From the NCBI GenBank assembly GCA_943736015.1, contig OX031071.1:33760619-33824618 (forward strand): a stretch of 64,000 bases of DNA, given 5' to 3'. A program made the position numbers and the translations under genes. The DNA is from Tridacna crocea. Lineage: Eukaryota; Mollusca; Bivalvia; Cardiida; Cardiidae. Below the pieces are notes generated by a model. It was not told where the DNA came from. It saw only the letters and a list, made by a program, of their open reading frames with translations, and searched no databases. Position 1 is the first letter of the stretch. Each line of letters begins with the position of its first letter. Positions 1-64,000 of the stretch are shown here, one piece after another.

Positions 1-148
1 TGCTGGTAACCAGCATTTTCCCCTTTTTCCACAATGTTTTCTACCCTGCTGGAAACAAATTCCAAGTTTTGAGTTATGTTTAATTTGTCATCTGCAGATG
101 TTTTCAATTTGGACCAGGCAAAAATTTTGTTGTTTGGCAAAGAGTTAA
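1..148 (+). mobile_element. TTAA-MITE A, right part, cut by window edge
   Basis: The copy begins inside the central palindrome and runs to the right end, which reads GGCAAAGAGTTAA. Its terminal TTAA (145-148) is also the left TTAA of the next copy, so the two elements abut on one target site. The left half lies outside the window. Confidence 0.85.
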
Positions 149-594
149 ACACAAAAACCCTCACTACACAGTCCCAACTTTTAACTCTTTACAACACAAT
201 CTCGACTTTTAATGACCCTGAGAAAGAAGCCTGCTGAAAACATTGAGGGAAAAGGAGAAAATGCTGGGAGCCAGCATTTTCTCCTTTTCCCACAATGTTT
301 ACTTTTCTTCCCTAAACAAATTTTAAATTTTCAGTCACTTTTATTTTGTCGTGTGCAAATGCTTTCGATTTGGGTAAGTCTAAAATTTTGTTTTTTGGTA
401 AAAAGTTAACAACAGTCAGCCGTCAAAGGGAAAATTTTTGAAAATAATGAGGGAAATGGAGAAAACAATGGTAACCACAATGCTTTCTACCCTATCAAAA
501 ACAGAAATTGTCGTTTTAGCGATAGCTAATTTGTTGTCTGCATATGCTTTTAATTTGGTTCAATCCAAAATTTTGTCGTTTGGTAAAAAGTTGA
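145..594 (+). mobile_element. TTAA-MITE A, outer copy split by a second MITE A
   Basis: The left end (145-180) reads into the family sequence up to CCCAACTTTTAA. The copy then breaks at an internal TTAA and resumes after 409 with the body, a degenerate palindrome and the right end (TTGA at 591-594, a decayed TTAA). An inner copy at 181-409 occupies the gap. This is a self-insertion into a TTAA inside the element's own sequence. Confidence 0.75.
181..409 (+). mobile_element. TTAA-MITE A, inner nested copy
   Basis: A full-length copy with TTAA at 181-184 and 406-409 and the central palindrome around 262-293. It includes a 65-codon open frame (212-409) that recurs in other copies. I take this frame to be a by-product of the element sequence, not a protein gene. 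Confidence 0.85.
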
Positions 595-599
595 ATACA

Positions 600-1244
600 T
601 TAAGGTAGTAGACCCGTAATACTTCTAGTGTAGCATGACATAAAATTTCATCAGATTGTTGAAAAATACAGATTTATACAGATATAATACTTCTAGTGCA
701 GCATGACATAAAATTTCATGATTGTTGAAAAATACAGACTTATACAGATATAATACTTCTAGTGTAGCATGACATAAAATTTCATCAGATTGTTGAAAAA
801 TACGGATTTATACAGATATAATACTTCTAGTGTAGCATGACATAAAATTTCATGATTGTTGAAAAATACGGATTTGTACAGATATAATACTTCTAGTGCA
901 GCATGACATAAAATTTATCAGATTGTTGAAAAATACGGATTTATACAGATATAATACTTTTGCACACTTTTAACCAACCAGAAATTCTTTTCATGTCTAT
1001 CTTGAAATTATTTGTTGATACTTTCGTAAATTTCCAGAAAAGAGAGGTAATTACATGTTTCATCTTCCTGTGTGATGAGAATATAGTATTTTTCGATTTA
1101 TAAATGATAATTTCAAGAAGGACAAAAAGGAAAAAGTGGCTCGGTTAAAGTAGTACAATAATACTCAATTTCAATCATAACAAATTTTTAAGGATAATAC
1201 TATGGTGGAAATAGCTGTTTTCTCTTACGGATCCACAACCTTAA
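600..1244 (+). mobile_element. TTAA-flanked family E element, expanded form
   Basis: TTAA at 600-603 and 1241-1244 bound imperfect inverted ends, GGTAGTAGACCCGTAATA on the left and its complement-like TTACGGATCCACAACC on the right. Most of the interior matches the complement of the shorter copy at 7044-7412. The size difference comes mainly from a tandem array of about 67 bp units at 617-957. No coding capacity was seen. Confidence 0.75.
617..957 (+). repeat. About 67-bp minisatellite inside family E, 5 copies
   Basis: Units begin TAATACTTCTAGTG at 617, 685, 751, 819 and 885, and a partial unit begins at 952. Steps are 68, 66, 68, 66 and 67 bp. The alternation comes from presence or absence of two bases in the CATCAGATT/CATGATT segment, which suggests two-unit blocks were also duplicated. 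The homologous element at 7044-7412 has a single unit. Confidence 0.9.
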
Positions 1245-1340
1245 TGGACTATTCAACCATTACTACACAAAAGCATTCTCTTTTTTTCTGCACTGCCTTT
1301 GGATAAGGACCAGTAGAGAAGTTTGTTGCCTGGGAAGGTG

Positions 1341-1552
1341 TTAACCTTTTACCTCATGGCAAATTTTAGACTTGCCAAATTTCAAACCATTGTTAGGCCA
1401 CAAACATCATGGGGACCAAATGATTGGATTTGTCTCTAAGAAGTAAGTAAACATTGTGGAAAAAGGAGAAACTGCTGATAACCAGCATTTTCTCTTTTTT
1501 CCACAATGTTTTTAAAAGCTGCTTTATAAGGATCATTTAAAGTCGGAAAGAA
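1341..1552 (-). mobile_element. TTAA-MITE A, degenerate copy
   Basis: It starts TTAACCTTTTACC and runs through a decayed left segment (GCAAATTTTAGACTTGCC). Foreign or scrambled bases follow, then the palindrome centre (1449-1512). The right end has lost a clear TTAA. Confidence 0.6.
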
Positions 1553-1796
1553 CTGATGTGGAAAAGGATTATAAAACTAGACAAGATAAGTAGACGAGGC
1601 TGTGTTTCAGACAGTTTTCCATACCAAAGAAACATTATGCACAATAGTCATCTGTGGAATTCCAGTACAGATAAAAACTCTGGCCCACTTCTTCTGGTCA
1701 GTACTGTAGTCATTTTAAGTCCATGTGTGTTCATAATTTGTTCAATATCATCTGAAAAATAATGAACAACATTTAGCTCTTAACCACATACAACTC

Positions 1797-2024
1797 TTAA
1801 ACCATTACCACACAATCCCAACTTCTGACGACCCTGAGAAAAAGGCCTTTAAAAACATTTTAGGAAAAGGAGTAAATGCTGGTAAAGAACATTTTCTCCT
1901 TTTCCCACAATGTTTTCTACACTTCACAAAACAAATCTTAAATTTTCAGTCACTTTAATTTTGTCCTCTGTAAATGCTATCGATTTGGACAGGTCTAAAA
2001 TATTGTCGTTTGGTAAAGAGTTAA
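1797..2024 (+). mobile_element. TTAA-MITE A, full copy
   Basis: TTAA at 1797-1800 and 2021-2024. All family segments are present, although the palindrome is imperfect on its left arm. The right TTAA is shared with an opposite-strand copy. Confidence 0.9.
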
Positions 2025-2253
2025 CTTTTTGCCAAATGACATAATTGTCTCTTAGACTAGTCAAAATTGAAAGCATTTGCAGTTGACAAAATTAATGTGA
2101 TTCAAAAATTAAAACTTTTTTAGGAAGGGTAGAAAATATTGTGGGAAATGGAGAAAATGCTGGTAATCAGCATTTTCTCCATTTCCCACAATGTTTTCAA
2201 AAGGCTTCTTTTTCAGGGTCGTTAAAAGTAGGTATTGTGTAGTAAAGAGTTAA
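2021..2253 (-). mobile_element. TTAA-MITE A, full copy sharing both TTAAs
   Basis: A full reverse-orientation copy. Its palindrome is perfect and carries a matched change in both arms: GGAAATGGAG opposite CTCCATTTCC. The left TTAA is shared with the copy ending at 2024 and the right TTAA (2250-2253) with the half copy that follows. Confidence 0.9.
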
Positions 2254-2358
2254 CCACATAAACCTGAGTTTTCATGACTATGAAAAAGAAAGGGTTGAAA
2301 ACATTGTGGGAAAAGGAGAACATGCTGCTTACCAGTACTTTCTCCTTTGTCCACATCT
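2250..2358 (+). mobile_element. TTAA-MITE A, left half only
   Basis: From the shared TTAA through a left segment and a decayed palindrome, ending near CTTTGTCCACA. The right half is missing. Confidence 0.65.
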
Positions 2359-2726
2359 TTGCTGACTCAATAATCAAAATTTTGTTTTGAAAGGCTGCAC
2401 GGTCCAAAAAATTTCAGAATTCTTACTTGTCCTCCGGCCATTTTGCACATGTCTTAAAGTTAGACAAAGAAGGGTAACCAACTTGCCCTCAACAAATTTT
2501 TACTAGTAAGGACGAGGGGATGAGTAGTTTTTTTGGACCCTAGGCTGGAACAAATTCTGAAGAAAGATTTCTTCTCTATCCAAAACTGATTAACACCATG
2601 TTTCTCTCTTCACCAATGAATAATCCGGGTTGTAATTTGTTATCCCCAAAATATGCATATTCATTGGTTGCATTCTAGCCGTTTTCTAAATGCACCAATC
2701 AACTACAGCTATCACTAAACATAGTC
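2359..2726. other. Stretch with no recognised feature
   Basis: Ordinary AT-rich sequence with no open frame worth calling. A short inverted pair (CCAATGAAT / ATTCATTGG, about 2613-2676) is the only structure noticed. Confidence 0.5.
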
Positions 2727-3060
2727 ATACCTCCCCCCCCCCACCAGCTCCTTGTCACAAAAAAGGTCTTTGTCAAAGAATGCACAATGGTTTAGTACAA
2801 AAGTAAAAGTTGAAAAAAGTTCAAGGGGAGATAATTCCACAACAAATTGCAGCAGGGTCATGAAAATTTCAAATGAACAACTTCATACACTAGTATATAG
2901 AAAGGCTGTGTTTAACTTGGAGTTCGGTGCCTGAAAAAAAACTGTTGGATTATTTCACCGGACAAATTTGTGTCTACAGACAGAAGGACAGCTAAAAGGA
3001 CAGACAGAAAGCCATGGTGATTCCAGTGTATCCCCTCCGATTCCTTGTAGGGGATATAAA
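2727..3060 (+). repeat. Dispersed repeat with GGACAGACAGAAAG tail
   Basis: It opens with a C-rich run (about 2731-2745) and ends with a purine-rich GGACAGACAGAAAG motif, then ATCCCCTCCG and GTAGGGGATATAA. The C-rich start and G-rich end can pair, suggesting a small terminal inverted structure. This layout is familiar from bivalve genomes, but that is recollection and I cannot name a family. A 60-codon frame inside is not credible as a gene. Confidence 0.5.
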
Positions 3061-3101
3061 TAGCCTGATACGTTTGCTATTCATTATCAGCAGGATGTTA
3101 A

Positions 3102-3250
3102 TTAACCTATTACCACACAATCCCTACTTTTGACGAACCTGAGAAAAAGGCTTTTAGAAAACATTGTGGGAACAGAAGAAAATGCTGGTAACCAGCGTTT
3201 TCTCCTTTTCCCACGATGTTTTCTACCCTTCACTAAACAAACCTAATTTT
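3102..3250 (+). mobile_element. TTAA-MITE A, right-truncated
   Basis: TTAA at 3102-3105 and intact left half and palindrome. It stops in a poly-T run after CTTCACTAAACAAA. Confidence 0.8.
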
Positions 3251-3363
3251 TTTTTTGTATCGAGTTAAAATGTTGATCATAAAGAAGACTAGTCTGATAG
3301 ACTGGGAAAGCGAAAAAACATAGATGAGCAATATTTACCGCAACATTCTCTGTAACAAATCAG

Positions 3364-3574
3364 TTACCTCTTTACAAAAAAATGGACCAGTCCAAATTTA
3401 AAGCATTTGCAGTCGACAAAATAAACGTGAATCAAAGACTGAATTTTGATTTGGACAGGGTAGAAAACATTGCAGAAACAGGACAAAATGCTGGTTACCG
3501 GCGTTTTCTCATTTTCTCGAAGTGCTTTCTTTCTCAGGGTCGTTAAAAGACGGGACTGTGTGGTAAGGAGTTAA
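3364..3574 (-). mobile_element. TTAA-MITE A, near full copy
   Basis: A reverse-orientation copy with a decayed first end (TTAC) and intact last TTAA (3571-3574). The palindrome is partly decayed. Confidence 0.8.
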
Positions 3575-3718
3575 ATGAACGTTTTTGATTCATTTCAACA
3601 TGAGATGAAGACACATATGTAGATTTTACCAAAAGGTTTATGCCAGTTACACATTTGAATGGTTTTCTATGATGTAAATGTAGCGGGTGAAAACTATCAA
3701 ATTCCAGAGAGCAACAAA

Positions 3719-3937
3719 TTAACTCTTTACCTGATGACAAAATTGTAGACTTTTCCAACTTGAAAGCATTCGCAGACGACAAAATAAACATGGCTCAAAA
3801 ATTGAAATTGTTGCGGGAAGGGTAGAAAAAGGAAAAAGTGCTGGTTACCAGCATTTTGTCCTTTTCCTACAATGTTTTTTTCAAAAGGATTCTTTCTAAG
3901 GGACATTAAAAGTCCAGATTGTGAGGTAAAGAGTTAA
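3719..3937 (-). mobile_element. TTAA-MITE A, full copy
   Basis: TTAA at both ends (3719-3722 and 3934-3937). The left arm of the palindrome has lost its outer part (GTAGAAAAAGGAAAAAG). Confidence 0.85.
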
Positions 3938-4053
3938 GGGAATACAAAGTTCAACTCAATCAGCCAGAGGAGGGCACAGTAGTGATAGTTAACCTCAGCT
4001 AGAGAAGATGTCTTTCCCGTCAATGTTTTAAAACAGGAAATTTTAATTATTGA

Positions 4054-4270
4054 TTAACCCTTTACGAAACAATCTCTGGCTTTTATGACCCAGATAAAAG
4101 AAGCCTTTTGAAAACATTGTGGGAAAATGATAAAAAACCAACAAATTCTCTATTTCCCACAGCATTTTCTATTATGCTGGGAATGACTTTCAATTCTTGT
4201 GTTACATTCATTTTATCATCTGCAAGTGTTTTCAATTTGAACCTGTTTAAAATTTTGGCAAAGAGCTGAA
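4054..4270 (+). mobile_element. TTAA-MITE A, diverged copy at the edge of the large duplication
   Basis: TTAA at 4054-4057 and a decayed right end. The palindrome core is broken (TGATAAAAAACC). It lies directly outside the point where similarity to the right duplication arm begins (about 4275). Confidence 0.75.
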
Positions 4271-4881
4271 ATTACTTTTTTATTGATGTAAATAGCCGTC
4301 TTGGATTATCCTACGCGGATTGCACAGACTGATCCGAGACTACACCTTACGCAAATGTCCGAATGTCCGTTTTCGTTTGATGCAAGAAAACAATATGTAG
4401 CAGAACTGTCGTCTTGGTTACCAAACTTGAAATCAGTGAGATAGAGAACTATATTTTTATGAATCGTTTGTTGCCCATGGCTAAAACAACCATTGTACCA
4501 CATGAGAAAAGACATTCAGAAAGTAGACTATGTCTGTGGCATAGAAGTTACCAATGGTGTAAGAACAAACTCATACTGCGCTTTCAGTGCAATCTGAACT
4601 TGTTGAGCGGCCGTCACAGTAGCTATATTAAATGCCAACGGAAATGAAAGGGAGAAGTCAGACGGAGTATAAGTTTATTTATCAGAACAAGGGCCGATTT
4701 GTCGTTTAATTTTGAACCAGGAAGTAATCATCCACATATTAAACTACTTCACTGTGGCATATAGTTTGTGGTGTTAAACATTCAGGGGTTATCGCAATAT
4801 GAACTTAGTCGATTTTTTCAACGTTTATTGCTACAAGAGCAACTCTTCTGAAGAAATCGACTAATAGTCACTTAAGGATCC

Positions 4882-4951
4882 ATCTTTGAAAGTATACAGC
4901 ATCAGAAACAAGAACTATCTTTGAAAGTATACAGCATCAGAAACAAGAAAT
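4882..4951 (+). repeat. 35-bp tandem duplication, left arm only
   Basis: ATCTTTGAAAGTATACAGC and the following 16 bases occur twice with a 35 bp step. The right arm (near 35,600-35,635) has one copy, so this arose after the inverted duplication. Confidence 0.85.
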
Positions 4952-5099
4952 ATCTCCAATTCTAGGCAATTCTAGAAAATGTTTTGTGCGAAGTCTTTTG
5001 AGATGGGCCATTGATTCAGTGAATCTAAAGACCAATTTTAAGCGTCTATGGATATATTATAACAAACTTTCTAACATGCTTTCATAATTATTGGATTGA

Positions 5100-6150
5100 A
5101 AATTACCCCTCTAGTTTGTACGCAAGTCTATTTTTAGACGTATACATGTCATCAAGACAAATATTGTGACCAAGCTTCATTAACAATGAACTGTAATTGT
5201 GGCTTCTAAAGTGTACACAAGGGTTTTCAAAAATTGGACCTAGTCTTTTATCCTACCTGACCCATTTTTAAACTGGCGTAAGATGTCATCAAGACAAACA
5301 TCCTGGCCACATATAACTATTGAACAAACAAAATGTGGCCTCTAAAGCATACACAAGATTTTAAAGATTTAATTAACTGACCTAGTTATTATTTTCAAAA
5401 TCCTCTAAGATAACACCAAGACAACCATTCTGACTAACTTTACAGTGCTTTACAATAAGAATGTGGCTCCTAGAGTATACACAAAAGTGTTCAAAGATTT
5501 GACCTAGTGACCTAGTTTTGGGGCCTGCATGACTCATTTTCAAACTCATTCAAGATATTATCAAGACAACTATTCCGACCAATTTTCAAAATGATTTGAC
5601 CTAAAATACAGCCTCCGGAGCGTACAAAATGTTTTTCTAATATTTGAACTACTGACCTAGTTATTAAATTGACATAACCCATTCACGAAGCCATTCGAGT
5701 TATCATCAAATATTCTGACCAACTTTCCAAAGTACTGGACTGAAAATGTGGTCACTAGAGCATCCACAAGTTTTTTCATATATTTGACCTATTGACCTAG
5801 TTATTGATCTGATATAACCTATGTTTTATCTTGTACAAGATATCATCAAGACAATTATTCTGAATAGCTTAATAGAGTATTACACCGAAAATGTTGCCTC
5901 TAGAGCATACACAAGGTTTTCCATATATTTGACCTAGTGACTTAGTTTTTTACCCGACCTGATCCATTTTCGAACCCCTCCGAGATATTATGAAAACAAA
6001 TATGTTGACCAAGTTTCTTGAGTATTGGACGAAAATGTGAAACTCTACAGTGTACACAAGGTAAAAGTTGACGACGGACGACGGACACAACACGATCACA
6101 AAAGTGTACCATAAGCACTGCCCAGGTGAGCTAAAAAACAATAGCGACAA
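5100..6150 (-). repeat. GCTCACCTGAGC-type tandem repeat element
   Basis: About six diverged monomers of roughly 150-190 bp. Each has, read on the minus strand, a run like GACTAGGTCAAAT, a GTGTACACTCTAGAGGCCAC motif and a GTTTGTCTTGATGATAT motif. It begins on the minus strand with an AGCTCACCTG head. It is the left-arm partner of 34,025-35,180 and related to 58,770-59,700. I recognise it as a common bivalve repeat from general knowledge. It has no coding content. Confidence 0.75.
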
Positions 6151-7043
6151 CTTAAAAATCAACAAATTCGTGTAGTTGGCAATAACTTTCTCTAATAGAT
6201 CTACTTAATTCCTTCAGTGTCAAATATGTAAACTCGATCTATTTAGAAAGCTGAAAATACAACATAGAGACATATAGGAAAGACGACATTAATATTATTT
6301 GTAGACTTGACAAAACAAGCAGACTGTGAGAATCCAACAACAGATCTCAAATTCGGTGACGTCTCTAGTAAAAAGCTCAACCCCCATAGAAAAATATGTT
6401 GAAAGACAATTCATCAGAAACAAAATGTTAACTGGCAAACGATGAGATTTACTCTTTATATCCAATTCTGATCAATTGCCATACTGAATAAGTGAGCTTT
6501 TGGTAATGTTTTTGAAACAAAGGAAACCAGGCTGGTAAACTGCATTGTCTTCTACTCCACCAATGTTTTCTATCCTACTTAAATTAAACCCTATCATTTA
6601 AGCCACGTATAATGTATTGTCTGCAAATGGTTAGAGTTTGATCACATCTTTATTTTTTCCTTCTTTCTCTTCCCTTCTCGTTTACGCCCAATGGAGGGTC
6701 AAGGAAGCTCGGAATCTCCAGGATCGAGGACTTCACAGAAAAAAGTATGTAGCACTAAATGAGGAAGTATGAAAGTTAAATTGGATAGATCTAACCATTA
6801 ACTCTTTACCACACAATCCAGATTTTTAACGGCCCTGAGAAAGAAGCCTTTTGAAAACATTGCGAGAAAGAGAGAAAATGCTGTTAACTAGCATTTTCTC
6901 TTTTTCCCACAAAGTTTCCTACCGTATCAAAGCAAAATTGCATCATTTTCACGGCGGGGAATCACGTGACACAACAACAACAACAATGACTGACATTTGA
7001 AGAAATTCCCCCATTTCAATTAAGAAAATCTTCAATAATTCCG

Positions 7044-7412
7044 TTAACGTAGTGGACCCGTAATAGAAAACAGCTATTTCCACTATAATATTATCGTAGA
7101 AAATTTGCTCAGACTAAAAATGAGTGTTATTGTACTACTTTCACCGAGCCACATTTTCCCTTTTGTCCTTCCTAGAATTATCATTTATAAATCTAAAACC
7201 ACTATATTTTCATTACAAATGGATATGATAATTACCTCCCTTTTCTGAAAGCTAACAAAGTATCAACAAATATTTTCAAGATAGACATCAACGGAATTTC
7301 TGGCCGGTTAAAAATGTGCAAAAGTATTATATCTGTACAATTCTGTCTTTATCAACTGTCAAGAAATTTTATGCCATGCTTCACTAGGCCTATTACGGGT
7401 CCACTACCTTAA
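7044..7412 (-). mobile_element. TTAA-flanked family E element, short form
   Basis: TTAA at 7044-7047 and 7409-7412 with inverted ends CGTAGTGGACCCGTAATA and its near complement. It sits in the left inverted arm of element D. The matching right-arm site (9844-9847) reads CCGTTAATAC with a single TTAA. This is a filled/empty pair showing that TTAA is the duplicated target. Confidence 0.88.
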
Positions 7413-8514
7413 TACCAATTGGAATTTGGTTTGAAGCAGAGAATGCGGGACAACGCCTGGCATTTGCTTGATGTCTTAGATCTTTTAAACAATACCTGTT
7501 AAAAATGTTATTGACGAGCAAACAGAATTTTACTCTGGATAACGTTCACGACGAAAATAAAAAAAAACTAAAAAACAGACCATTTTTCTTCTTTTAGTGC
7601 TTATTGTGTTCCCGTATGCATAAAATGTGGAGAGCATGAATGAAAAGTCTTGTCACTATCAATTATTTTTTTTTATTTGAATACGATTTTCCAGGTAAAC
7701 AAGGTTATTTTCAAAAATGATATAGTTCAAGTCATGAAATTTTTATGATAACGTTCACGTCATAAGTAGAATATAGAATATATATGTCATCATCTTAGTT
7801 GCGTCATGTTGTCTTGATTATCATTTTAATGCATTCATAAAATTATGAAATTGTCTTGATTTTAGCCATATTTAAAATTGTTATGTGTCGTATCTAGCTG
7901 TTTAAAGCATGTACAAAATGTTCTCTTATTTAGTACTGATTACGCGCTGGGATCCTACTAAAATACGCCATGGAGAATTTAGCAGTGAAATAATTATTAA
8001 CTAGTAGAATATATTGATATATGCATTTTATATCACATATTAATGTTTCATCGATAGAACAATCGTATTTTGCAAGATATTTGCCTTTGAAATTTTGATA
8101 AATATTAAAGGGAGACAACTCTTGTGACATAAGTATGTGAAACTTTACTCGCCCGAGCAATAATATATCGATTGAAAAGGACAAAAAATTATTATTGTGT
8201 AAGTATGCTACGTTTCTACTGTGGTCTACGTAGTTTTGGCTCGCCACGGGAGAATTTCCTCGCCAGAGCGTTCCAGCTAAAATACAACGACTAAATTACT
8301 ATAAATACTTGTTTTATCAGCTATTTTTTACTACATGTTTAAATTTCAATAAGATTTTTCTTGTATACTTCAGGAAATTTGGAATTACAAATTAACCTGC
8401 TCGACGAGTGAAATAAAGGAATTAATACAGTATTCAGTATTAACAGAACACACAAGATATTCTTAATGTGTATTCAACATATCTGATTATAATCTACATT
8501 TTCTGAAACAATAC

Positions 8515-8690
8515 ATGAAATCATCTGACACTGAGAAAGAAAGCCTGTAGAAGCATAGTGGGAAAATGTTTTTTTTTTTTTTTCTAATTTGTGTAAAAGT
8601 GAAAAATACTGGTAACAAGTATTTTCTCCTTTTTCCGCAACGTTTTCCTATATTTTCAAAACAAATTTTGATAGGTATGTCTGTTAATTT
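8515..8690 (+). mobile_element. TTAA-MITE A fragment, strongly decayed
   Basis: It retains ACACTGAGAAAGAAAGCCTG, a palindrome remnant interrupted by poly-T, and CCGCAACGTTTTCCTAT. Both termini are lost. Another core-only fragment lies at about 9104-9145. Confidence 0.55.
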
Positions 8691-9401
8691 CTTGTGTAAA
8701 GAACAAGACAAAATATTAGTTCAACCTCCCCCATCCTAATAATTTTGAAAATCATAGTAACTAAAATATGAGTTTTTAGTGCAATGCAAATGCAACAACC
8801 ACGCAAAGATTCTCAATATTTCGAAGTTAGCCCCCCGCCTTCCCCCCCCAATCTTGAAATGCTTCCTACATGCCTACGCGAAAGAGAACCATAATAATAA
8901 CCTCTAAATATAGTTCTATAGTGAAAGACAGTTGTTTATTCAAAAGAATTCACAACAGTATGCAACGAAGTGTTGAACGCTTAGCAATTAAATAATGTTT
9001 TAAGACTCAACGCTAAGACGAGGACGTAGCCTTTGCAGCTTAACCAAATGTTACTCGACAATTTAAAGATTTTGGAAGGATGGCAAATTATGAAACAAAA
9101 GGGGATGATCCTGATAACCAGCATTTTCTCCTTTTTCCACAATTGGTAAGGATCGTCACTAAGGGAATTTGGAAAACTGATTTTAGGGATGTAATAGTCC
9201 AATCATTTTCATTTTTCGATGGTTTAACAAAAGAGAGCGGATTCTGTCCTAAAGTAAGCCGAGCATTCCCCAATTTGCTCTCTCGTGTCTAGCCCAAATG
9301 ACTAAAGTGGCTTTATTTCTATATATAATAGTTAATAAATGCATCTTAATTTATATCTGCTTATCTAAATAAATTCTGCAAGTTATACCGCATATTTGAT
9401 T

Positions 9402-9403
<2 letters not shown>

Positions 9404-9437
<34 letters not shown>
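9404..9437. repeat. CT dinucleotide microsatellite
   Basis: About 17 CT units without interruption, within the interior of element D. Confidence 0.97.
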
Positions 9438-9438
<1 letters not shown>

Positions 9439-10948
9439 TTCAAATCACACCAGTATTCATGATAGAACTTTATTAATACGAAATGCTTCATATGACGTGA
9501 ACTTTATCATAAAAGAGTCCTAACATGAACTATATCATTTTTTAAAATAACCTTGTTTACCCAGAAAATCGTATTTTAATAAAGAATATTGATAGTGACA
9601 AGACTTTTCATTCTTGCTCTCCACATTTTATGCATACGAGAACACAATAAATGCACTAAAACAAAAAAGTTGCCTGTTTGTGTGCTTTAATTATTTTTGA
9701 CGTGAACGTTATCCAGGGTAAAAATTTGTTCGCTCATCAATAACATTTTTATCAGATATTGTTTAAAAGATCTAAAGCATCAAGCAAATCGCTGGCGTTG
9801 TCCCGCCTTCTCTGCCTCAAACCAAATTCCAATCGGTCACGTATTAACGGAATTACTAAAGATTTTCTTACCTGAAGTGGAGGAATTTCTTCAAATGCCG
9901 GCCATTGTTGTTGTGTCACGTGATTCCCCGCCTTGATTTTAGCCCGTTTGAAATTTTCGTCTGCAAATGCTTTCAATTTGGAACCTTCTAACAGTTTATC
10001 ATTTAGTAAAAAACTGAAACTTTCCTCCTTTCAATCAAGATAAAACAATGGAGAAACGCTTTATACAAGTTTAAATTCCTTCTTTCGAAAATATGTGATA
10101 ATATAATTTCCTGCATGTCTTAATGCTATAAAACTACAATAAAACTTACTAGTATCCTAGCGGCCATCTGTGTGAGGCAATTCCCTTTATTCAGCGCCCC
10201 TATACTGAGTTTCCAATGCAGGCAACTATATCTGTATAGAGCAGTCACTTGTCTTAAGCAATGATATAGAGAGTGTCTCAGAGGTGATTGCTTTTACAGG
10301 TTAGATATTTAGCACTTTTCAAAGTGAAAATGTTGCTCTCCTTTAAAATAAAAGCATACGGGTTGGTCAAGGTCATGTCTTCACAGAATTTTCTAGCATG
10401 TTACCAGGTCAATGCTTTGATATGAAAAGTGTCAGAACAGTTATATCAAATTTCCTGAACTTAACTTAGAATGGCCAAGCTTATCAAGGAAAAACAATGG
10501 TCTGTCTTTTTCTTTTTGGAAAAAATAGCCTCTTTTTTGGCTGAAAATTGCCAATTTTTAGCGTTATATGTTTTCAAGTGAAATTGTTGACGTTTAGAAT
10601 TTTGATTTTGGCAGATAAGAAGCACTGCAGACTAGTATAAATAACTTGGAGGTAAAGGCAGATGCCTAATTAGTCATTAGCTCTTTAAATGAACGAAATC
10701 GGTTTGAAATTATGCAAGTTATGTCCATTTTACTAAAATTACATATTCGTTGTCAGTTTTTGGTTTTATACTATATCTTGGAAGGAGTTTGAAATTTAAG
10801 ATCGAAAAAGCTGATTTCAGTTGTGCAAAATAACATTTCTGAGGATAACTTTTATGGTGTTACTAATATTAATAATGATCAAAACTCTCATTCCTGTAAT
10901 ATAAATACTTGTAATCGAAAGCCACAAAATTCAGACAAATTTCTGTAG

Positions 10949-11846
10949 AGTCCGTGACAGGTCAGATGTCTTATTTTGTATCATTAAATATGTGAACTGT
11001 AGTTCATCAATGAATCATCCTTTTGGTTATCTGTTATGATGCCAAAGATAAGTTATATGCAGTTCAAGACTAGATTCTTTCCATTCAAACATGAAAATGT
11101 AGATTCCTTGACAATTGTCGTGTCCGTGACAAAGGCCATGGAATTATTAAAAATAGCTAAATAACATTTCGATTGAAGCATAAAAAATAAGCTTATAAAT
11201 TATGCAGTACTTGGCAGTCAATTATGACACATTCTGTTTTTTTTACTGGAGTGCAACCTAAATAAATGCTCACTTTACTGATGTGCAGTGCCACATTAAG
11301 GAATCAGGCTGCAGTTGGAAATCAGTAATTTTGCAAACTAGACTGTGCCATACAAATTTATATAGCTGCAATTGACATTTAGTTTAGAACATAAATGCAT
11401 TGCATTTCACAGTTCTATATTAGAAGACACATGGTTATCTGATGAAGCATACTGCTCTGTCACGGACACTACAAGAAATACAAACATCAAAATATGATGT
11501 AATGTAACAAAATGATTTACATAGGACTTTGGATTATCAATTGAGAATCTTGAGAAGAAAACAGTTGACGTTTCAACAAACAGGACCAGAGCAAATAAAA
11601 AAGACTGACTCGTTGCGTGTATGATTTGCCTGAAAATGCTGCTATTTGGTGGCATCCATTAACTGATATCATCTGCTTCATTCAAGATACAGAGCTTCTC
11701 AATGAAACAGAATGGTAAAAAATTTAATCCAACAAATGCAAAACTAGTCTAAATCATTCTGTTAAGCATATGAAGTACATCTAAGCTTTAAGGCAGACAC
11801 ATGAAAAGTTTGAAGCACTAGTGCTGTTGCTGTAGTGTCCGTGACA
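10949..11846. promoter_or_regulatory. Cluster of TGTCCGTGACA sites, left side
   Basis: The partly dyad motif TGTCCGTGACA (TGTC, three bases, GACA) or a one-base variant occurs at about 10,950, 11,121, 11,459 (opposite strand) and 11,836. Two more copies occur at 16,385 and 16,740 on the far side of the nested element. The positions lie toward the two flanks of the 14 kb insertion, as expected of subterminal transposase-binding sites. That function is inference. Confidence 0.4.
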
Positions 11847-12254
11847 ATCTGATGTTTACAGTTATCAAGACATGGTCACATCAAACAACTTTCAAGTCAA
11901 AAGGCTAGTTTGAATACTGCTTTTGATGCTTTGACTCTTACTTAAAAATCCGTTTGAAGTTTCTCTTTTGCTCCAGTCTTCACTGGTCATTTTTTTTTAA
12001 CATCCAAGTTGGAAGAATTCAACAATGAAAAGCTAGTCAGAGTACAAATGGTCATTAAATGTTGTGATTTATTGACCTATTATTGTAGTTTGTTCCATTC
12101 CTTTTAGATTTAACTAGCATTCTCCCTAAGAATCATGCAGGCCCAGTAGAAATGGTGATAAGTTACTTTTTCAGAATACCAAAAAAAGTTAGTGCAATTG
12201 ATTCCTTTAGTCACAAAAGTTCAAAAGCCAAAGGGAAACTTTTATTGTCATGCT

Positions 12255-13569
12255 GTTACCATGGCAACGGCCACAGAAAGTTTTTGCCCCCTGAGGCATA
12301 TTTTTTGCTTTTTAAAACTTAAAAAAATAAGCACTTTGAAGTTAATACAACATATTTGTCAAGAAAAGTCCAGTCAGTTGTGTTATTATAACATAATCAC
12401 CCATGTATTGGCTTACAATATCAAGAATGCAATAGCAAAAATAAGCTTGCAGAATGTGTTTCTATGGCAACGAACAAAGGTTGAATTTCACATTTCTGCT
12501 GGTGGCTTAAATTGACAAATTTCTATCTCAATTATCTCCTAACAGCAAAGCTAGGATTTAAGGTTTCAATATTGGGCATAAAGACTAATGTATTGGGTCA
12601 CAAATAAAAAAATAAAAAAGGTCAAAATGTTTTTAGGTCAGGCTACCATGGCAACCAAAGTGACAACAGATTTGTAAAATTTGGAAAATGCTGTATTTTA
12701 TGCAAAAAAATGACCACTAAACACAAATATTTGAATGTCAGTTTATACGACATATAAGGTATTAGCACAAATTTGAAAAGCTACAAACAAGATATTTTGG
12801 TTTTGTGTTTAAATTTGGTTTCCATGGCAACCTGAATCTCGACAATGGCATAAAATTGCAATTTTTGCTTATTTTCATGGCAAAATTGTAGAGACTAGAG
12901 TAAGTAAATTGAATAACTCAGGTTTTAGAAATAGCTATCGATTTAACATGTTGTCGATGAAAAAATAAGAATGGGCATATCATATCTTACTCTAGGTAAC
13001 CATGGCAGCCAAAGTGGCAATGTATCGGTAAAATTGAGAAAATACCATTATCTGTCGAATATAATGAACAACAATTTAGAATCTTCATACCCCTCTATAT
13101 ATGGTTCATGGCATGTCAGTTTCATTAGCTCCACTGGCAGAAGGCCAGCGGGCTTATGTCATGGCCAGGTATCTGTCTTGCGTCTGTGTGTCTGTCCGTG
13201 TGTGCGTGTGTGCGTACACGTGCGTGGTACGTGTGTGCATACGTGAAATTTTATTGCAAACATCTTCTCTGAAACCACCCATCCAAATTTGATGAAATTT
13301 CACAGAAATGATCCTGCCATGATCCTCTTCAGAATTTTTTAGAAAGAATTTTAGTCCTTAAAAAACCCTGGTTTCTATGGCAACCTGAATCTCGATACTG
13401 GCATAAAACTGCAATGTTTGCTTATTTTCAAGGAATAATTGTAGAGACAAGAGTAAGTAAACTGAATAACTTTGGTTTTAGAAATACATGTAGCTATTAA
13501 TCTAATGTGTTGTCCATGAAAAAAATAACAATGAGCATATCATATTATAATCCAGGTTACCATGGCAGC
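12255..13569 (-). repeat. Left X-box-like array
   Basis: Sites matching GTTNCCATGGCAAC or one-off variants lie at 12,255, 12,458, 12,642, 12,818, 12,996, 13,371 and 13,556. Steps are mostly 176-203 bp. The flank after the site (CAACCAAAG) is the complement of that in the right array, so this half is inverted relative to it. The block 12,820-13,060 recurs at 13,373-13,620, a higher-order step of about 550 bp. Confidence 0.8.
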
Positions 13570-14150
13570 CAAAGTGGCAACATATCGGTAAAATTGAGAA
13601 AATACAATTATCTATCAAATAGAATGACCAACAATTAAAAATGTTCATACCCCTCTATACATAGTTCCTGGCATGTTAGTTCTCATTCATAAAGTAGCAT
13701 ACATGCTAATTATCTCCCGCCAAAAAGGTGGCTATGTATATTATAATAATAGTAGCCATCCGTCTGTCTGTCTGTCTGTTTGTCTGTCTTTCTGTCTGTC
13801 TATCCATTCTTCCTCCATTCTGTCTATTCCTCTTCGCATCCCAATTTCTTGTATGGAGCACAACTCAAAAACTATTTGAGATATAAAAATGAAACTATAC
13901 AGATAGATAGATCTCATAAAAGAAAAGTGCAGTGCATAAGAACCATTACTCTTGATTGCATATTTTAAGGGTTATTGCCCTTTATTTTCTCACTTAAATT
14001 TTGTCTAGAGCATAACACAAAAACTATTTGAGGAATAAACATGAAACTTCACAGACGGATAGATCTCATCAAAGAGAAGTGTGGTGCATAAGAACCATAA
14101 CTCTTGATTGCATAATTCAAGAATTATTACTCTTTGATATTTTGTTATTT
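13090..14150 (+). repeat. Spacer between arrays: simple repeats and a 150-bp tandem pair
   Basis: It contains a GT-rich run (13,180-13,245), a short repeat with CATCTTCTCTGAAACCACC, and a CTGT-type run (13,757-13,801). It also has two roughly 150 bp units each with CAAAAACTATTTGAG, a GATAGATCTCAT motif and AAGAACCAT (about 13,860-14,120). These look like a dispersed repeat that landed within the element. Part of the left array (13,371-13,569) lies inside this interval. Confidence 0.6.
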
Positions 14151-14183
14151 TCCATACTCTTATGGGGATGAGTTTACTGTTCT

Positions 14184-16179
14184 GTTGCCATGGTAACATT
14201 TTTTTCTGAGGTGTTGAATACTTTTTATCTTTTGTATGTGCATAACATATATTAGTCATTTAAAGTAGGTTTAATTCATTCAGATGCTTCTTGGCTGGAA
14301 GGGGTTAATTTGCTTTGAACAAGCTGTTATTTGTCATGATTCATTGATTTGGTTGCCATGGTAATGACTGGGCCATTATTTTTTTCTTTCACATTTTAAT
14401 ATTGACAAACAGATGTGGGTAATTTAAGTAAGTATTACTTATCAATGTAATCCTTTGTTAATGGGCGTTAGTTTACTTTGAATGTGCTGATTTTTGTTAA
14501 AATCGCAAAATGTTGGATAGTTTGGTTGCCATGGAAACTAATATTTGGATTGTTGCAGAACTTAGATTTTTCTGTATTGGTTGAACAGATGTGGATCCAT
14601 TAAATACATAAATACACTGTAAATATTTTTCCTAGCAGGAGGGAGATAATTTGCTCTAAAATTGCCACTTTTTTTAAGGAACACTGACGGGTCAATAGTT
14701 TTGTTGCCACGGTTACAACAATTATTAACATCTTGAGTTTTTTCATTGTTGGCTGTGAAAAATCAGATGTTGCTCGTTTAGGCACTATATATATTTTTCA
14801 TATGCAGCTTTGCTGTCAGAAGATAATTTGGCTTGAAAATCTTCAAAATTTGAAGTTTGAAAAATTGGTTTCTATGGCTAAACTTTTGTTGCTATGCAAC
14901 ACAATGCAAGTGACATTTTATATTTTTCTATATTTTCCTATGTAATTTCGAGTACTACTCATGCCGTCCTTTTGACATAAGTAGTAGTATAGATAATCTA
15001 AAAGGGCAGTAGTTTTCTTTGAATGTGCTGATTTTTGCTAAAATCGCGAACTGTTGGTTAGTTTGGTTGCCATGGTAACTAATATTTGGATTGTTGCAGA
15101 ACTTAATTTTGTCTTTATTGGTTGAACAGATGTAGATCATTTAATACATAAATTCACTGTAAATATTTCTCTTTGCAGAAGGGAATTAATTTGCGTTGAA
15201 ATTGCCACTTTTTTGCAAAATCACTGACGGGTCAATAGTTTTGTTGCTATGGTTACAAAAATTATATATATTTTGAGTTTTTTTATTGTTGGCTTTGAAA
15301 AATCAGATGTTGCTCGTTTGGGTACTATATGTATTTTTCATATGCACCTTTGCTGTTAGAAGATAATTTGGTTTGAAAATGTTCAAAATTGGAAGTTTGA
15401 AAAACTGGTTTCTATGGCTAAACTTATGTTGCTATGCAACACAATGCAAGTGACATTTTTTTTATTTTTCTATGTAATTTCAAGTACTACTCATGTCCTC
15501 CTTTTAACATATCTTTTAAGTAATAGTATAGATTATCTAAATGGGCAGTAGTTTACTTTGAATGTGCTGATTTTGTTAAAGTCGCAAACTGTTGGATAGT
15601 TTGGTTGCCATGGTAACTAATGTTTGGATTGTTGCAGAACTTTTTTTTTTCTTTATTGGTTGAACAGATGTGGATCATTTAATATGTAAATTCACTGTAA
15701 ATATTTCTCTTTGCAGAAGGTAGATAATTTGCTTTGAAATTGACACTTTTTAGCAAAATCACTGATGGGTCAATACTTTTGTTGCCATGGTAACAAAAAT
15801 TATAAACATTTTGAGTTTTTTTATTGTTGGCCGTGAAAAATCAAATGTTGCTCATTTAGGCCCTATATGTATTTTTCATATGCACCTTTGCTGTTAGAAG
15901 ATAATTTGGTTTGAAAATGTTCAAAATTGGAAGTTTGAAAAACTGGTTTCTATGGCTAAACTTATGTTGCTATGCAACACAATGCAAGTAACATTTTCCA
16001 TTTTACAATGTAATTTTGAGTACTACTCATGTCCTTTTTGTAATATAAGAAGTAGTTTAGATAATCTAAATAATAATGATTTGTCAAAAACCACCCTAAA
16101 AAGTGTCATTTTTCAATTTTTTGACTGACAACTTTCGACCAATTTCCGTGAAATTTTGATTTCTAGTTTCCATGGTAAC
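14184..16179 (+). repeat. Right X-box-like array with 540-bp higher-order repeat
   Basis: GTTGCCATGGTAAC or close variants occur at 14,184, 14,352, 14,525, 14,703, 15,066, 15,243, 15,604, 15,781 and 16,166. Weaker forms occur near 14,868, 14,889, 15,407 and 15,430. Three consecutive 540 bp blocks begin with TTTGAATGTGCTGATTTT at about 14,477, 15,017 and 15,558. Each block contains three subunits of about 180 bp. Confidence 0.85.
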
Positions 16180-17410
16180 CACTGTCAGGAAATGGGAATG
16201 CTTTGTTTTGGGAAAGTTTTTCATCAAGTCTGATGGAATGAGGGTAAAACCAATGAATTCTGTGACTAGTCACTTATCACCATCTGCATGATTCTTAGGG
16301 AGAATGCTAGTTAATGCTGTAAAAAATGATCTGACCTGAAAATGAGCTTAGAGTAAATAAACGCACTGCTACCTACGCTTGTAGTGTCCGTGACAGATTG
16401 ATGAAAAAAATTGTTAGTAGCAGATATCAGAGCCACAAGAACCCAAAATATGCAATTTCTAAATAGATAAATGCCTGAAAAGTTCAAAAATAACTAAGAT
16501 TTGGAGCATTGCCTCCTGTTATATACAAAAAAAAAGATTGGAACATGGTAACAGTAAAATGCATGAAAGGACTGATTTGGTTTATTTTTGAAATAGCCAT
16601 AAAGCTATAGTAGGTTAAAACAAAATCCAAATTTTCATATTGTCTTAATCATACTTTCAAACTCATACATATTCTTTAAGATAACTGTTCCTTTTGGTGC
16701 TTTGAGGCCTCATAAATTATACATAAGACCCTTCAGTAATGTCCGTGACAATTAGGCGGTACATACATTCAAATGAAAATTATGATGAAGAGCATGGAGT
16801 CTAAGTCATGAAATTGCCAGGAAAGCTGCTCGATGTATTAAAAAACAATGTTTTGAAAATTCCTCCAGTTTTCTTAAAACTTTATTTTTTGTCTATGTGC
16901 AAGGTTCTATGAACACCTGGGCCCGGTTTCACGAAAAAACTTAAGTCCGTACTCAACTCAACTGAGTTTACAGGCTTAAGTTCGTTAATTTGCCGAGTTG
17001 AGTCTGAAACGTTGAGTGCGTTTCACGAACGCGTTCTCAGCTGAGTCGCTCATTTCGATGAATTTTTAAACGTCTTAAGCGGTATTTTTGCTACTCTCCA
17101 ATAGTCGAAGTAATAAACTGTAAAAGTTCGGGAACCACTGTCAATATCGCAGTCGTCTGCAATAAAATAAACCAATATTTTCGCATGAAAAACGTACATG
17201 TAGTTGTAAAAAACTATTTTACGGAATTCAATCCGTGTATTCATGCATCGGTATGCACTTCAATGTCGTAAAAGAACTGCATCGCTGTGGTTCTAGTCAA
17301 AATTTATTGAAATTGTTTCATGTTTGAGACCAAAAAACGAGGAAATAAAAAGGGATATCGTTGAGTGCTCTTACTCCAGTGTCCTTGAACCGATGATTTT
17401 TTTTTTGTTT

Positions 17411-17570
17411 ACATAGAGAATACGTACCTAGTGTTGTAGAATATCAAAAATATCTAACGAGGTTGGGAGAATTGATAATTGTCGAGCCTTGGCGAGACAA
17501 TTATCAATTCTCACAACCGAGTTAGATATTTTTGATATTCTACAACACTAGGTACGTATTCTATTTATCT
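17411..17570. mobile_element. Foldback element, near-perfect 160-bp palindrome
   Basis: Arms run from AGAATACGTACCTAGTGTTG inward to GAATTGATAATTGTC. A loop of about 10 bases (GAGCCTTGGC) follows, then the complement. Only a few mismatches separate the arms, so it is young or maintained by conversion. The outer right flank ATTTATCTTTCAAC has a complementary partner at 19,284-19,298, hinting at a larger element. Confidence 0.8.
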
Positions 17571-18089
17571 TTCAACGTCTGATTGGTCGGTTTTTGTTAT
17601 TCCTGTTTATTATTCAACAAGAAAAAACACGAATTTATCGCTATATGCAAATTAGCTAATGATACAGCACGCGCTTTTAATCTAATACACAAACAATTTA
17701 CTCATAGACGTACAAGCCTGCACAAAGAAAGAAGTTCAAGATGTTTCTTCGTTTTTGTACACAGTCAAACGTTTTCAAAAAAACAAACCGACAGAAATTG
17801 AATTTTTGTCAATATTGTAACAGAAATCAAGTTTGCATTTGACCAGAAATACGTTGGATAAGCCGTCGCTTAAAAAAAATATGTCACAGGTAACCGGCAA
17901 ACTGTTTGTGTACTTTCAAACGGTCGTGTAGTACAAACCGTTGAATTTTAAACGCAGGAGAAAAGTACATAGAGTTTTTGACAATTCTATCGATCAGATA
18001 AGATTATGATATGGATACACATTTAATGTGCCGACGTTTAAGACGGTTCCGTAGAACATTGGAGTTGTCACACTGCTATTCCTAGTGGA

Positions 18090-19140
18090 GATATTCAAGT
18101 TTGGAATATGCAGCTATTCGGGTATGGCGGATGGAGTTACTTGGCCTTCACACACTGGATTTTCATGGACTCTAGCTTCATTTGCAAATGCGAATTGATT
18201 GGAAAGCTGAGATTGGGCTGTGGAGATTATAGACACGCTATTACCGGGTGGGGGACAGTGATTTTCAAGACCTGACAGCCGGTGAAAGGTACGTGTCGCC
18301 GCTGTTTGTGTTTGCCAAAATGTTTGACCATATTTTATTCCGTTTCCACGATATTTTCTACACGTTTCAAACTACTTTCAAGATGCGCGTTGAATTTGAT
18401 TTGTCATCTGCAAATGATATCAATTTGGACTGTTGTATAATTTTTGTAAAGAGTTACATTACGTATTTTTTCTCTGATATATTGAAAACAATGTGGGAAA
18501 TGGATAAAATGTGCACAACAATTTTTTTTCATCCTCCTCCTTGTACTGTTTAAAAACCTTTCTTCCCTATGGTGGATAATTTGGAATTGTGTGCTAAAGG
18601 GATAAATTATTTTGAAGTATATACGAGAAAGAAAATCAAATATGCCAACATATAGAATATCAAGGAAACTCTCCCCTCGAGTAGATTTGCCACTCTCATA
18701 GTCACTGTGCTATTCTGTAAATCTTCATTCAGAAAATCAAGAAAATGTGCTCATAACAAGACAATTTTCCATTAATGCAATGCTTTCTACTGTAAAAGTC
18801 TGCTTACTGTGTAAAAGACATAATTATGATGTAAAGGGTTACTCTGCTGATTTTCTTTCCCATAATTAGGCATTCAATTTATAATTTCTTTTTTCTAATT
18901 TCAGTGCAAGACAACTCAAAATTTTAACTGAAATAAGGCATGGAGTTATGGAAGAAGTTTTAGTAAACATTTAAAGATTTTGGAAGACAGTCAGCGTTTT
19001 ACCTGCCTACAGAACTACACCAGACCTGCAGTGTGACATATTCTGTATTTGTTTAATTCAGATAAAGACAACAAAAGTACTGTTTTTGTTCTATAGATTT
19101 TGTTTTCTAGCGACTGTTGTCTTGCTTGGATTTGTGTAAT
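18090..19140 (+). other. Possible decayed transcribed region, unassigned
   Basis: A candidate donor GAAAG followed by GTACGT lies near 18,285, and a pyrimidine-rich acceptor ending in TTTCAG near 18,903. The sequence between carries a decayed MITE A. No conserved protein could be read. It could be a relic of a gene carried by the surrounding GGGCCC element or mere coincidence. Confidence 0.15.
18340..18530 (+). mobile_element. TTAA-MITE A fragments
   Basis: A right half (about 18,340-18,454, with GTCATCTGCAAATGATATC and GTAAAGAGTTA) is followed by a left-centre piece (18,480-18,530, with GAAAACAATGTGGGAAATGG). Confidence 0.65.
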
Positions 19141-19307
19141 GACAAAATGTCAACAAGAGGTCATGTTTTAGGTCGAAAGTAGTTCCAGCATGTGCTATAA
19201 ATATCCGTGGTATATCATTGTTCTAAAAATAACCGTGGTATATCAAAAAAATATATCATGGGTGATATTGCATGGATATTCGCGTAGTTGAAAGATAAAT
19301 TACATTT

Positions 19308-19440
19308 CGTAAAGCACATAGTTTGATGACGTCACACAGTATAAATTTGTGCTCGTAACCCTTACCGATAATCGAATGTTTTATAGATCTAGTTCTTTAA
19401 TTTCAGACAAACTGACTTTTTAAAAATAATCAATCAATTA
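19308..19440 (+). repeat. Direct repeat with CRE-type palindrome, copy 1
   Basis: The segment with CGTAAAGCACAT, GATGACGTCAC and CTCGTAACCCTTACC recurs in the same orientation at about 24,052-24,165. Both carry the TGACGTCA palindrome. Just upstream, CCGTGGTATATCA occurs twice (19,207 and 19,239). Confidence 0.7.
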
Positions 19441-19907
19441 ATTGATTTAAAATTGGCATCATTTTTCATAAATGTAAATCCAAATAATTTTCCTTCACAA
19501 AAAAATGCCAAGATCTACGACTTTATGCTTTAAATACTACTGAATGAACGGAATTAGGTCACGCCAGGTTTACTCAAGAAGGCCGACGGCATGTCTAGTT
19601 ATTTATGCACATTGAACAGGGAAATTGCTATCCAAGTGTTTTTTTTTGTGTGTGTGAAAGTCATCAGAAATTTTTTTTTATGAGGGCAAGTAATTTCTAG
19701 CTCAAGTTCCTATCTAAATTCTTCATTGCATTATGTTGTTTCCTTATCATCACGGAAAACGAGCACTCGAGGCTATACGTGCAGGATTCGCACCGATTCA
19801 CTTTATAATAGTGGGGACTATTCCACAAGAATTAATAGTATCTTGTTAAACTGACCACAATGCACTAAATACATAGGCGGGATGTCAAAGTGCCAGTGAG
19901 GTTCGCT

Positions 19908-20035
19908 GCCCGGATAGCTCAGTGGTTAGCGTTTCTAACTCATGACCTGATGGTTGTGAGTTCGATATCACGTTGAAGCATACTTTCTTCCGCCGAATTT
20001 TCGCTTCTAACGCATGTGAGAACACGTTTAAGCCT
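19908..20035 (+). mobile_element. tRNA-derived SINE
   Basis: A tRNA-like head begins GCCCGGATAGCTCAGTGG, with a Pol III A box TAGCTCAGTGG (19,915-19,925) fitting consensus. A CTCATGA anticodon-like loop and a B box GTTCGATAT with one mismatch follow. The body has no coding content. It is not a functional tRNA because the arms do not close properly. Confidence 0.75.
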
Positions 20036-20057
20036 TCATCGTTCAATCCACAGTTTA

Positions 20058-20250
20058 AATGACCCTTGGAAAAAAGCTATTGAAATCACGGTTGGAAAGT
20101 AAAAAATGCTGACGAGCAGTATTTTCTCCTTTTGTTTGAATGTTTTCTACGTAATTAAAAAGAGAAATTATCATTTTATCGACATATATTTTGTTATCTG
20201 TGGTTTTTTATGCTCTCAGTAAGGTCCGGCTAGGATTTTTTTGTTTGGTA
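20058..20250 (+). mobile_element. TTAA-MITE A, decayed
   Basis: It retains ATGACCCTTGGAAAAAAGC, a decayed palindrome and GTTTGGTAATTTT at the right. The region just downstream (20,260-20,420) contains GATCAGTCTG and CTTGATCCACAC, matching family B. Confidence 0.55.
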
Positions 20251-20833
20251 ATTTTTTTTTTCAGTCTCGGGGGGAAAAAGGAAAATATCAATATGATTTC
20301 AAAAGCATCTAATAATATTATTTACACAAAACAACAGTATAGATATAAGATCAGTCTGTATATTCTATGCAATCTGAACTTGATCCACACTATCTGTAAA
20401 AGGTAGTTTGATCCTCAGTTAATTGTCCATAAAACTGGAGATCTAGCTGACTGGACAAATGCAAGTAACTTACTCAAACATGGCATATACTTATAGCAGA
20501 GCAAAACATGATTTTTCAACAGCATCAAAAAATAATAAGATAACACCAAAAAATAATTTAGAAGCACAATCTCTTTTTGAAGCTAACAGCCTACCAGGCA
20601 TAAAAATTGCAGTTGAAGAGGATTGACAATATAAATTTGATGTGAGTCAGTGTCAAAAACAATAATATGAAGTTTGTTTTTCTGTAACAAGTCATTACTA
20701 ATGATTGTACACACAAAATGTTTGTAATAAACTGGGCAAATATCCAAATTGTCAAAATTGCATGCACTGAAATTTACAAATATCTTTAATGGTACCCCTA
20801 GATACAATTTAAACTTTTATCTAGGAAACACTG

Positions 20834-20985
20834 TTGATTGATATAAGGATTGAATGGGGTTTAACGCCACTTTCAATATTACTTCAGTCATATCACAGAG
20901 ACAGCTCACATATTTGTGCATTTCCTGTGTTTTACCAGTTCTGTGCTAGAGGTTTGGAGTGTCTTGCCCAAGGACACTCTCACGA
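20834..20985 (+). repeat. Dispersed repeat with GGGGTTTAACGCCAC
   Basis: A SINE-like segment containing GGGGTTTAACGCCACTTTC, CAGTCATATCACAGAGACAG and a GTCTTGCCCAAGGACAC motif. A related segment lies at 36,560-36,760. I recall this as a very common molluscan repeat. Confidence 0.55.
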
Positions 20986-20989
20986 AAAG

Positions 20990-21156
20990 AAAACAGTATT
21001 GGAAAAGGAAAAAATTCATGACTGGCATTTTCTTCTTTTCCAACAATATCTTTTAACCCATGAAAAAGAAAAATCATCATTTTATCACTAGTTAATTGGT
21101 TGTCTGCAAATTTTTTCACTGTTCCCATGTAAGGTTTTGTCCTTTGCTAAAGTGTT
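20990..21156 (+). mobile_element. TTAA-MITE A, left end missing
   Basis: The palindrome centre is decayed (CATGACTGGCATTTTC). The right half ends in GCTAAAGTGTTAA. It is followed at 21,180-21,335 by a decayed family B segment with GATCTTGATCTAC. Confidence 0.65.
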
Positions 21157-21718
21157 AAATCAAATGGATTTTGCCAGTCTGGAATAAAAAGGACAATAGC
21201 AATAACATTTCCAAGGTCTCTGCCATAAGACAAAAGAACACTATAGACCAAAGATCAGAGAGTATATTCTTTGCAATCTGATCTTGATCTACTTTGTCAA
21301 CGGGAGTCTGACTTGAGCTTATGGTCCTTTAAAAAAGGAATGTGTAGTTGAATGGACATTTGCACCTTAATTACTTTTTCACTAGCAGATTATTTGATAG
21401 AATATGGTGGTATGTTTTCCTATATTTAAGTGGTTTATATAGCTTGGATTTAAAAAAGAGCATTTATGGCACAAATGATATAATTGTTCAAGGATCTTTT
21501 ACCACTTATGACTGGCAACTGACTAATACACAGAAGTTCAATTGATTGAATGTAAATTCTGCAATGGCTGTCCATTTGAACTCCTCATGACACCAAAGGA
21601 CCAGTCTGAAGAGAAGTTAGTCTTGTACTGACCAGATATCGTCATACTGTACTGTACTGCCATTGTTTTTACCTATTTAAAACAAGAAATTAAACCTTTA
21701 AAGGGTGAAAATTCATTG

Positions 21719-21932
21719 TTACCAAACAACTCTGCTATAGCAATCCTAGGAGGGACTTTCTAAACATTGTGAGAAAAGAGGAAACTGCTGGTAACCAACA
21801 TTTTCTCCATGACCCACAATATTCAATTCCTTCTAAGATTGTTTTTATCATTTGAGCCCCACTTTAATATGCTGTCTGAAAATCCTTTCAATTTGATCCA
21901 GTCCTAAAATTTTTATTTGGTATAGAGTTGAG
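21719..21932 (+). mobile_element. TTAA-MITE A, diverged
   Basis: CCAAACAACTCTG through a decayed palindrome (GAGGAAACTGCTGGTAACC) to GGTATAGAGTTGA. Both TTAA termini have decayed. The preceding 21,345-21,718 holds nothing recognised. Confidence 0.65.
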
Positions 21933-22217
21933 TGATGGATGTTATCTCTAAATGGCAATTGCAGAGATCTATCCAGTTCACTTTAAAGAGTAAACTAGAT
22001 GCTTTCTAACATGTGTGAAATTTTGCCTTTGTACACAAAAATCAGTCTGTATGCTCATGCAATCCTTCTCTAATCTGTCAAGTTTTAGTTTCAAACTTTT
22101 ACTCCTTTGAGAAATTTATCACAGAAAAAGTCTACTGAAAGTTATAAATTGAAAATGATACAGAAAACTGTATAGATATGGCGGTCAAGGTTATGGATAA
22201 TGCATTGGAATATCCTT

Positions 22218-22444
22218 TTAACCCATTACCACACAATCGCTACTTTTGACGACCCTGAGAAAGAAGCCTTTATAAAACATTGTGGGAAAAGGAGAAATAA
22301 TGGTAACCAGCATTTTCTCCTTTTCCCACAATGTTTTCTACCCTTCACTAAACAAATTTCAAATTTCAATCACTTTTATTTTGTCGTCTGCAAATGCTTT
22401 CAATTTGGACCAGTCTAAAATATTGTTGTTTGGTAATGGGTTAA
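22218..22444 (+). mobile_element. TTAA-MITE A, near-consensus copy
   Basis: TTAA at 22,218-22,221 and 22,441-22,444, with CCCATTACCA and TGGTAATGGG inner ends. The palindrome is almost intact. A 65-codon frame inside matches frames in other copies of the element. Confidence 0.92.
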
Positions 22445-24050
22445 AGTGTATTATGACTTCCACAGATTTCTGTTTTTAACTTAATTATGCAGTAACTTGA
22501 GATGTTTACTAAGTCTGATACCTACTGGAAATGAACAAACAACAACCATGTCTTTCTCACAATGTTCACCTTTTCATTTCAACAAAGAATACTATAGCAG
22601 TATATCTTGGACAAGACACTACTAAAACCTGTTAAAACTCTCCACAATGAAGTACATTTTATTTTTTTTTCTGCTAACAGTAGATCTGTTTACCACAGTG
22701 TATTTTATTATTTTTTTTTTTGCTAACAGTAGATCTGTTCACCACAAGGTATTCAAAAAGGAATCACATTATGTTTTTTATGCAGCACTATTTTCAAAGG
22801 CTAAAAGCTCATGTTTGTAAATGAGAAATTATATAAGTAATGTAGCCGTATAGTTGGAAAATTGCTTTAGGTCTGTAAAATAGCTGTTTCTCCATCACTT
22901 GCAATCATGTATAGAATTTGGTGCAAAAATATGTATGTGAAAGATAGAGCCTAATCATAAATCAAATGTTACTTGAAAAAGTCATCTGTACATGTTAAAT
23001 CTGGGACAAAAGGGTGCCTTTCAATGTATATACATGTATTTGAAGATGATCTATGAGCAACTCCATTACTCCATAGATGACAGATACTTTTCCAGTATAC
23101 CCAATTTCTTTTACCTCTCTCTCTGCTAGTGGGGACTGAAATAGCTTTTGGACACTACAGATCATGATCAGAGTGTGTAGTCTGTTACCCGATGCTAATA
23201 TTTTACCAAAATTTACTGTCATACAGTACACTACTTATTCACTTTCAGACTATGAAGTAAGTTGATATTATTTATTTCAAAAGAGTTCAAAGAAACGTTT
23301 AATTTGCCAGACTTTTTAACAAGACATACCTGTCGTTTTCTTGTATGTTGACCTCTAGATCCTGCATCAGAAATGATGTGCAAGCTAACTACACCATCCC
23401 ATTACTAATCACTTCACTGTCATCACTCTAATATGTGTTTATTTACCTAAGATGAGAGTAACAGAAAATAAAAGTTTTGTATTAAAATAAAAAACACTAA
23501 AAAACAAAATGAAAACAAGATGAAACCTATGTTGTTGGTGCTCATTGGAATTACCTATCGATATCTACCATACAGGTTTAAAAATTCCAATCACCATCTG
23601 ATAATCAGAAATCAACCAGTTATCTGATCCTCTGTCAATCTAATTGAAAATGATTATTACGTCCTTTATGCCTGATGGTTTGCCATCGAGCAGCCAGCCC
23701 AAGTTAATTTGAAGCATAACTGAAGCCAGTTGATAATTTATAAATAGGCAAATAGTGATAACTTTCGACATCTAACATGTTCATCCTATTACACTTTCAT
23801 TCAAGTTTTAGTCAAGAGAACAAGTCAAGAGATGCAAAACACAATTTCACTTCAATATTTGCCATTGTTTAACCAAAACCTTGGACCTTAAACAAAAATA
23901 TAGACCAGCGCACATACATACAGATTTTGCTTTTCTGTTTCAAAATTTAAGATTGTTGCCATTACCTGAATTATCATCGGACTCCGCAGATCTTTATATC
24001 GTCGTGTGTCCTCATTCCGTGACTGTCCTTGAGCCGGTGCTGTTTGTGTA
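22445..24050. other. Long stretch with little recognisable content
   Basis: It contains only a roughly 60 bp tandem duplication at 22,652-22,755, with GCTAACAGTAGATCTGTT in both units and poly-T tracts. No gene, transposon end or hairpin was recognised. It belongs to the interior of the GGGCCC-ended element. Confidence 0.5.
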
Positions 24051-24051
24051 C

Positions 24052-24165
24052 ATCTCGTAAGCACATTTGATGACGTCACGCGGTATTTCTGCTCGTAACC
24101 CTTACCAATATTCGAACTTTTTACTCCCCGTGAATTTCAAAGACAAACACATCGTAACTGTCTTT
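24052..24165 (+). repeat. Direct repeat with CRE-type palindrome, copy 2
   Basis: Partner of 19,308-19,440: TCGTAAGCACAT, GATGACGTCACGCGG and CTCGTAACCCTTACC. The two copies bracket about 4.7 kb. Confidence 0.7.
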
Positions 24166-24624
24166 AAAGCTGTATTTAGGAACGATTTCCGAGTTTAGGT
24201 TCGATTTCTCCAGGGGACGAATTCTCCAGCAGCTTAGAAGCTCCTACACAGAACATAGATCTCTGTCACGTATGTCGAACAGAAACGATCCTTGAAAAAT
24301 TTCCTCCATGTGGCTTGAAACAGACAAATTCTGTCTCTAAATAGAAATTGTGTCGGTTTATATCGCTCTAGCATAGACGTGTCCGCCATTTTTGAGTCGA
24401 CAACAAGCAGCTTAAGCCAGGAAAGAGTAGACTTAAATTAACAGACTCAACTCAAGGTTTTGAGATCGTTACTGAGTCTGTTGGGTTCTTGAAACGGAAC
24501 TTAAATAACGAACTCAATTTAAGTCAGAAACTGAGTCCGTTGGCAGATTTGAGCAAAATAACGGACTTAAGTTGTTTCGTGAAACCGGGCCCAGATCTTG
24601 ACTGATCCGAAAATGTAGAGACTA

Positions 24625-26822
24625 ACGTAAAGGAACATTAAGTCGTCAATTTTCGGTATAAATGAAGAGCTGGAAGAGAATCCTATAGTTTTGTGGAGTT
24701 GTATCGTGTCCCAAAATATTCTTTAGACCTTTGGACGTCTTTAAAGACGTTTCTTACATCGATATAATGCTCAAAAGGGTGTTTAACAGTGTCCTAAAGT
24801 CACCTGGTTACGACTGCCGACTTACTGTTACTTGGAACGTTGAGTCGTCACCACTAGTAATGTTAAGTCGTCATTTCAATATTTTTCTAAAAAGCCAACA
24901 ACTATCAGCAAAAAGGACAGTTTTTAATTTATAATGAGACACTACTGATTAAAACGATGATCACTAAAGGTAAACGAGCAAATTTGATTTATGTAAAACA
25001 CATGTATGGATGTAAAATGAGCCCAAAGATTTTACAGGCTTATCCAATTGAATATTTGGAATGATTTCAGGGAAAGTTAAAATTTATTTTAAGTGTTATT
25101 TGAATTAGATAAATATTTCCGATGAAGTTTTTGCAATGTCTTCTTTGAAAATCTGAAATTTGATTACTTGTTTTAAATGTATATACATGTATTACATGTT
25201 TTAATACTCTGATGGATGAGCAAAACAACAATATACAAGTAAACCAAGGATCACACAATAGCTTCATTCTTTAAACCCCCTGAGGTCATTTAATACAATC
25301 ATACAACATTGCTTGACTTATATGTATAACTACTATATTCTTCAAAAATGTTAGATAGTCTATACATGTATTCATGTGAATTGATTAAAAGCACATGTCA
25401 TTTATCTGAATTTCTCCTCATCAAGTCACAGTCTGCAACCAACACTAAGAATAAATTCAATATCAAATGATTTAATCTCTATTTTTTTCTGGTTTCATTT
25501 TCACATGTTACTTTTACAAATTTTCTTATTTTTAGTTCTAATTGTCTTGTTTACCCTTATTTTTACTTATCAGTATGAGTAGGGTGTCCAAAGATTTTAA
25601 TGCTTCTGTTACAGTGCCATTTTTGTTGTCTTGAACATCTTTCATTTGTGAGATATACAGTGTACGTTTAGCTACTACTCCTGGCCTTGTTTTACATTTT
25701 TCATGCCTTTGTCTTCAGTTACTTTTGCTTGACCTTATTTAGGAGGCAATGATCGAGACATAATTAAGAGCCTTATACGTATACACGTTTGTGTTCTGTC
25801 GAACATTTTCAAGCAGTAAGCATGTTTTGGCTTGGCCATATCCTCTTGGCTCAGTAGATCTTTTATAGATTTGGCTGCATTTAAAAACAGAAAAAAGATG
25901 AAATTAATATATAATTGAACAGGCTGGTATTATAATTTAGGACAGAATATCGAAATTAAACATAGAAATATTTCTTCAGCTATAAAGATTAAGCTCTTAA
26001 AATGAAACTTTGATGTGAAATCTGTACTTGTTTTGTTGAACATTGTGGCCCAGAATTAGGTTCGATATGCAAAAAAAAGTTAAAAATGATATTCAGAATC
26101 ATTATTTAGTGTATTATCAGTGTTATTTGCACCACTTCATCAATAGAATATCACACTATATCACTACATTACAATACTCTGAAAAAGGAAACAGATTCTG
26201 GTTGAAATAAGAAAAGACGTATGGTTCGTTGCCAGTTCGGCCTTGTGCCCTCTAAAATCTTTCTAAATAGACTTAATTGCACCTAGGATATACATATTAT
26301 TCACATAAAGTAAACGAAAATACACTTTTTAGGCTTTATTTCTGTGCCAGTCGGTAAAATATCAATTCAAATATCTAACTAAAATATGGGAACACTAAGT
26401 CGTCAATTGGGTTGTAAGTCGTCATTTTTGTTTCACTTTTATTTCTTTGCTTTCAAAGGCTCTTTCTTAGCAAACAGATATAAATCATGTGAGAATAGAC
26501 ATTCTAGAGCATCAATACGTGGTTCTTGCATCACCCATGCGTCTAAAAACTTTACTGCGAGCTTTCGCCCGAGACAGCTGAAACAGAAACTTGTCGTCGC
26601 CCAAGCCGACAGACTGATGCCGAGTTTAGTGGATTTTTCAGTGCCTAAAAAGTCCAACACATAGTGGTGTGGGAAATGGTATCTAAATCAGAAAAAAAGA
26701 ACACTTGTGTATCTTTCAAAAAATGTGTGCCTGTAAACTTTCAGATCACGTCATCGAAGAAGAGATAACAAAAACAAAAAGTGACGAGTCAATGTGCCTG
26801 CCGAGTTAATGTTCTTTTACGT
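24625..26822. mobile_element. 2.2 kb TA-flanked DNA element
   Basis: The ends read ACGTAAAGGAACATTAAGTC and the complement of ACGTAAAAGAACATTAACTC. TA stands at 24,623-24,624 and 26,823-26,824. Removing the element and one TA gives GAGACTACAAAT, equal in length to the right-arm site GAGATGACAAAT (reverse complement near 33,050). AAGTCGTCA motifs recur near both ends (24,640, 24,863, 26,397, 26,415). No transposase frame was recognised. Confidence 0.8.
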
Positions 26823-26824
26823 TA

Positions 26825-26995
26825 CAAATATGAACGTTTTTCAAATCCGCCTAAGCTCGTTGATAGCATAGAAAACACTGTTGGGAAAGTAGAAAATGCT
26901 GGTACCAACATTTTTTACTTTTCTTTTAATGTTTTCTGAAGGTTTCTATTTCATGGTCGTTAAAACTCGGGGTTATTTTGAAAAGGGTTAGTTAA
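26825..26995 (-). mobile_element. TTAA-MITE A remnant split by large insertions
   Basis: This is the larger piece of a copy whose other end lies at 10,308-10,358. The intact counterpart in the right arm is 32,877-33,118. It predates the inverted duplication and was later split by the 14 kb and 2.2 kb insertions. Confidence 0.75.
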
Positions 26996-27063
26996 GAAAA
27001 CTTTTAAAGAAGTTGGCAACAATTTCTGAACTTCAAATCGAAGTACATGTTTTCTCTATCATC

Positions 27064-27288
27064 TTAGCCAAACAGTCTCAAATTTAAACGACACAGAACA
27101 AAAATCTTGTAGAAAACACTATGGGTAAATAAGAAAATGCTGGTAATCAACATTTTCTCATTTTTCTACAATGTTTTCTTCCCGTTCAAAAACAAATTAC
27201 GTCATATTATAAGCCGTATATTGTTTGTAGTCTGCAAATGCTTTCAACTTCGACAAGTCTAAAATGTATTCAACTGGTAAAGCGTTAA
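27064..27288 (+). mobile_element. TTAA-MITE A, ancestral copy (left arm)
   Basis: It has a counterpart at the equivalent place in the right arm (32,600-32,816), so it was present before the duplication. The first end is decayed and the last TTAA lies at 27,285-27,288. Confidence 0.85.
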
Positions 27289-27431
27289 GCAAGCTGACAA
27301 CCAGTTCCTAGAGAAAGCAATTGTGTAGAAATCGTCCTCTAGTAAACAAACACCTGTCTTAAACAAGCACATAGTGAACGTCTAGGAGGTGCTTAAATTT
27401 GTTTACAACAGTTAGACCGCATCCTTAACTA

Positions 27432-27605
27432 AATCCTTCTCTTCCTGATAATGGCATTTATTATTATTGTTTTCTCCATAAATGAAGATCTATTTGTTTT
27501 CATTGCCAAAGTTGTCAATATGATCTGTCTTTCTACTATTATTATTGTCATTGTATTATCTTTCACATAATTGAATCTTGTTTAACTATTCTATTGCTAG
27601 TCACT

Positions 27606-27639
<34 letters not shown>

Positions 27640-27862
27640 CTCTATAAATGAAGATCTATTTGCTTTGACTGTCTTGTCAAAGTTCTCAATATGAGCTGTC
27701 TTTCTACTATTATCAGTGTCATAGTGTCATTGCATTATCTTTAATATAGTTGATTTTTGTTTGACTATTCTATTGCTAATCACTGTATTATTATTATTAT
27801 TATTCTGATGTTTGACGAGAAACTGTAGAGTTAAAGGCAATAAAGTATTGTTTATTGTCTTT
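27432..27862 (+). mobile_element. Probable LINE-type 3' end inserted in left arm
   Basis: Present in the left arm and absent from the right arm. It contains two units of about 180 bp, each with AAATGAAGATCTATTTG, TGTCTTTCTACTATTAT and a TATTATT microsatellite. It ends in GGCAATAAAGTATTGTTTATTG, which includes an AATAAA signal. The TATTATT runs and the polyadenylation signal suggest a truncated non-LTR retrotransposon tail. No reverse transcriptase is present. Confidence 0.5.
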
Positions 27863-27974
27863 AAATCTTGTCTCAAAAAACAAAAGGTATAAATTGCTCG
27901 TTATTCCAAAGTAAACGTATCTGATTTCAATTAATATTAAGCAATTTTAGACTAAAACCTGGATGTCTTGTTGG

Positions 27975-28209
27975 TTAACTTGTACTTTATCTGACGAACA
28001 ACGAAAACAACTGTCGACTTTTCTAAACGGAATGCTTTAGCAGACTACAAATGAATGTGATTCAAATGACGAGAGTTGTTAGTTAGAGGCATTAATCATT
28101 GTGGAAAAAGAAGAAAGTGCAGGTGACCAGCATTTTCTCCTTTTCCTACATTATTGTTTCCAGAGAGTCGCTAAAAACAGTGTATTGTGTTGTGCGGGTA
28201 CGCAGTTAA
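27975..28209 (-). mobile_element. TTAA-MITE A, ancestral copy, empty for a later insertion
   Basis: TTAA at 27,975-27,978 and 28,206-28,209. It is the counterpart of 31,880-32,125 in the right arm. In the right arm a further MITE A is inserted at the terminal TTAA, while this arm keeps the unoccupied site. Confidence 0.8.
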
Positions 28210-28210
28210 T

Positions 28211-28347
28211 TGATTAAAAAAGAAGTGTATTACGCAGATTTCAACATTACCGCTACTACAGTCATATAACAGTGATGTAACAATTTGTTTGTTTCCTGAG
28301 TTTGCCGTGCCACACGATAATCAAAAAAGAGAGCAGAAAAACAAAAG
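28211..28347. other. Left-arm-specific insertion of about 135 bp
   Basis: The right arm runs directly from the MITE end to CACCGGCCAGGACC (complement). Here extra sequence with TTTCAACATTACCGCTACTA and GTCATATAACAGTGATG intervenes, resembling the GGGGTTTAACGCC repeat family. Confidence 0.5.
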
Positions 28348-28643
28348 CACCGGCCAGGACCAAACCTCGGTGTAAGCGACCGTCACATGATTCAATATAA
28401 TCTTTGTTGATTCGACAAAGTTGTAGGAATCAACATGCATTGGAAATACAATTTTGCACCGTCTCTGCTTGTTTGCTTGAGCAAAAGAAATTCCTTCTTC
28501 ACCTTCTGTACAGAGAACAATACTTCTTAATACTCTGTGACACCCAAGACGTAATACATAATATTTCCATCAAAGGCATTTACTTTTGTGATACATGTTG
28601 AACTCTTTAACTAATTTTCATTATTCGAAAAAAGTGGTTTGGG

Positions 28644-28865
28644 TTAAACCATTACCAAACAATACCTACTTTTGACGACCCTGAGAACGAAGCCTTTAGA
28701 AAAGATCGTGGGAGAAGGAGAAAAGCTGGTAACTAGCATTTTCTCCTTTCTGCACAATGTTTTCCACTCTTCACAAAACAATTTTCAAATTCATTATTAT
28801 TTTGTCGTCTGCAAATGCTTTCGATTCAGACAAACCTAAATTTTTTTCGTTTGGTAATGAGTCAA
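28644..28865 (+). mobile_element. TTAA-MITE A, left-arm-specific insertion
   Basis: TTAA at 28,644-28,647 and TCAA (decayed) at 28,862-28,865. The right arm (complement of 31,560-31,600) reads GGGTTAAACTAAT with a single TTAA at 31,576-31,579. This filled/empty pair shows TTAA target duplication after the inverted duplication formed. Confidence 0.92.
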
Positions 28866-29139
28866 ACTAATAGTTTGGTCGTAAACGTAATTTTTCCGTA
28901 TTAAATGGGAAGTAACTGTGTCGTCAGAAACTGATAAAATCGCTAAAGAACTGTGTGGTTGTCTCCCATTTCAATATTGCATATATTTTAGTAGGGAAAC
29001 CCCCTTTGCCGTCACGGAAGTTTGTTTAGAACGTCCCACATATTATGAACGAGGGTTGTTCCAAAATGCCGTAGAATCGTGTAGATAGTAAGCCGAACAG
29101 AACGACACAGCCTTAAAACTCCACACACAAATAGTTGTT

Positions 29140-29294
29140 ACTCAAAATTTGAAATTTGTATCCTGTTAGGTGAAGAACAGTGTGAGAAAAGGAGAAAATG
29201 CTGGTTACCAGCATTTTCTCCTTCCCCCACAATCTTTTCTAAAGGATTCTTTCTCAGTGTCGTCAAAACCAGAGATTGTTTGGTAAAGGGTTAA
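29140..29294 (-). mobile_element. TTAA-MITE A, left-truncated
   Basis: Palindrome and the TTAA-bearing end (29,291-29,294) are present. The opposite end is missing. Confidence 0.8.
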
Positions 29295-29309
29295 CTCTTA
29301 TCCTGATAA

Positions 29310-29485
29310 AGAAACAAAATTTTAAAGCTGATAATAAAAATCCAAATATTGCTTTTTCGTAAGGTAATTTTGCAAGAAAAATATCTGCTCACCGAAAAGT
29401 GTAGATCCAAGATCAGACTGCACAGTCTGATTCTGATCCACACTGTCTGCAGTGATCAGTGAGTCGTGCTTAGCAGCCTAAGTAT
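29310..29485 (+). repeat. Family B palindromic repeat
   Basis: Contains AGTGTAGATCCAAGATCAGA, CTGCACAGTCTGATTCTGAT, CACTGTCTGCAG and ends GTGCTTAGCAGCCTAAG. It is related to copies at 48,665, 49,580, 53,915, 55,208 and 61,675. Full copies hold a central palindrome around GCAC/GTGC. Confidence 0.75.
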
Positions 29486-30306
29486 TATAGATAATCTATA
29501 CTCTTAGGTATTAACCCTTTCTGACACAATGAGGACTTTTGACGATCCTGGGAAAGAAGCCTATTGAAAACATTTTGGAAAAAGAACAAAATACTGCTAA
29601 GTATTAAAGATAATCTATACTCTCAGGTATTAACCCTTTTTCACACAATGAGGACTTTTGACGACCCTGGGAAAGAAGCCTATTGAAAACATTTTGGGAA
29701 AAGGAGAATATGCTGCTAAGTATTAAAGATAATGTATACTCTTAGGTATTAACCGTTTCTCACACAATGAGGACTTTTGACGATCCTGGGAAAGAAGCCT
29801 ATTGAAAACATTTTGGGAAAAGGAGAAAATGCTGCTAAGTATTAAAGATAATCTATACTCTTAGGTATTAACCGTTTCTCACACAATGAGGACTTTTGAC
29901 GATCCTGGGAAAGAAGCCTATTGAAAACATTTTGGGAAAAGGAGAAAATGCTGCTAAGTATTAAATATAATGTATACTCTTAGGTATTCACCCTTTTTCA
30001 CCATGAGGACTTTTGACGACCCTGGGAAAGAAGCCTACTGAAAACATTTTTGGAAAAGGAGAAAATGCTGCTAAGTATTAAAGATAATCTTTACTCTCAG
30101 GTATTAACCCTTTCTGACACAATGAGGACTTTTGACGACCATGCGAAAGAAGCCTACTGAAAACATTTTTGGAAAAGGAGAAAATGCTGCTAAGTATTAA
30201 AGATAATCTATACTCTTAGGTATTAACCGTTTCTCACACAATGAGAACTTTTGACGAACCTGGGAAAAAAGCGTACTGAAAACATTTTGGGAAAGGGAGA
30301 AAATGC
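29478..30306 (+). repeat. 119-bp tandem array made from half a MITE A, 7 copies
   Basis: Units start CTAAGTATTAAAGATAATCT at 29,478, 29,597, 29,716, 29,835, 29,954, 30,071 and 30,190, with steps of 119 bp except one of 117. Each unit is about 33 bp of flank followed by the MITE A left half from TTAACC to AAAATGCTG. The last unit runs on into the right half of a MITE A. Units differ by only a few bases. Confidence 0.95.
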
Positions 30307-30307
30307 T

Positions 30308-30449
30308 AAAAAACACCATATTTTCCCTTTTCCACAATGTTTTCTTCCCTATCTATAAACAATAGCACCATTTGAGCCACATTGAAATTGTCGTCTGCAA
30401 ATGCTTTCAATTTGTACGGGGCGAAATTGTATCGCTGGTAAACAGTTAA
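30308..30449 (+). mobile_element. TTAA-MITE A right half that caps the tandem array
   Basis: It continues from the last array unit through TTTCCACAATGTTTTC and GTCTGCAAATGCTTTCAATT to TTAA at 30,446-30,449. The array therefore grew inside or at the edge of an originally complete MITE A. Confidence 0.85.
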
Positions 30450-30669
30450 CCCTTTACCACGCGACAAAATATTAGATCTGTCGAAATTAAAAGCATTTGT
30501 GGATCACAGTTTTTACCTGGCTCATATGAAATGAATTTTCTTTGATAGGGTGCAAAACATTTTGAGAAAAGGAGAAAATGCTGGTAACCAGCATTTTCTC
30601 CTTTCCCACAATGTTTTCAAAAGCCTTCTCTTTCTACTTAAAAGTAGTTATTGTGTAGTAAAGGGTTAA
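30446..30669 (-). mobile_element. TTAA-MITE A, full copy sharing TTAA
   Basis: TTAA at 30,446-30,449 (shared) and 30,666-30,669. The palindrome is almost perfect. Orientation is opposite to the preceding copy, as at 1797-2253. Confidence 0.9.
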
Positions 30670-31069
30670 AGATGCATCATCTTCTCTCGTTTTCATTCAG
30701 TTTTCAGCCAGTATTTAACTTATTTCATCTTAATTGTATGACACTGTCATCATTTCTCAGCAGTGCATACTTACCATCCAAATCTGTGTGGAAAATGATA
30801 TTTCGCTCTAAAGTATGGCAGATTGATTATTCCTCTCGCAAAATTGATTTAGTTCAAAAGGTTCCGGACAATTATTTTGACAGATAGTCCTTGTTTAATT
30901 TGGGGTATACTTAGGAGTCACTGTGCAAAGAAAAAAAACTTGATAGGACGCTGTTTCTATCTTGGGTTGTTTTCTGCATCGTACGTTGATCCATGCAACA
31001 AATATTACAAACTTACAGAAAACGTTATATACTGCACAAGCTGTAGTTATGAGGTTTTGGAAGTAAACC

Positions 31070-31125
31070 GAAGAAATACTGTCAATTTAGACCAGTCTAA
31101 AATGTTGTCGCTTCGTAAGGGGTTA
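31070..31125 (+). mobile_element. TTAA-MITE A right-end fragment
   Basis: Contains GTCAATTTAGACCAGTC and ends GGGGTTAA (31,122-31,125). Confidence 0.65.
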
Positions 31126-31879
31126 AACGATTGCAAGGGAAAAGAAACTTTTGAAAAACATCGTGAAGAGGAAATAAAAGTTTTCCCGATTTAAAGGCCC
31201 GCTAGTTGCCAAAGATGAACAATTCGGGGATCAAAATACAGGCAACTTCAGTTAGTATTAATACTATTTGAACGTTAGAATATTATTGTAAATAAAAAAA
31301 AAAGAAATCTACTGCTGGAAAAGAAATGTTCTGTTAAAAAACGTTACAAACTTTAACGATAGTTAAAGCGAGTAGAAAATGCATTACAATGCAAAATACA
31401 TGTATGACGTTCTGATCGAATTTCCGTGACAGGAAATGGGGTTTCCCTACTAGAATATATGCGACATTGAAATGGGAGACAACCACACAGTTCTTCAGCG
31501 ACTTTACCAGTTTCTAACGACACGGTTATTTCCCATTTAATACGACTAAATTACGTTCAGTACCAAAAGATTAGTTTAACCCACACTACTATTTTCCGAA
31601 TAATGAAAATTAGTTAAAGAGTTCGACATTTATCACAAAAGCAAATCCCTAGGCTGACAATATTATGCATTAGGTCCTGGGTGTCACAGAATATTAAGAA
31701 GTATTGTTCACTGTACAGAAAATGCAAAGGAATTTTGTTTGCTCAAAGAAGCAACCAGAGACGGTGCAAAATTGTATTTCCAATGCATGTTGATTTCTAC
31801 AACTTTGTCGAATCAACGAAGATTATATTGAATCATGTGATGGTCGCTTACACCGAGGTTTGGTCCTGGCCGGTGTCAA

Positions 31880-32125
31880 TTAACTGTTTACTCGCACAAC
31901 ACAATACAGTGTTTTTAACGACTCTCTGGAAAAGAGGCGTTTAAAAAAGTTGAAGGAAAAAGAGAAAATGCTGGTCATCAGCATTTTCTTCTTTTTCCAC
32001 AATATTTGATACCCTTTCACTGACAACTCTCGTCATTTGAAACACATTCATTTGTAGTCTGCTATTTTTTCCGTTTTGAAAAGTCGACAATTGTTTCCTT
32101 GTTCGTCGGGTAAAATATAAGTTAA
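31880..32125 (+). mobile_element. TTAA-MITE A, ancestral copy (right arm)
   Basis: TTAA at 31,880-31,883 and 32,122-32,125. It matches the copy at 27,975-28,209 in the left arm. A younger MITE A abuts its second TTAA. Confidence 0.8.
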
Positions 32126-32350
32126 CTCATTACCAAACGACAATATTTTAGGTTTGTCCAAATTGAAAACATGTGCAAACGACAAAATAAAAGTGACTGA
32201 AAATTTTAAATTTGTTTTGTGAAGAGTAGAACACATTGTAGGAAAAGGAGAAAATGCTGCTTACCAGCATTTTCTCCTTTTCCCACAATGTTTTCTAAAG
32301 ATTTTTTTCTCAGGGTCGTCAAAAGTAGGGATTGAATGGTAATGGGTTAA
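32122..32350 (-). mobile_element. TTAA-MITE A, right-arm-specific insertion
   Basis: TTAA at 32,122-32,125 and 32,347-32,350. The left arm has the uninterrupted site TTGTTGGTTAACTTGTAC (TTAA at 27,975-27,978), so one TTAA became two. The palindrome is intact, consistent with a younger age. Confidence 0.93.
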
Positions 32351-32599
32351 CCAATAAGGCATCGAGGTTTCAATCTATACTTGTTTAATACTAATTTAAC
32401 TAAGATACATGTACCTTGGAATAAAGAGCAAATTATACCTAAGTTTTTTCGACAAGATTTATAGTTAAGGTTACTGTCTAACCTGCTGTAAACAAGCACC
32501 TCTGAGACATTCACTATGTGCTTGATTAAGGCAGGTGTTTGTTTACTACAGGAAGATTTCTACACATTTGCTTACTCTAGGAACTCGTTGTAAGTTTGC

Positions 32600-32816
32600 T
32601 TAACTCTTTTCTAAGTGACAAAATTTTAGACTTGTCGATGTTGAAGCATTTGCAGACGATAAACAATATACGGCTTATGTGATGAACGGAAAGAAAACAT
32701 TGTTGGAAAATGAGAAAATGTTGATTACCAGCATTTTCTTCTTTACCCATAATGTTTTGTAAAACATTTTTGTTCTGTGTAGTTTAAACTTGAGACTGTT
32801 GGGGTAAACACATGTA
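32600..32816 (-). mobile_element. TTAA-MITE A, ancestral copy (right arm)
   Basis: Counterpart of 27,064-27,288. TTAA at 32,600-32,603; the second end is decayed (GGGGTAAAC). Confidence 0.82.
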
Positions 32817-32876
32817 CCTCGAATTGAGGATCAGAAATTGTTGCAAAGTTTTTAAAAGATTTTTTAACTAACCCTT

Positions 32877-33118
32877 TTAACTAACCCTTTACAAAATAAC
32901 CCCGGATTTTAACGACCATGAAGCACAAACCTTCAGAAAACATTGAAATAAAAAAGTTAAAAAAATGCTGGTTACCAGCATTTTCTACCTTCTCCACAGT
33001 GTTTTCTATGCTATCAACGAGCTTAGGCTGATTTGAAAAACTTTCAGATTTGTCATCTCTACAATAATGCTTTTAATTTAAAAGAGAGCAAATGATTTTT
33101 CACGGGGGAAAGTGCTAA
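32877..33118 (+). mobile_element. TTAA-MITE A, ancestral copy (right arm), uninterrupted
   Basis: Preceded by a duplicated TTTTAACTAACCC segment. Its right half (GTCATCTCTACAATAATGC) is where, in the left arm, the 14 kb and 2.2 kb elements inserted. Confidence 0.75.
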
Positions 33119-34024
33119 ATATCTAAGCTGTAATAACAAGCAGCTCAGAGACACTCACTACGTCATTGCTTTAGACAGGTGACTGGTCTATAATACAATT
33201 CAACACAGTTACCTGTCTTGGAAACTAAGAATAAGGTTACTGAATGAAAGGAATTGCCTCACAGAGATGGCCGTTAGGATACTAGTAACGTTATGATATT
33301 ATCACATCTTTTCAAAGAGGGAACCACTTTTATAAACAGCTGTTCCATTGTTTTATCTTGATTCAAAAAGGAAAGTTACAGTTTCATGGTCAGATCTGTA
33401 CGATTTCACTTCCATACTTCATTATAATAGTACTACATGTCTTTTCTGTGAAGTCAACCATACTGGAGATTCTGGGCTCCCTTAACCCTCCATTTGGCGT
33501 AAAAAGAAGAAGAAAAAGAAAGAAAAAGACGTGTTCAAAGTATGGCCAAACAGCACATTAATTAACGTGGCCTTTATGATAGGGTTTAGAAGGACAGGTT
33601 ATTTAGGATAGAAAACATTGTTTGAATAAAAAAGACAGTGCTATTTATCAGTCTGATTTCCTCTGTTTCGAAAATGTTATCAAAAGCTCCCTTATTTACG
33701 ATCGCTATTGATCGGTATAGAACATAAAGTGTAAATCGCATCGTTTGCCAGTTAGCAGTTTGTTTCTGATGAATTGTCTTTCAACATGTTTTTCTTTTGG
33801 GGTTGAGCCTTTTATCAGAGACGTCACAGAGTTTGAAGTCTGTTGCTGGATCCTCAAAGTCCGCTTGTTTGTCAAGCCTACAAATTTGAGTCTGATCTGG
33901 TGTATTTTCAGCTTTCTAAAAAGATCGAGTTTACATATTTGACACTGAAAGAATTAAGTAGGTCTATTAGAGAAAGTTACTGCCAACTACACGAATTTGT
34001 TGATTTTTGAGTTGTCGCCGTTGT

Positions 34025-35180
34025 TTTTTAGCTCACCTGAGCACAAACTGCTCATGGTGAGCTTTTGTGATCGTGTTGTATCCGGCGTCTGTCGTCCGTT
34101 GTCCGTCGTCAACTTTTTTTTACGTTTTGTACACTCTAGAGGCCACATTTCTAGTCCAATACTCAAGAAACTTGGTAAAAATGTTTGTTTTGATAATATC
34201 TCGAAGGAGTTTGAAAGTGAGTCAGGTCAAGTAAAAAACTATGTCAAATCTTAGAAAAGACTTGTGTACACTCTAGAGGCCACATTTTCAGAGTAATGCT
34301 CTGTAAAGTTAGCCTTGATGATATTTTGTACAAGTTAGAAAATAGGTCATGTCGAGTTAATAACTAGGTCACTAGGTCAAATATATGAAAAACCCAGACT
34401 ATGTTGTAGAGACATTTTCAGTCCAATATTCCTGAAAGTTGGTCAGAATGTTTGTCTTGACGATACATGTACTCCTAATGACTTTTTGAATGGGTTATGT
34501 CATGTCAATAACTAGGTTAGTAGTTCAAATCTTAGAAAAATCTTGTGTACGCTCCAGAAGCTACATTTTTTGTGCAATTATTTTGAAAATTGGTCGGAAT
34601 AGTTGTCTTGATAATATTTTGGATGGGTTAGAGAATGGGTCACTAGGTCACTAGATCAAATCTTTGAAAAACCTTGTATACACTCTAGGATCCACATTTT
34701 TTGTGTAATACTCCGTAAAGTTAGTCAGAATGGTTGTCTTGTTTTCTTAGAGGATTTTGAAAATAATGACTAGGTCACTTAATTAAATCTTTAAAAATCA
34801 TTTTGTTTGCTTTACAGGCCATATTTTGTTTGTCCAATACTCATAAAATGTTGTCAGGGTATTTGTCCTGATGACATATTACGCCAGTTTGAAAAAGGGT
34901 TAGGTCGGATAAAAAGCTAGGTCAAATTTTTGAAAACTCTTGTGTACACTTTAACACCTACAATTTCAGTTCAATGTTAATGAAACTTGGTCAAAATGTT
35001 TGTCTTGATGACATGGATAAGTTTAAAAATAGGCTTCGGTACAAAATAGAGTCCTAATTTTTAATCCAATAATTATGAAAGCATGTTAGAATGTTTGTTA
35101 TGATATCTCCAAAGAGGTTTCAAATGGATTCTGTGTGGTCAAAGGTGAGCGACTTCAGGGCCATCATGGCCTCTTGTTTT
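34025..35180 (+). repeat. GCTCACCTGAGC-type tandem repeat element, most complete copy
   Basis: Head TTTTTAGCTCACCTGAGCAC and a short inverted repeat GCTCATGGTGAGC. The body has about seven monomers of 150-190 bp with motifs TGTGTACACTCTAGAGGCCA, TCTTGATGATAT and CTAGGTCAAAT. The tail is GGTGAGCGACTTCAGGGCCA followed by TCATGGCCTCTTG. Related copies lie at 5100-6150 (arm partner) and 58,770-59,700. Confidence 0.78.
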
Positions 35181-36299
35181 TTGGTTAGATATCTCTGACT
35201 CTAACTTTTGTATCGTATTCGCTATTATCCTCTGCAAGTGTAGTAGTTTCCAGTTCGGAATTTGGATTGCGCAACGTTAGGCAATTACTTTTATCTATAG
35301 CCCCACACGTGAGTAAACGAGAACATGGACATTGTTCCGAAATTGATCGAAACTTGACAAACACGCCATTATTTTAAAGTGGCGGTCTATAAGTTGCAGC
35401 AAAAAAAGTTTCGTTAAATGTTAGGACGACACTTGTATTTCTTAAACAACATTATTCTAGATTTTGTATTAAATGACAAGATATTTGCTTGTTGATTTAA
35501 ATAAAAAAATGGTCTGTAGATTTACTGAATCAATGGCCCATCTCAAAACACTTCGTACAAAACATTCTCCAAATTGTCTAGAAAAGGAGGTGGTTCTTGT
35601 TTCTGATGCTGTATACTTTCAAAAATGGATCCTTAAATGACTATTAGTCGATTTCTTCAGAAGAGTTGCTCTTGTAGCAATAAACGTTGAAAAAAATCGA
35701 CTAAGTTCATATTGCGACAACCCCTGAATGCTTAACTCCACAAACTATATACCACAGTTAGGTAGTTAAATATGTGGACAATCACTTCCTGGTTCAAAAT
35801 CAAACAACAAATCGTGCTTTGTTCGGTAGATAAACGTGTATTCCTTTGTCCCACCTATCCCTTTCATTTCTGTTGGCAATTAGCATACCTATTGTGACGG
35901 CTGTTCTTCAAGTTCAGATTGCACTGAAAGCGCAGTATGAGTTTGATCAACACTATTGTAACTTCTATGCCACAGACATAGTCTACTTTTTTAATGTCTT
36001 TTCTCATGTGGTACAATTGTTGTTTAAGCCATGGACAACAAAGGATTCATAAAAAAATATAGTTCTCTATCTCACTGATTTCAGGTTTGGTAATCAAGAC
36101 GACAGTTCTGCTACAAAGCGTTATCTTGCATCACTCGAAAATTGACATTCGGACATTTGCTTAAGGTGTAGTCTCAGATCAGTCTGCGCTATCCGCGTGG
36201 GATAATCCAAGATGACTATTTACAACTCCATCAGAAATTGTTTTACAATGAACTTGTGCAGAACAGAAAAAAACAATACATAGATGCAGAAAGTGTTGT

Positions 36300-36760
36300 T
36301 TAGGATTAGCCTGAGCAGACTCCACAGGCTGATACGAGACGACACCTTAAGCAAATTTCCGAATGCCCATTTTTGGATGTTGCAGGCCAATTATGAGATT
36401 AAATCAGTCATCCTATTTTAGTACCAAACTGTCTTTTGTCCGTAAAGAATTTGTGTGTCGTTATATTTAGATCGGTCATCCTATTTTAGTAACAAACTGT
36501 TTTTTGTCCGTAAAGAATTTGTGTGTCGTTATATTCAAACCATAAAAGTATTGATGATTCACGCCACTTGTAACGTTATTTTAGTCATGCCACGGCGACA
36601 GCTCGCATATTTTCTGGGTTTCAGCAGGACTACGCTGGGGGTCTGACGTGTTTAGGCCGAGGATACTCCCACGAAAAACCCAGTATATCCAGTGTGGCTC
36701 GAACCATGTCACGAGTCCCACACTTTGCAAGTGAGCCACGCAGGAATCACGAAATCATTC
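36300..36760 (+). repeat. Mixed dispersed repeats and a 68-bp tandem duplication
   Basis: 36,300-36,400 carries CAGGCTGATACGAGACGACA, a repeat also seen at 4310-4370 and 46,975-47,200. 36,407-36,540 is a 68-bp direct duplication with GTCCGTAAAGAATTTGTGTG in both units. 36,560-36,760 resembles the GGGGTTTAACGCC repeat. Confidence 0.6.
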
Positions 36761-37019
36761 AAAAGATCGTGTTCTACACGGTGACTTTAATCCGAAAACA
36801 TCATAATTTATAAAGACGCATAATTCACAAAATTATTTATAAAGGCAGTGTGATTTCATGTTGGAAGATTCCACTCGAAATTCACGCAGTTAACTTATTA
36901 TGAAGAAAATGATTTTGGACGAAAAGCAGTGAAACCTTTCGTTTGTGATAATAATAATAAGGATTATAATAATTGTCTGTAAAACACAGTCTTGAGTTCT
37001 AAAGACCTAGACGATGGAT

Positions 37020-37208
37020 GCATTTTATAAGAATCAAGGGAACACGAGAAAATACCGGTCACCATCATTTTCTCCTCATCCCACGATGTTTTTTTTTTTT
37101 AATTTCTTTTCAAAAACAATCTCACTCATTAAAGCCATTTTATTTATTTTTGTCTGCAATAGCTTTGAATTTAGGAAAGATCAATCCTGACGCTGGCTAA
37201 AAGACTTA
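37020..37208 (+). mobile_element. TTAA-MITE A, left end missing
   Basis: Decayed palindrome (GAGAAAATACCGGTCACCAT), a poly-T expansion, and a right end near AAGACTTAAC. A small reverse fragment follows at 37,295-37,365 (TTTACCACACGACAAAAGTG). Confidence 0.65.
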
Positions 37209-37495
37209 ACTTGCTTGAAAAGTAAGGTCTAGATCTACATATCCTACAAATAGTCAACTTTCGTCTGCCAGTCGTGCGCAGATTCAAACTTTATTTTCTT
37301 TACCACACGACAAAAGTGTAAAGTTACAACCATTTGCAGGAATAGAACGACATTCACCCATCGATCTGCAAAACCTGTCAACCATGTCAGCCTCCGTAAC
37401 TACTGCCGCACAGATTGACATAAGTCAAAACGTTTTTCAATTTGTAAAATTTCCTCATGTCCAAGTACCATACTACTTTCAGATCAGTCAATTGT

Positions 37496-37677
37496 TAGAC
37501 TAAATAGATCTTATAGATCCATATTTATACGATAACGGTTTTGGTATCATATATCACAAAGATGCTTTGAACCCACTTTTGCCAGTAGACTAAATAGATC
37601 TTATAGGTCCATATTTGTACGATAACGGTTTACGGTATCATGTATGACAAGGATGCTTTGAACCCCATTTTCCCAGT
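37496..37677 (+). repeat. 90-bp tandem duplication
   Basis: TAGACTAAATAGATCTTATA begins at 37,496 and 37,586. Both units end in GATGCTTTGAACCC. A related single segment occurs at about 60,215-60,330. The surrounding 37,680-38,130 contains only short duplicated motifs (ATGAATCCTCGG twice). Confidence 0.85.
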
Positions 37678-38131
37678 ACATGGTTTATACGAAATGTAGA
37701 GTGCTAACATAATGTTGTACGGTAGATAATTAACAATGTAAACATGTCCTTATAGCAGTGAAAGATGATTGTATCTTGTAGCAATAACAATCATGAATCC
37801 TCGGGGATTGTCACCATGATAGCCTCGGAGACTGTCGCAATGACAATCATGAATCCTCGGAGACTTAAAATTGCAAAGTTTGGTATTCGAACAATAAGCT
37901 GATGAGAAGCAATGATTAAATAAACATAATTACCATTATTATATAATGTTGCAAAGTATTTCACGCCATAATTGGAAGACATTTCTATGGTTAGAGGTTA
38001 GAGTCACGGGGACTGAACAGTGTACTCGAATAAAATATAGACATGTTCACACCTGCCTTTCCTATCTTTGGAATGGGCATCGTCTGCTTCATACTTTTCC
38101 GTAAGCAAATTACTGTTTGTTGTTGCTATCA

Positions 38132-38361
38132 TTAACCCTTTACCCCATAAGGGATTTCTATGGCATCTCTAATTGACCCTAAATAACAGCAAGGATGATG
38201 TGATTTCTTATGTGTAAATGACACCTTGTTACAGCATAGAAAACATAGTGACAAAAGGTGAAATTGCTCGTCACGAGCTATTTCACCTTTTGCCACAATG
38301 TTTTCCAAATGGCTCCTACAAGCAATGTGTAGAAATGAGTATCTATGGAGTAAAGGGTTAA
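38132..38361. mobile_element. TTAA-flanked palindromic MITE, family C
   Basis: 230 bp with TTAA at 38,132-38,135 and 38,358-38,361. Inner ends are CCCTTTACCCCATAAGGG and TGGAGTAAAGGG. The central palindrome GACAAAAGGTGAAATTGCTC pairs with GAGCTATTTCACCTTTTGCC. It has the same architecture as MITE A but a different sequence. An end-only relic (TTAACTCTTTACTCCATAG) sits near 60,520. Confidence 0.85.
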
Positions 38362-38489
38362 TGTCATCACCGGTTTCTCTATACGGGCGACGCCCCCAGA
38401 GTTGTTGGTAATGTTATGAAGGAATCAGTGTAAGATACAGGACGAAACCCGTCCGGACTTGCAAGTTACGTCTAGTTCTTAAACGTGCG

Positions 38490-38680
38490 CGGGTTATAGC
38501 AATGTCACAATGGATTTAGGTTTAATGTCTCATCTGAATTACTCTAGCATCATTTTAGCTGGCCAGTTGTAGGAATCGAACCCACACCCTCAGATATTAC
38601 AAGCTTTGACACATACATAACTAACACACATACAAGTCTAACACACATACAAGTCTAACACATATACAAGTCTAACGCCC
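38490..38680 (-). mobile_element. tRNA-derived SINE fragment with 19-bp tandem repeat
   Basis: On the minus strand a B box GTTCGATTC is followed by CTGGCCAGCTAAAATGATG and CAGATGAGACATTAAACC, the tail motif shared with SINEs at 60,350 and 62,075. Where the A-box half should be there is a 19-bp tandem repeat (CACATACAAGTCTAA, about 3 units, 38,620-38,676). Confidence 0.65.
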
Positions 38681-39069
38681 CACCGCTTGAGTTATTCTGG
38701 CTGCCTAAAGCCGTCACTATGCTCTTCGTTTCAATATTCTGCAGGGAGAATTTGCAGACGACCAGGTTTTATGTGTATTGGTCTGAAATAACTTAAGTTC
38801 ATGTCTGTTTTTGTTCAGTGCAAATATTAAAAATCGGCATTCCAATAATACAAATTATACACGCAGTGGGTATTTTACCCTAACAACGAAAAGACAAACT
38901 GCTGGTTAAGACCAGACTGCACACAACTTTTCAAGTGTGATCTCGACTTTACATTATTCAACATTTCTCGGCAAAATAAAAAAAAAAAAGAAACACACAC
39001 ACACAAAAGAACTTTACATACGAATTCAAAACATCAGTAGATTATGAATTCTAAGTTGTACAAATAAGT

Positions 39070-39200
39070 TTCAGCTCTTTGCTATGGTATAAAACATTCT
39101 CGGAAAAAATAATACTACTCACCAGCAGTTTCCCACAATGATGTCAAAAACCTTTTCATGGGTTTTGGAAAGCCAGGAGTGTTAGGTAGGGTACAGTTGT
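39070..39200 (-). mobile_element. TTAA-MITE A fragment
   Basis: GGTATAAAACATTCTCGG and a decayed palindrome, then CAAAAACCTTTTCATGGG. No TTAA is kept. Confidence 0.5.
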
Positions 39201-39299
39201 TAAGTATTGAATTAAAGATAGATGTTTAAAATTTGCAAGTTTAAAGATGCCCTTATACTCATTTTAAGCCAGTTTTAACTCATTTTGATTTTATCTTAT

Positions 39300-39780
39300 C
39301 AAAATATAGCCATTCTTACAGCTTTATGCCAAATATTGCGCCTGACGGTTGCAAGGTTGCTTAGATTACGGTCGATAGAAAACGCGGCCTGCAATGTAAA
39401 CAGACACGTCATTTCCGGTTTTTGAATCGAAGATTTTCGATATCCGTTAAACACTCGGGTAGATTCGTATGATGATCATGTATTCTGTCACGTGACGATA
39501 TTTGACCTTCACCCTACGTATAATGAGGAAAACAAAGGAAAATGTAGGCTTCTCTGTTGCAGCCTCAATTTTCAGACGGAGGTCGCGGCCTATATGCAAG
39601 TTACACCGTATCCGACTCTAGACGGATACCAACGATAAATTTCCGTGACGTACCGCCATTGTTTACAACTTCGACCGTCAGCCAGTTTCGTTCTGGCCAA
39701 TGTTCGGTTTCTATCACAAACCTCCGTGTTTCTTCTTTTAGGTTACACCATAATTATATATCTGCAATTTATCCTTGAAC
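39300..39780. promoter_or_regulatory. CpG-richer island, possible promoter
   Basis: This stretch is richer in CG dinucleotides than its surroundings. It includes GACACGTCATTTCCGG (ETS/CRE-like), GTCACGTGAC (E-box) and ACCGCCATTG (YY1-like). Overlapping frames of about 70 codons exist but match no family I recognise. It could be an unassigned first exon and promoter or another repeat. Confidence 0.25.
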
Positions 39781-40032
39781 ACGTACACGACGTACAGATT
39801 TCTGTACCATTTCAATTTCTTTTGAAATTTAACAGCGTTTCTGCTCACCGGCTGTAGACGGGCATCTTTCAGATACCGTGAAATGTTCATGAAGCCATAC
39901 ACGTAGCATAAATACAGTGTTGAGCAAGGCAATTTCAATGCTTAACAATATTAAACGACTTACATCATTCGGTTAATCAATATGATACAGTGCACATCAA
40001 AATGTTACACAATGACATATAGGTTAGATATA

Positions 40033-41392
40033 CGAGGGGTGTTCGAAAAGTTTCGGGACGATTGGCGTCATTCTTTTATTTATTAAGATTTTTTAATGAT
40101 TTTTTTGGTAGTGATAGCTACAACTGTATTCTATAGGAAAATCGAAACAAATGAACGAAGATGTACGCCACACGTGATGAATGGTCACTATAGCAACGTC
40201 AAGTCGACTTGAGCGAGGCACCTTGACGTCACTTCACAAAATAACTTCTTTTTAATTGCAAGTATCGATCACAATAAGCACTCCAGTATGTATTTGAATT
40301 GTGTATGACAAGTATTCGGTCGCAGGGTGCACCGTCTACTACCTGCCATCAAAAGCTACAGTGAATCGCCGACAGTAAGGCTTTCTTGAAACAGTACAGA
40401 GAACGTGGCGACAGGTTCTTAGTATTCATTATCACGGCCGATGTAACTTAGATTGGTTTGTATAATCCAGAGACTAAGCCAGACAATTCTCTGTGTAGAA
40501 AAACATCTAATTGACTCTCGCCTACAAAAGCAATGGTGAAACTTTTATCTTATTGAAAACGGAGTTATTCTCTGCCACACACTGCCATACACTACCGGTT
40601 GGGGAGACAGTCACAGCACAGTATTACTCGAACGTACGGTCTTTTGATTTTTGAACTACATTGTACATAAAATGATATTCTTCTTTTATATCTTGACAGA
40701 ATTGGTTGGTGAAACTATTGATTCATAAACATAATTTCGTTGTGTATGTTGATGCGTAGGTTCAACCATAAGCTCGTTTCAGGTGCACCTGCACCGACAT
40801 GAGTTGACAAGGGCTGTATAGGAGAAACAACCAAAAGAACCCGGCACATTCTACTTACATCACAACAACGCCACACCTAATACTTTGTCAACTACCAAGA
40901 AAGTACCTGCTGGTAGATAGAGTAATACTAAATATTGCGCATCCACAATACTCCCCGGACTCGTACCGTGTCATTCACCACTATCAAGCGTTACTGACGC
41001 GGTCACTGTTTCGACGACGTCGATGTCTTTCCCGTTGTGGTCAGGGAATGTACAAGGAACATTTCATCATCAGACTTCAAAAAATGTTTTAATTCGTGCG
41101 TACATAGGCATCAGAGGCGCACTGAACATACCGTGGAGTATTTTGAATAACCATGACTATTTCAGACGTTTGTAAAGACAAACCTTTTATTTGGTGCATC
41201 AAGGTGCCCCGCTCACGTCGACTTGACGTTGCTATGGTGACAATACATCACGCGTTTCTTGTATCTTCGTTTATTTGTTTCATCCAAACTATAGAATATG
41301 GTTGTAGCTATCATTACCGAAAAATTCATTAAGAAATATCAAAATATAAAAGAATGGCAGCACTTGTCCCGAAACTTTTCGAACACCCCTTG
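40033..41392 (+). mobile_element. mariner-type transposon with about 190-bp inverted repeats
   Basis: The ends CGAGGGGTGTTCGAAAAGTT and the complement of CAAGGGGTGTTCGAAAAGTT lie between TA dinucleotides (40,031-40,032 and 41,393-41,394). Similarity of the two ends continues inward about 190 bp (to about 40,230 and from about 41,205), far longer than the roughly 30 bp usual for mariner. Total length 1,360 bp fits the family. The element is dead by coding inspection. Confidence 0.92.
40855..41090 (+). pseudogene. mariner transposase remnant (C-terminal catalytic region)
   Basis: Translation gives LHHNNATPNT (40,855 on), corresponding to the family motif around the second catalytic Asp, which is Asn here. 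About 28 residues later comes HPQYSPD (40,940-40,960) followed, after a frame change, by LVPCHSPL, where the third catalytic Asp is replaced by His. The two motifs are in different frames, so at least two frameshifts are present. Upstream sequence from about 40,330 is probably the rest of the gene but is too decayed to read. Strand and family are certain enough; activity is excluded. Confidence 0.85.
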
Positions 41393-41581
41393 TAGATGTA
41401 GTAATCGAGGTGTCTTGGGATCGAGCCCCAGCGAGGCCAAACAGTTTTCGAAGATCTATGATAATCCTTTGGACACACGCGCATGCCTCTTTTATCACTA
41501 TCAAACACTGTTTGTACGATGGTTATATAGGAATGGATAGCAGCAACTTACATGTAAAAAGTGTCGTGAAAAGATATTAAG

Positions 41582-43137
41582 TTAACCCATTTATGCCTAT
41601 TGTCTACTTTTGTAGACATTCTTTTTTCTTTGGCCTGGTACTAATAAGTACTTGTGTGTATTCATGAAATTTGATGTCCAGTCCCTTGATAAACCTTTGA
41701 TAAGTCCTAATTAGCCAGTATTTTTGAGAAAATTGAGATCAGTGTGAGACAAACTAGATTTTACTCATGGAAATTGATGATTTTGGTCGCGGAGAAATGG
41801 AAGATGCCAAATACAGAAAGATAACATATTGTTTTCATGTTTACTCAATAATTTTAAATGTTTTCTTTCACATAATGTTTTCATTATTGAACCTCTTAAC
41901 TGCATGCTTGTTGATAAAGCATGTTTCAGAATCAAATTTACATTTAATAATGACTTTGTAAAGATTTGTTTACAAAAGTAGACAATAGGATCGAGAGGGT
42001 ACGTCTACTTTCACTTGCAGTAACTTTATTATTTTACTTTTACTAAAGGAAATTCAAAGTGACTGAAGTGATTTCAATGCTAGCAGGAGAGTGTGAGTTT
42101 ACAAGAGCAGACACACATGTTATAGAGCAATTATTTCAGTGGCTAAAATGAATTATGTGGCAATAAATGGTTAGTGTTGCATCTTTTACATGTTTTATAA
42201 GCAACTTTATCATTGTATGTCAGTGAAGAAGAACCAAGGCACAAAAGAATATGAGATAACTGAAGAGGTCCCTTTTCCATGCTTTCCAATGACCTTGACA
42301 TAGCTCAGGAATATGTTGGCAGACCCACCTCACACGATCCAAGCGTAGAATACGGACAGGCTTCCCCAATCTGTAGATGGGATTTTTTATTTGTTCTACA
42401 TCATTGATGTGATTGAAATCATAATTCACAGAAAATGCCAGTGTCTTTGTAACATTACTACGAGAGAATTCAAGTATTCAGGGCAAATTTGTTGATATCT
42501 GGTTATGCTGAAAATGTTTGCGAGAACAAAAGGGGCCCTCAGAAAGAGAGCACCTGACAACATCAGTTTGGAAAGAATGCATCATAATGCAAAAGCAAGA
42601 TCTGATTTTCTACATGTGACATGGGCATTCACTGGAAATGTTTGAAAAATTTCACTTGATGTTAAGGAATTTCTCTTGGTGTAGACTACATCAAGTTTTA
42701 ATATTTGTTTAAGATGAATAAAAATCACACTGTAGAATAAAGTTGAATTTGTTATACATCTGGTTGTGATACTAGCAAATGTTTCTGTAGCAATATCACT
42801 GTTACCAAAGTCACATGTTGGTATTTTGGTACAGATGTAATGTTTAAATAATCAAAAATATTTAAGGAGAGATTTCTGTGGCCTAAAACATATTCTATGA
42901 GTGTATCAGTAACATTTGCTGGATGTAACTTGACTTTTGAGAAAGACTATAACAGGTATTTACCTGTACCCATTCGCGCCTATTGTCTACTTTTGTAGAC
43001 AAAAATCAAAAATGCATTATTAAGAAAATTCTTTGTGAATCGATAAAAATTAACTCATATATAACAATAATACATTGCTTTTTCACAACTTTTGACAAAA
43101 ATGAAGTAAATTAAAAATTCCGGCATAAATGGGTTAA
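41582..43137. mobile_element. TTAA-flanked piggyBac-like element(s), CCCATTTATGCC ends
   Basis: TTAA at 41,582-41,585 and 43,134-43,137 with inner ends CCCATTTATGCC and GGCATAAATGGG. The adjoining palindrome TGTCTACTTTTGTAGACA occurs at 41,601 and 42,984. A reversed decayed end (TACAAAAGTAGACAATAGG) lies near 41,965-41,998, and a decayed forward end (CCCATTCGCGCCTATTG) near 42,970. It may be one element with internal end-like repeats, or two short elements (about 418 and 170 bp) flanking other DNA. No transposase was recognised; the minus frame 42,220-42,429 is unassigned. Confidence 0.65.
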
Positions 43138-43724
43138 ACAAAGAAATACCGCAAGCATGTCAATAGGGACACTGGTGGCCAAATTTTGATCATACGAATT
43201 TTTTGACGATTTTTGAAAATAGGCAAGGCTTAATATTACCAATCACAGATGCCTTGCCTTAAAGTTAAAATTTACGCTAAAATGTAAGGGTAGTTTTACT
43301 ACATTCAATACAAGTACGAATCAGGAATACTATACTTTTTGGCAAATATATTATCTGTCCATTAGAACTTTGTGAAAAAAAAGTTGGAAAAAGGTGATTA
43401 AACACTTTATCAGAAATTAACAAGGTTGAAAAAGACAGTTTCTTCTTTTCTAACGTTTTCATATACCTTGATACTTTGACGGCATAAGCTACCAGTATAT
43501 AACATGGAGGGCATCAGAGTTACATATTTAATACTCAAAGGGTGTTTGAATGTACTTGATTTCTTATATAGAAAATCCTCAGGGGTTAAAATGTTAAAAT
43601 GGTAATCCTACAGTAAAAGAAAATAGGCCATCGGCCCATAATATGTAAGCATATTTACAGGATATTTCCTCACAAGATTTTACTTCTTAATAATTATTTA
43701 AACCGAGACATTATCGTTTTGACG
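43138..43724. other. Stretch without recognised gene
   Basis: AT-rich. A trace of MITE A (AAAAGACAGTTTCTTCTTTTC) lies near 43,425-43,460. Nothing else recognised. Confidence 0.4.
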
Positions 43725-44365
43725 AACGGAGAAATTTTGTATTAATTATCCAAATTGAAAGCACGTGCTGCAGATAGATCAACGGCTCAATTGGGTTGGA
43801 TTTTTTTATATTGGAAGACATTGTTTTAAAAGGAGAAAATGTCCGTTCTGAGCATTTTCTCACTTTCCTATAATGCTCTCACTGCTTACATTTCTTATTA
43901 TTATTATTTATTTATTTTTCGAAAACAAATGCCACCGGCCAAAGATAAAAATAACATTGTAAGACATTACCTTACCAGTGCCTGCCCGGTTGGTTCAGTG
44001 GTGAGCGTGTCGGACTCATGACCTGGTGGTTGTAAGTTCGATACCCGGTTGGGGCGAACTACGCCTCTCACCTGGCTTTGGAAAGAAAGTTGTGTTAGTA
44101 CTGGTGTAAGAAACCTGGAAACACACGTGTGCCATCGACCGCCATAAAATAACTTTACCGCTTACAGTTATTCAAAACTAGACATTCAACACCGTATGAA
44201 ATCCGAAGCTTTCAGCGTTGTCCAGAATGAGAGCGTCTGTAGACGAGTCAACTGCGGCACGTTTGATTGGGTCTATTTTCCAAGAGTAGAAGACATTGAT
44301 TGAAGGAGAAAATGCTTTTGGCGTGGATATACTCCATTTCCTGCAATGCTCCAGGTGCTTACGAC
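43725..44365 (-). mobile_element. Two decayed TTAA-MITE A fragments
   Basis: 43,725-43,890 keeps CCAAATTGAAAGCACGTGC and AAGGAGAAAATG...CATTTTCTCACTTTCC. 44,250-44,365 keeps AGTAGAAGACATTGATTG and AAGGAGAAAATGC. A SINE lies between them. Confidence 0.5.
43985..44150 (+). mobile_element. tRNA-derived SINE
   Basis: Head GCCCGGTTGGTTCAGTGG with A box TGGTTCAGTGG (43,991-44,001). A CTCATGA anticodon-like loop and B box GTTCGATAC (44,036-44,044) follow, both boxes on consensus. It is close to the SINE at 19,908 in its tRNA part. The body contains TCACCTGGCTTTGGAAAG. Confidence 0.8.
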
Positions 44366-44699
44366 TCATCCCGCTGAAAATGTCTTTTCTAAAATATCTT
44401 GACATATTTATGTGAAATTTAATGAAACTTTTCGAGCTCATAGTAAAAACCCATTAAAATATTTTGACATATAAGTCAATGAAACTTTTCGAGCCCACAG
44501 TAAAAAACCCAATAAAATATCTTGACATATAAGTCAATGGAACTGTTCGAGCCCACAGTAAAATCCCAATAAAATATCTTGACATAAAGGTCAATGAAGC
44601 TTTTCGAGCCCAAGGTGTTACGGGAGACCACTCCTTCCTGCATGGCGTACTCCCGATTTAAATACAATACCTGGCTACTGCGTCAGGGAGATATCTCTT

Positions 44700-44752
44700 T
44701 GGCTCAGTGGTTAGGTTATTGGCTTTGCGTCCGGAAGTTCGGAGTTCGAATC
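44700..44752 (+). promoter_or_regulatory. Pol III A and B boxes inside LTR1
   Basis: A box TGGCTCAGTGG (44,700-44,710) and B box GTTCGAATC (44,744-44,752) both fit the internal promoter consensus with tRNA-like spacing. The segment is tRNA-like but the stems do not all pair, so it is not a functional tRNA gene. The same boxes recur in LTR2 at 45,022-45,032 and 45,066-45,074. Confidence 0.75.
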
Positions 44753-45021
44753 CCGCTCCGACCCTTATTTCTGCCATGCATTTATTCATTTGTTTCTTTG
44801 TTACGGACTTCGTTCGTAAGATGGGGGCTCGTCCGGGATTGGCCATTAAGCCATTAATCCCATTTGTTGTCCAAAATCGGACTTCCTGCCTAATAAGGCT
44901 TTGAGTCATCAATAAATGATGACTTTAAGAGGGGGTGTGTTACGGGAGACCACTCCTTCCTGCATGGCGTACTCCCGATTTAAATACAATACCTGGCTAC
45001 TGCGTCAGGGAGATATCTCTT

Positions 45022-45074
45022 TGGCTCAGTGGTTAGGTTATTGGCTTTGCGTCCGGGAGTTCGGAGTTCGAATC
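45022..45074 (+). promoter_or_regulatory. Pol III A and B boxes inside LTR2
   Basis: Same two boxes as in LTR1, conserved without change. Their presence in both LTRs follows from retrotransposition copying the LTR. Confidence 0.75.
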
Positions 45075-45384
45075 CCGCTCCGACCCTTATTTCTGCCATG
45101 CATTTATTCATTTGTTTCTTTGTTACGGACTTCGTTCGTAAGAAAGGTAAAAACCCAATAAAATATCTTGATATAAAAGTCAATAGAACTTTTCGAGCCC
45201 ACAGTAAAAACCCAATAAAATATCTTGATATAGAAGTCAATGAAGCTTTTCGGGCCCACAGTAAAAACCCAATAAAATATCTTGACGTACAAGTCAATGA
45301 AGCTTTTCGAACCCACAGTAAAAACCCAATAAAATATATTGACAGAAAAGTCAATGAACTTTTCGAGCCCACAGTAAAAACCCA

Positions 45385-45545
45385 AATTTTGCTCTATAAA
45401 CGGAATGTCTTGTTGGAAAGTATTTCCTTAGGGACAGTGTAGATCAAAGACCAGACTGCTTTTTTCGCATACCAATCTTGATCTATACTGTTTTCAAAAC
45501 GTCCCTGAGACGCTCTTAACGGCTTACAGGTTAGTATTATAGTGC
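45385..45545 (+). repeat. Family B palindromic repeat
   Basis: GGGACAGTGTAGATCAAAGA followed by CCAGACTGC, CCAATCTTGATCTATACTG and CTCTTAACGGCTTACAGG. It directly continues the 60-bp array. Confidence 0.7.
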
Positions 45546-45765
45546 TACTTTGCTGAAATACATCTAAAACCTGCAACTTGTTAACTTGGGGCCGAGTCTG
45601 CAATCACTCCGTTCAAAATATTGCTACGTGATTTTGCAGATGAACTTAATATGTCATGTTCGTGTAATAAAAGATATTAGATGCTGGGGTAAATGAAATG
45701 AAGCCTTAATCGCCATACATGTACGAACAAATAGACCAGGAAGGGCCTGTCGAGTAATCATGAGC

Positions 45766-45905
45766 TTAACCCATTACCAAACGACAAAATTTTAGGTTTG
45801 TCAAAATTGAAAGGAATTGCAGACGACAAAATAAAAGTGACTGAAAATTTGAAATTTGTTTCGTGAAGGGTAGAAAACATTGTGAAAAAAGGAGAAAATG
45901 CTAGC
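45766..45905 (-). mobile_element. TTAA-MITE A, half copy ending at the palindrome centre
   Basis: TTAA at 45,766-45,769 and an almost consensus half element, breaking exactly at AAAATGCT in the palindrome. A break at the palindrome centre is also where the 119-bp array of 29.5 kb begins. Confidence 0.85.
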
Positions 45906-46299
45906 ACAAAAAGGTGTTTGAAGGTTTTTACATGCCTGAAGGTTGTTACATTTCAGTAAATAAGTGCCATAGTAGATTTAAAATTATTTTGATGTTCATG
46001 TTTATGGACTGTGAAACATCAGCGGGAAGGGTCAGCAATGCACTTTAACTGTTAAAGGAAGAGGCAAACTGTACACAAAGGGTAAAACTGTATTCGATGT
46101 CATTTGCGTTTTTGAAATGCAAGATTGGTCGGTATATCTAAAATAAATGCTAATTAGAGAACATGTACGTATATTTGACATAGAATATTGATAAAGTTAG
46201 GACGAACATTTTTTATTCGGCTTAATTCTATATATTGTAGAAATTAATCTGTATAGCATCTTTACTTTTTAATCAGAGACAAATATCATTCAAAATTCA

Positions 46300-46620
46300 G
46301 AGATGTTATGACGTCATTGTTTCCAAGCTTCTGGGCGACAATGGCTCAGTCTCAGTACCAGAATGCTTTGACTTGTTACATATATAGTACCACTCTCTTG
46401 CACTGCGGATCATTCCCATTCGCCTCTATAGTTGGTTCAGAAAGTAGTCTGTCATCACGTGATATTTTCGTCACAGTCATGACCATAACTCAAAATGGCG
46501 ACACAAACGCCGGCGAAAGAAATACCAATCGATTGTTTTGTGTGCTATTCAAACAGCATACGGCCACTCATATTTAGTGTCATACTTAGTTCCTTTCCGA
46601 AGTCCTAGATATATCAATAT
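46300..46620 (+). other. Possible 5' exon or promoter, unassigned
   Basis: GATGTTATGACGTCATTG (CRE palindrome), then CAAAATGGCGACAC, a start-like context followed by a short frame (46,494 on) that stays open for 37 codons and opens MATQTPAKEIPIDCFVCYSN. The CG-rich start resembles a first coding exon, and the CxxC spacing recalls the beginning of a zinc-binding domain. No clear donor site follows and no homologue is recognised. It could equally be chance. Confidence 0.2.
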
Positions 46621-46974
46621 TTAAAAAAAGAATTGTCATCATTTAATTGGCGCAGCCATTTCATTTAAATTGGCTTAAGACTCTTATCTGTAAAGAAGTT
46701 TGGAAAATATTTCAAATTCATACAGGTGAATTCATTAGTTTGAATGCACCTATAATGTATCCTTTGTCTAATCTGTTATGTTACACATGAAACAGTTAAA
46801 CAATAACAAAACATGTTTTCCTCGGTTTGACAAAATTCTTGTCATTCAGCCCATTGTAGAGATGTACGGTGAGAGTAACGAACGACAACTCTGCTCGGAG
46901 ATTGATATTGCACGGTTTATGATAGACAATATGGCTTGCAGTACGAGATAAAGGGCTTTCAGACATCTGCGTAT

Positions 46975-47200
46975 AGCGTCATCTCGAATCAGCCTGCCCA
47001 GTCCGCGCAGGCTCATCCTATACGACATTTTACTACGACGTAAGACTTTGTTCTTCAGTAGACTTGTTCAAAACAGAAAATAACATATGAAAAACGGAGA
47101 GCGTCATTTCCGACATGCCCTCACAAACTGGACAGGTTGATCCGAGACGACACTTTACACAAATGTTTGAATACCCCTTTTCGCGTGCTTCACGCCATAT
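46975..47200 (+). repeat. Dispersed repeat with CAGTCCGCGCAGGCT
   Basis: Two related halves, AATCAGCCTGCCCAGTCCGC near 46,985 and CAGGTTGATCCGAGACGACA near 47,133. Both are followed by motifs like CACTTTACACAAATG. Related pieces lie at 4310-4370, 36,180-36,200 and 36,320-36,350. Confidence 0.55.
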
Positions 47201-47559
47201 CTAGTTCACTCAGGTAATCAATATCTGTTATTCAAGGTGATCGACTAATCGACTTCGTCCTCTACCTGTAAAATTTTAGCTTGTTTATACAAAATTTTGA
47301 ACTTAAAAGAATGTAAAAAAAAGATCCATCTTCCTTGTTATCTGTTTAGTATTGCATTAATTGATATAGGTGACAAAGGTTCAAGCTATAGTATTGAAAG
47401 TTAAAAAACTACAGATTTTTGTATGAAGTAAGTAAAGTTAAGTATTTGTTCCGTAAAATGAACCCTAGCATAAAAATACCCCAAAATATTTAATCTGAAT
47501 ATCTAATATCTAGCATCGAGTCGTATTTAGGAACAGGTAGATCTTTCTGATCTTTTTTC

Positions 47560-47694
47560 TTTTTGGAAGGGTAGAAATCATTGTGGGACAAGTAGAAAAT
47601 GCTGGTTACCAGCATTTTCTCCTTTTCCCACAATGTTTTCTAAAGGCTTCTTTCTCATGGTCGTCAAAATAGGGATTGGGTGGTAATGGGTAAA
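47560..47694 (-). mobile_element. TTAA-MITE A, left-truncated
   Basis: The palindrome is nearly intact, and CTTCTTTCTCATGGTCGTC leads to GGTAATGGG. The terminal TTAA has decayed. Confidence 0.8.
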
Positions 47695-47857
47695 GGTTGA
47701 TATCGTTATATGTTAAAACTTGTTTTTCTAAAGTTTGCTTTATCACTAGTACACCTTTTTTTCTTTAGAGAGATCTTTAATATATTGTAGACAAGGACAT
47801 AACATTAGTGAAGGTAACTGAGAGAGGAGTCCCGTTTCAAATCTTCTAATTACGCCT

Positions 47858-48085
47858 ATAACTCTTTCTGAAACAACAAAACTTTGGACTAGTCCAGATT
47901 CAAAGTTCTTCACGACAAATTAAATGTGGCTCAAATGGTTCACATTGTTTTTGAAAGAAAAGGAATAAATTGTAGAGCAAGGAGAAAATGCTTGTTACTG
48001 GCATTTTTTATTTCTTTTCCCACAATATTTTCAAAAGCATTCTTCCGAAGGGTCCTTAAAACTTGAGATTGTGTGTCAAGGGTAA
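47858..48085 (-). mobile_element. TTAA-MITE A, diverged full-length copy
   Basis: Left end ATAACTCTTTCTGAAACAAC and right end GTCAAGGGTAAAG, with both TTAAs decayed. The palindrome is recognisable but mismatched. 48,086-48,660 holds only a weak family B trace near 48,200-48,260. Confidence 0.7.
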
Positions 48086-48664
48086 AGAAATGATTATATA
48101 GATTTCAACCTGTAGACTTCTAAAAAGACGACATACACTTTAGACATCATTAAACAGGGACCAGACATTGTGCCTTCAAATATTTGTCAAAATATCTCCA
48201 GTATATAGACAATGTAAATCAGAGATCAGTCTACATATTTGTTGTAGTCTTATGCTAGTCTACACTGTCCACAAAAGTGTTGTAATTCGGGCTTTGTAGC
48301 AGAAGGTTTTTTGTACCAATTGTTCCCCAAATAGCTAAATAGCTCATTGTCTCTTTTGTTTTAAAATACAAAAGTCCACAGTTGAATGTTTAACAATGAC
48401 TTAAAACGTATCGGTTGGTGATATTGTACAACAGAAAACCTTTACCGTAGGAACTAGAACTTTAAGTTGGTCTTGGCGAGAGAGATCAAGATCGGACTGT
48501 GAGACATATCTTTACAACCAGATAGAGAAAAAACCCTGTTAAAACTTGATAGTATGTATTAAGTCGGCTGTGTAAATATACATAAATTATAAGTCTATAA
48601 CGTGTTGGGATATAGAAGTTAAATGGATTTGTCTTCCATTGAACACTTTTCCTGGTAAATAAAT

Positions 48665-48860
48665 TATATTAAAATTTTAAGCCGATATAAAAAACCCAAA
48701 TAGACTCTATTGCTTTTTCAAAGTTATTTCGGTGTGAAAATATGTCCTTATCGGACAGTGTAGATCCAAGATCAGACTGCACGTTCTGTGCAGTCTGATC
48801 TTGATCTACATTGTCCGCAAAAGGTCAGTGAGTCGCGCTTAGCAGTTTAAAGGTTAAACT
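48665..48860 (+). repeat. Family B palindromic repeat, best copy
   Basis: AAAAAACCCAAATAGACTC, then a near-perfect palindrome of GGACAGTGTAGATCCAAGAT and CAGACTGCAC against GTGCAGTCTGATCTTGATCT. It ends CGCGCTTAGCAGTTTAAAGG. Its left part is the segment amplified as the 60-bp array at 44.4 kb. Confidence 0.8.
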
Positions 48861-48932
48861 CAGAAACAACTAAAGTGATGTATTGGATTGCCTTGAACAT
48901 GAAATGCATTTTCTATCCGTCTTAACCTGTGC

Positions 48933-49093
48933 AACTTTGCAACTAGCAGGGGCAGCATGAACTTTGCAACTAGCAGAGGCAGCATCAACTTTGCAACTAG
49001 CAGAAGCAGCATCAACTTTGCAACTAGCAGGGGCAACATCATTTTTGCAACTAGCAGAGGCAACATCAACTTTGCAACTAGCAGGGGCAACAT
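48933..49093. repeat. 27-bp minisatellite, 6 copies
   Basis: Units AACTTTGCAACTAGCAGGGG plus CAGCATC, six in a row. Because 27 is a multiple of three, the minus strand reads as a repeating nine-residue MLPLLVAKL. I regard that as a consequence of the period, not a protein. Confidence 0.95.
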
Positions 49094-49212
49094 TTGACTG
49101 GGAGATACAAAAAGGATTTATAGTTTCATAAAATAAAGATAAAATTGGTTAAAATGTGTCTTCAAAGGAAGGACAGTCTATTGTTAAGTCTCCGCCAATT
49201 TGTGAATTGTAT

Positions 49213-49438
49213 TATGCCTTTACCAAACAATCCCTGGTTGTTACCACCCTGGAACAGAAGGCTTTTGAAAACATTGTGGGAAAAGGAGAAATGCTGGTAA
49301 CCAGCATTTTCACCCTTTCCCACAATATTTTCTACCCTTCTACCCAAGGCAAATTTCAATTTTTAAGTAACATTCCGTATGTTGTCTGCAAATGCTTTCA
49401 ATTTGGGCAAGTTAAATTGCAATTTGCAAACCGTTTAA
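49213..49438 (+). mobile_element. TTAA-MITE A, full length
   Basis: The left end is decayed and the right TTAA lies at 49,434-49,437. The palindrome has a one-base shortening in the left arm. Confidence 0.85.
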
Positions 49439-49579
49439 TTCATCCTTTCTGAGGGATTGCATATCAAATTTTAAAAAAAAAGTGGCTTTTTTTTTCAGGA
49501 AGTGTAGATCAAGATCAGGCTGCACAGAAGTTTTATTTCATCTCTAGCAGGATAAAGGTTATTTTTTTTATCTTGCTAA

Positions 49580-49765
49580 AAAAATGTAATTTTCAAGCCG
49601 ACAATAAAAAACACTTTCTTTATTTTACTTCAAAGGTATACTTTTATGAAAATATATCCCTATGAAACGTTGTAGGTCGAAGATCCTACCTCACGTGCTG
49701 TGCAGTCTGATCTTGATCTACACTGTTCGCGCAGGGCCTTTAGGTCGCATTAAGCAGGCTAAGGG
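49580..49765 (+). repeat. Family B palindromic repeat
   Basis: TTCAAGCCGACAATAAAAAAC, a decayed palindrome with GTGCAGTCTGATCTTGATCT, and GCATTAAGCAGGCTAAG at the right. A smaller piece precedes it at 49,500-49,530. Confidence 0.7.
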
Positions 49766-50564
49766 TGGGAGATTTTGACATTCGTTGTAGGGGAGGACAT
49801 ATTTTCACAGTAAGGGACATTATTATACAAAAACCATTGAACGATCCTCTCTTTTCAAATAAGTTTTTTTCGAAACAAACTAATTATAGCTGATAAAAAT
49901 CTGTCTTAATGAAAAGGTTTTTGTGTGGTTGTCGATCAAGACAACATTACAATTATGGAATACGTAATGAGATATCTATGTGGAGGGCGATTTCTTTTCA
50001 TACAGAAGGCGCCAGACACCATTTATATTATTTAAGGTTAGATTACCTTCTCACGAAGCGGCATTGAAATTGTTTAACGTTTGAGTCAGCAAATTATTGC
50101 AGTTGTTCTTTATCTATTAAATTTTCTTCCTTTGCTCTTGATCTTAAAGGTGGGCATTTAGATTTTTCACATCTCACCAAATTAGAAAATAAATATATCA
50201 CTGAGATTTATATGAAAAAAAAAAAAAAAACAATACAGATTGTAAATAATTAAGAATCATAGAATTACAAAAGAAAATGTTGGTGTTCCCTTAAATGGTT
50301 ACGTAGCCTCCTGAGGTATTTTGAGATTCACGCCAGAAATCATAAAAAAGCTTTGTGAGAATTTCAAGTGACTGGCAAATGACTAAATGACACTTAAATT
50401 CCACAACATAACAAACATGTAATTATTTTCCGCAATGTCTTCTTCGGATACTATGTTCGAAGCTTCTTCTGTGTATTTCTGGTATGTAAATGATCAAGTT
50501 GCTCATAGAAATATAGACCGTCTTTCACGTCGGTGTCGACCTGTGCCGTAGTAAATCTCTAATT

Positions 50565-51916
50565 GTGGCGCCGCATGATCGGCGGCTTTATATTTTTATT
50601 CGCTTTTGTAAAGTGCCTATGGAGGCAGCCATATTGAACTGGTTCCATGCTTTGTTTTAACATCTGTCTATATCTACTGTACTTTGATTACCAGATCCGG
50701 GTCCATATCAACTTTTTTTTTTTTTGTGGGATTTTTTTTTAATATATATTATATATTGTACTTTCATTGTTAGATGGATAAAAACCCGGATCGTAGACAT
50801 ATCAACATTTTCCTTTCGAAAAATAATGAAGATGCATTTCGAAAAATAAGTCACGTGATAAAAAATTATCTGTCACAAATTTTCGAAATCACCATTCTAA
50901 ATATCTTACGCTGGAAAAGGCTAAGAGGTATTTTCAAGCTCTTTGACCCTAGAGCACCATATGTGGTACTTGTAACTCCAGTTATATTTTTGTATGGATT
51001 GTAGAAATATTGTTTTCCTTTCGCGAACGTGTTTTTAAGACCAGCTAACTGTAACTAGGTCAATGTTAGAGCGCCTGACATGACTGGTATCATACAACCC
51101 CTCTAGTTTATATAGATATAATAAGGTCTTCATTCAAGTCTTTATTATATCTATAAAGATGGATTGTAAGATACCAGACATATGTGTTAGAGAGTCAGAT
51201 TTAGCACAATCCGATAACAGACTTTTTCTTTCGTAAATGTATGGTAATTCATTGCCGACAAATGTTTGTTTTTGTAGAGAAAATCTTACAAGGGCGATGA
51301 TTTTCTCCACATATGCAAATATTGGATGTTAAACGTGACAAAATCAGTCACGTGATCAACAGTGTGATTCCTACTGAGCTGTCAAACGATTACGTGATTT
51401 TCATACACGGTTTAACTCAGCCCAATGCATTGTGGCCTGTTAAGCGGTGTCCACACGTGCAAGCTTTACTGTAGGCTTACTTCTACATACCAGTTTGTGC
51501 AAGTGAGCCCGTAAGTGTGGACGGGAAGCCTGTATACCGTGCAAGTCGATAAGCGCGGCCTGCAAAACCGTCGACATATTAAAGATTATAGCGTGTAAAC
51601 TTTACCGTACGGTGAAGCTTGCGCCGTGTGGACAGGCGTCATGCCGTGTCTTCAGTCCGCTAGCAGAAGTCAGCCGAGCAAGATGTCGGATACACGCTCT
51701 TACTCAAAGCAATTCATCACAGAGTTTATTGAACTATACTAGTCGTCACCACCAAGATCTGAACAGGAACTGAAGTTTGCACATGCTTACTTGAAACGTG
51801 TGGACACGTATCCTAATTTATTCTATTTGCACAACTTATACCGGGCAAGTAAGCCTACGGTAAAGCTTGCACGTGTGGACATTGCTTTACAGAAATAACT
51901 GGTTAGCGGCGCCATT
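50565..51916. mobile_element. Insertion with TGGCGCCGC inverted ends
   Basis: It begins GTGGCGCCGC and ends GCGGCGCCAT, inserted into the left arm of the second duplication. Precise limits are uncertain by about 20 bases on the right. The interior has a 76-codon plus frame (50,774-51,004) that I cannot assign, and a second nested element at 51,447-51,881. It could be a decayed DNA transposon. Confidence 0.55.
51447..51881. mobile_element. MITE with GTGTCCACACGTGCAAGC ends
   Basis: 435 bp. Inverted repeats of about 34 bp with one mismatch (GTGTCCACACGTGCAAGCTT onward), with weaker similarity continuing inward. No clear target duplication. The interior is CG-richer than the surroundings and non-coding. 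Confidence 0.82.
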
Positions 51917-52261
51917 GATGTTAAGCTTCAATATTTTCTTGTTTCTCTTGTTGTCAGATGATTTTCGTTTACTGGGGTTTTATGAATTAAAATTAAAAGG
52001 CTTTGGGAGTAAGTATTAGGATGATTTTTTTTAGTATTTTTGTAAAATTTCGTCCCAAAATCTGAAGGGAAAGGAAAATAATATTGGGCTCTTTGCATAG
52101 TTTGGTCACTTTTCATATGTTGTGCCAGCAGTTGTCATGACTTAATTCAGCGATTATTATTATTTTTTAAGCTTTATGTGATTATTGAAAAAAAAAAAAA
52201 CAAACAAACAAACAAAAAGCCCGTATTTAAGGATGGTTTGTAGTTCCTGTAGTTCTTCATA

Positions 52262-52440
52262 CATGCTAGATTTGTACTAACATAGATACTAGATGTGTAC
52301 TAACATAGATACTAGATGTGTACTGACATACATACTAGATGTGTAGTAATATAATCGGGAACATCCATCATGACCAAACACCAAACATCTCGAATCTCAA
52401 TCGACATTACCAAAAATCTCGAATCTCAATCGTCGTGTAA
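52262..52440 (+). repeat. Short tandem repeats
   Basis: About 3.5 units of a 24-25 bp repeat (GATACTAGATGTGTACTAAC), then a 27-bp direct pair with ATCTCGAATCTCAATCG (52,388 and 52,416). The remainder to 52,970 has nothing recognised. Confidence 0.8.
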
Positions 52441-52974
52441 CACGGTCTTACGCTGTATTGCTCTCTGCCGACGGACGCGAGAAAGAATTTCTGTTTTCAA
52501 AAGTCTGAAAATCAGCCTGAAATGACGAAGGGCGCTTAAATGCACCAATTTAGACCCAAGGTTTCATTTTTTTTTCCGTAAATCAAGTTCAACTTTTAAT
52601 ATAGTGAAACCAATGACTGTGAATCATGGTGTAGTCGGAAAACATCGACAAAATATGCTGTTTATTTAATTCTAGTTCAAAAACTGAACAACCCAAGACC
52701 AGGGGCCAGACCAAAGTAATATGTCAACTTGAGACGCAAAACACAATACAAACAAAGAAAGCACGCTACCACGTTGTATTTTCACAAACATTTCGCTTCT
52801 TTCCACGACTCATATTTTGACGGGAAAGAGTATGCCTCACTTCCAAAAGCACCAGTTTCGCATATTTTGGTCCAAAATGATGAGCTTAGACGGAAATCTC
52901 AAAACGCAAAGACAAACTACAAGCTTTCTTTCTTCAATGTTGTACACCATTAGGCGATGTAATCACCACTCCTA

Positions 52975-53520
52975 AAGGTGGCCCTTCAGAATTTGGGACA
53001 AAAAATTTAAGAAAATACAAAAATATCACCCTTATACTCCCAAAGCCTTAAAATGGTCATTCATAAAACCCCAGTTGTCGAAAACCAACATACAACAAGA
53101 GAAATTAAAGATTTACGACGGCCCAGGTCAACATCGACGGGAAACACATTGTATTTTTACATGAGCAACTCGCTCGTTTACATACCGGAAATACATAGAC
53201 AAAGCTTCAAACATAGCTTCCGAAGAAGATATTATGAAAAATAATTACACGTTTGTTATGTAATGGAATTTAAGCATCATTAGTCATGTGCCAGTCACTT
53301 ATCATTCCCACAATACCATTTTTTTTTTTATTTTTTGGCGAGAAATCTAAAAATAGCTTAAGAGGCTACGTAGCCTTTTAAGGGAATACCGTCATTTTTT
53401 TTTTTGTAATTTTATGATTCTTAATTAATGGTGATTTGTTTTTTTCATATAAATTTCAGTGAAATATATATTTTTTGATTTGGTGTGATGTGAAAATTCT
53501 AAATACCCACCTTTAGCATC
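52975..53520 (-). repeat. Second inverted duplication, right arm
   Basis: Uninterrupted partner of 50,145-52,070, with a spacer of about 900 bp. The 63-codon frame at 53,053-53,244 is not preserved in the other arm. Confidence 0.85.
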
Positions 53521-53626
53521 AAACTTGCATTTAAAACCTACCGTTCCCAACTACTCCGATTTTCACCTAGGCTTATTCAAAACAGTCTTGGCGAACTCTT
53601 TACATGTCCCTTTATAATCATGACAA

Positions 53627-53854
53627 ATAAACCCTATACCAAACGACAAAATTTCAGACTGGACCAAACTGATACACTTGCAGACGACAAGATAAATCCA
53701 ACTCGAAAATTGAAATTAATTTCCAGCAGGTTAGAAAACATTGTGGGAAAAGTAGAAAATGCTAGTTACCAGCATTTTCTCCTTTTCCCACGATGTTTTC
53801 AAAAGCCTTCTATATCAGGGTCGTAAAAACCAGGGATTGTTTGCTAACGGTTAA
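53627..53854 (-). mobile_element. TTAA-MITE A, full length, subtype with CCAGCAGG
   Basis: The left TTAA has decayed to ATAA; right TTAA at 53,851-53,854. The segment TTTCCAGCAGG replaces the TTTGTGAAGGG of other copies, a subtype shared with 57,379 and 62,701. Confidence 0.85.
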
Positions 53855-53914
53855 AGGGCTGGTCCAGTTTGTAACAGTGCTTATTTAAATATTCATTACC
53901 AGGGCCGTGAGTTC

Positions 53915-54135
53915 GAGCTTTAACCTCTGGGCTGCTAGGCGGGACTCGCCGACCTTTTTGCGGACAGTGTAGATCAAGATTAGAAAGCACAGAACGTGTA
54001 GTCTGATTTTTTAGATCTACACTGTCTGTTTAAGAGATATTATTCCCCAAAACATAAATCTGAAATATCAGTATTGAGTTTTTTACTATGAAATAGAAAA
54101 TTGTATTCCAGTTTTCCAGTAGAATAAAAGTTAAG
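53915..54135 (-). repeat. Family B palindromic repeat
   Basis: CTGGGCTGCTAGGCGGGACTC, GCGGACAGTGTAGATCAAGA, a decayed palindrome, then TTATTCCCCAAAACATAAAT. Reverse orientation relative to 48,665. Confidence 0.7.
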
Positions 54136-54396
54136 AATAAAAAGCTGCAAAATTGTACCAGATGACATCCCAAAAGGTCCGTCAAGTTGTTACAGCATCG
54201 GTCATCGTGTGATCAAATATCGGTCGTTTGATTTCAGGCTCCTATCTTTATGCTTTATTTGGCTTTCTTTCACCGATACACAATGCTCTCTCAGCCAACG
54301 GCTTCTTTCCCAAAAAACAGTTATTGAAACAAAAGTCAGCGGTAAGAGAGAAATGAATCTTGACGCTATGACTGTCATTATTCCCTGGAGAGATAT

Positions 54397-55163
54397 TGTT
54401 ACGGGAGATAGCTCCTTCATGCATAGCTTCGTCCGATTTAAATACAATACCTGACAACTCCGTCAGAGAGATATCTCTTTGATTCAGTGGTTATGGTAAT
54501 GATCTTTTATACCTCGAAAACCCTTCATGGGTTCGAATCCCGTCAGATGAGCTTTGTACTTGAGCTATGCATGTATTCAATTCTTTGTTACGGACGTAGT
54601 TCGTAAGATGGGGGTTCATTTGGGATTGGCCATTGAGCCATTAATCCCATTTGTTGTCCAAAATCAGACTTCCTGCCTAATAAGGCTTCGAGTTATCAAA
54701 AGATTATGACTTTAAGAGGGGGTGTGTTACGGGAGACCATTCCTACATGCATAGCTTCGTTCTGATTTAAATACAATACCTGACAACTGCCTCAGGGAGA
54801 TATCTCCCTGGCTCAATGGATATGATAATGGTCTTTTAAACCTCAAAAAACGAGGATATCAGCCCTTCAAGGGTCTGAATCTCGCCAGATGCAGTGTGTA
54901 CTTGAGCTATGCATTTATTTGTTTCTTTGGTACGGACATTGTTCGTAACATGGGGGCTCGTCCGGGATTGGCCATTGAGCCATTAATCCCATTTATTACC
55001 CAAAGTCGGACTTTAAGAGGGGGTGTGTTACGTGAGAACATTCATACATGCATAACTTCATCCTGAGGACATCAGCCCTTCAAGGGTTCGAATCCCACCA
55101 GATGCGGTTTGTACTTGAGCTAGGTATTTATTTGTTTCTTTGTTACAGACATTGTTCGTAAGA
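54397..55163 (+). mobile_element. TRIM with three LTRs in tandem, ATAT target duplication
   Basis: LTR1 54,397-54,608, LTR2 54,725-54,950 and LTR3 55,026-55,163 (internally deleted), separated by two short internal regions (116 and 75 bp). Primer sites follow LTR1 (TGGGGGTTCATTTGGGAT, mutated) and LTR2 (TGGGGGCTCGTCCGGGAT, intact). GAGGGGGTG lies before LTR2 and LTR3. LTR2 has canonical TGTTAC/GTAACA termini. ATAT flanks the whole unit (54,393-54,396 and 55,164-55,167), so it behaves as one locus, most simply made by unequal recombination between LTRs. It is related to the TRIM at 44.6 kb. Confidence 0.88.
54809..54895 (+). promoter_or_regulatory. tRNA-like Pol III promoter in LTR2
   Basis: A box TGGCTCAATGG (54,809-54,819) fits consensus. 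A GGTCTTTTAAACC hairpin resembles a Lys-UUU anticodon arm. The B-box position reads GTCTGAATC (one mismatch). LTR1 and LTR3 carry a better B box, GTTCGAATC, within a perfectly paired GGG/CCC T-arm (about 54,530 and 55,085). Confidence 0.65.
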
Positions 55164-55207
55164 ATATTGACCAACTTGGACATTCGAACCAGTAAAGTTT
55201 AATAAAG

Positions 55208-55345
55208 ATTTAACCCTTAGGCTGCTAAGCGCGACTCAAGGACCTTTTGGAGTTAGTGTATGTCAAGATCATACTGTACAGAACGTGCAGTCTGATAGTG
55301 GATCTACGCTGTCTGATCTTGGATCTACTTTTTGTCCTAAGGGCT
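55208..55345 (-). repeat. Family B fragment with TTAACCCTTAGG end
   Basis: TTAACCCTTAGGCTGCTAAGC, then AGTGTATGTCAAGATC and GTGCAGTCTGATAGTGGATC. The TTAACCC terminus suggests that family B may also be TTAA-flanked. Confidence 0.7.
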
Positions 55346-55394
55346 TAAAACCTTTACCATAGGATACCAAGTTTAATAGTTCTGAGGTAGATTT

Positions 55395-55475
55395 TTATGA
55401 AAACATTGCGGAAAAAGGAGAAGATAGTTTCATTGTGCATTTTCTCCTTTTTTTCACACATATTTGTCGTTTCTT
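55395..55475 (+). mobile_element. TTAA-MITE A core fragment
   Basis: GAAAACATTGCGGAAAAAGG and CATTTTCTCCTTTTTTTCAC with a changed centre. Another core fragment is at 56,745-56,785. Confidence 0.6.
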
Positions 55476-55682
55476 TTAGCCATTTTTACCTCATTTATTT
55501 ATTTAGTTATTTATTTATGTATACAACTATCTTTAATTTTGACAGGTGTACACTTTTGCAGTTTACAACAGGATTAATGCTCAAAAAAGAGAAAGACACA
55601 AATCGGTAGAATACAATGTTCAAAGTATGCAGAAAAAATCTATACACACATATCTCGTTTACAGTTTTGCCTTCTTCAACTC

Positions 55683-55911
55683 TTAACCAATTATCACATA
55701 CTCCCTACTTTTGACGACCCTGAAAAAGAAGCCTTTAGAAAACATTGTGGGAAAAGGAGAAAATGCTGGTTACCAGCGTTTTCTCCTTTTCCCACAAAGT
55801 TTTCTACCCTTCACAAAACAAATTTCAAATTTTCAGTCACTTTTATTTTGTCGTCTGCAAATATTTCCGATTTGGACAAGCCTGAAATATTGTCGTTTGG
55901 TAATGAGTTAA
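55683..55911 (+). mobile_element. TTAA-MITE A, near-consensus full copy
   Basis: TTAA at 55,683-55,686 and 55,908-55,911 with an almost perfect palindrome. It contains the recurring 66-codon frame. Confidence 0.92.
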
Positions 55912-56011
55912 ATACTCTTGACTGGTCGACGACAAACTTTTTAGTTTTGCTCAAGTTGAATAATTGATTGTATAGTGTCTGACGTCCTTTACAACATGTA
56001 TTCAGTTGTAC

Positions 56012-56640
56012 CGCTGAGCCAGTGCAGCTATCCATACTTTTCTGAAGTTTATTCTACATTACTTCGCACATTCCTTCCCAAGCCATTGCCTGCTTACCCT
56101 CACTGAACCATCGTCGAAACAATGATCCTCGACAAAAGAGGAGTAAACAAAATAATTACAGTCAGGCCTATATCGCTGAGCCAGTGCAGCTATCCATAAT
56201 TTCCTGAAGTTTATTCTACCATTAATTCGCAAATTCCTTCCCAAGTCATTGCCTGCTTACCCTCACTGAACCGTCGTCGAAACAATGATCCTCGACAAAA
56301 GACGAATAAACAAAATAATTTCAGTCAGGCCTATATCGCTGAGCCAGTGCAGCTATCCATACTTTTCTGAAGTTTATTCTACCATTACTTCGCACATTTC
56401 TTCCCAAGTCATTGCCTGCTTACCCTTACTGAACCGTCGTCGAAACAATGATCCTCGACAAAAGAGGAATAAACAAAACAATTTCAGTCAGGCCTATATC
56501 GCTGAGCCAGTGCAGCTATCCATACTTTCCTGAAGTTTATTCTACCATTACTTCGCACATTCCTTCCCAAGTCATTGCCTGCTTACCCTCACTGAACCGT
56601 CGTCGAAACAATGATCCTGGACAAAAGAGAAATAAACCCT
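56012..56640 (+). repeat. 163-bp tandem array, about 4 copies
   Basis: CGCTGAGCCAGTGCAGCTAT starts units at 56,012, 56,174, 56,337 and 56,500. Units are more than 95 percent alike by eye. Since 163 is not a multiple of three, the frames through it shift and the predicted peptides are not credible. Confidence 0.95.
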
Positions 56641-57064
56641 GTGCCTTTGATTATAACCGATAATTGGAAAGAATTTCATCATAATTTAAAATGTTTGCAG
56701 CTAAATTGTTGATCTTTCTGAAATTATAACATTCGCTCCAATAGGACTGAAAACATTGTGGGAAAAGGAGAAAATTCATGCTGCCGGAACTTTATTTAAG
56801 TTTTTCAAACAAACATGGGGAATTTTTGGTACAGGGTACAATGACAAAAGACGTATCTAATTATAAAATTGTTTGATCTAGCAACGCTAGCCGTGTGACA
56901 ACACAATACACAGTAATAGACTAGATCTATATAGTCTGGTGTTTGATCGGGCTTCATCATTCCTGCCGTGTTGTCGTTGAGAGTTCAAATCGTCAAAATA
57001 GAACTTTGATAAAACGTGACAATAAATCATATATTTGGGGGAAACGATTAGGTACAGTCGTGCA

Positions 57065-57124
57065 TGTAAGTACACATTATTTATTTATTTATTGTTGTTG
57101 TATAACTCTCATATATGTAAATAC

Positions 57125-57158
<34 letters not shown>

Positions 57159-57245
57159 TTGCTATTGTGTATCTCTCATACATGTGAGTACAAATTATTT
57201 ATTTATTTATTTATTTACTTATTTATTTATTTATTTATTGTTGCG
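57065..57245 (+). repeat. TTTA microsatellite in a higher-order pattern
   Basis: Three TTTA runs (about 4, 8 and 14 units) separated by similar roughly 40 bp spacers containing CTCTCATA and GTAAATACAAA or GTGAGTACAAA. The runs lengthen from left to right. Confidence 0.93.
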
Positions 57246-57378
57246 TAGCTCTGAGTCATAAGTCTATTTAAATTTCGCATCATTGTGTTACTCACGGTTT
57301 TTATTTAATATTTGATTTATTTTATGCAGATAGGTTTCTTTTTGTTTATGGAAGTCGTATAACTTGTAAGTGAATGTG

Positions 57379-57606
57379 TTAACTCCTTACTAAAGGACAA
57401 AATTTTAGGCTGGTCGAAATTGAAAGCGCTTGCAAACAACAAATTAAACATGCCTCAAAAATTGAAATTTGTTTCCAGCAGGGTAGAAAACATTGTAGGA
57501 AAAGCAGAAAATGCTGGTTACCAGCATTTTCTTCTTTTCCCACAATGTTTTCAGAGGGCTTCTATCTCAGGGTCGTAAAACCATGGATTGTTTGGTAGGG
57601 GGTTAA
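57379..57606 (-). mobile_element. TTAA-MITE A, full copy
   Basis: TTAA at both ends (57,379-57,382 and 57,603-57,606). CCAGCAGG subtype. The palindrome has two mismatches. Confidence 0.9.
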
Positions 57607-57789
57607 TCAATATCTGAATTTAGGTTTTTACCATCATTACATAGAATTCTTTTTTCCCAATAAGAAATAAATATAATGGCGAGAAGGGAGAAATCGTTAT
57701 AAAATGATAATTGCAACTTTTTCAGTCATTTAGAATCTTAACTTTGTCACCCGATAAAGAGATTTCAGTGTACTATTCGTTTTTGTACT

Positions 57790-58014
57790 TTAACTTTTTC
57801 CCAAACAACAGATTTCGCACCCTTCCATATTGAAAGCATCTGCATACAAATATGAAACTGGTACAAATGAACTAAAGTTTTTATTTGGGATTGAAAATTT
57901 TGTGGGAAAGGGAGAAAAATGCTAATTTCCAGCTTTTTCTCCTTTTCCCACAATGTTTTCAAAAGGCCCTTCCCTCTGGTAGTAAAAACCCACGGTTGTT
58001 CGGTAAAAGGTTAA
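57790..58014 (-). mobile_element. TTAA-MITE A, full copy
   Basis: TTAA at 57,790-57,793 and 58,011-58,014. The palindrome centre is decayed (GCTAATTTCCAGCTTTTTC). Confidence 0.88.
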
Positions 58015-58769
58015 AGTGGGGTTGTTTCTGAAGTTTTAGAGAGAGAGACAGATTACTCATTGTTGAAAAAAGAAGACAAACGAGCACCATGGTTTCAACA
58101 TATTCAGAGTATGTCCCCTTATTTACCTCAAATACAGTATGTGGCTATTTCAGTTATGAAGCAAAGAGTAAACATAGTGGTCGAGTTTTCTAAATGAGAG
58201 AGGGAGAGAGAAATTCCCACCCAACAAATATAAGATACCATTTTGTATAGAAAAAATAAGTAGATCCATTTTCATTTTTTATGTAATATTGTTTTACGCA
58301 TACGAAAATTCACAAATTTGTAACATTAAAAGATAAATAGACAATAATTAAGATCTGATTCCTTTCGCACAAAATTTGTCTACAACTGTCACTATTGATA
58401 TAGCCTATAGATGTCTGATTGCGTAAGACAGAGTTTATTTATTCCCTTTATCTGTAATATTTCCCAGTTGTCCTACAACACAGTATTTTGTTCCACTAGC
58501 CAAAATTTTGGACAAATAGTATCAAACCCTTAAGACAATGGTATAGGGCTAAGACAATAGGTCATCAGGTGGAGTGCGTAGAAAAATATCAAAGTGCTTG
58601 GAACCTGCATTGCATTAAACGCGGGGTTAATAATTTGTACCTTTTGTTTTATGTTCTTATTTTCTCTTTCGCCATAGCACGAAGACATTACAATTTGTAT
58701 TTTTCATGTATATTTCCTACCATATTTACTACTAAAAACTGTTGTAAATTTTTGTCAAAATACATTTCT
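58015..58769. other. Stretch without recognised feature
   Basis: GA-rich patches (GAGAGAGACAG, GAGAGAGGGAGAGAGAAA) and AT-rich sequence. No gene or mobile-element end recognised. Confidence 0.45.
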
Positions 58770-59700
58770 CAGCTCACCTGATCACGAAGTGCTCATGGTG
58801 AGCAACTGCGATCATACTGTATCCGGCGTCCGGCGTCAACTTTTTATCTTGTGTACGCTCTAGAGGCCACATTTTCAGTCCGATACTCATGAAACTTATT
58901 CAGAATGTTTGTTTCAATAAAATCTCGGACGACCACGAAAATGGGTCATGTCGAGTCAAAATCTAGGCCACTAGTCAAATCTGAGGGATATCTGGTGTGC
59001 GCTCTAGAGCCCAGATTTCTTGTCCAATACTCCTGAAAGTTGGTCAGAATGTTTTTGATAACATTTCGGTTGAGTTTGAAAATTGGTCGTGTCGGGTCAA
59101 AAACTAGGTCAACAGATCAAATATGAGAAAAACTTGTGTACGCTCTAGCGGCATCATTTTCGGGCAAAAACTCTTCAAAATTGGTAAGAGTGTTTGTCTT
59201 GATGACAACTCGGATGAGATTGAAAAAAGAAAAAAATCGGGTAAAAACTAGGTCACGAGGTCAAATCTTAGAAAACCCTTTCCTACACTCTAGAAGCCAC
59301 ATTTTCCGTCCCTCACTCTTGAAAGTTATTCTGAATGTCTGTCTGTATGATATCTCCGACGAGTTCGAAAATGGGTTAAAAACTACGCCACCGAGTCAAA
59401 TTTTAGAAAAAACCTTGTGCACGCTGTAGAGGCCACATTTATGATAAAAAACGCCTGAAAAATGGTCTGAATGTTTGCCTTTATGATATCTCAGACGAGT
59501 TTGAAAATGGGTCATGTCGAATCAAAAACTACGTCACAAGGTCAAATCTTAGAAAAACATTGTGTATGAAGTAGAGGACACATTTTTAGTCCAAAACCAC
59601 TGAAAGTTGATCAGAATATTTGTCTGGATGATATCTCATAGGTTTTCAAAAATGGGTCATGTCGGATCAAAAACTAGGTCATCACAGAAAATAATTTTCA
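58770..59700 (+). repeat. GCTCACCTGAGC-type tandem repeat element, third copy
   Basis: Head CAGCTCACCTGATCACG with GCTCATGGTGAGC. About five monomers follow with GTGTACGCTCTAGAGGCCAC, TTTGATAACATTTCGG-like and AACTAGGTCA motifs. It lacks the GGGCCATCATGGCC tail seen at 35,150. Confidence 0.75.
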
Positions 59701-59829
59701 TGTTTTTTCTTATCGCTTACAAAATTTGAGTACATGTATTTTATGCTTCTCTGTTTAAGCTGTTTTGGCTGGTAGACACCACGCATGCGCAAGCATCTAG
59801 TTTTCCTTTTTTATGGAAAAAGAGAGTCC

Positions 59830-60058
59830 TTAACCCATTAACACACAATCCATACTTTCGACGTCCCTGAGAAAGGAGCTTTTAGAAAACGTTGTGTGAA
59901 AAGGAGAAAATGCTGGTAACCAGCATTTTCTCCTTTTCCCACAATGTTTCCTACCCTTAACAAAACAAATTTCAAATTTTCAGTCACTTTTATTTTGTCG
60001 TCTGCAAATGCTTTCAATTTGGACAAGTCTAAAATTTTGTAGTCTGGTAATGAGTTAA
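59830..60058 (+). mobile_element. TTAA-MITE A, near-consensus full copy
   Basis: TTAA at 59,830-59,833 and 60,055-60,058. The palindrome is nearly perfect. 60,059-60,340 has only the segment related to 37,586-37,677. Confidence 0.92.
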
Positions 60059-60349
60059 GTTGGCAAAATCGAGAATATTTCCATCACAAGACCATGATTA
60101 ATGTCCAGATATATGTCACAATTTCTTTTTATTAACATTTCTTTTACTTGCTCCAATTTATAGTAGAAACAAAAGTGGCGGTTTAGAAGTTCGTACCAGT
60201 GTATTTCGATTGCTGGACAAAATAAGAGTTTATGACCCTATAACTATGTTTATACTTACTTGATATAATGCATCACAGGGATGCAATAAGCCCCCTTTTC
60301 ACAGAGCATGGGTTCGTGGATGGTAGGATGAAACATATGAATGACCAGC

Positions 60350-60520
60350 CCGAATAGCTCAAGTGGTAGAAGGTAGAACTTGTAAATATCTAACCTCGGG
60401 TCAATTCAGGGTGTTGGTTCGAGTCCAACGGCTGGCCATCTGAAATTGTTAATTATAATATTATTTCGGGTGCGACATTAAACCGAGGTCCCGTGTGACG
60501 GTGCTTTGCGCTGAGCACGT
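60350..60520 (+). mobile_element. tRNA-derived SINE
   Basis: A box TAGCTCAAGTG (60,355-60,365) and B box GTTCGAGTC (60,417-60,425) are on consensus. The tail is GGCTGGCCATCTGAAATTG and CATTAAACCGAGGTCCCGTG. The same family lies at 62,075-62,200 (minus) and 62,495-62,700. Confidence 0.85.
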
Positions 60521-60648
60521 TAACTCTTTACTCCATAGCGTTAACCCTTTACTCAGACGGGCAACCGGTAGCGACAATAAATAAACGAAAATAACCAAGA
60601 ATATGACTTGCGCAGACAACGATACCTGCTGACCTATGCAGGCTATAG

Positions 60649-61131
60649 GATGTAACACCAGAACGAAATGCTTCCGGGTCGTAGTATCAAAAGTAGTCCC
60701 CTTTGAAAATTTGATACCAAGCTCTCTGTCACACTGTTTTATCATGAAGTATGAGAGGACAGGTCTAAAATGAGTTTCTGAAGTTAATTTGATTAATTCC
60801 TCAGAGAATGAATGCATTTTATGTATCAGTATTTCTTTTAGGACTATTTTTTGATATGTGACCAGGCAAAGAGACATGGTCTATCACCAGTTAGGGCCTA
60901 GACCGACAGCAATTTTCCGAGGGTCCATATGTTTGAAGAGGAATAGCAAAAAAGTTCATCGCTCATGATGCCATTTTCTGCTGCTTTTTGTGGAGGGCAT
61001 TGAACATATATTTGAAGGAAAAAAATGCAAAGCTCCTGCTTCGTCAGGGCTGCAGCCAGTCAAAGACAGTGGTTTTTTACTATATTTTCAATGAGCGAAA
61101 AGGTTTCCGGTGTGACACCATAGGGTCTAAG
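60649..61131. mobile_element. Probable MITE with GTAACACC / GGTGTGAC ends
   Basis: An extra segment in the left arm of the third duplication. It begins CTATAGGATGTAACACCAGA and ends CCGGTGTGACACCATAGG, imperfect inverted ends. No target duplication was resolved. Confidence 0.5.
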
Positions 61132-61323
61132 AACGGGAAGTATCTCAAAGGTTTGCTGTCAGAATACGCGATAGACAGTTGTCGTTCCTGACAGGCTACA
61201 CGGACGAGAAAGAAAATCGAATAGTTTCAGATCCTTTAATCCGTAAGCTACTAAGCGTGACTTCAAGGACCTTTTGCGGATAGCATATTTGCAGTATAAT
61301 AAATTCGTTGTACGGTCACGTGA

Positions 61324-61430
61324 CAGGGGACTGGGAAACTTGTTCACGGCTGTGGTGAATCATATCGCCCCGAGTTCGGCTAGGGGCGACTTGATTCACC
61401 ACAGCCGTGAACAAGTTTCCAAGTCCCCTG
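61324..61430. mobile_element. Foldback hairpin element at the centre of the third duplication
   Basis: Arms of about 48 bp (CAGGGGACTGGGAAACTTGT through ATCGCCCC and the complement) differ at only a few positions around a loop of about 10 bases. It lies between the two arms of the inverted duplication. Confidence 0.85.
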
Positions 61431-61674
61431 CCACCTTACCATAAAACTAATAAAGTCACAATGGGACCTAGTGTTCAAAATTCAGCCGTCACATGATACA
61501 TGTTTCTCTGTTTGGCAGTAAAGTCGTGCGGCAACGAAAATCTAAAAGCTTCGTAGATAAGTAGATTAAAATTAGAGAGAAAAAAGATCTCTAAGAAGTT
61601 TGAAATGACCCGAGCACCTCGTATTGAAAAAGATATTTTTTTTTAAATCTTTTTCCTTCTATACGAATGAAATG

Positions 61675-62200
61675 AAGCTTTCGAGCCGATAACATCCCCA
61701 TTGTTTGCTATTTCAAAGATATTTTCGGAGAAGGATTTTACTTTATCGGACAGTGCAAGTTCAAGATCAGATTGTACGTTTTGTGCAGTCTTATCTTAAT
61801 CTATACTATCCACAAAAGGTTCTTGAGGTCACGCTTAGTAGCCTAAAGATTAAAGGATTTGTTCAAACTATTCTATTTTCTTCCTTGTCCGTGTAGCCTG
61901 TCAGGAACGACAACTGTCTATCATATATTCTTAAAACAAAGCATTGAGTTACTTCCCCGTGTTAGACCCACAGCAGGTCCTGCATAGTTCAATAGGTATC
62001 GTTGTCTGCGTATGTCATAGTCTTGATTTAATTTACGTTTATCTATCGTCGCCACCGGTTTCACTGTCACACGGGACCTCGGTTTAACGTCTCATCTGAA
62101 AGACTATTAGTAATTTTAGATGGCCAGCCGTGGGGATCTAACCCACACCCTCATGATCACGAGTTCTATGCTCTACCAACTGATCTATGCAGGCTGGTTT
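61675..62200 (-). repeat. Third inverted duplication, right arm: family B plus SINE
   Basis: 61,675-61,860 is a family B copy (GGACAGTGCAAGTTCAAGAT onward). 61,880-62,060 is the shared unique part. 62,075-62,200 is a minus-strand tRNA SINE with a decayed B box and the GACCTCGGTTTAACGTCTCA tail. 62,200-62,495 has nothing further recognised. Confidence 0.78.
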
Positions 62201-62494
62201 GTCACAGTCTTCGAAGATTTGACCTGTCTGATATGACGCATCGTTCCCCCGATATTGAGATGATTGTGGTAATACGCGCTATAAAGTAGCAATGGAGAAA
62301 ATAGCTTTTATCAATTGATACGTTTGAGAAAAAATCAGACCTGTTTTAGCTCCAGATTTCTCTAAACTGCTGAACATCACCAGGTAGCGTTTTATTGTGT
62401 GAACGTTTATTTTAATTTGAAATTCAAAGGAACGGTTGTCGCGTAGAAAAGTAGTCCGGTTTTGCCCCGCGGATGCCCAAATTAGATAGATAAG

Positions 62495-62700
62495 TATTTG
62501 TAGAATGCCAACTAGCGCGAGATAACGCAGTAGGTATGGCATAGGACTGGAGAACGTGATGTTTAGAGTCACTGAAGGATGTGGGTTTGATTCCAACAGC
62601 TGGCCACCCAAAATTATTAATAATCTTTCAGATGAGACGGTAAAACGAGGTCCCGTGTGACGGTGCCATGCATCGAGCACGTAAAAGAACCAGGCGAAAC
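62495..62700 (+). mobile_element. tRNA-derived SINE, decayed head
   Basis: B-box position reads GTTTGATTC (one mismatch). It is followed by CAACAGCTGGCCACCC and GAGGTCCCGTGTGACGGTGC. The A box is not preserved. Confidence 0.7.
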
Positions 62701-62946
62701 TTAACCTATTACCAAACATGAAAAAAATTAGACTGGTCCAAATTGAAAGCAATTGCAGGCGAAATAATAAACGGAATTCAAAAATTGAAATTTGTTTCCA
62801 GCAGGGTAGACAAAAGAATGGGAGAAGGAGAAAATGCTGGTAACCAGCATTTTCTCCTTCTCCCATTTTTTTCCATTCCCACAATGTTTTCAAAAGGTTT
62901 TTATCTGAGGTTCGTAAAAACCAAGGATTGTTTGGTACTGAGTTGA
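62701..62946 (-). mobile_element. TTAA-MITE A with a rewritten palindrome
   Basis: TTAA at 62,701-62,704; right end decayed to TTGA. Both arms carry the unusual ATGGGAGAAGGAG / CTCCTTCTCCCAT, and beyond it the right side still has the usual TTCCCACAATGTTTTC. It looks as if one arm was copied onto the other, leaving old sequence outside. Confidence 0.88.
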
Positions 62947-64000
62947 GATGGGTTTCGTGTTGTACCTACACCATACCCACTAACAATACTAACATCCCTC
63001 GGTGGTGGGGAGGAGGGGGGTGGGGGCGTCGCCCATATTTGTAGAATGGCATCTAGCGGGAGAGATAATGGATGAAAACTGAGAATCCATCCAATAGAAG
63101 AAAAACATTTCTAGTTCGGGAAAGAGTTTGTTAACTGTACTTGAGACCTTTATTAGTCTCTCATTGGACCTACTAAGTTGACAATTTGTGCATCTCATTC
63201 ATTAGGCCTAACCGATTCGGAATGGAAATTTTGGACTTTTAAATCAAAAGTGAGGTGTTTTGACTGTGGGACGTATTTATCCCAGTGTACAGCATGAAGA
63301 AAATAGGTGATACTGTCATTTTTCACAGATTTTATCGGTAAATTCTTTTGACAAGTCCAAATATAGATCTAACAGACTTTCAACAGTATGATACTGGACT
63401 TTTTGCACTACAACTAGTGCGCATGCGCGTAAAACTAGTGCGCATGCGCGTAAAGCGGACTTATGGGATCGAATTTCCTTGGCAACGAACGGCGTCCTCT
63501 GTGAATGAATGTCAACAATGGAAGCCGTCCTTCTGTAGTAAGAAGTTCTTACCAAGTCTTATCACTAGATTTTTTTCTGCCAATACTTTGACAAACGAGT
63601 TAGAAGTGATTACGTGATTTGGACATAATCGATCAGATTATAACCTTGAAAGGTAAAGTAGATCTACATAGCTTATATTTAGTCTTGAATCGATTTCAGT
63701 ACCCGGAAGTAAATTGTAAGGGCCTTAGACGCAATTTGTCACATTGTTCAATAGAATGAGGTGCGGAATCGCTAGCAAGAGAGCTCGGGGTCCTAATTTC
63801 TTCAAACTGAAGTAGATCTAGCTGATGATCAATCAATTCAGTTCAGATGGAAACGACCGTAATACGCGAGGTTAGATGTAGGTACGGAATCGGCCGAGTT
63901 TCACGATGAGTGAATTCAGAGGTCACCATACGTTACATAGAAATACCGAAATTGACCGAAATGGGTTGAAACGGACCGAAATGGGTTGAAACGGACCAGA
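62947..64000. other. Window end: mostly unassigned sequence
   Basis: A G-rich run (63,002-63,026), the NRF-1-like cluster, and a 20-bp tandem pair at the very end (GACCGAAATGGGTTGAAACG, 63,957-63,998) that may continue beyond the window. No gene is recognised. Confidence 0.45.
63411..63490. promoter_or_regulatory. Tandem NRF-1-like sites and an RFX half-site
   Basis: Two 21-bp direct units each hold TGCGCATGCGCG (63,418-63,429 and 63,439-63,450), the NRF-1 palindrome. TTTCCTTGGCAAC (63,474-63,486) resembles an X-box. The cluster is CG-rich in an AT-rich region, as in a housekeeping promoter. No recognisable first exon was found on either strand. The frames crossing it (63,316-63,555 minus, 63,348-63,617 plus) are unassigned. 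Confidence 0.4.

Follow-up and report, generated by a model that had tools for sequence, protein, structure and literature searches.

Opposed arrays of predicted RFX X-boxes in a non-autonomous DNA transposon of Tridacna crocea

Related transposons and repeats

In the piggyBac superfamily duplication of TTAA is strict, and the Kolobok superfamily has a THAP-associated transposase. In alpha satellite, the CENP-B box, a short motif bound by a protein, recurs in arrays at roughly nucleosome spacing. RFX proteins are regulators of cilia genes and bind the X-box in other systems. According to the available part of PMC4912750, Pokey, a piggyBac-superfamily element of Daphnia, inserts at TTAA, is several kilobases long and varies in length via internal repeats; these repeats come from ribosomal spacers, and putatively autonomous forms exist. 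Kolobok elements and their MITEs show a TTAA-preferring 4-bp duplication, end in 5'-RR and YY-3' and have molluscs among their hosts (excerpted text of PMC9587614). The bivalve Helentrons HINE, BIV160 and Cg170 are non-autonomous and contain arrays of 140-180-bp units (PMC7492417 and PMC5139131, each as available in part), and the accessible accounts of them mention a 3' palindrome and inverted repeats in subterminal position.

We analysed a stretch of 64,000 nucleotides (the window), in which positions 12114-16310 hold a 4.2-kb, apparently non-coding DNA transposon of Tridacna crocea. Like Pokey, it is a TTAA-inserting DNA transposon of several kilobases and variable length, but its repeats bear X-boxes, no coding sequence was found in it and it departs from TTAA in some copies (TTAA in 7 of 12). 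It resembles Kolobok in its preference for TTAA and its 4-bp duplication, whereas its termini, 5'-CT...AG-3', are not of the Kolobok form. It has in common with the bivalve Helentrons that it is non-autonomous and built of arrayed units of similar length, and the repeats of this genome that resemble HINE/BIV160 carry the same palindrome. In contrast to them, the element has 27-bp terminal repeats and a 4-bp duplication, and its boxes are regularly arrayed, while in three inspected HINE-like loci the box is not in every monomer. From CENP-B box arrays it differs in the motif and the protein, and in being a dispersed transposon instead of a satellite. No such element appeared among the titles and abstract starts listed in searches, outside most subscription journals and Repbase, on RFX/X-box with transposable elements, on the palindrome with transposons or satellites, on bivalve satellites, Helitrons and MITEs, and on TTAA transposons.

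Anatomy, copies and coding capacity

The preliminary description of this DNA had proposed X-box arrays within a transposon, and this was confirmed by 16 sites between perfect 27-bp inverted repeats bordered by TTAA (Table 1). The same ends were expected elsewhere in the genome, and they are there: the 27-bp end has 426 matches in 1.05 Gb (up to 3 mismatches) against 0 in the control, and there are therefore about 210 copies, with paired ends mostly 4.1-5.7 kb apart. Identical 4-bp duplications flank 11 of 12 copies (TTAA on both sides in 7, ATAA in 3, TTAC in 1), the remaining one having unequal flanks. All 30 end loci (L016-L045, 1.5 kb each side) align with the element on the inner side of the end, the match usually spanning 0.6-1.5 kb, and about 0.4 kb in L023; L019, L022, L023 and L032 depart from the element inward of the end. 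The longer copies have about 1.4-1.5 kb of extra sequence at the central junction, the nested insertion of L046 excluded, and L048 is a 1.17-kb copy in which the arrays are mostly lost, perhaps after insertion, and 3 boxes are left. The piece of another repeat family in the left array ends at box 13371-13384 and is flanked on either side by a copy of a unit pair.

The element is a non-autonomous DNA transposon with terminal inverted repeats, and its copies lie in different flanks. No Pfam domain was detected in the whole plus strand of the window, in the minus strand of 12110-14300 or in six frames of the centre of the 5.1-kb copy L050. A THAP-domain frame in the 8.8-kb copy L046 was considered as a candidate transposase and rejected because it is inside a nested insertion, with AGGGCAAATCC termini and TTAA flanks, that is missing from L047 and L050. 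Apart from this frame, no transposase was seen as a candidate; the genome has 118 matches to the piggyBac transposase domain DDE_Tnp_1_7, none of which, by eye, was within 20 kb of the 100 ends listed among the 426 (contigs C1-C10).

Table 1. Features of the element, in window positions
Feature	Position	Strand	Remarks
Left target-site duplication TTAA	12110..12113	.	
Left 27-bp terminal inverted repeat	12114..12140	+	perfect vs right repeat
Left subterminal repeat ATGGTGATAAGT	12152..12163	+	common to right end, inverted
Left array, 7 boxes	12255..13569	-	12255, 12458, 12642, 12818, 12996, 13371, 13556
Piece related to another repeat family (L002-like)	13125..13384	+	within left array
GTCT microsatellite	13762..13801	+	
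Unit in two copies, spacing 152 bp	13849..14135	+	none of the 16 boxes inside
Junction with extra sequence in longer copies	14158..14160	.	L046, L047, L050
Right array, 9 boxes	14184..16179	+	14184, 14352, 14525, 14703, 15066, 15243, 15604, 15781, 16166
Weaker sites GTTGCTATGCAAC in right array	14888, 15428, 15966		
Right subterminal repeat ATGGTGATAAGT	16272..16283	-	
Right 27-bp terminal inverted repeat	16284..16310	-	
Right target-site duplication TTAA	16311..16314	.	

The X-box arrays

All 16 sites are within 2 mismatches of GTTRCCATGGYAAC, 5 being exact and 11 having at most 1 mismatch. This exceeds what random sequence gives: 200 first-order Markov simulations had means of 0, 0.005 and 0.06 sites for up to 0, 1 and 2 mismatches (maximum 1 at two mismatches), and the remainder of the window has a single site of this type, at 41228. 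Adjacent boxes are 168-203 bp apart where no box is skipped, and the weaker GTTGCTATGCAAC sites lie roughly in phase within the wider gaps (361-385 bp). A three-unit repeat of about 540 bp had been noted, and in the right array 300 nt recur in three copies at spacings of 540 and 538. Two corrections apply to the earlier description: the left array is interrupted by the L002-like piece, and the middle of the element (13849-14135) has none of the 16 boxes. A box occurs at nearly every step of about 177 bp, though the flanks of many units are no longer similar: for 81 of 120 unit pairs no resemblance of the flanks could be detected (ungapped identity of 0.32), whereas box identity was 0.86, a value that is partly by construction, as units were selected for a box within 2 mismatches.

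The two arrays are oppositely oriented, in agreement with the earlier proposal. The better half-site is toward the centre of the element in 14 of the 16 boxes (6 of 7 on the left, with a tie at 13556, and 8 of 9 on the right, with a tie at 16166), and palindrome mismatches number 4 in the centre-facing halves versus 23 in the outer halves. Reading the centre-facing half first, the typical box is GTTGCCATGGTAAC, and all 16 boxes carry T or A at position 11. Among 19 aligned copies the outermost right box (16166) has its better half outward in 8 because the position-11 change is absent from these. The computation of orientation used also RYYNYYATRRNRAC, which we take to be a consensus and for which the literature searched had no match; the fit to the X-box rests on published forms.

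By sequence, the box is an RFX X-box as first described: 7 of the 16 fit the human Rfx1 consensus form and 12 a Drosophila form, both given in the available text of PMC3414849, where the string GTTGCCATGGCAAC is also present. In the genome, the RFX DNA-binding domain has 9 matches of exon scale that exceed the curated cut-off, and 2 of these contain a stop. FOX motifs, partners of X-boxes according to the same excerpt (PMC3414849), show no enrichment within 25 bp of the boxes (6 in 800 bp vs 22 in 3176 bp), and are enriched within 50 bp (18 in 1600 vs 10 in 2376), one of two distances tried.

The X-box also occurs widely outside the element. Single X-boxes are common (23,144 on the forward strand of the genome), and of 50 other sites sampled from the first 3 Mb of one contig, 47 belong to a single other repeat group, which is HINE/BIV160-like. 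It is the regular array of boxes, not the single X-box, that sets the element apart: forward-strand box pairs number 532 at 154-184 bp versus 13 at 109-139 and 21 at 219-249, and the reversed-pattern controls gave 0 in each of the three equal spacing bins. By eye, each of the 100 box pairs listed from the 154-184-bp bin, which all lie on contig C1, resembles units of the element.

Possible roles of the boxes

We tentatively favour the recruitment of host RFX proteins, which may bind the boxes and keep the chromatin of the element open, aiding its transposition. The element would be moved in trans by a putative transposase encoded elsewhere, which would recognise the 27-bp ends together with the shared subterminal repeat and duplicate 4 bp, preferably TTAA. 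Between these ends, the body consists of two opposed arrays of units of about 177 bp, each with an RFX-type X-box, and host RFX proteins would most likely bind these predicted sites. Bound in this way, the element may be kept in open chromatin in cells that express RFX, for example, the precursors of flagellated sperm, and this would favour access of the transposase, or its expression in a lost autonomous ancestor. The presence of the same palindrome in a second repeat group with mostly dissimilar flanks points to a shared host factor. Also in favour of recruitment are the non-random array, the mostly centre-facing better half-sites, the fit of the boxes to published RFX consensus forms and the RFX domains encoded in the genome.

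If RFX binds the arrays, the family would report RFX activity naturally at many sites, would represent a non-coding transposon organised around a regulator of its host, and could supply enhancers for cilia or sperm that are ready for use. One could then test whether the recruitment of germ-cell transcription factors makes transposons more mobile. If RFX does not bind, the element would be a clean example of a palindrome outliving its repeat unit.

High conservation of the boxes among copies had been expected, and the preliminary description had made its reading depend on their being more conserved than neighbouring bases. This was not borne out, as box divergence was 0.045 versus 0.059 for the rest among left ends (P 0.11) and 0.066 versus 0.085 among right ends (P 0.29), neither significant, in alignments that include truncated copies with unrelated inner parts and thus carry noise on both sides. 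In three comparisons of right-end subfamily consensuses the boxes were likewise not significantly better conserved (P 0.26, 0.36 and 0.53). The absence of significant box conservation among recent copies counts against function. Recruitment is further weakened by the outermost right box, with its tie here and its outward orientation in 8 of 19 copies, by the loss of most of the arrays from L048 and by the lack of FOX enrichment within 25 bp.

The same result suits a passive origin, in which tandem amplification, as in a satellite, multiplied a unit that carries a box, and the palindrome was kept by exchange, gene conversion or template switching that breaks and rejoins there, not by use by a protein. 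We regard this origin as doubtful, although box 13371 does join a unit of the element to a piece of another repeat. In the accessible portion of PMC5139131, junctions of the mollusc satellite phBglII400 are placed at its palindromes, but that study found no such link for BIV160/Cg170. In addition, a passive palindrome sits poorly with boxes that persist where the flanks have diverged and with the asymmetry of 14 of the 16 sites, as a perfect palindrome would serve recombination better.

Recruitment of RFX may also extend beyond this family. It is conceivable, if on the unlikely side, that the TTAA-preferring element and the HINE-like repeats, which belong to unrelated classes, independently adopted one RFX palindrome to use the ciliary/spermatogenic regulator of the host. 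Together they would make up much of the consensus X-boxes of the genome, to which the element would add nucleosome-spaced, mostly centre-facing arrays at its roughly 210 places.

Some transposases use subterminal arrays, and the arrays here extend from each end toward the interior as mirror images, as could be the case if a transposase of the element itself bound the boxes as internal sites. This seems to us quite unlikely, since the ends already have the 27-bp repeat and a shared subterminal repeat, the arrays extend far into the element, the palindrome recurs in another repeat group and a copy with three boxes exists (L048).

It is still less probable that the units derive from HINE/BIV160-type satellite monomers that were captured, have degenerated and brought the box from that known family. 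The palindrome is the same, the period is similar (the self-match of L001 is offset by about 166 bp, and published monomers are mostly 140-180 bp in the available part of PMC7492417) and the related piece in the left array would fit such a capture. Outside the palindrome, however, wide matching to HINE/BIV160 monomers at E 0.01 is confined to the unit at the 13371 joint (52 alignments), while unit 16166 has four weak alignments (E 0.002-0.006) and the other 14 units have none, and in the three inspected loci (L001, L003, L004) the neighbouring monomers are mostly without a box. A trace of resemblance to these monomers is seen in units 12255 and 14352, for which three other pairs of unit and site reach shuffle z-scores of 4.1-5.2. 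Finally, chance composition as the source of the boxes has practically no probability and is refuted by both the simulation (16 boxes vs 0.06) and the reversed-pattern control (532 spaced pairs vs 0).

Structure of the element family and its coding content

The element is complete in the window, with perfect 27-bp inverted ends and TTAA on either flank, which bears out the preliminary description of a transposon with such ends bordered by TTAA. The search by terminal repeat for further copies proposed there was carried out in 1.05 Gb (31 contigs), and the 27-bp end with up to three mismatches was found 426 times (215 and 211 matches on the two strands; reversed-pattern control 0), giving a copy number of about 210. 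A second copy, L005, on a separate contig, terminates at the same bases within differing flanking sequence, and is 96.5% identical to the window copy over 4219 aligned columns. When both flanks were compared in 12 copies, TTAA was found on both sides in seven, ATAA in three and TTAC in one, and one had unequal flanks; the target-site duplication is thus 4 bp, with TTAA favoured and not strict.

The element has the architecture of a non-autonomous, TTAA-preferring DNA transposon. No Pfam match was obtained in the window copy (whole plus strand; minus strand at 12110-14300), and the middle of L050, a copy of 5.1 kb, gave none in any of the six frames. Around the 100 of 426 end matches that were listed, each an exact match on one of contigs C1-C10, piggyBac matches were absent at distances up to 20 kb. 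The ends differ from the terminus criterion for Kolobok (PMC9587614), and the element is accordingly assigned to neither superfamily. An 8.8-kb copy, L046, carries a reading frame with a THAP domain (E 4.5e-12), rejected as the element's transposase since it lies inside a nested insertion that the copies L047 and L050 are missing, and is therefore uninformative on this point. Relatives of this frame (150 scored of 744 candidates) include a run at C11:54.056-54.070 Mb with a spacing of 3394-3395 bp. The short repeat GTGTCCGTGACA (family D15), its third copy reading ATGTCCGTGACA, occurs on both sides of the element, so the element may itself sit within another repeated sequence.

Features of the window and of the copy L046
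Feature	Location	Details
Element	window 12114-16310	
Extra sequence in longer copies	window 14158-14160	~1.4-1.5 kb
Flanking short repeat	window 11835-11846, 16384-16395, 16739-16750	
Tandem array	window 29478-30307	119-bp unit, 7.0 copies
Tandem array	window 56012-56637	163-bp unit, 3.8 copies
Nested insertion	L046, about 2440-6262	TTAA flanks, AGGGCAAATCC termini, carries THAP frame

Conservation and asymmetry of the boxes

Sixteen X-boxes within two mismatches of GTTRCCATGGYAAC lie in the element (0.06 in simulation). Nearly every ~177-bp step holds a box, which is not a product of unit selection; the spacing is close to a nucleosome repeat length. Of 120 unit pairs, 81 had flanks without detectable similarity (z < 2, ungapped identity 0.32), and box identity in these pairs was 0.86 (minimum 0.71), a value partly built in because the units were selected by their box.

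The boxes are asymmetric. When each is read from its centre-facing half, all 16 carry T or A at position 11; centre-facing halves have 4 mismatches to the palindrome and outer halves 23, and the better half-site faces the centre in 14 boxes, with ties at 13556 and 16166. Across the aligned ends of copies, 205 box instances, related by descent, had 112 and 311 mismatches, respectively. The position-11 change is missing at the outermost right box in 8 of 19 copies, and in these the better half points outward.

Compared with L005, the window copy has differences at 2 of 224 box sites and at 121 of 3966 others. The expectation that boxes would be more conserved than background between copies did not reach significance: divergence was 0.045 in boxes and 0.059 elsewhere at left ends (n=16, P 0.11), 0.066 and 0.085 at right ends (n=19, P 0.29), and P was 0.26-0.53 in three right-end subfamily comparisons. 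The comparison of ends excluded L047, and also the right end of L016 as the same as L005. Neutral decay after insertion would explain this result in recent copies, and a functionless box would do so too.

X-boxes across the genome and their possible reader

On the forward strand GTTNCYATGGNAAC occurs 23,144 times (reversed control 92). Non-element sites were sampled from the first 3 Mb of C1 (51 listed, 50 examined, one of two in the locus L010 being omitted), and 47 of the 50 cluster into a single group on the similarity of their flanks, and still do so once units of the element itself are removed. We take the sequence of this group to resemble the bivalve repeats HINE/BIV160, as a resemblance only. 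In three HINE-like loci inspected, neighbouring monomers were mostly without a box. The ~166-bp period of the group likewise gives a resemblance, and only that, to HINE/BIV160 (PMC7492417, PMC5139131). Forward-strand box pairs 154-184 bp apart number 532, whereas the 109-139-bp bin holds 13 and the 219-249-bp bin 21; the 100 pairs listed at 154-184 bp, all on C1, were without exception element-like by eye, while most listed pairs at the other two distances were other repeats, with a few element-like at 219-249 bp. The regular box array, and not the single X-box, is thus a hallmark of the family.

The element ends share ATGGTGATAAGT beside the 27-bp repeat, and these are likely the element's own end-recognition signals, so the boxes are probably dispensable for defining the ends. 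The main rival is that the boxes are passive, and one box does lie exactly at a joint with another repeat. The same palindrome in a second repeat group, with mostly dissimilar flanks (three unit-site pairs at z 4.1-5.2), speaks for a host protein that reads the palindrome in both, with RFX the natural candidate. RFX would bind the boxes, chromatin at the element could then be open, and its mobility might benefit. Of the RFX consensus sequences given in PMC3414849, the human Rfx1 form fits 7 of the 16 boxes and the Drosophila form 12. The genome has nine exon-scale RFX-domain matches above the curated cut-off, two with an internal stop.

A further small repeat family carries a pair of X-boxes with a total span, both boxes included, of 133-135 bp, in at least seven places (C5, C8, C10, C16). 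In several of the 219-249-bp pairs, HINE-like repeats have X-boxes shortly upstream of TTTTTAGCTCACCTGAGCACAACGTGCTC, which is perhaps an element end. At position 8663 of the locus L008, an X-box-like site lies within a stretch of coding appearance, judged by eye, that has no match among the sampled repeats.
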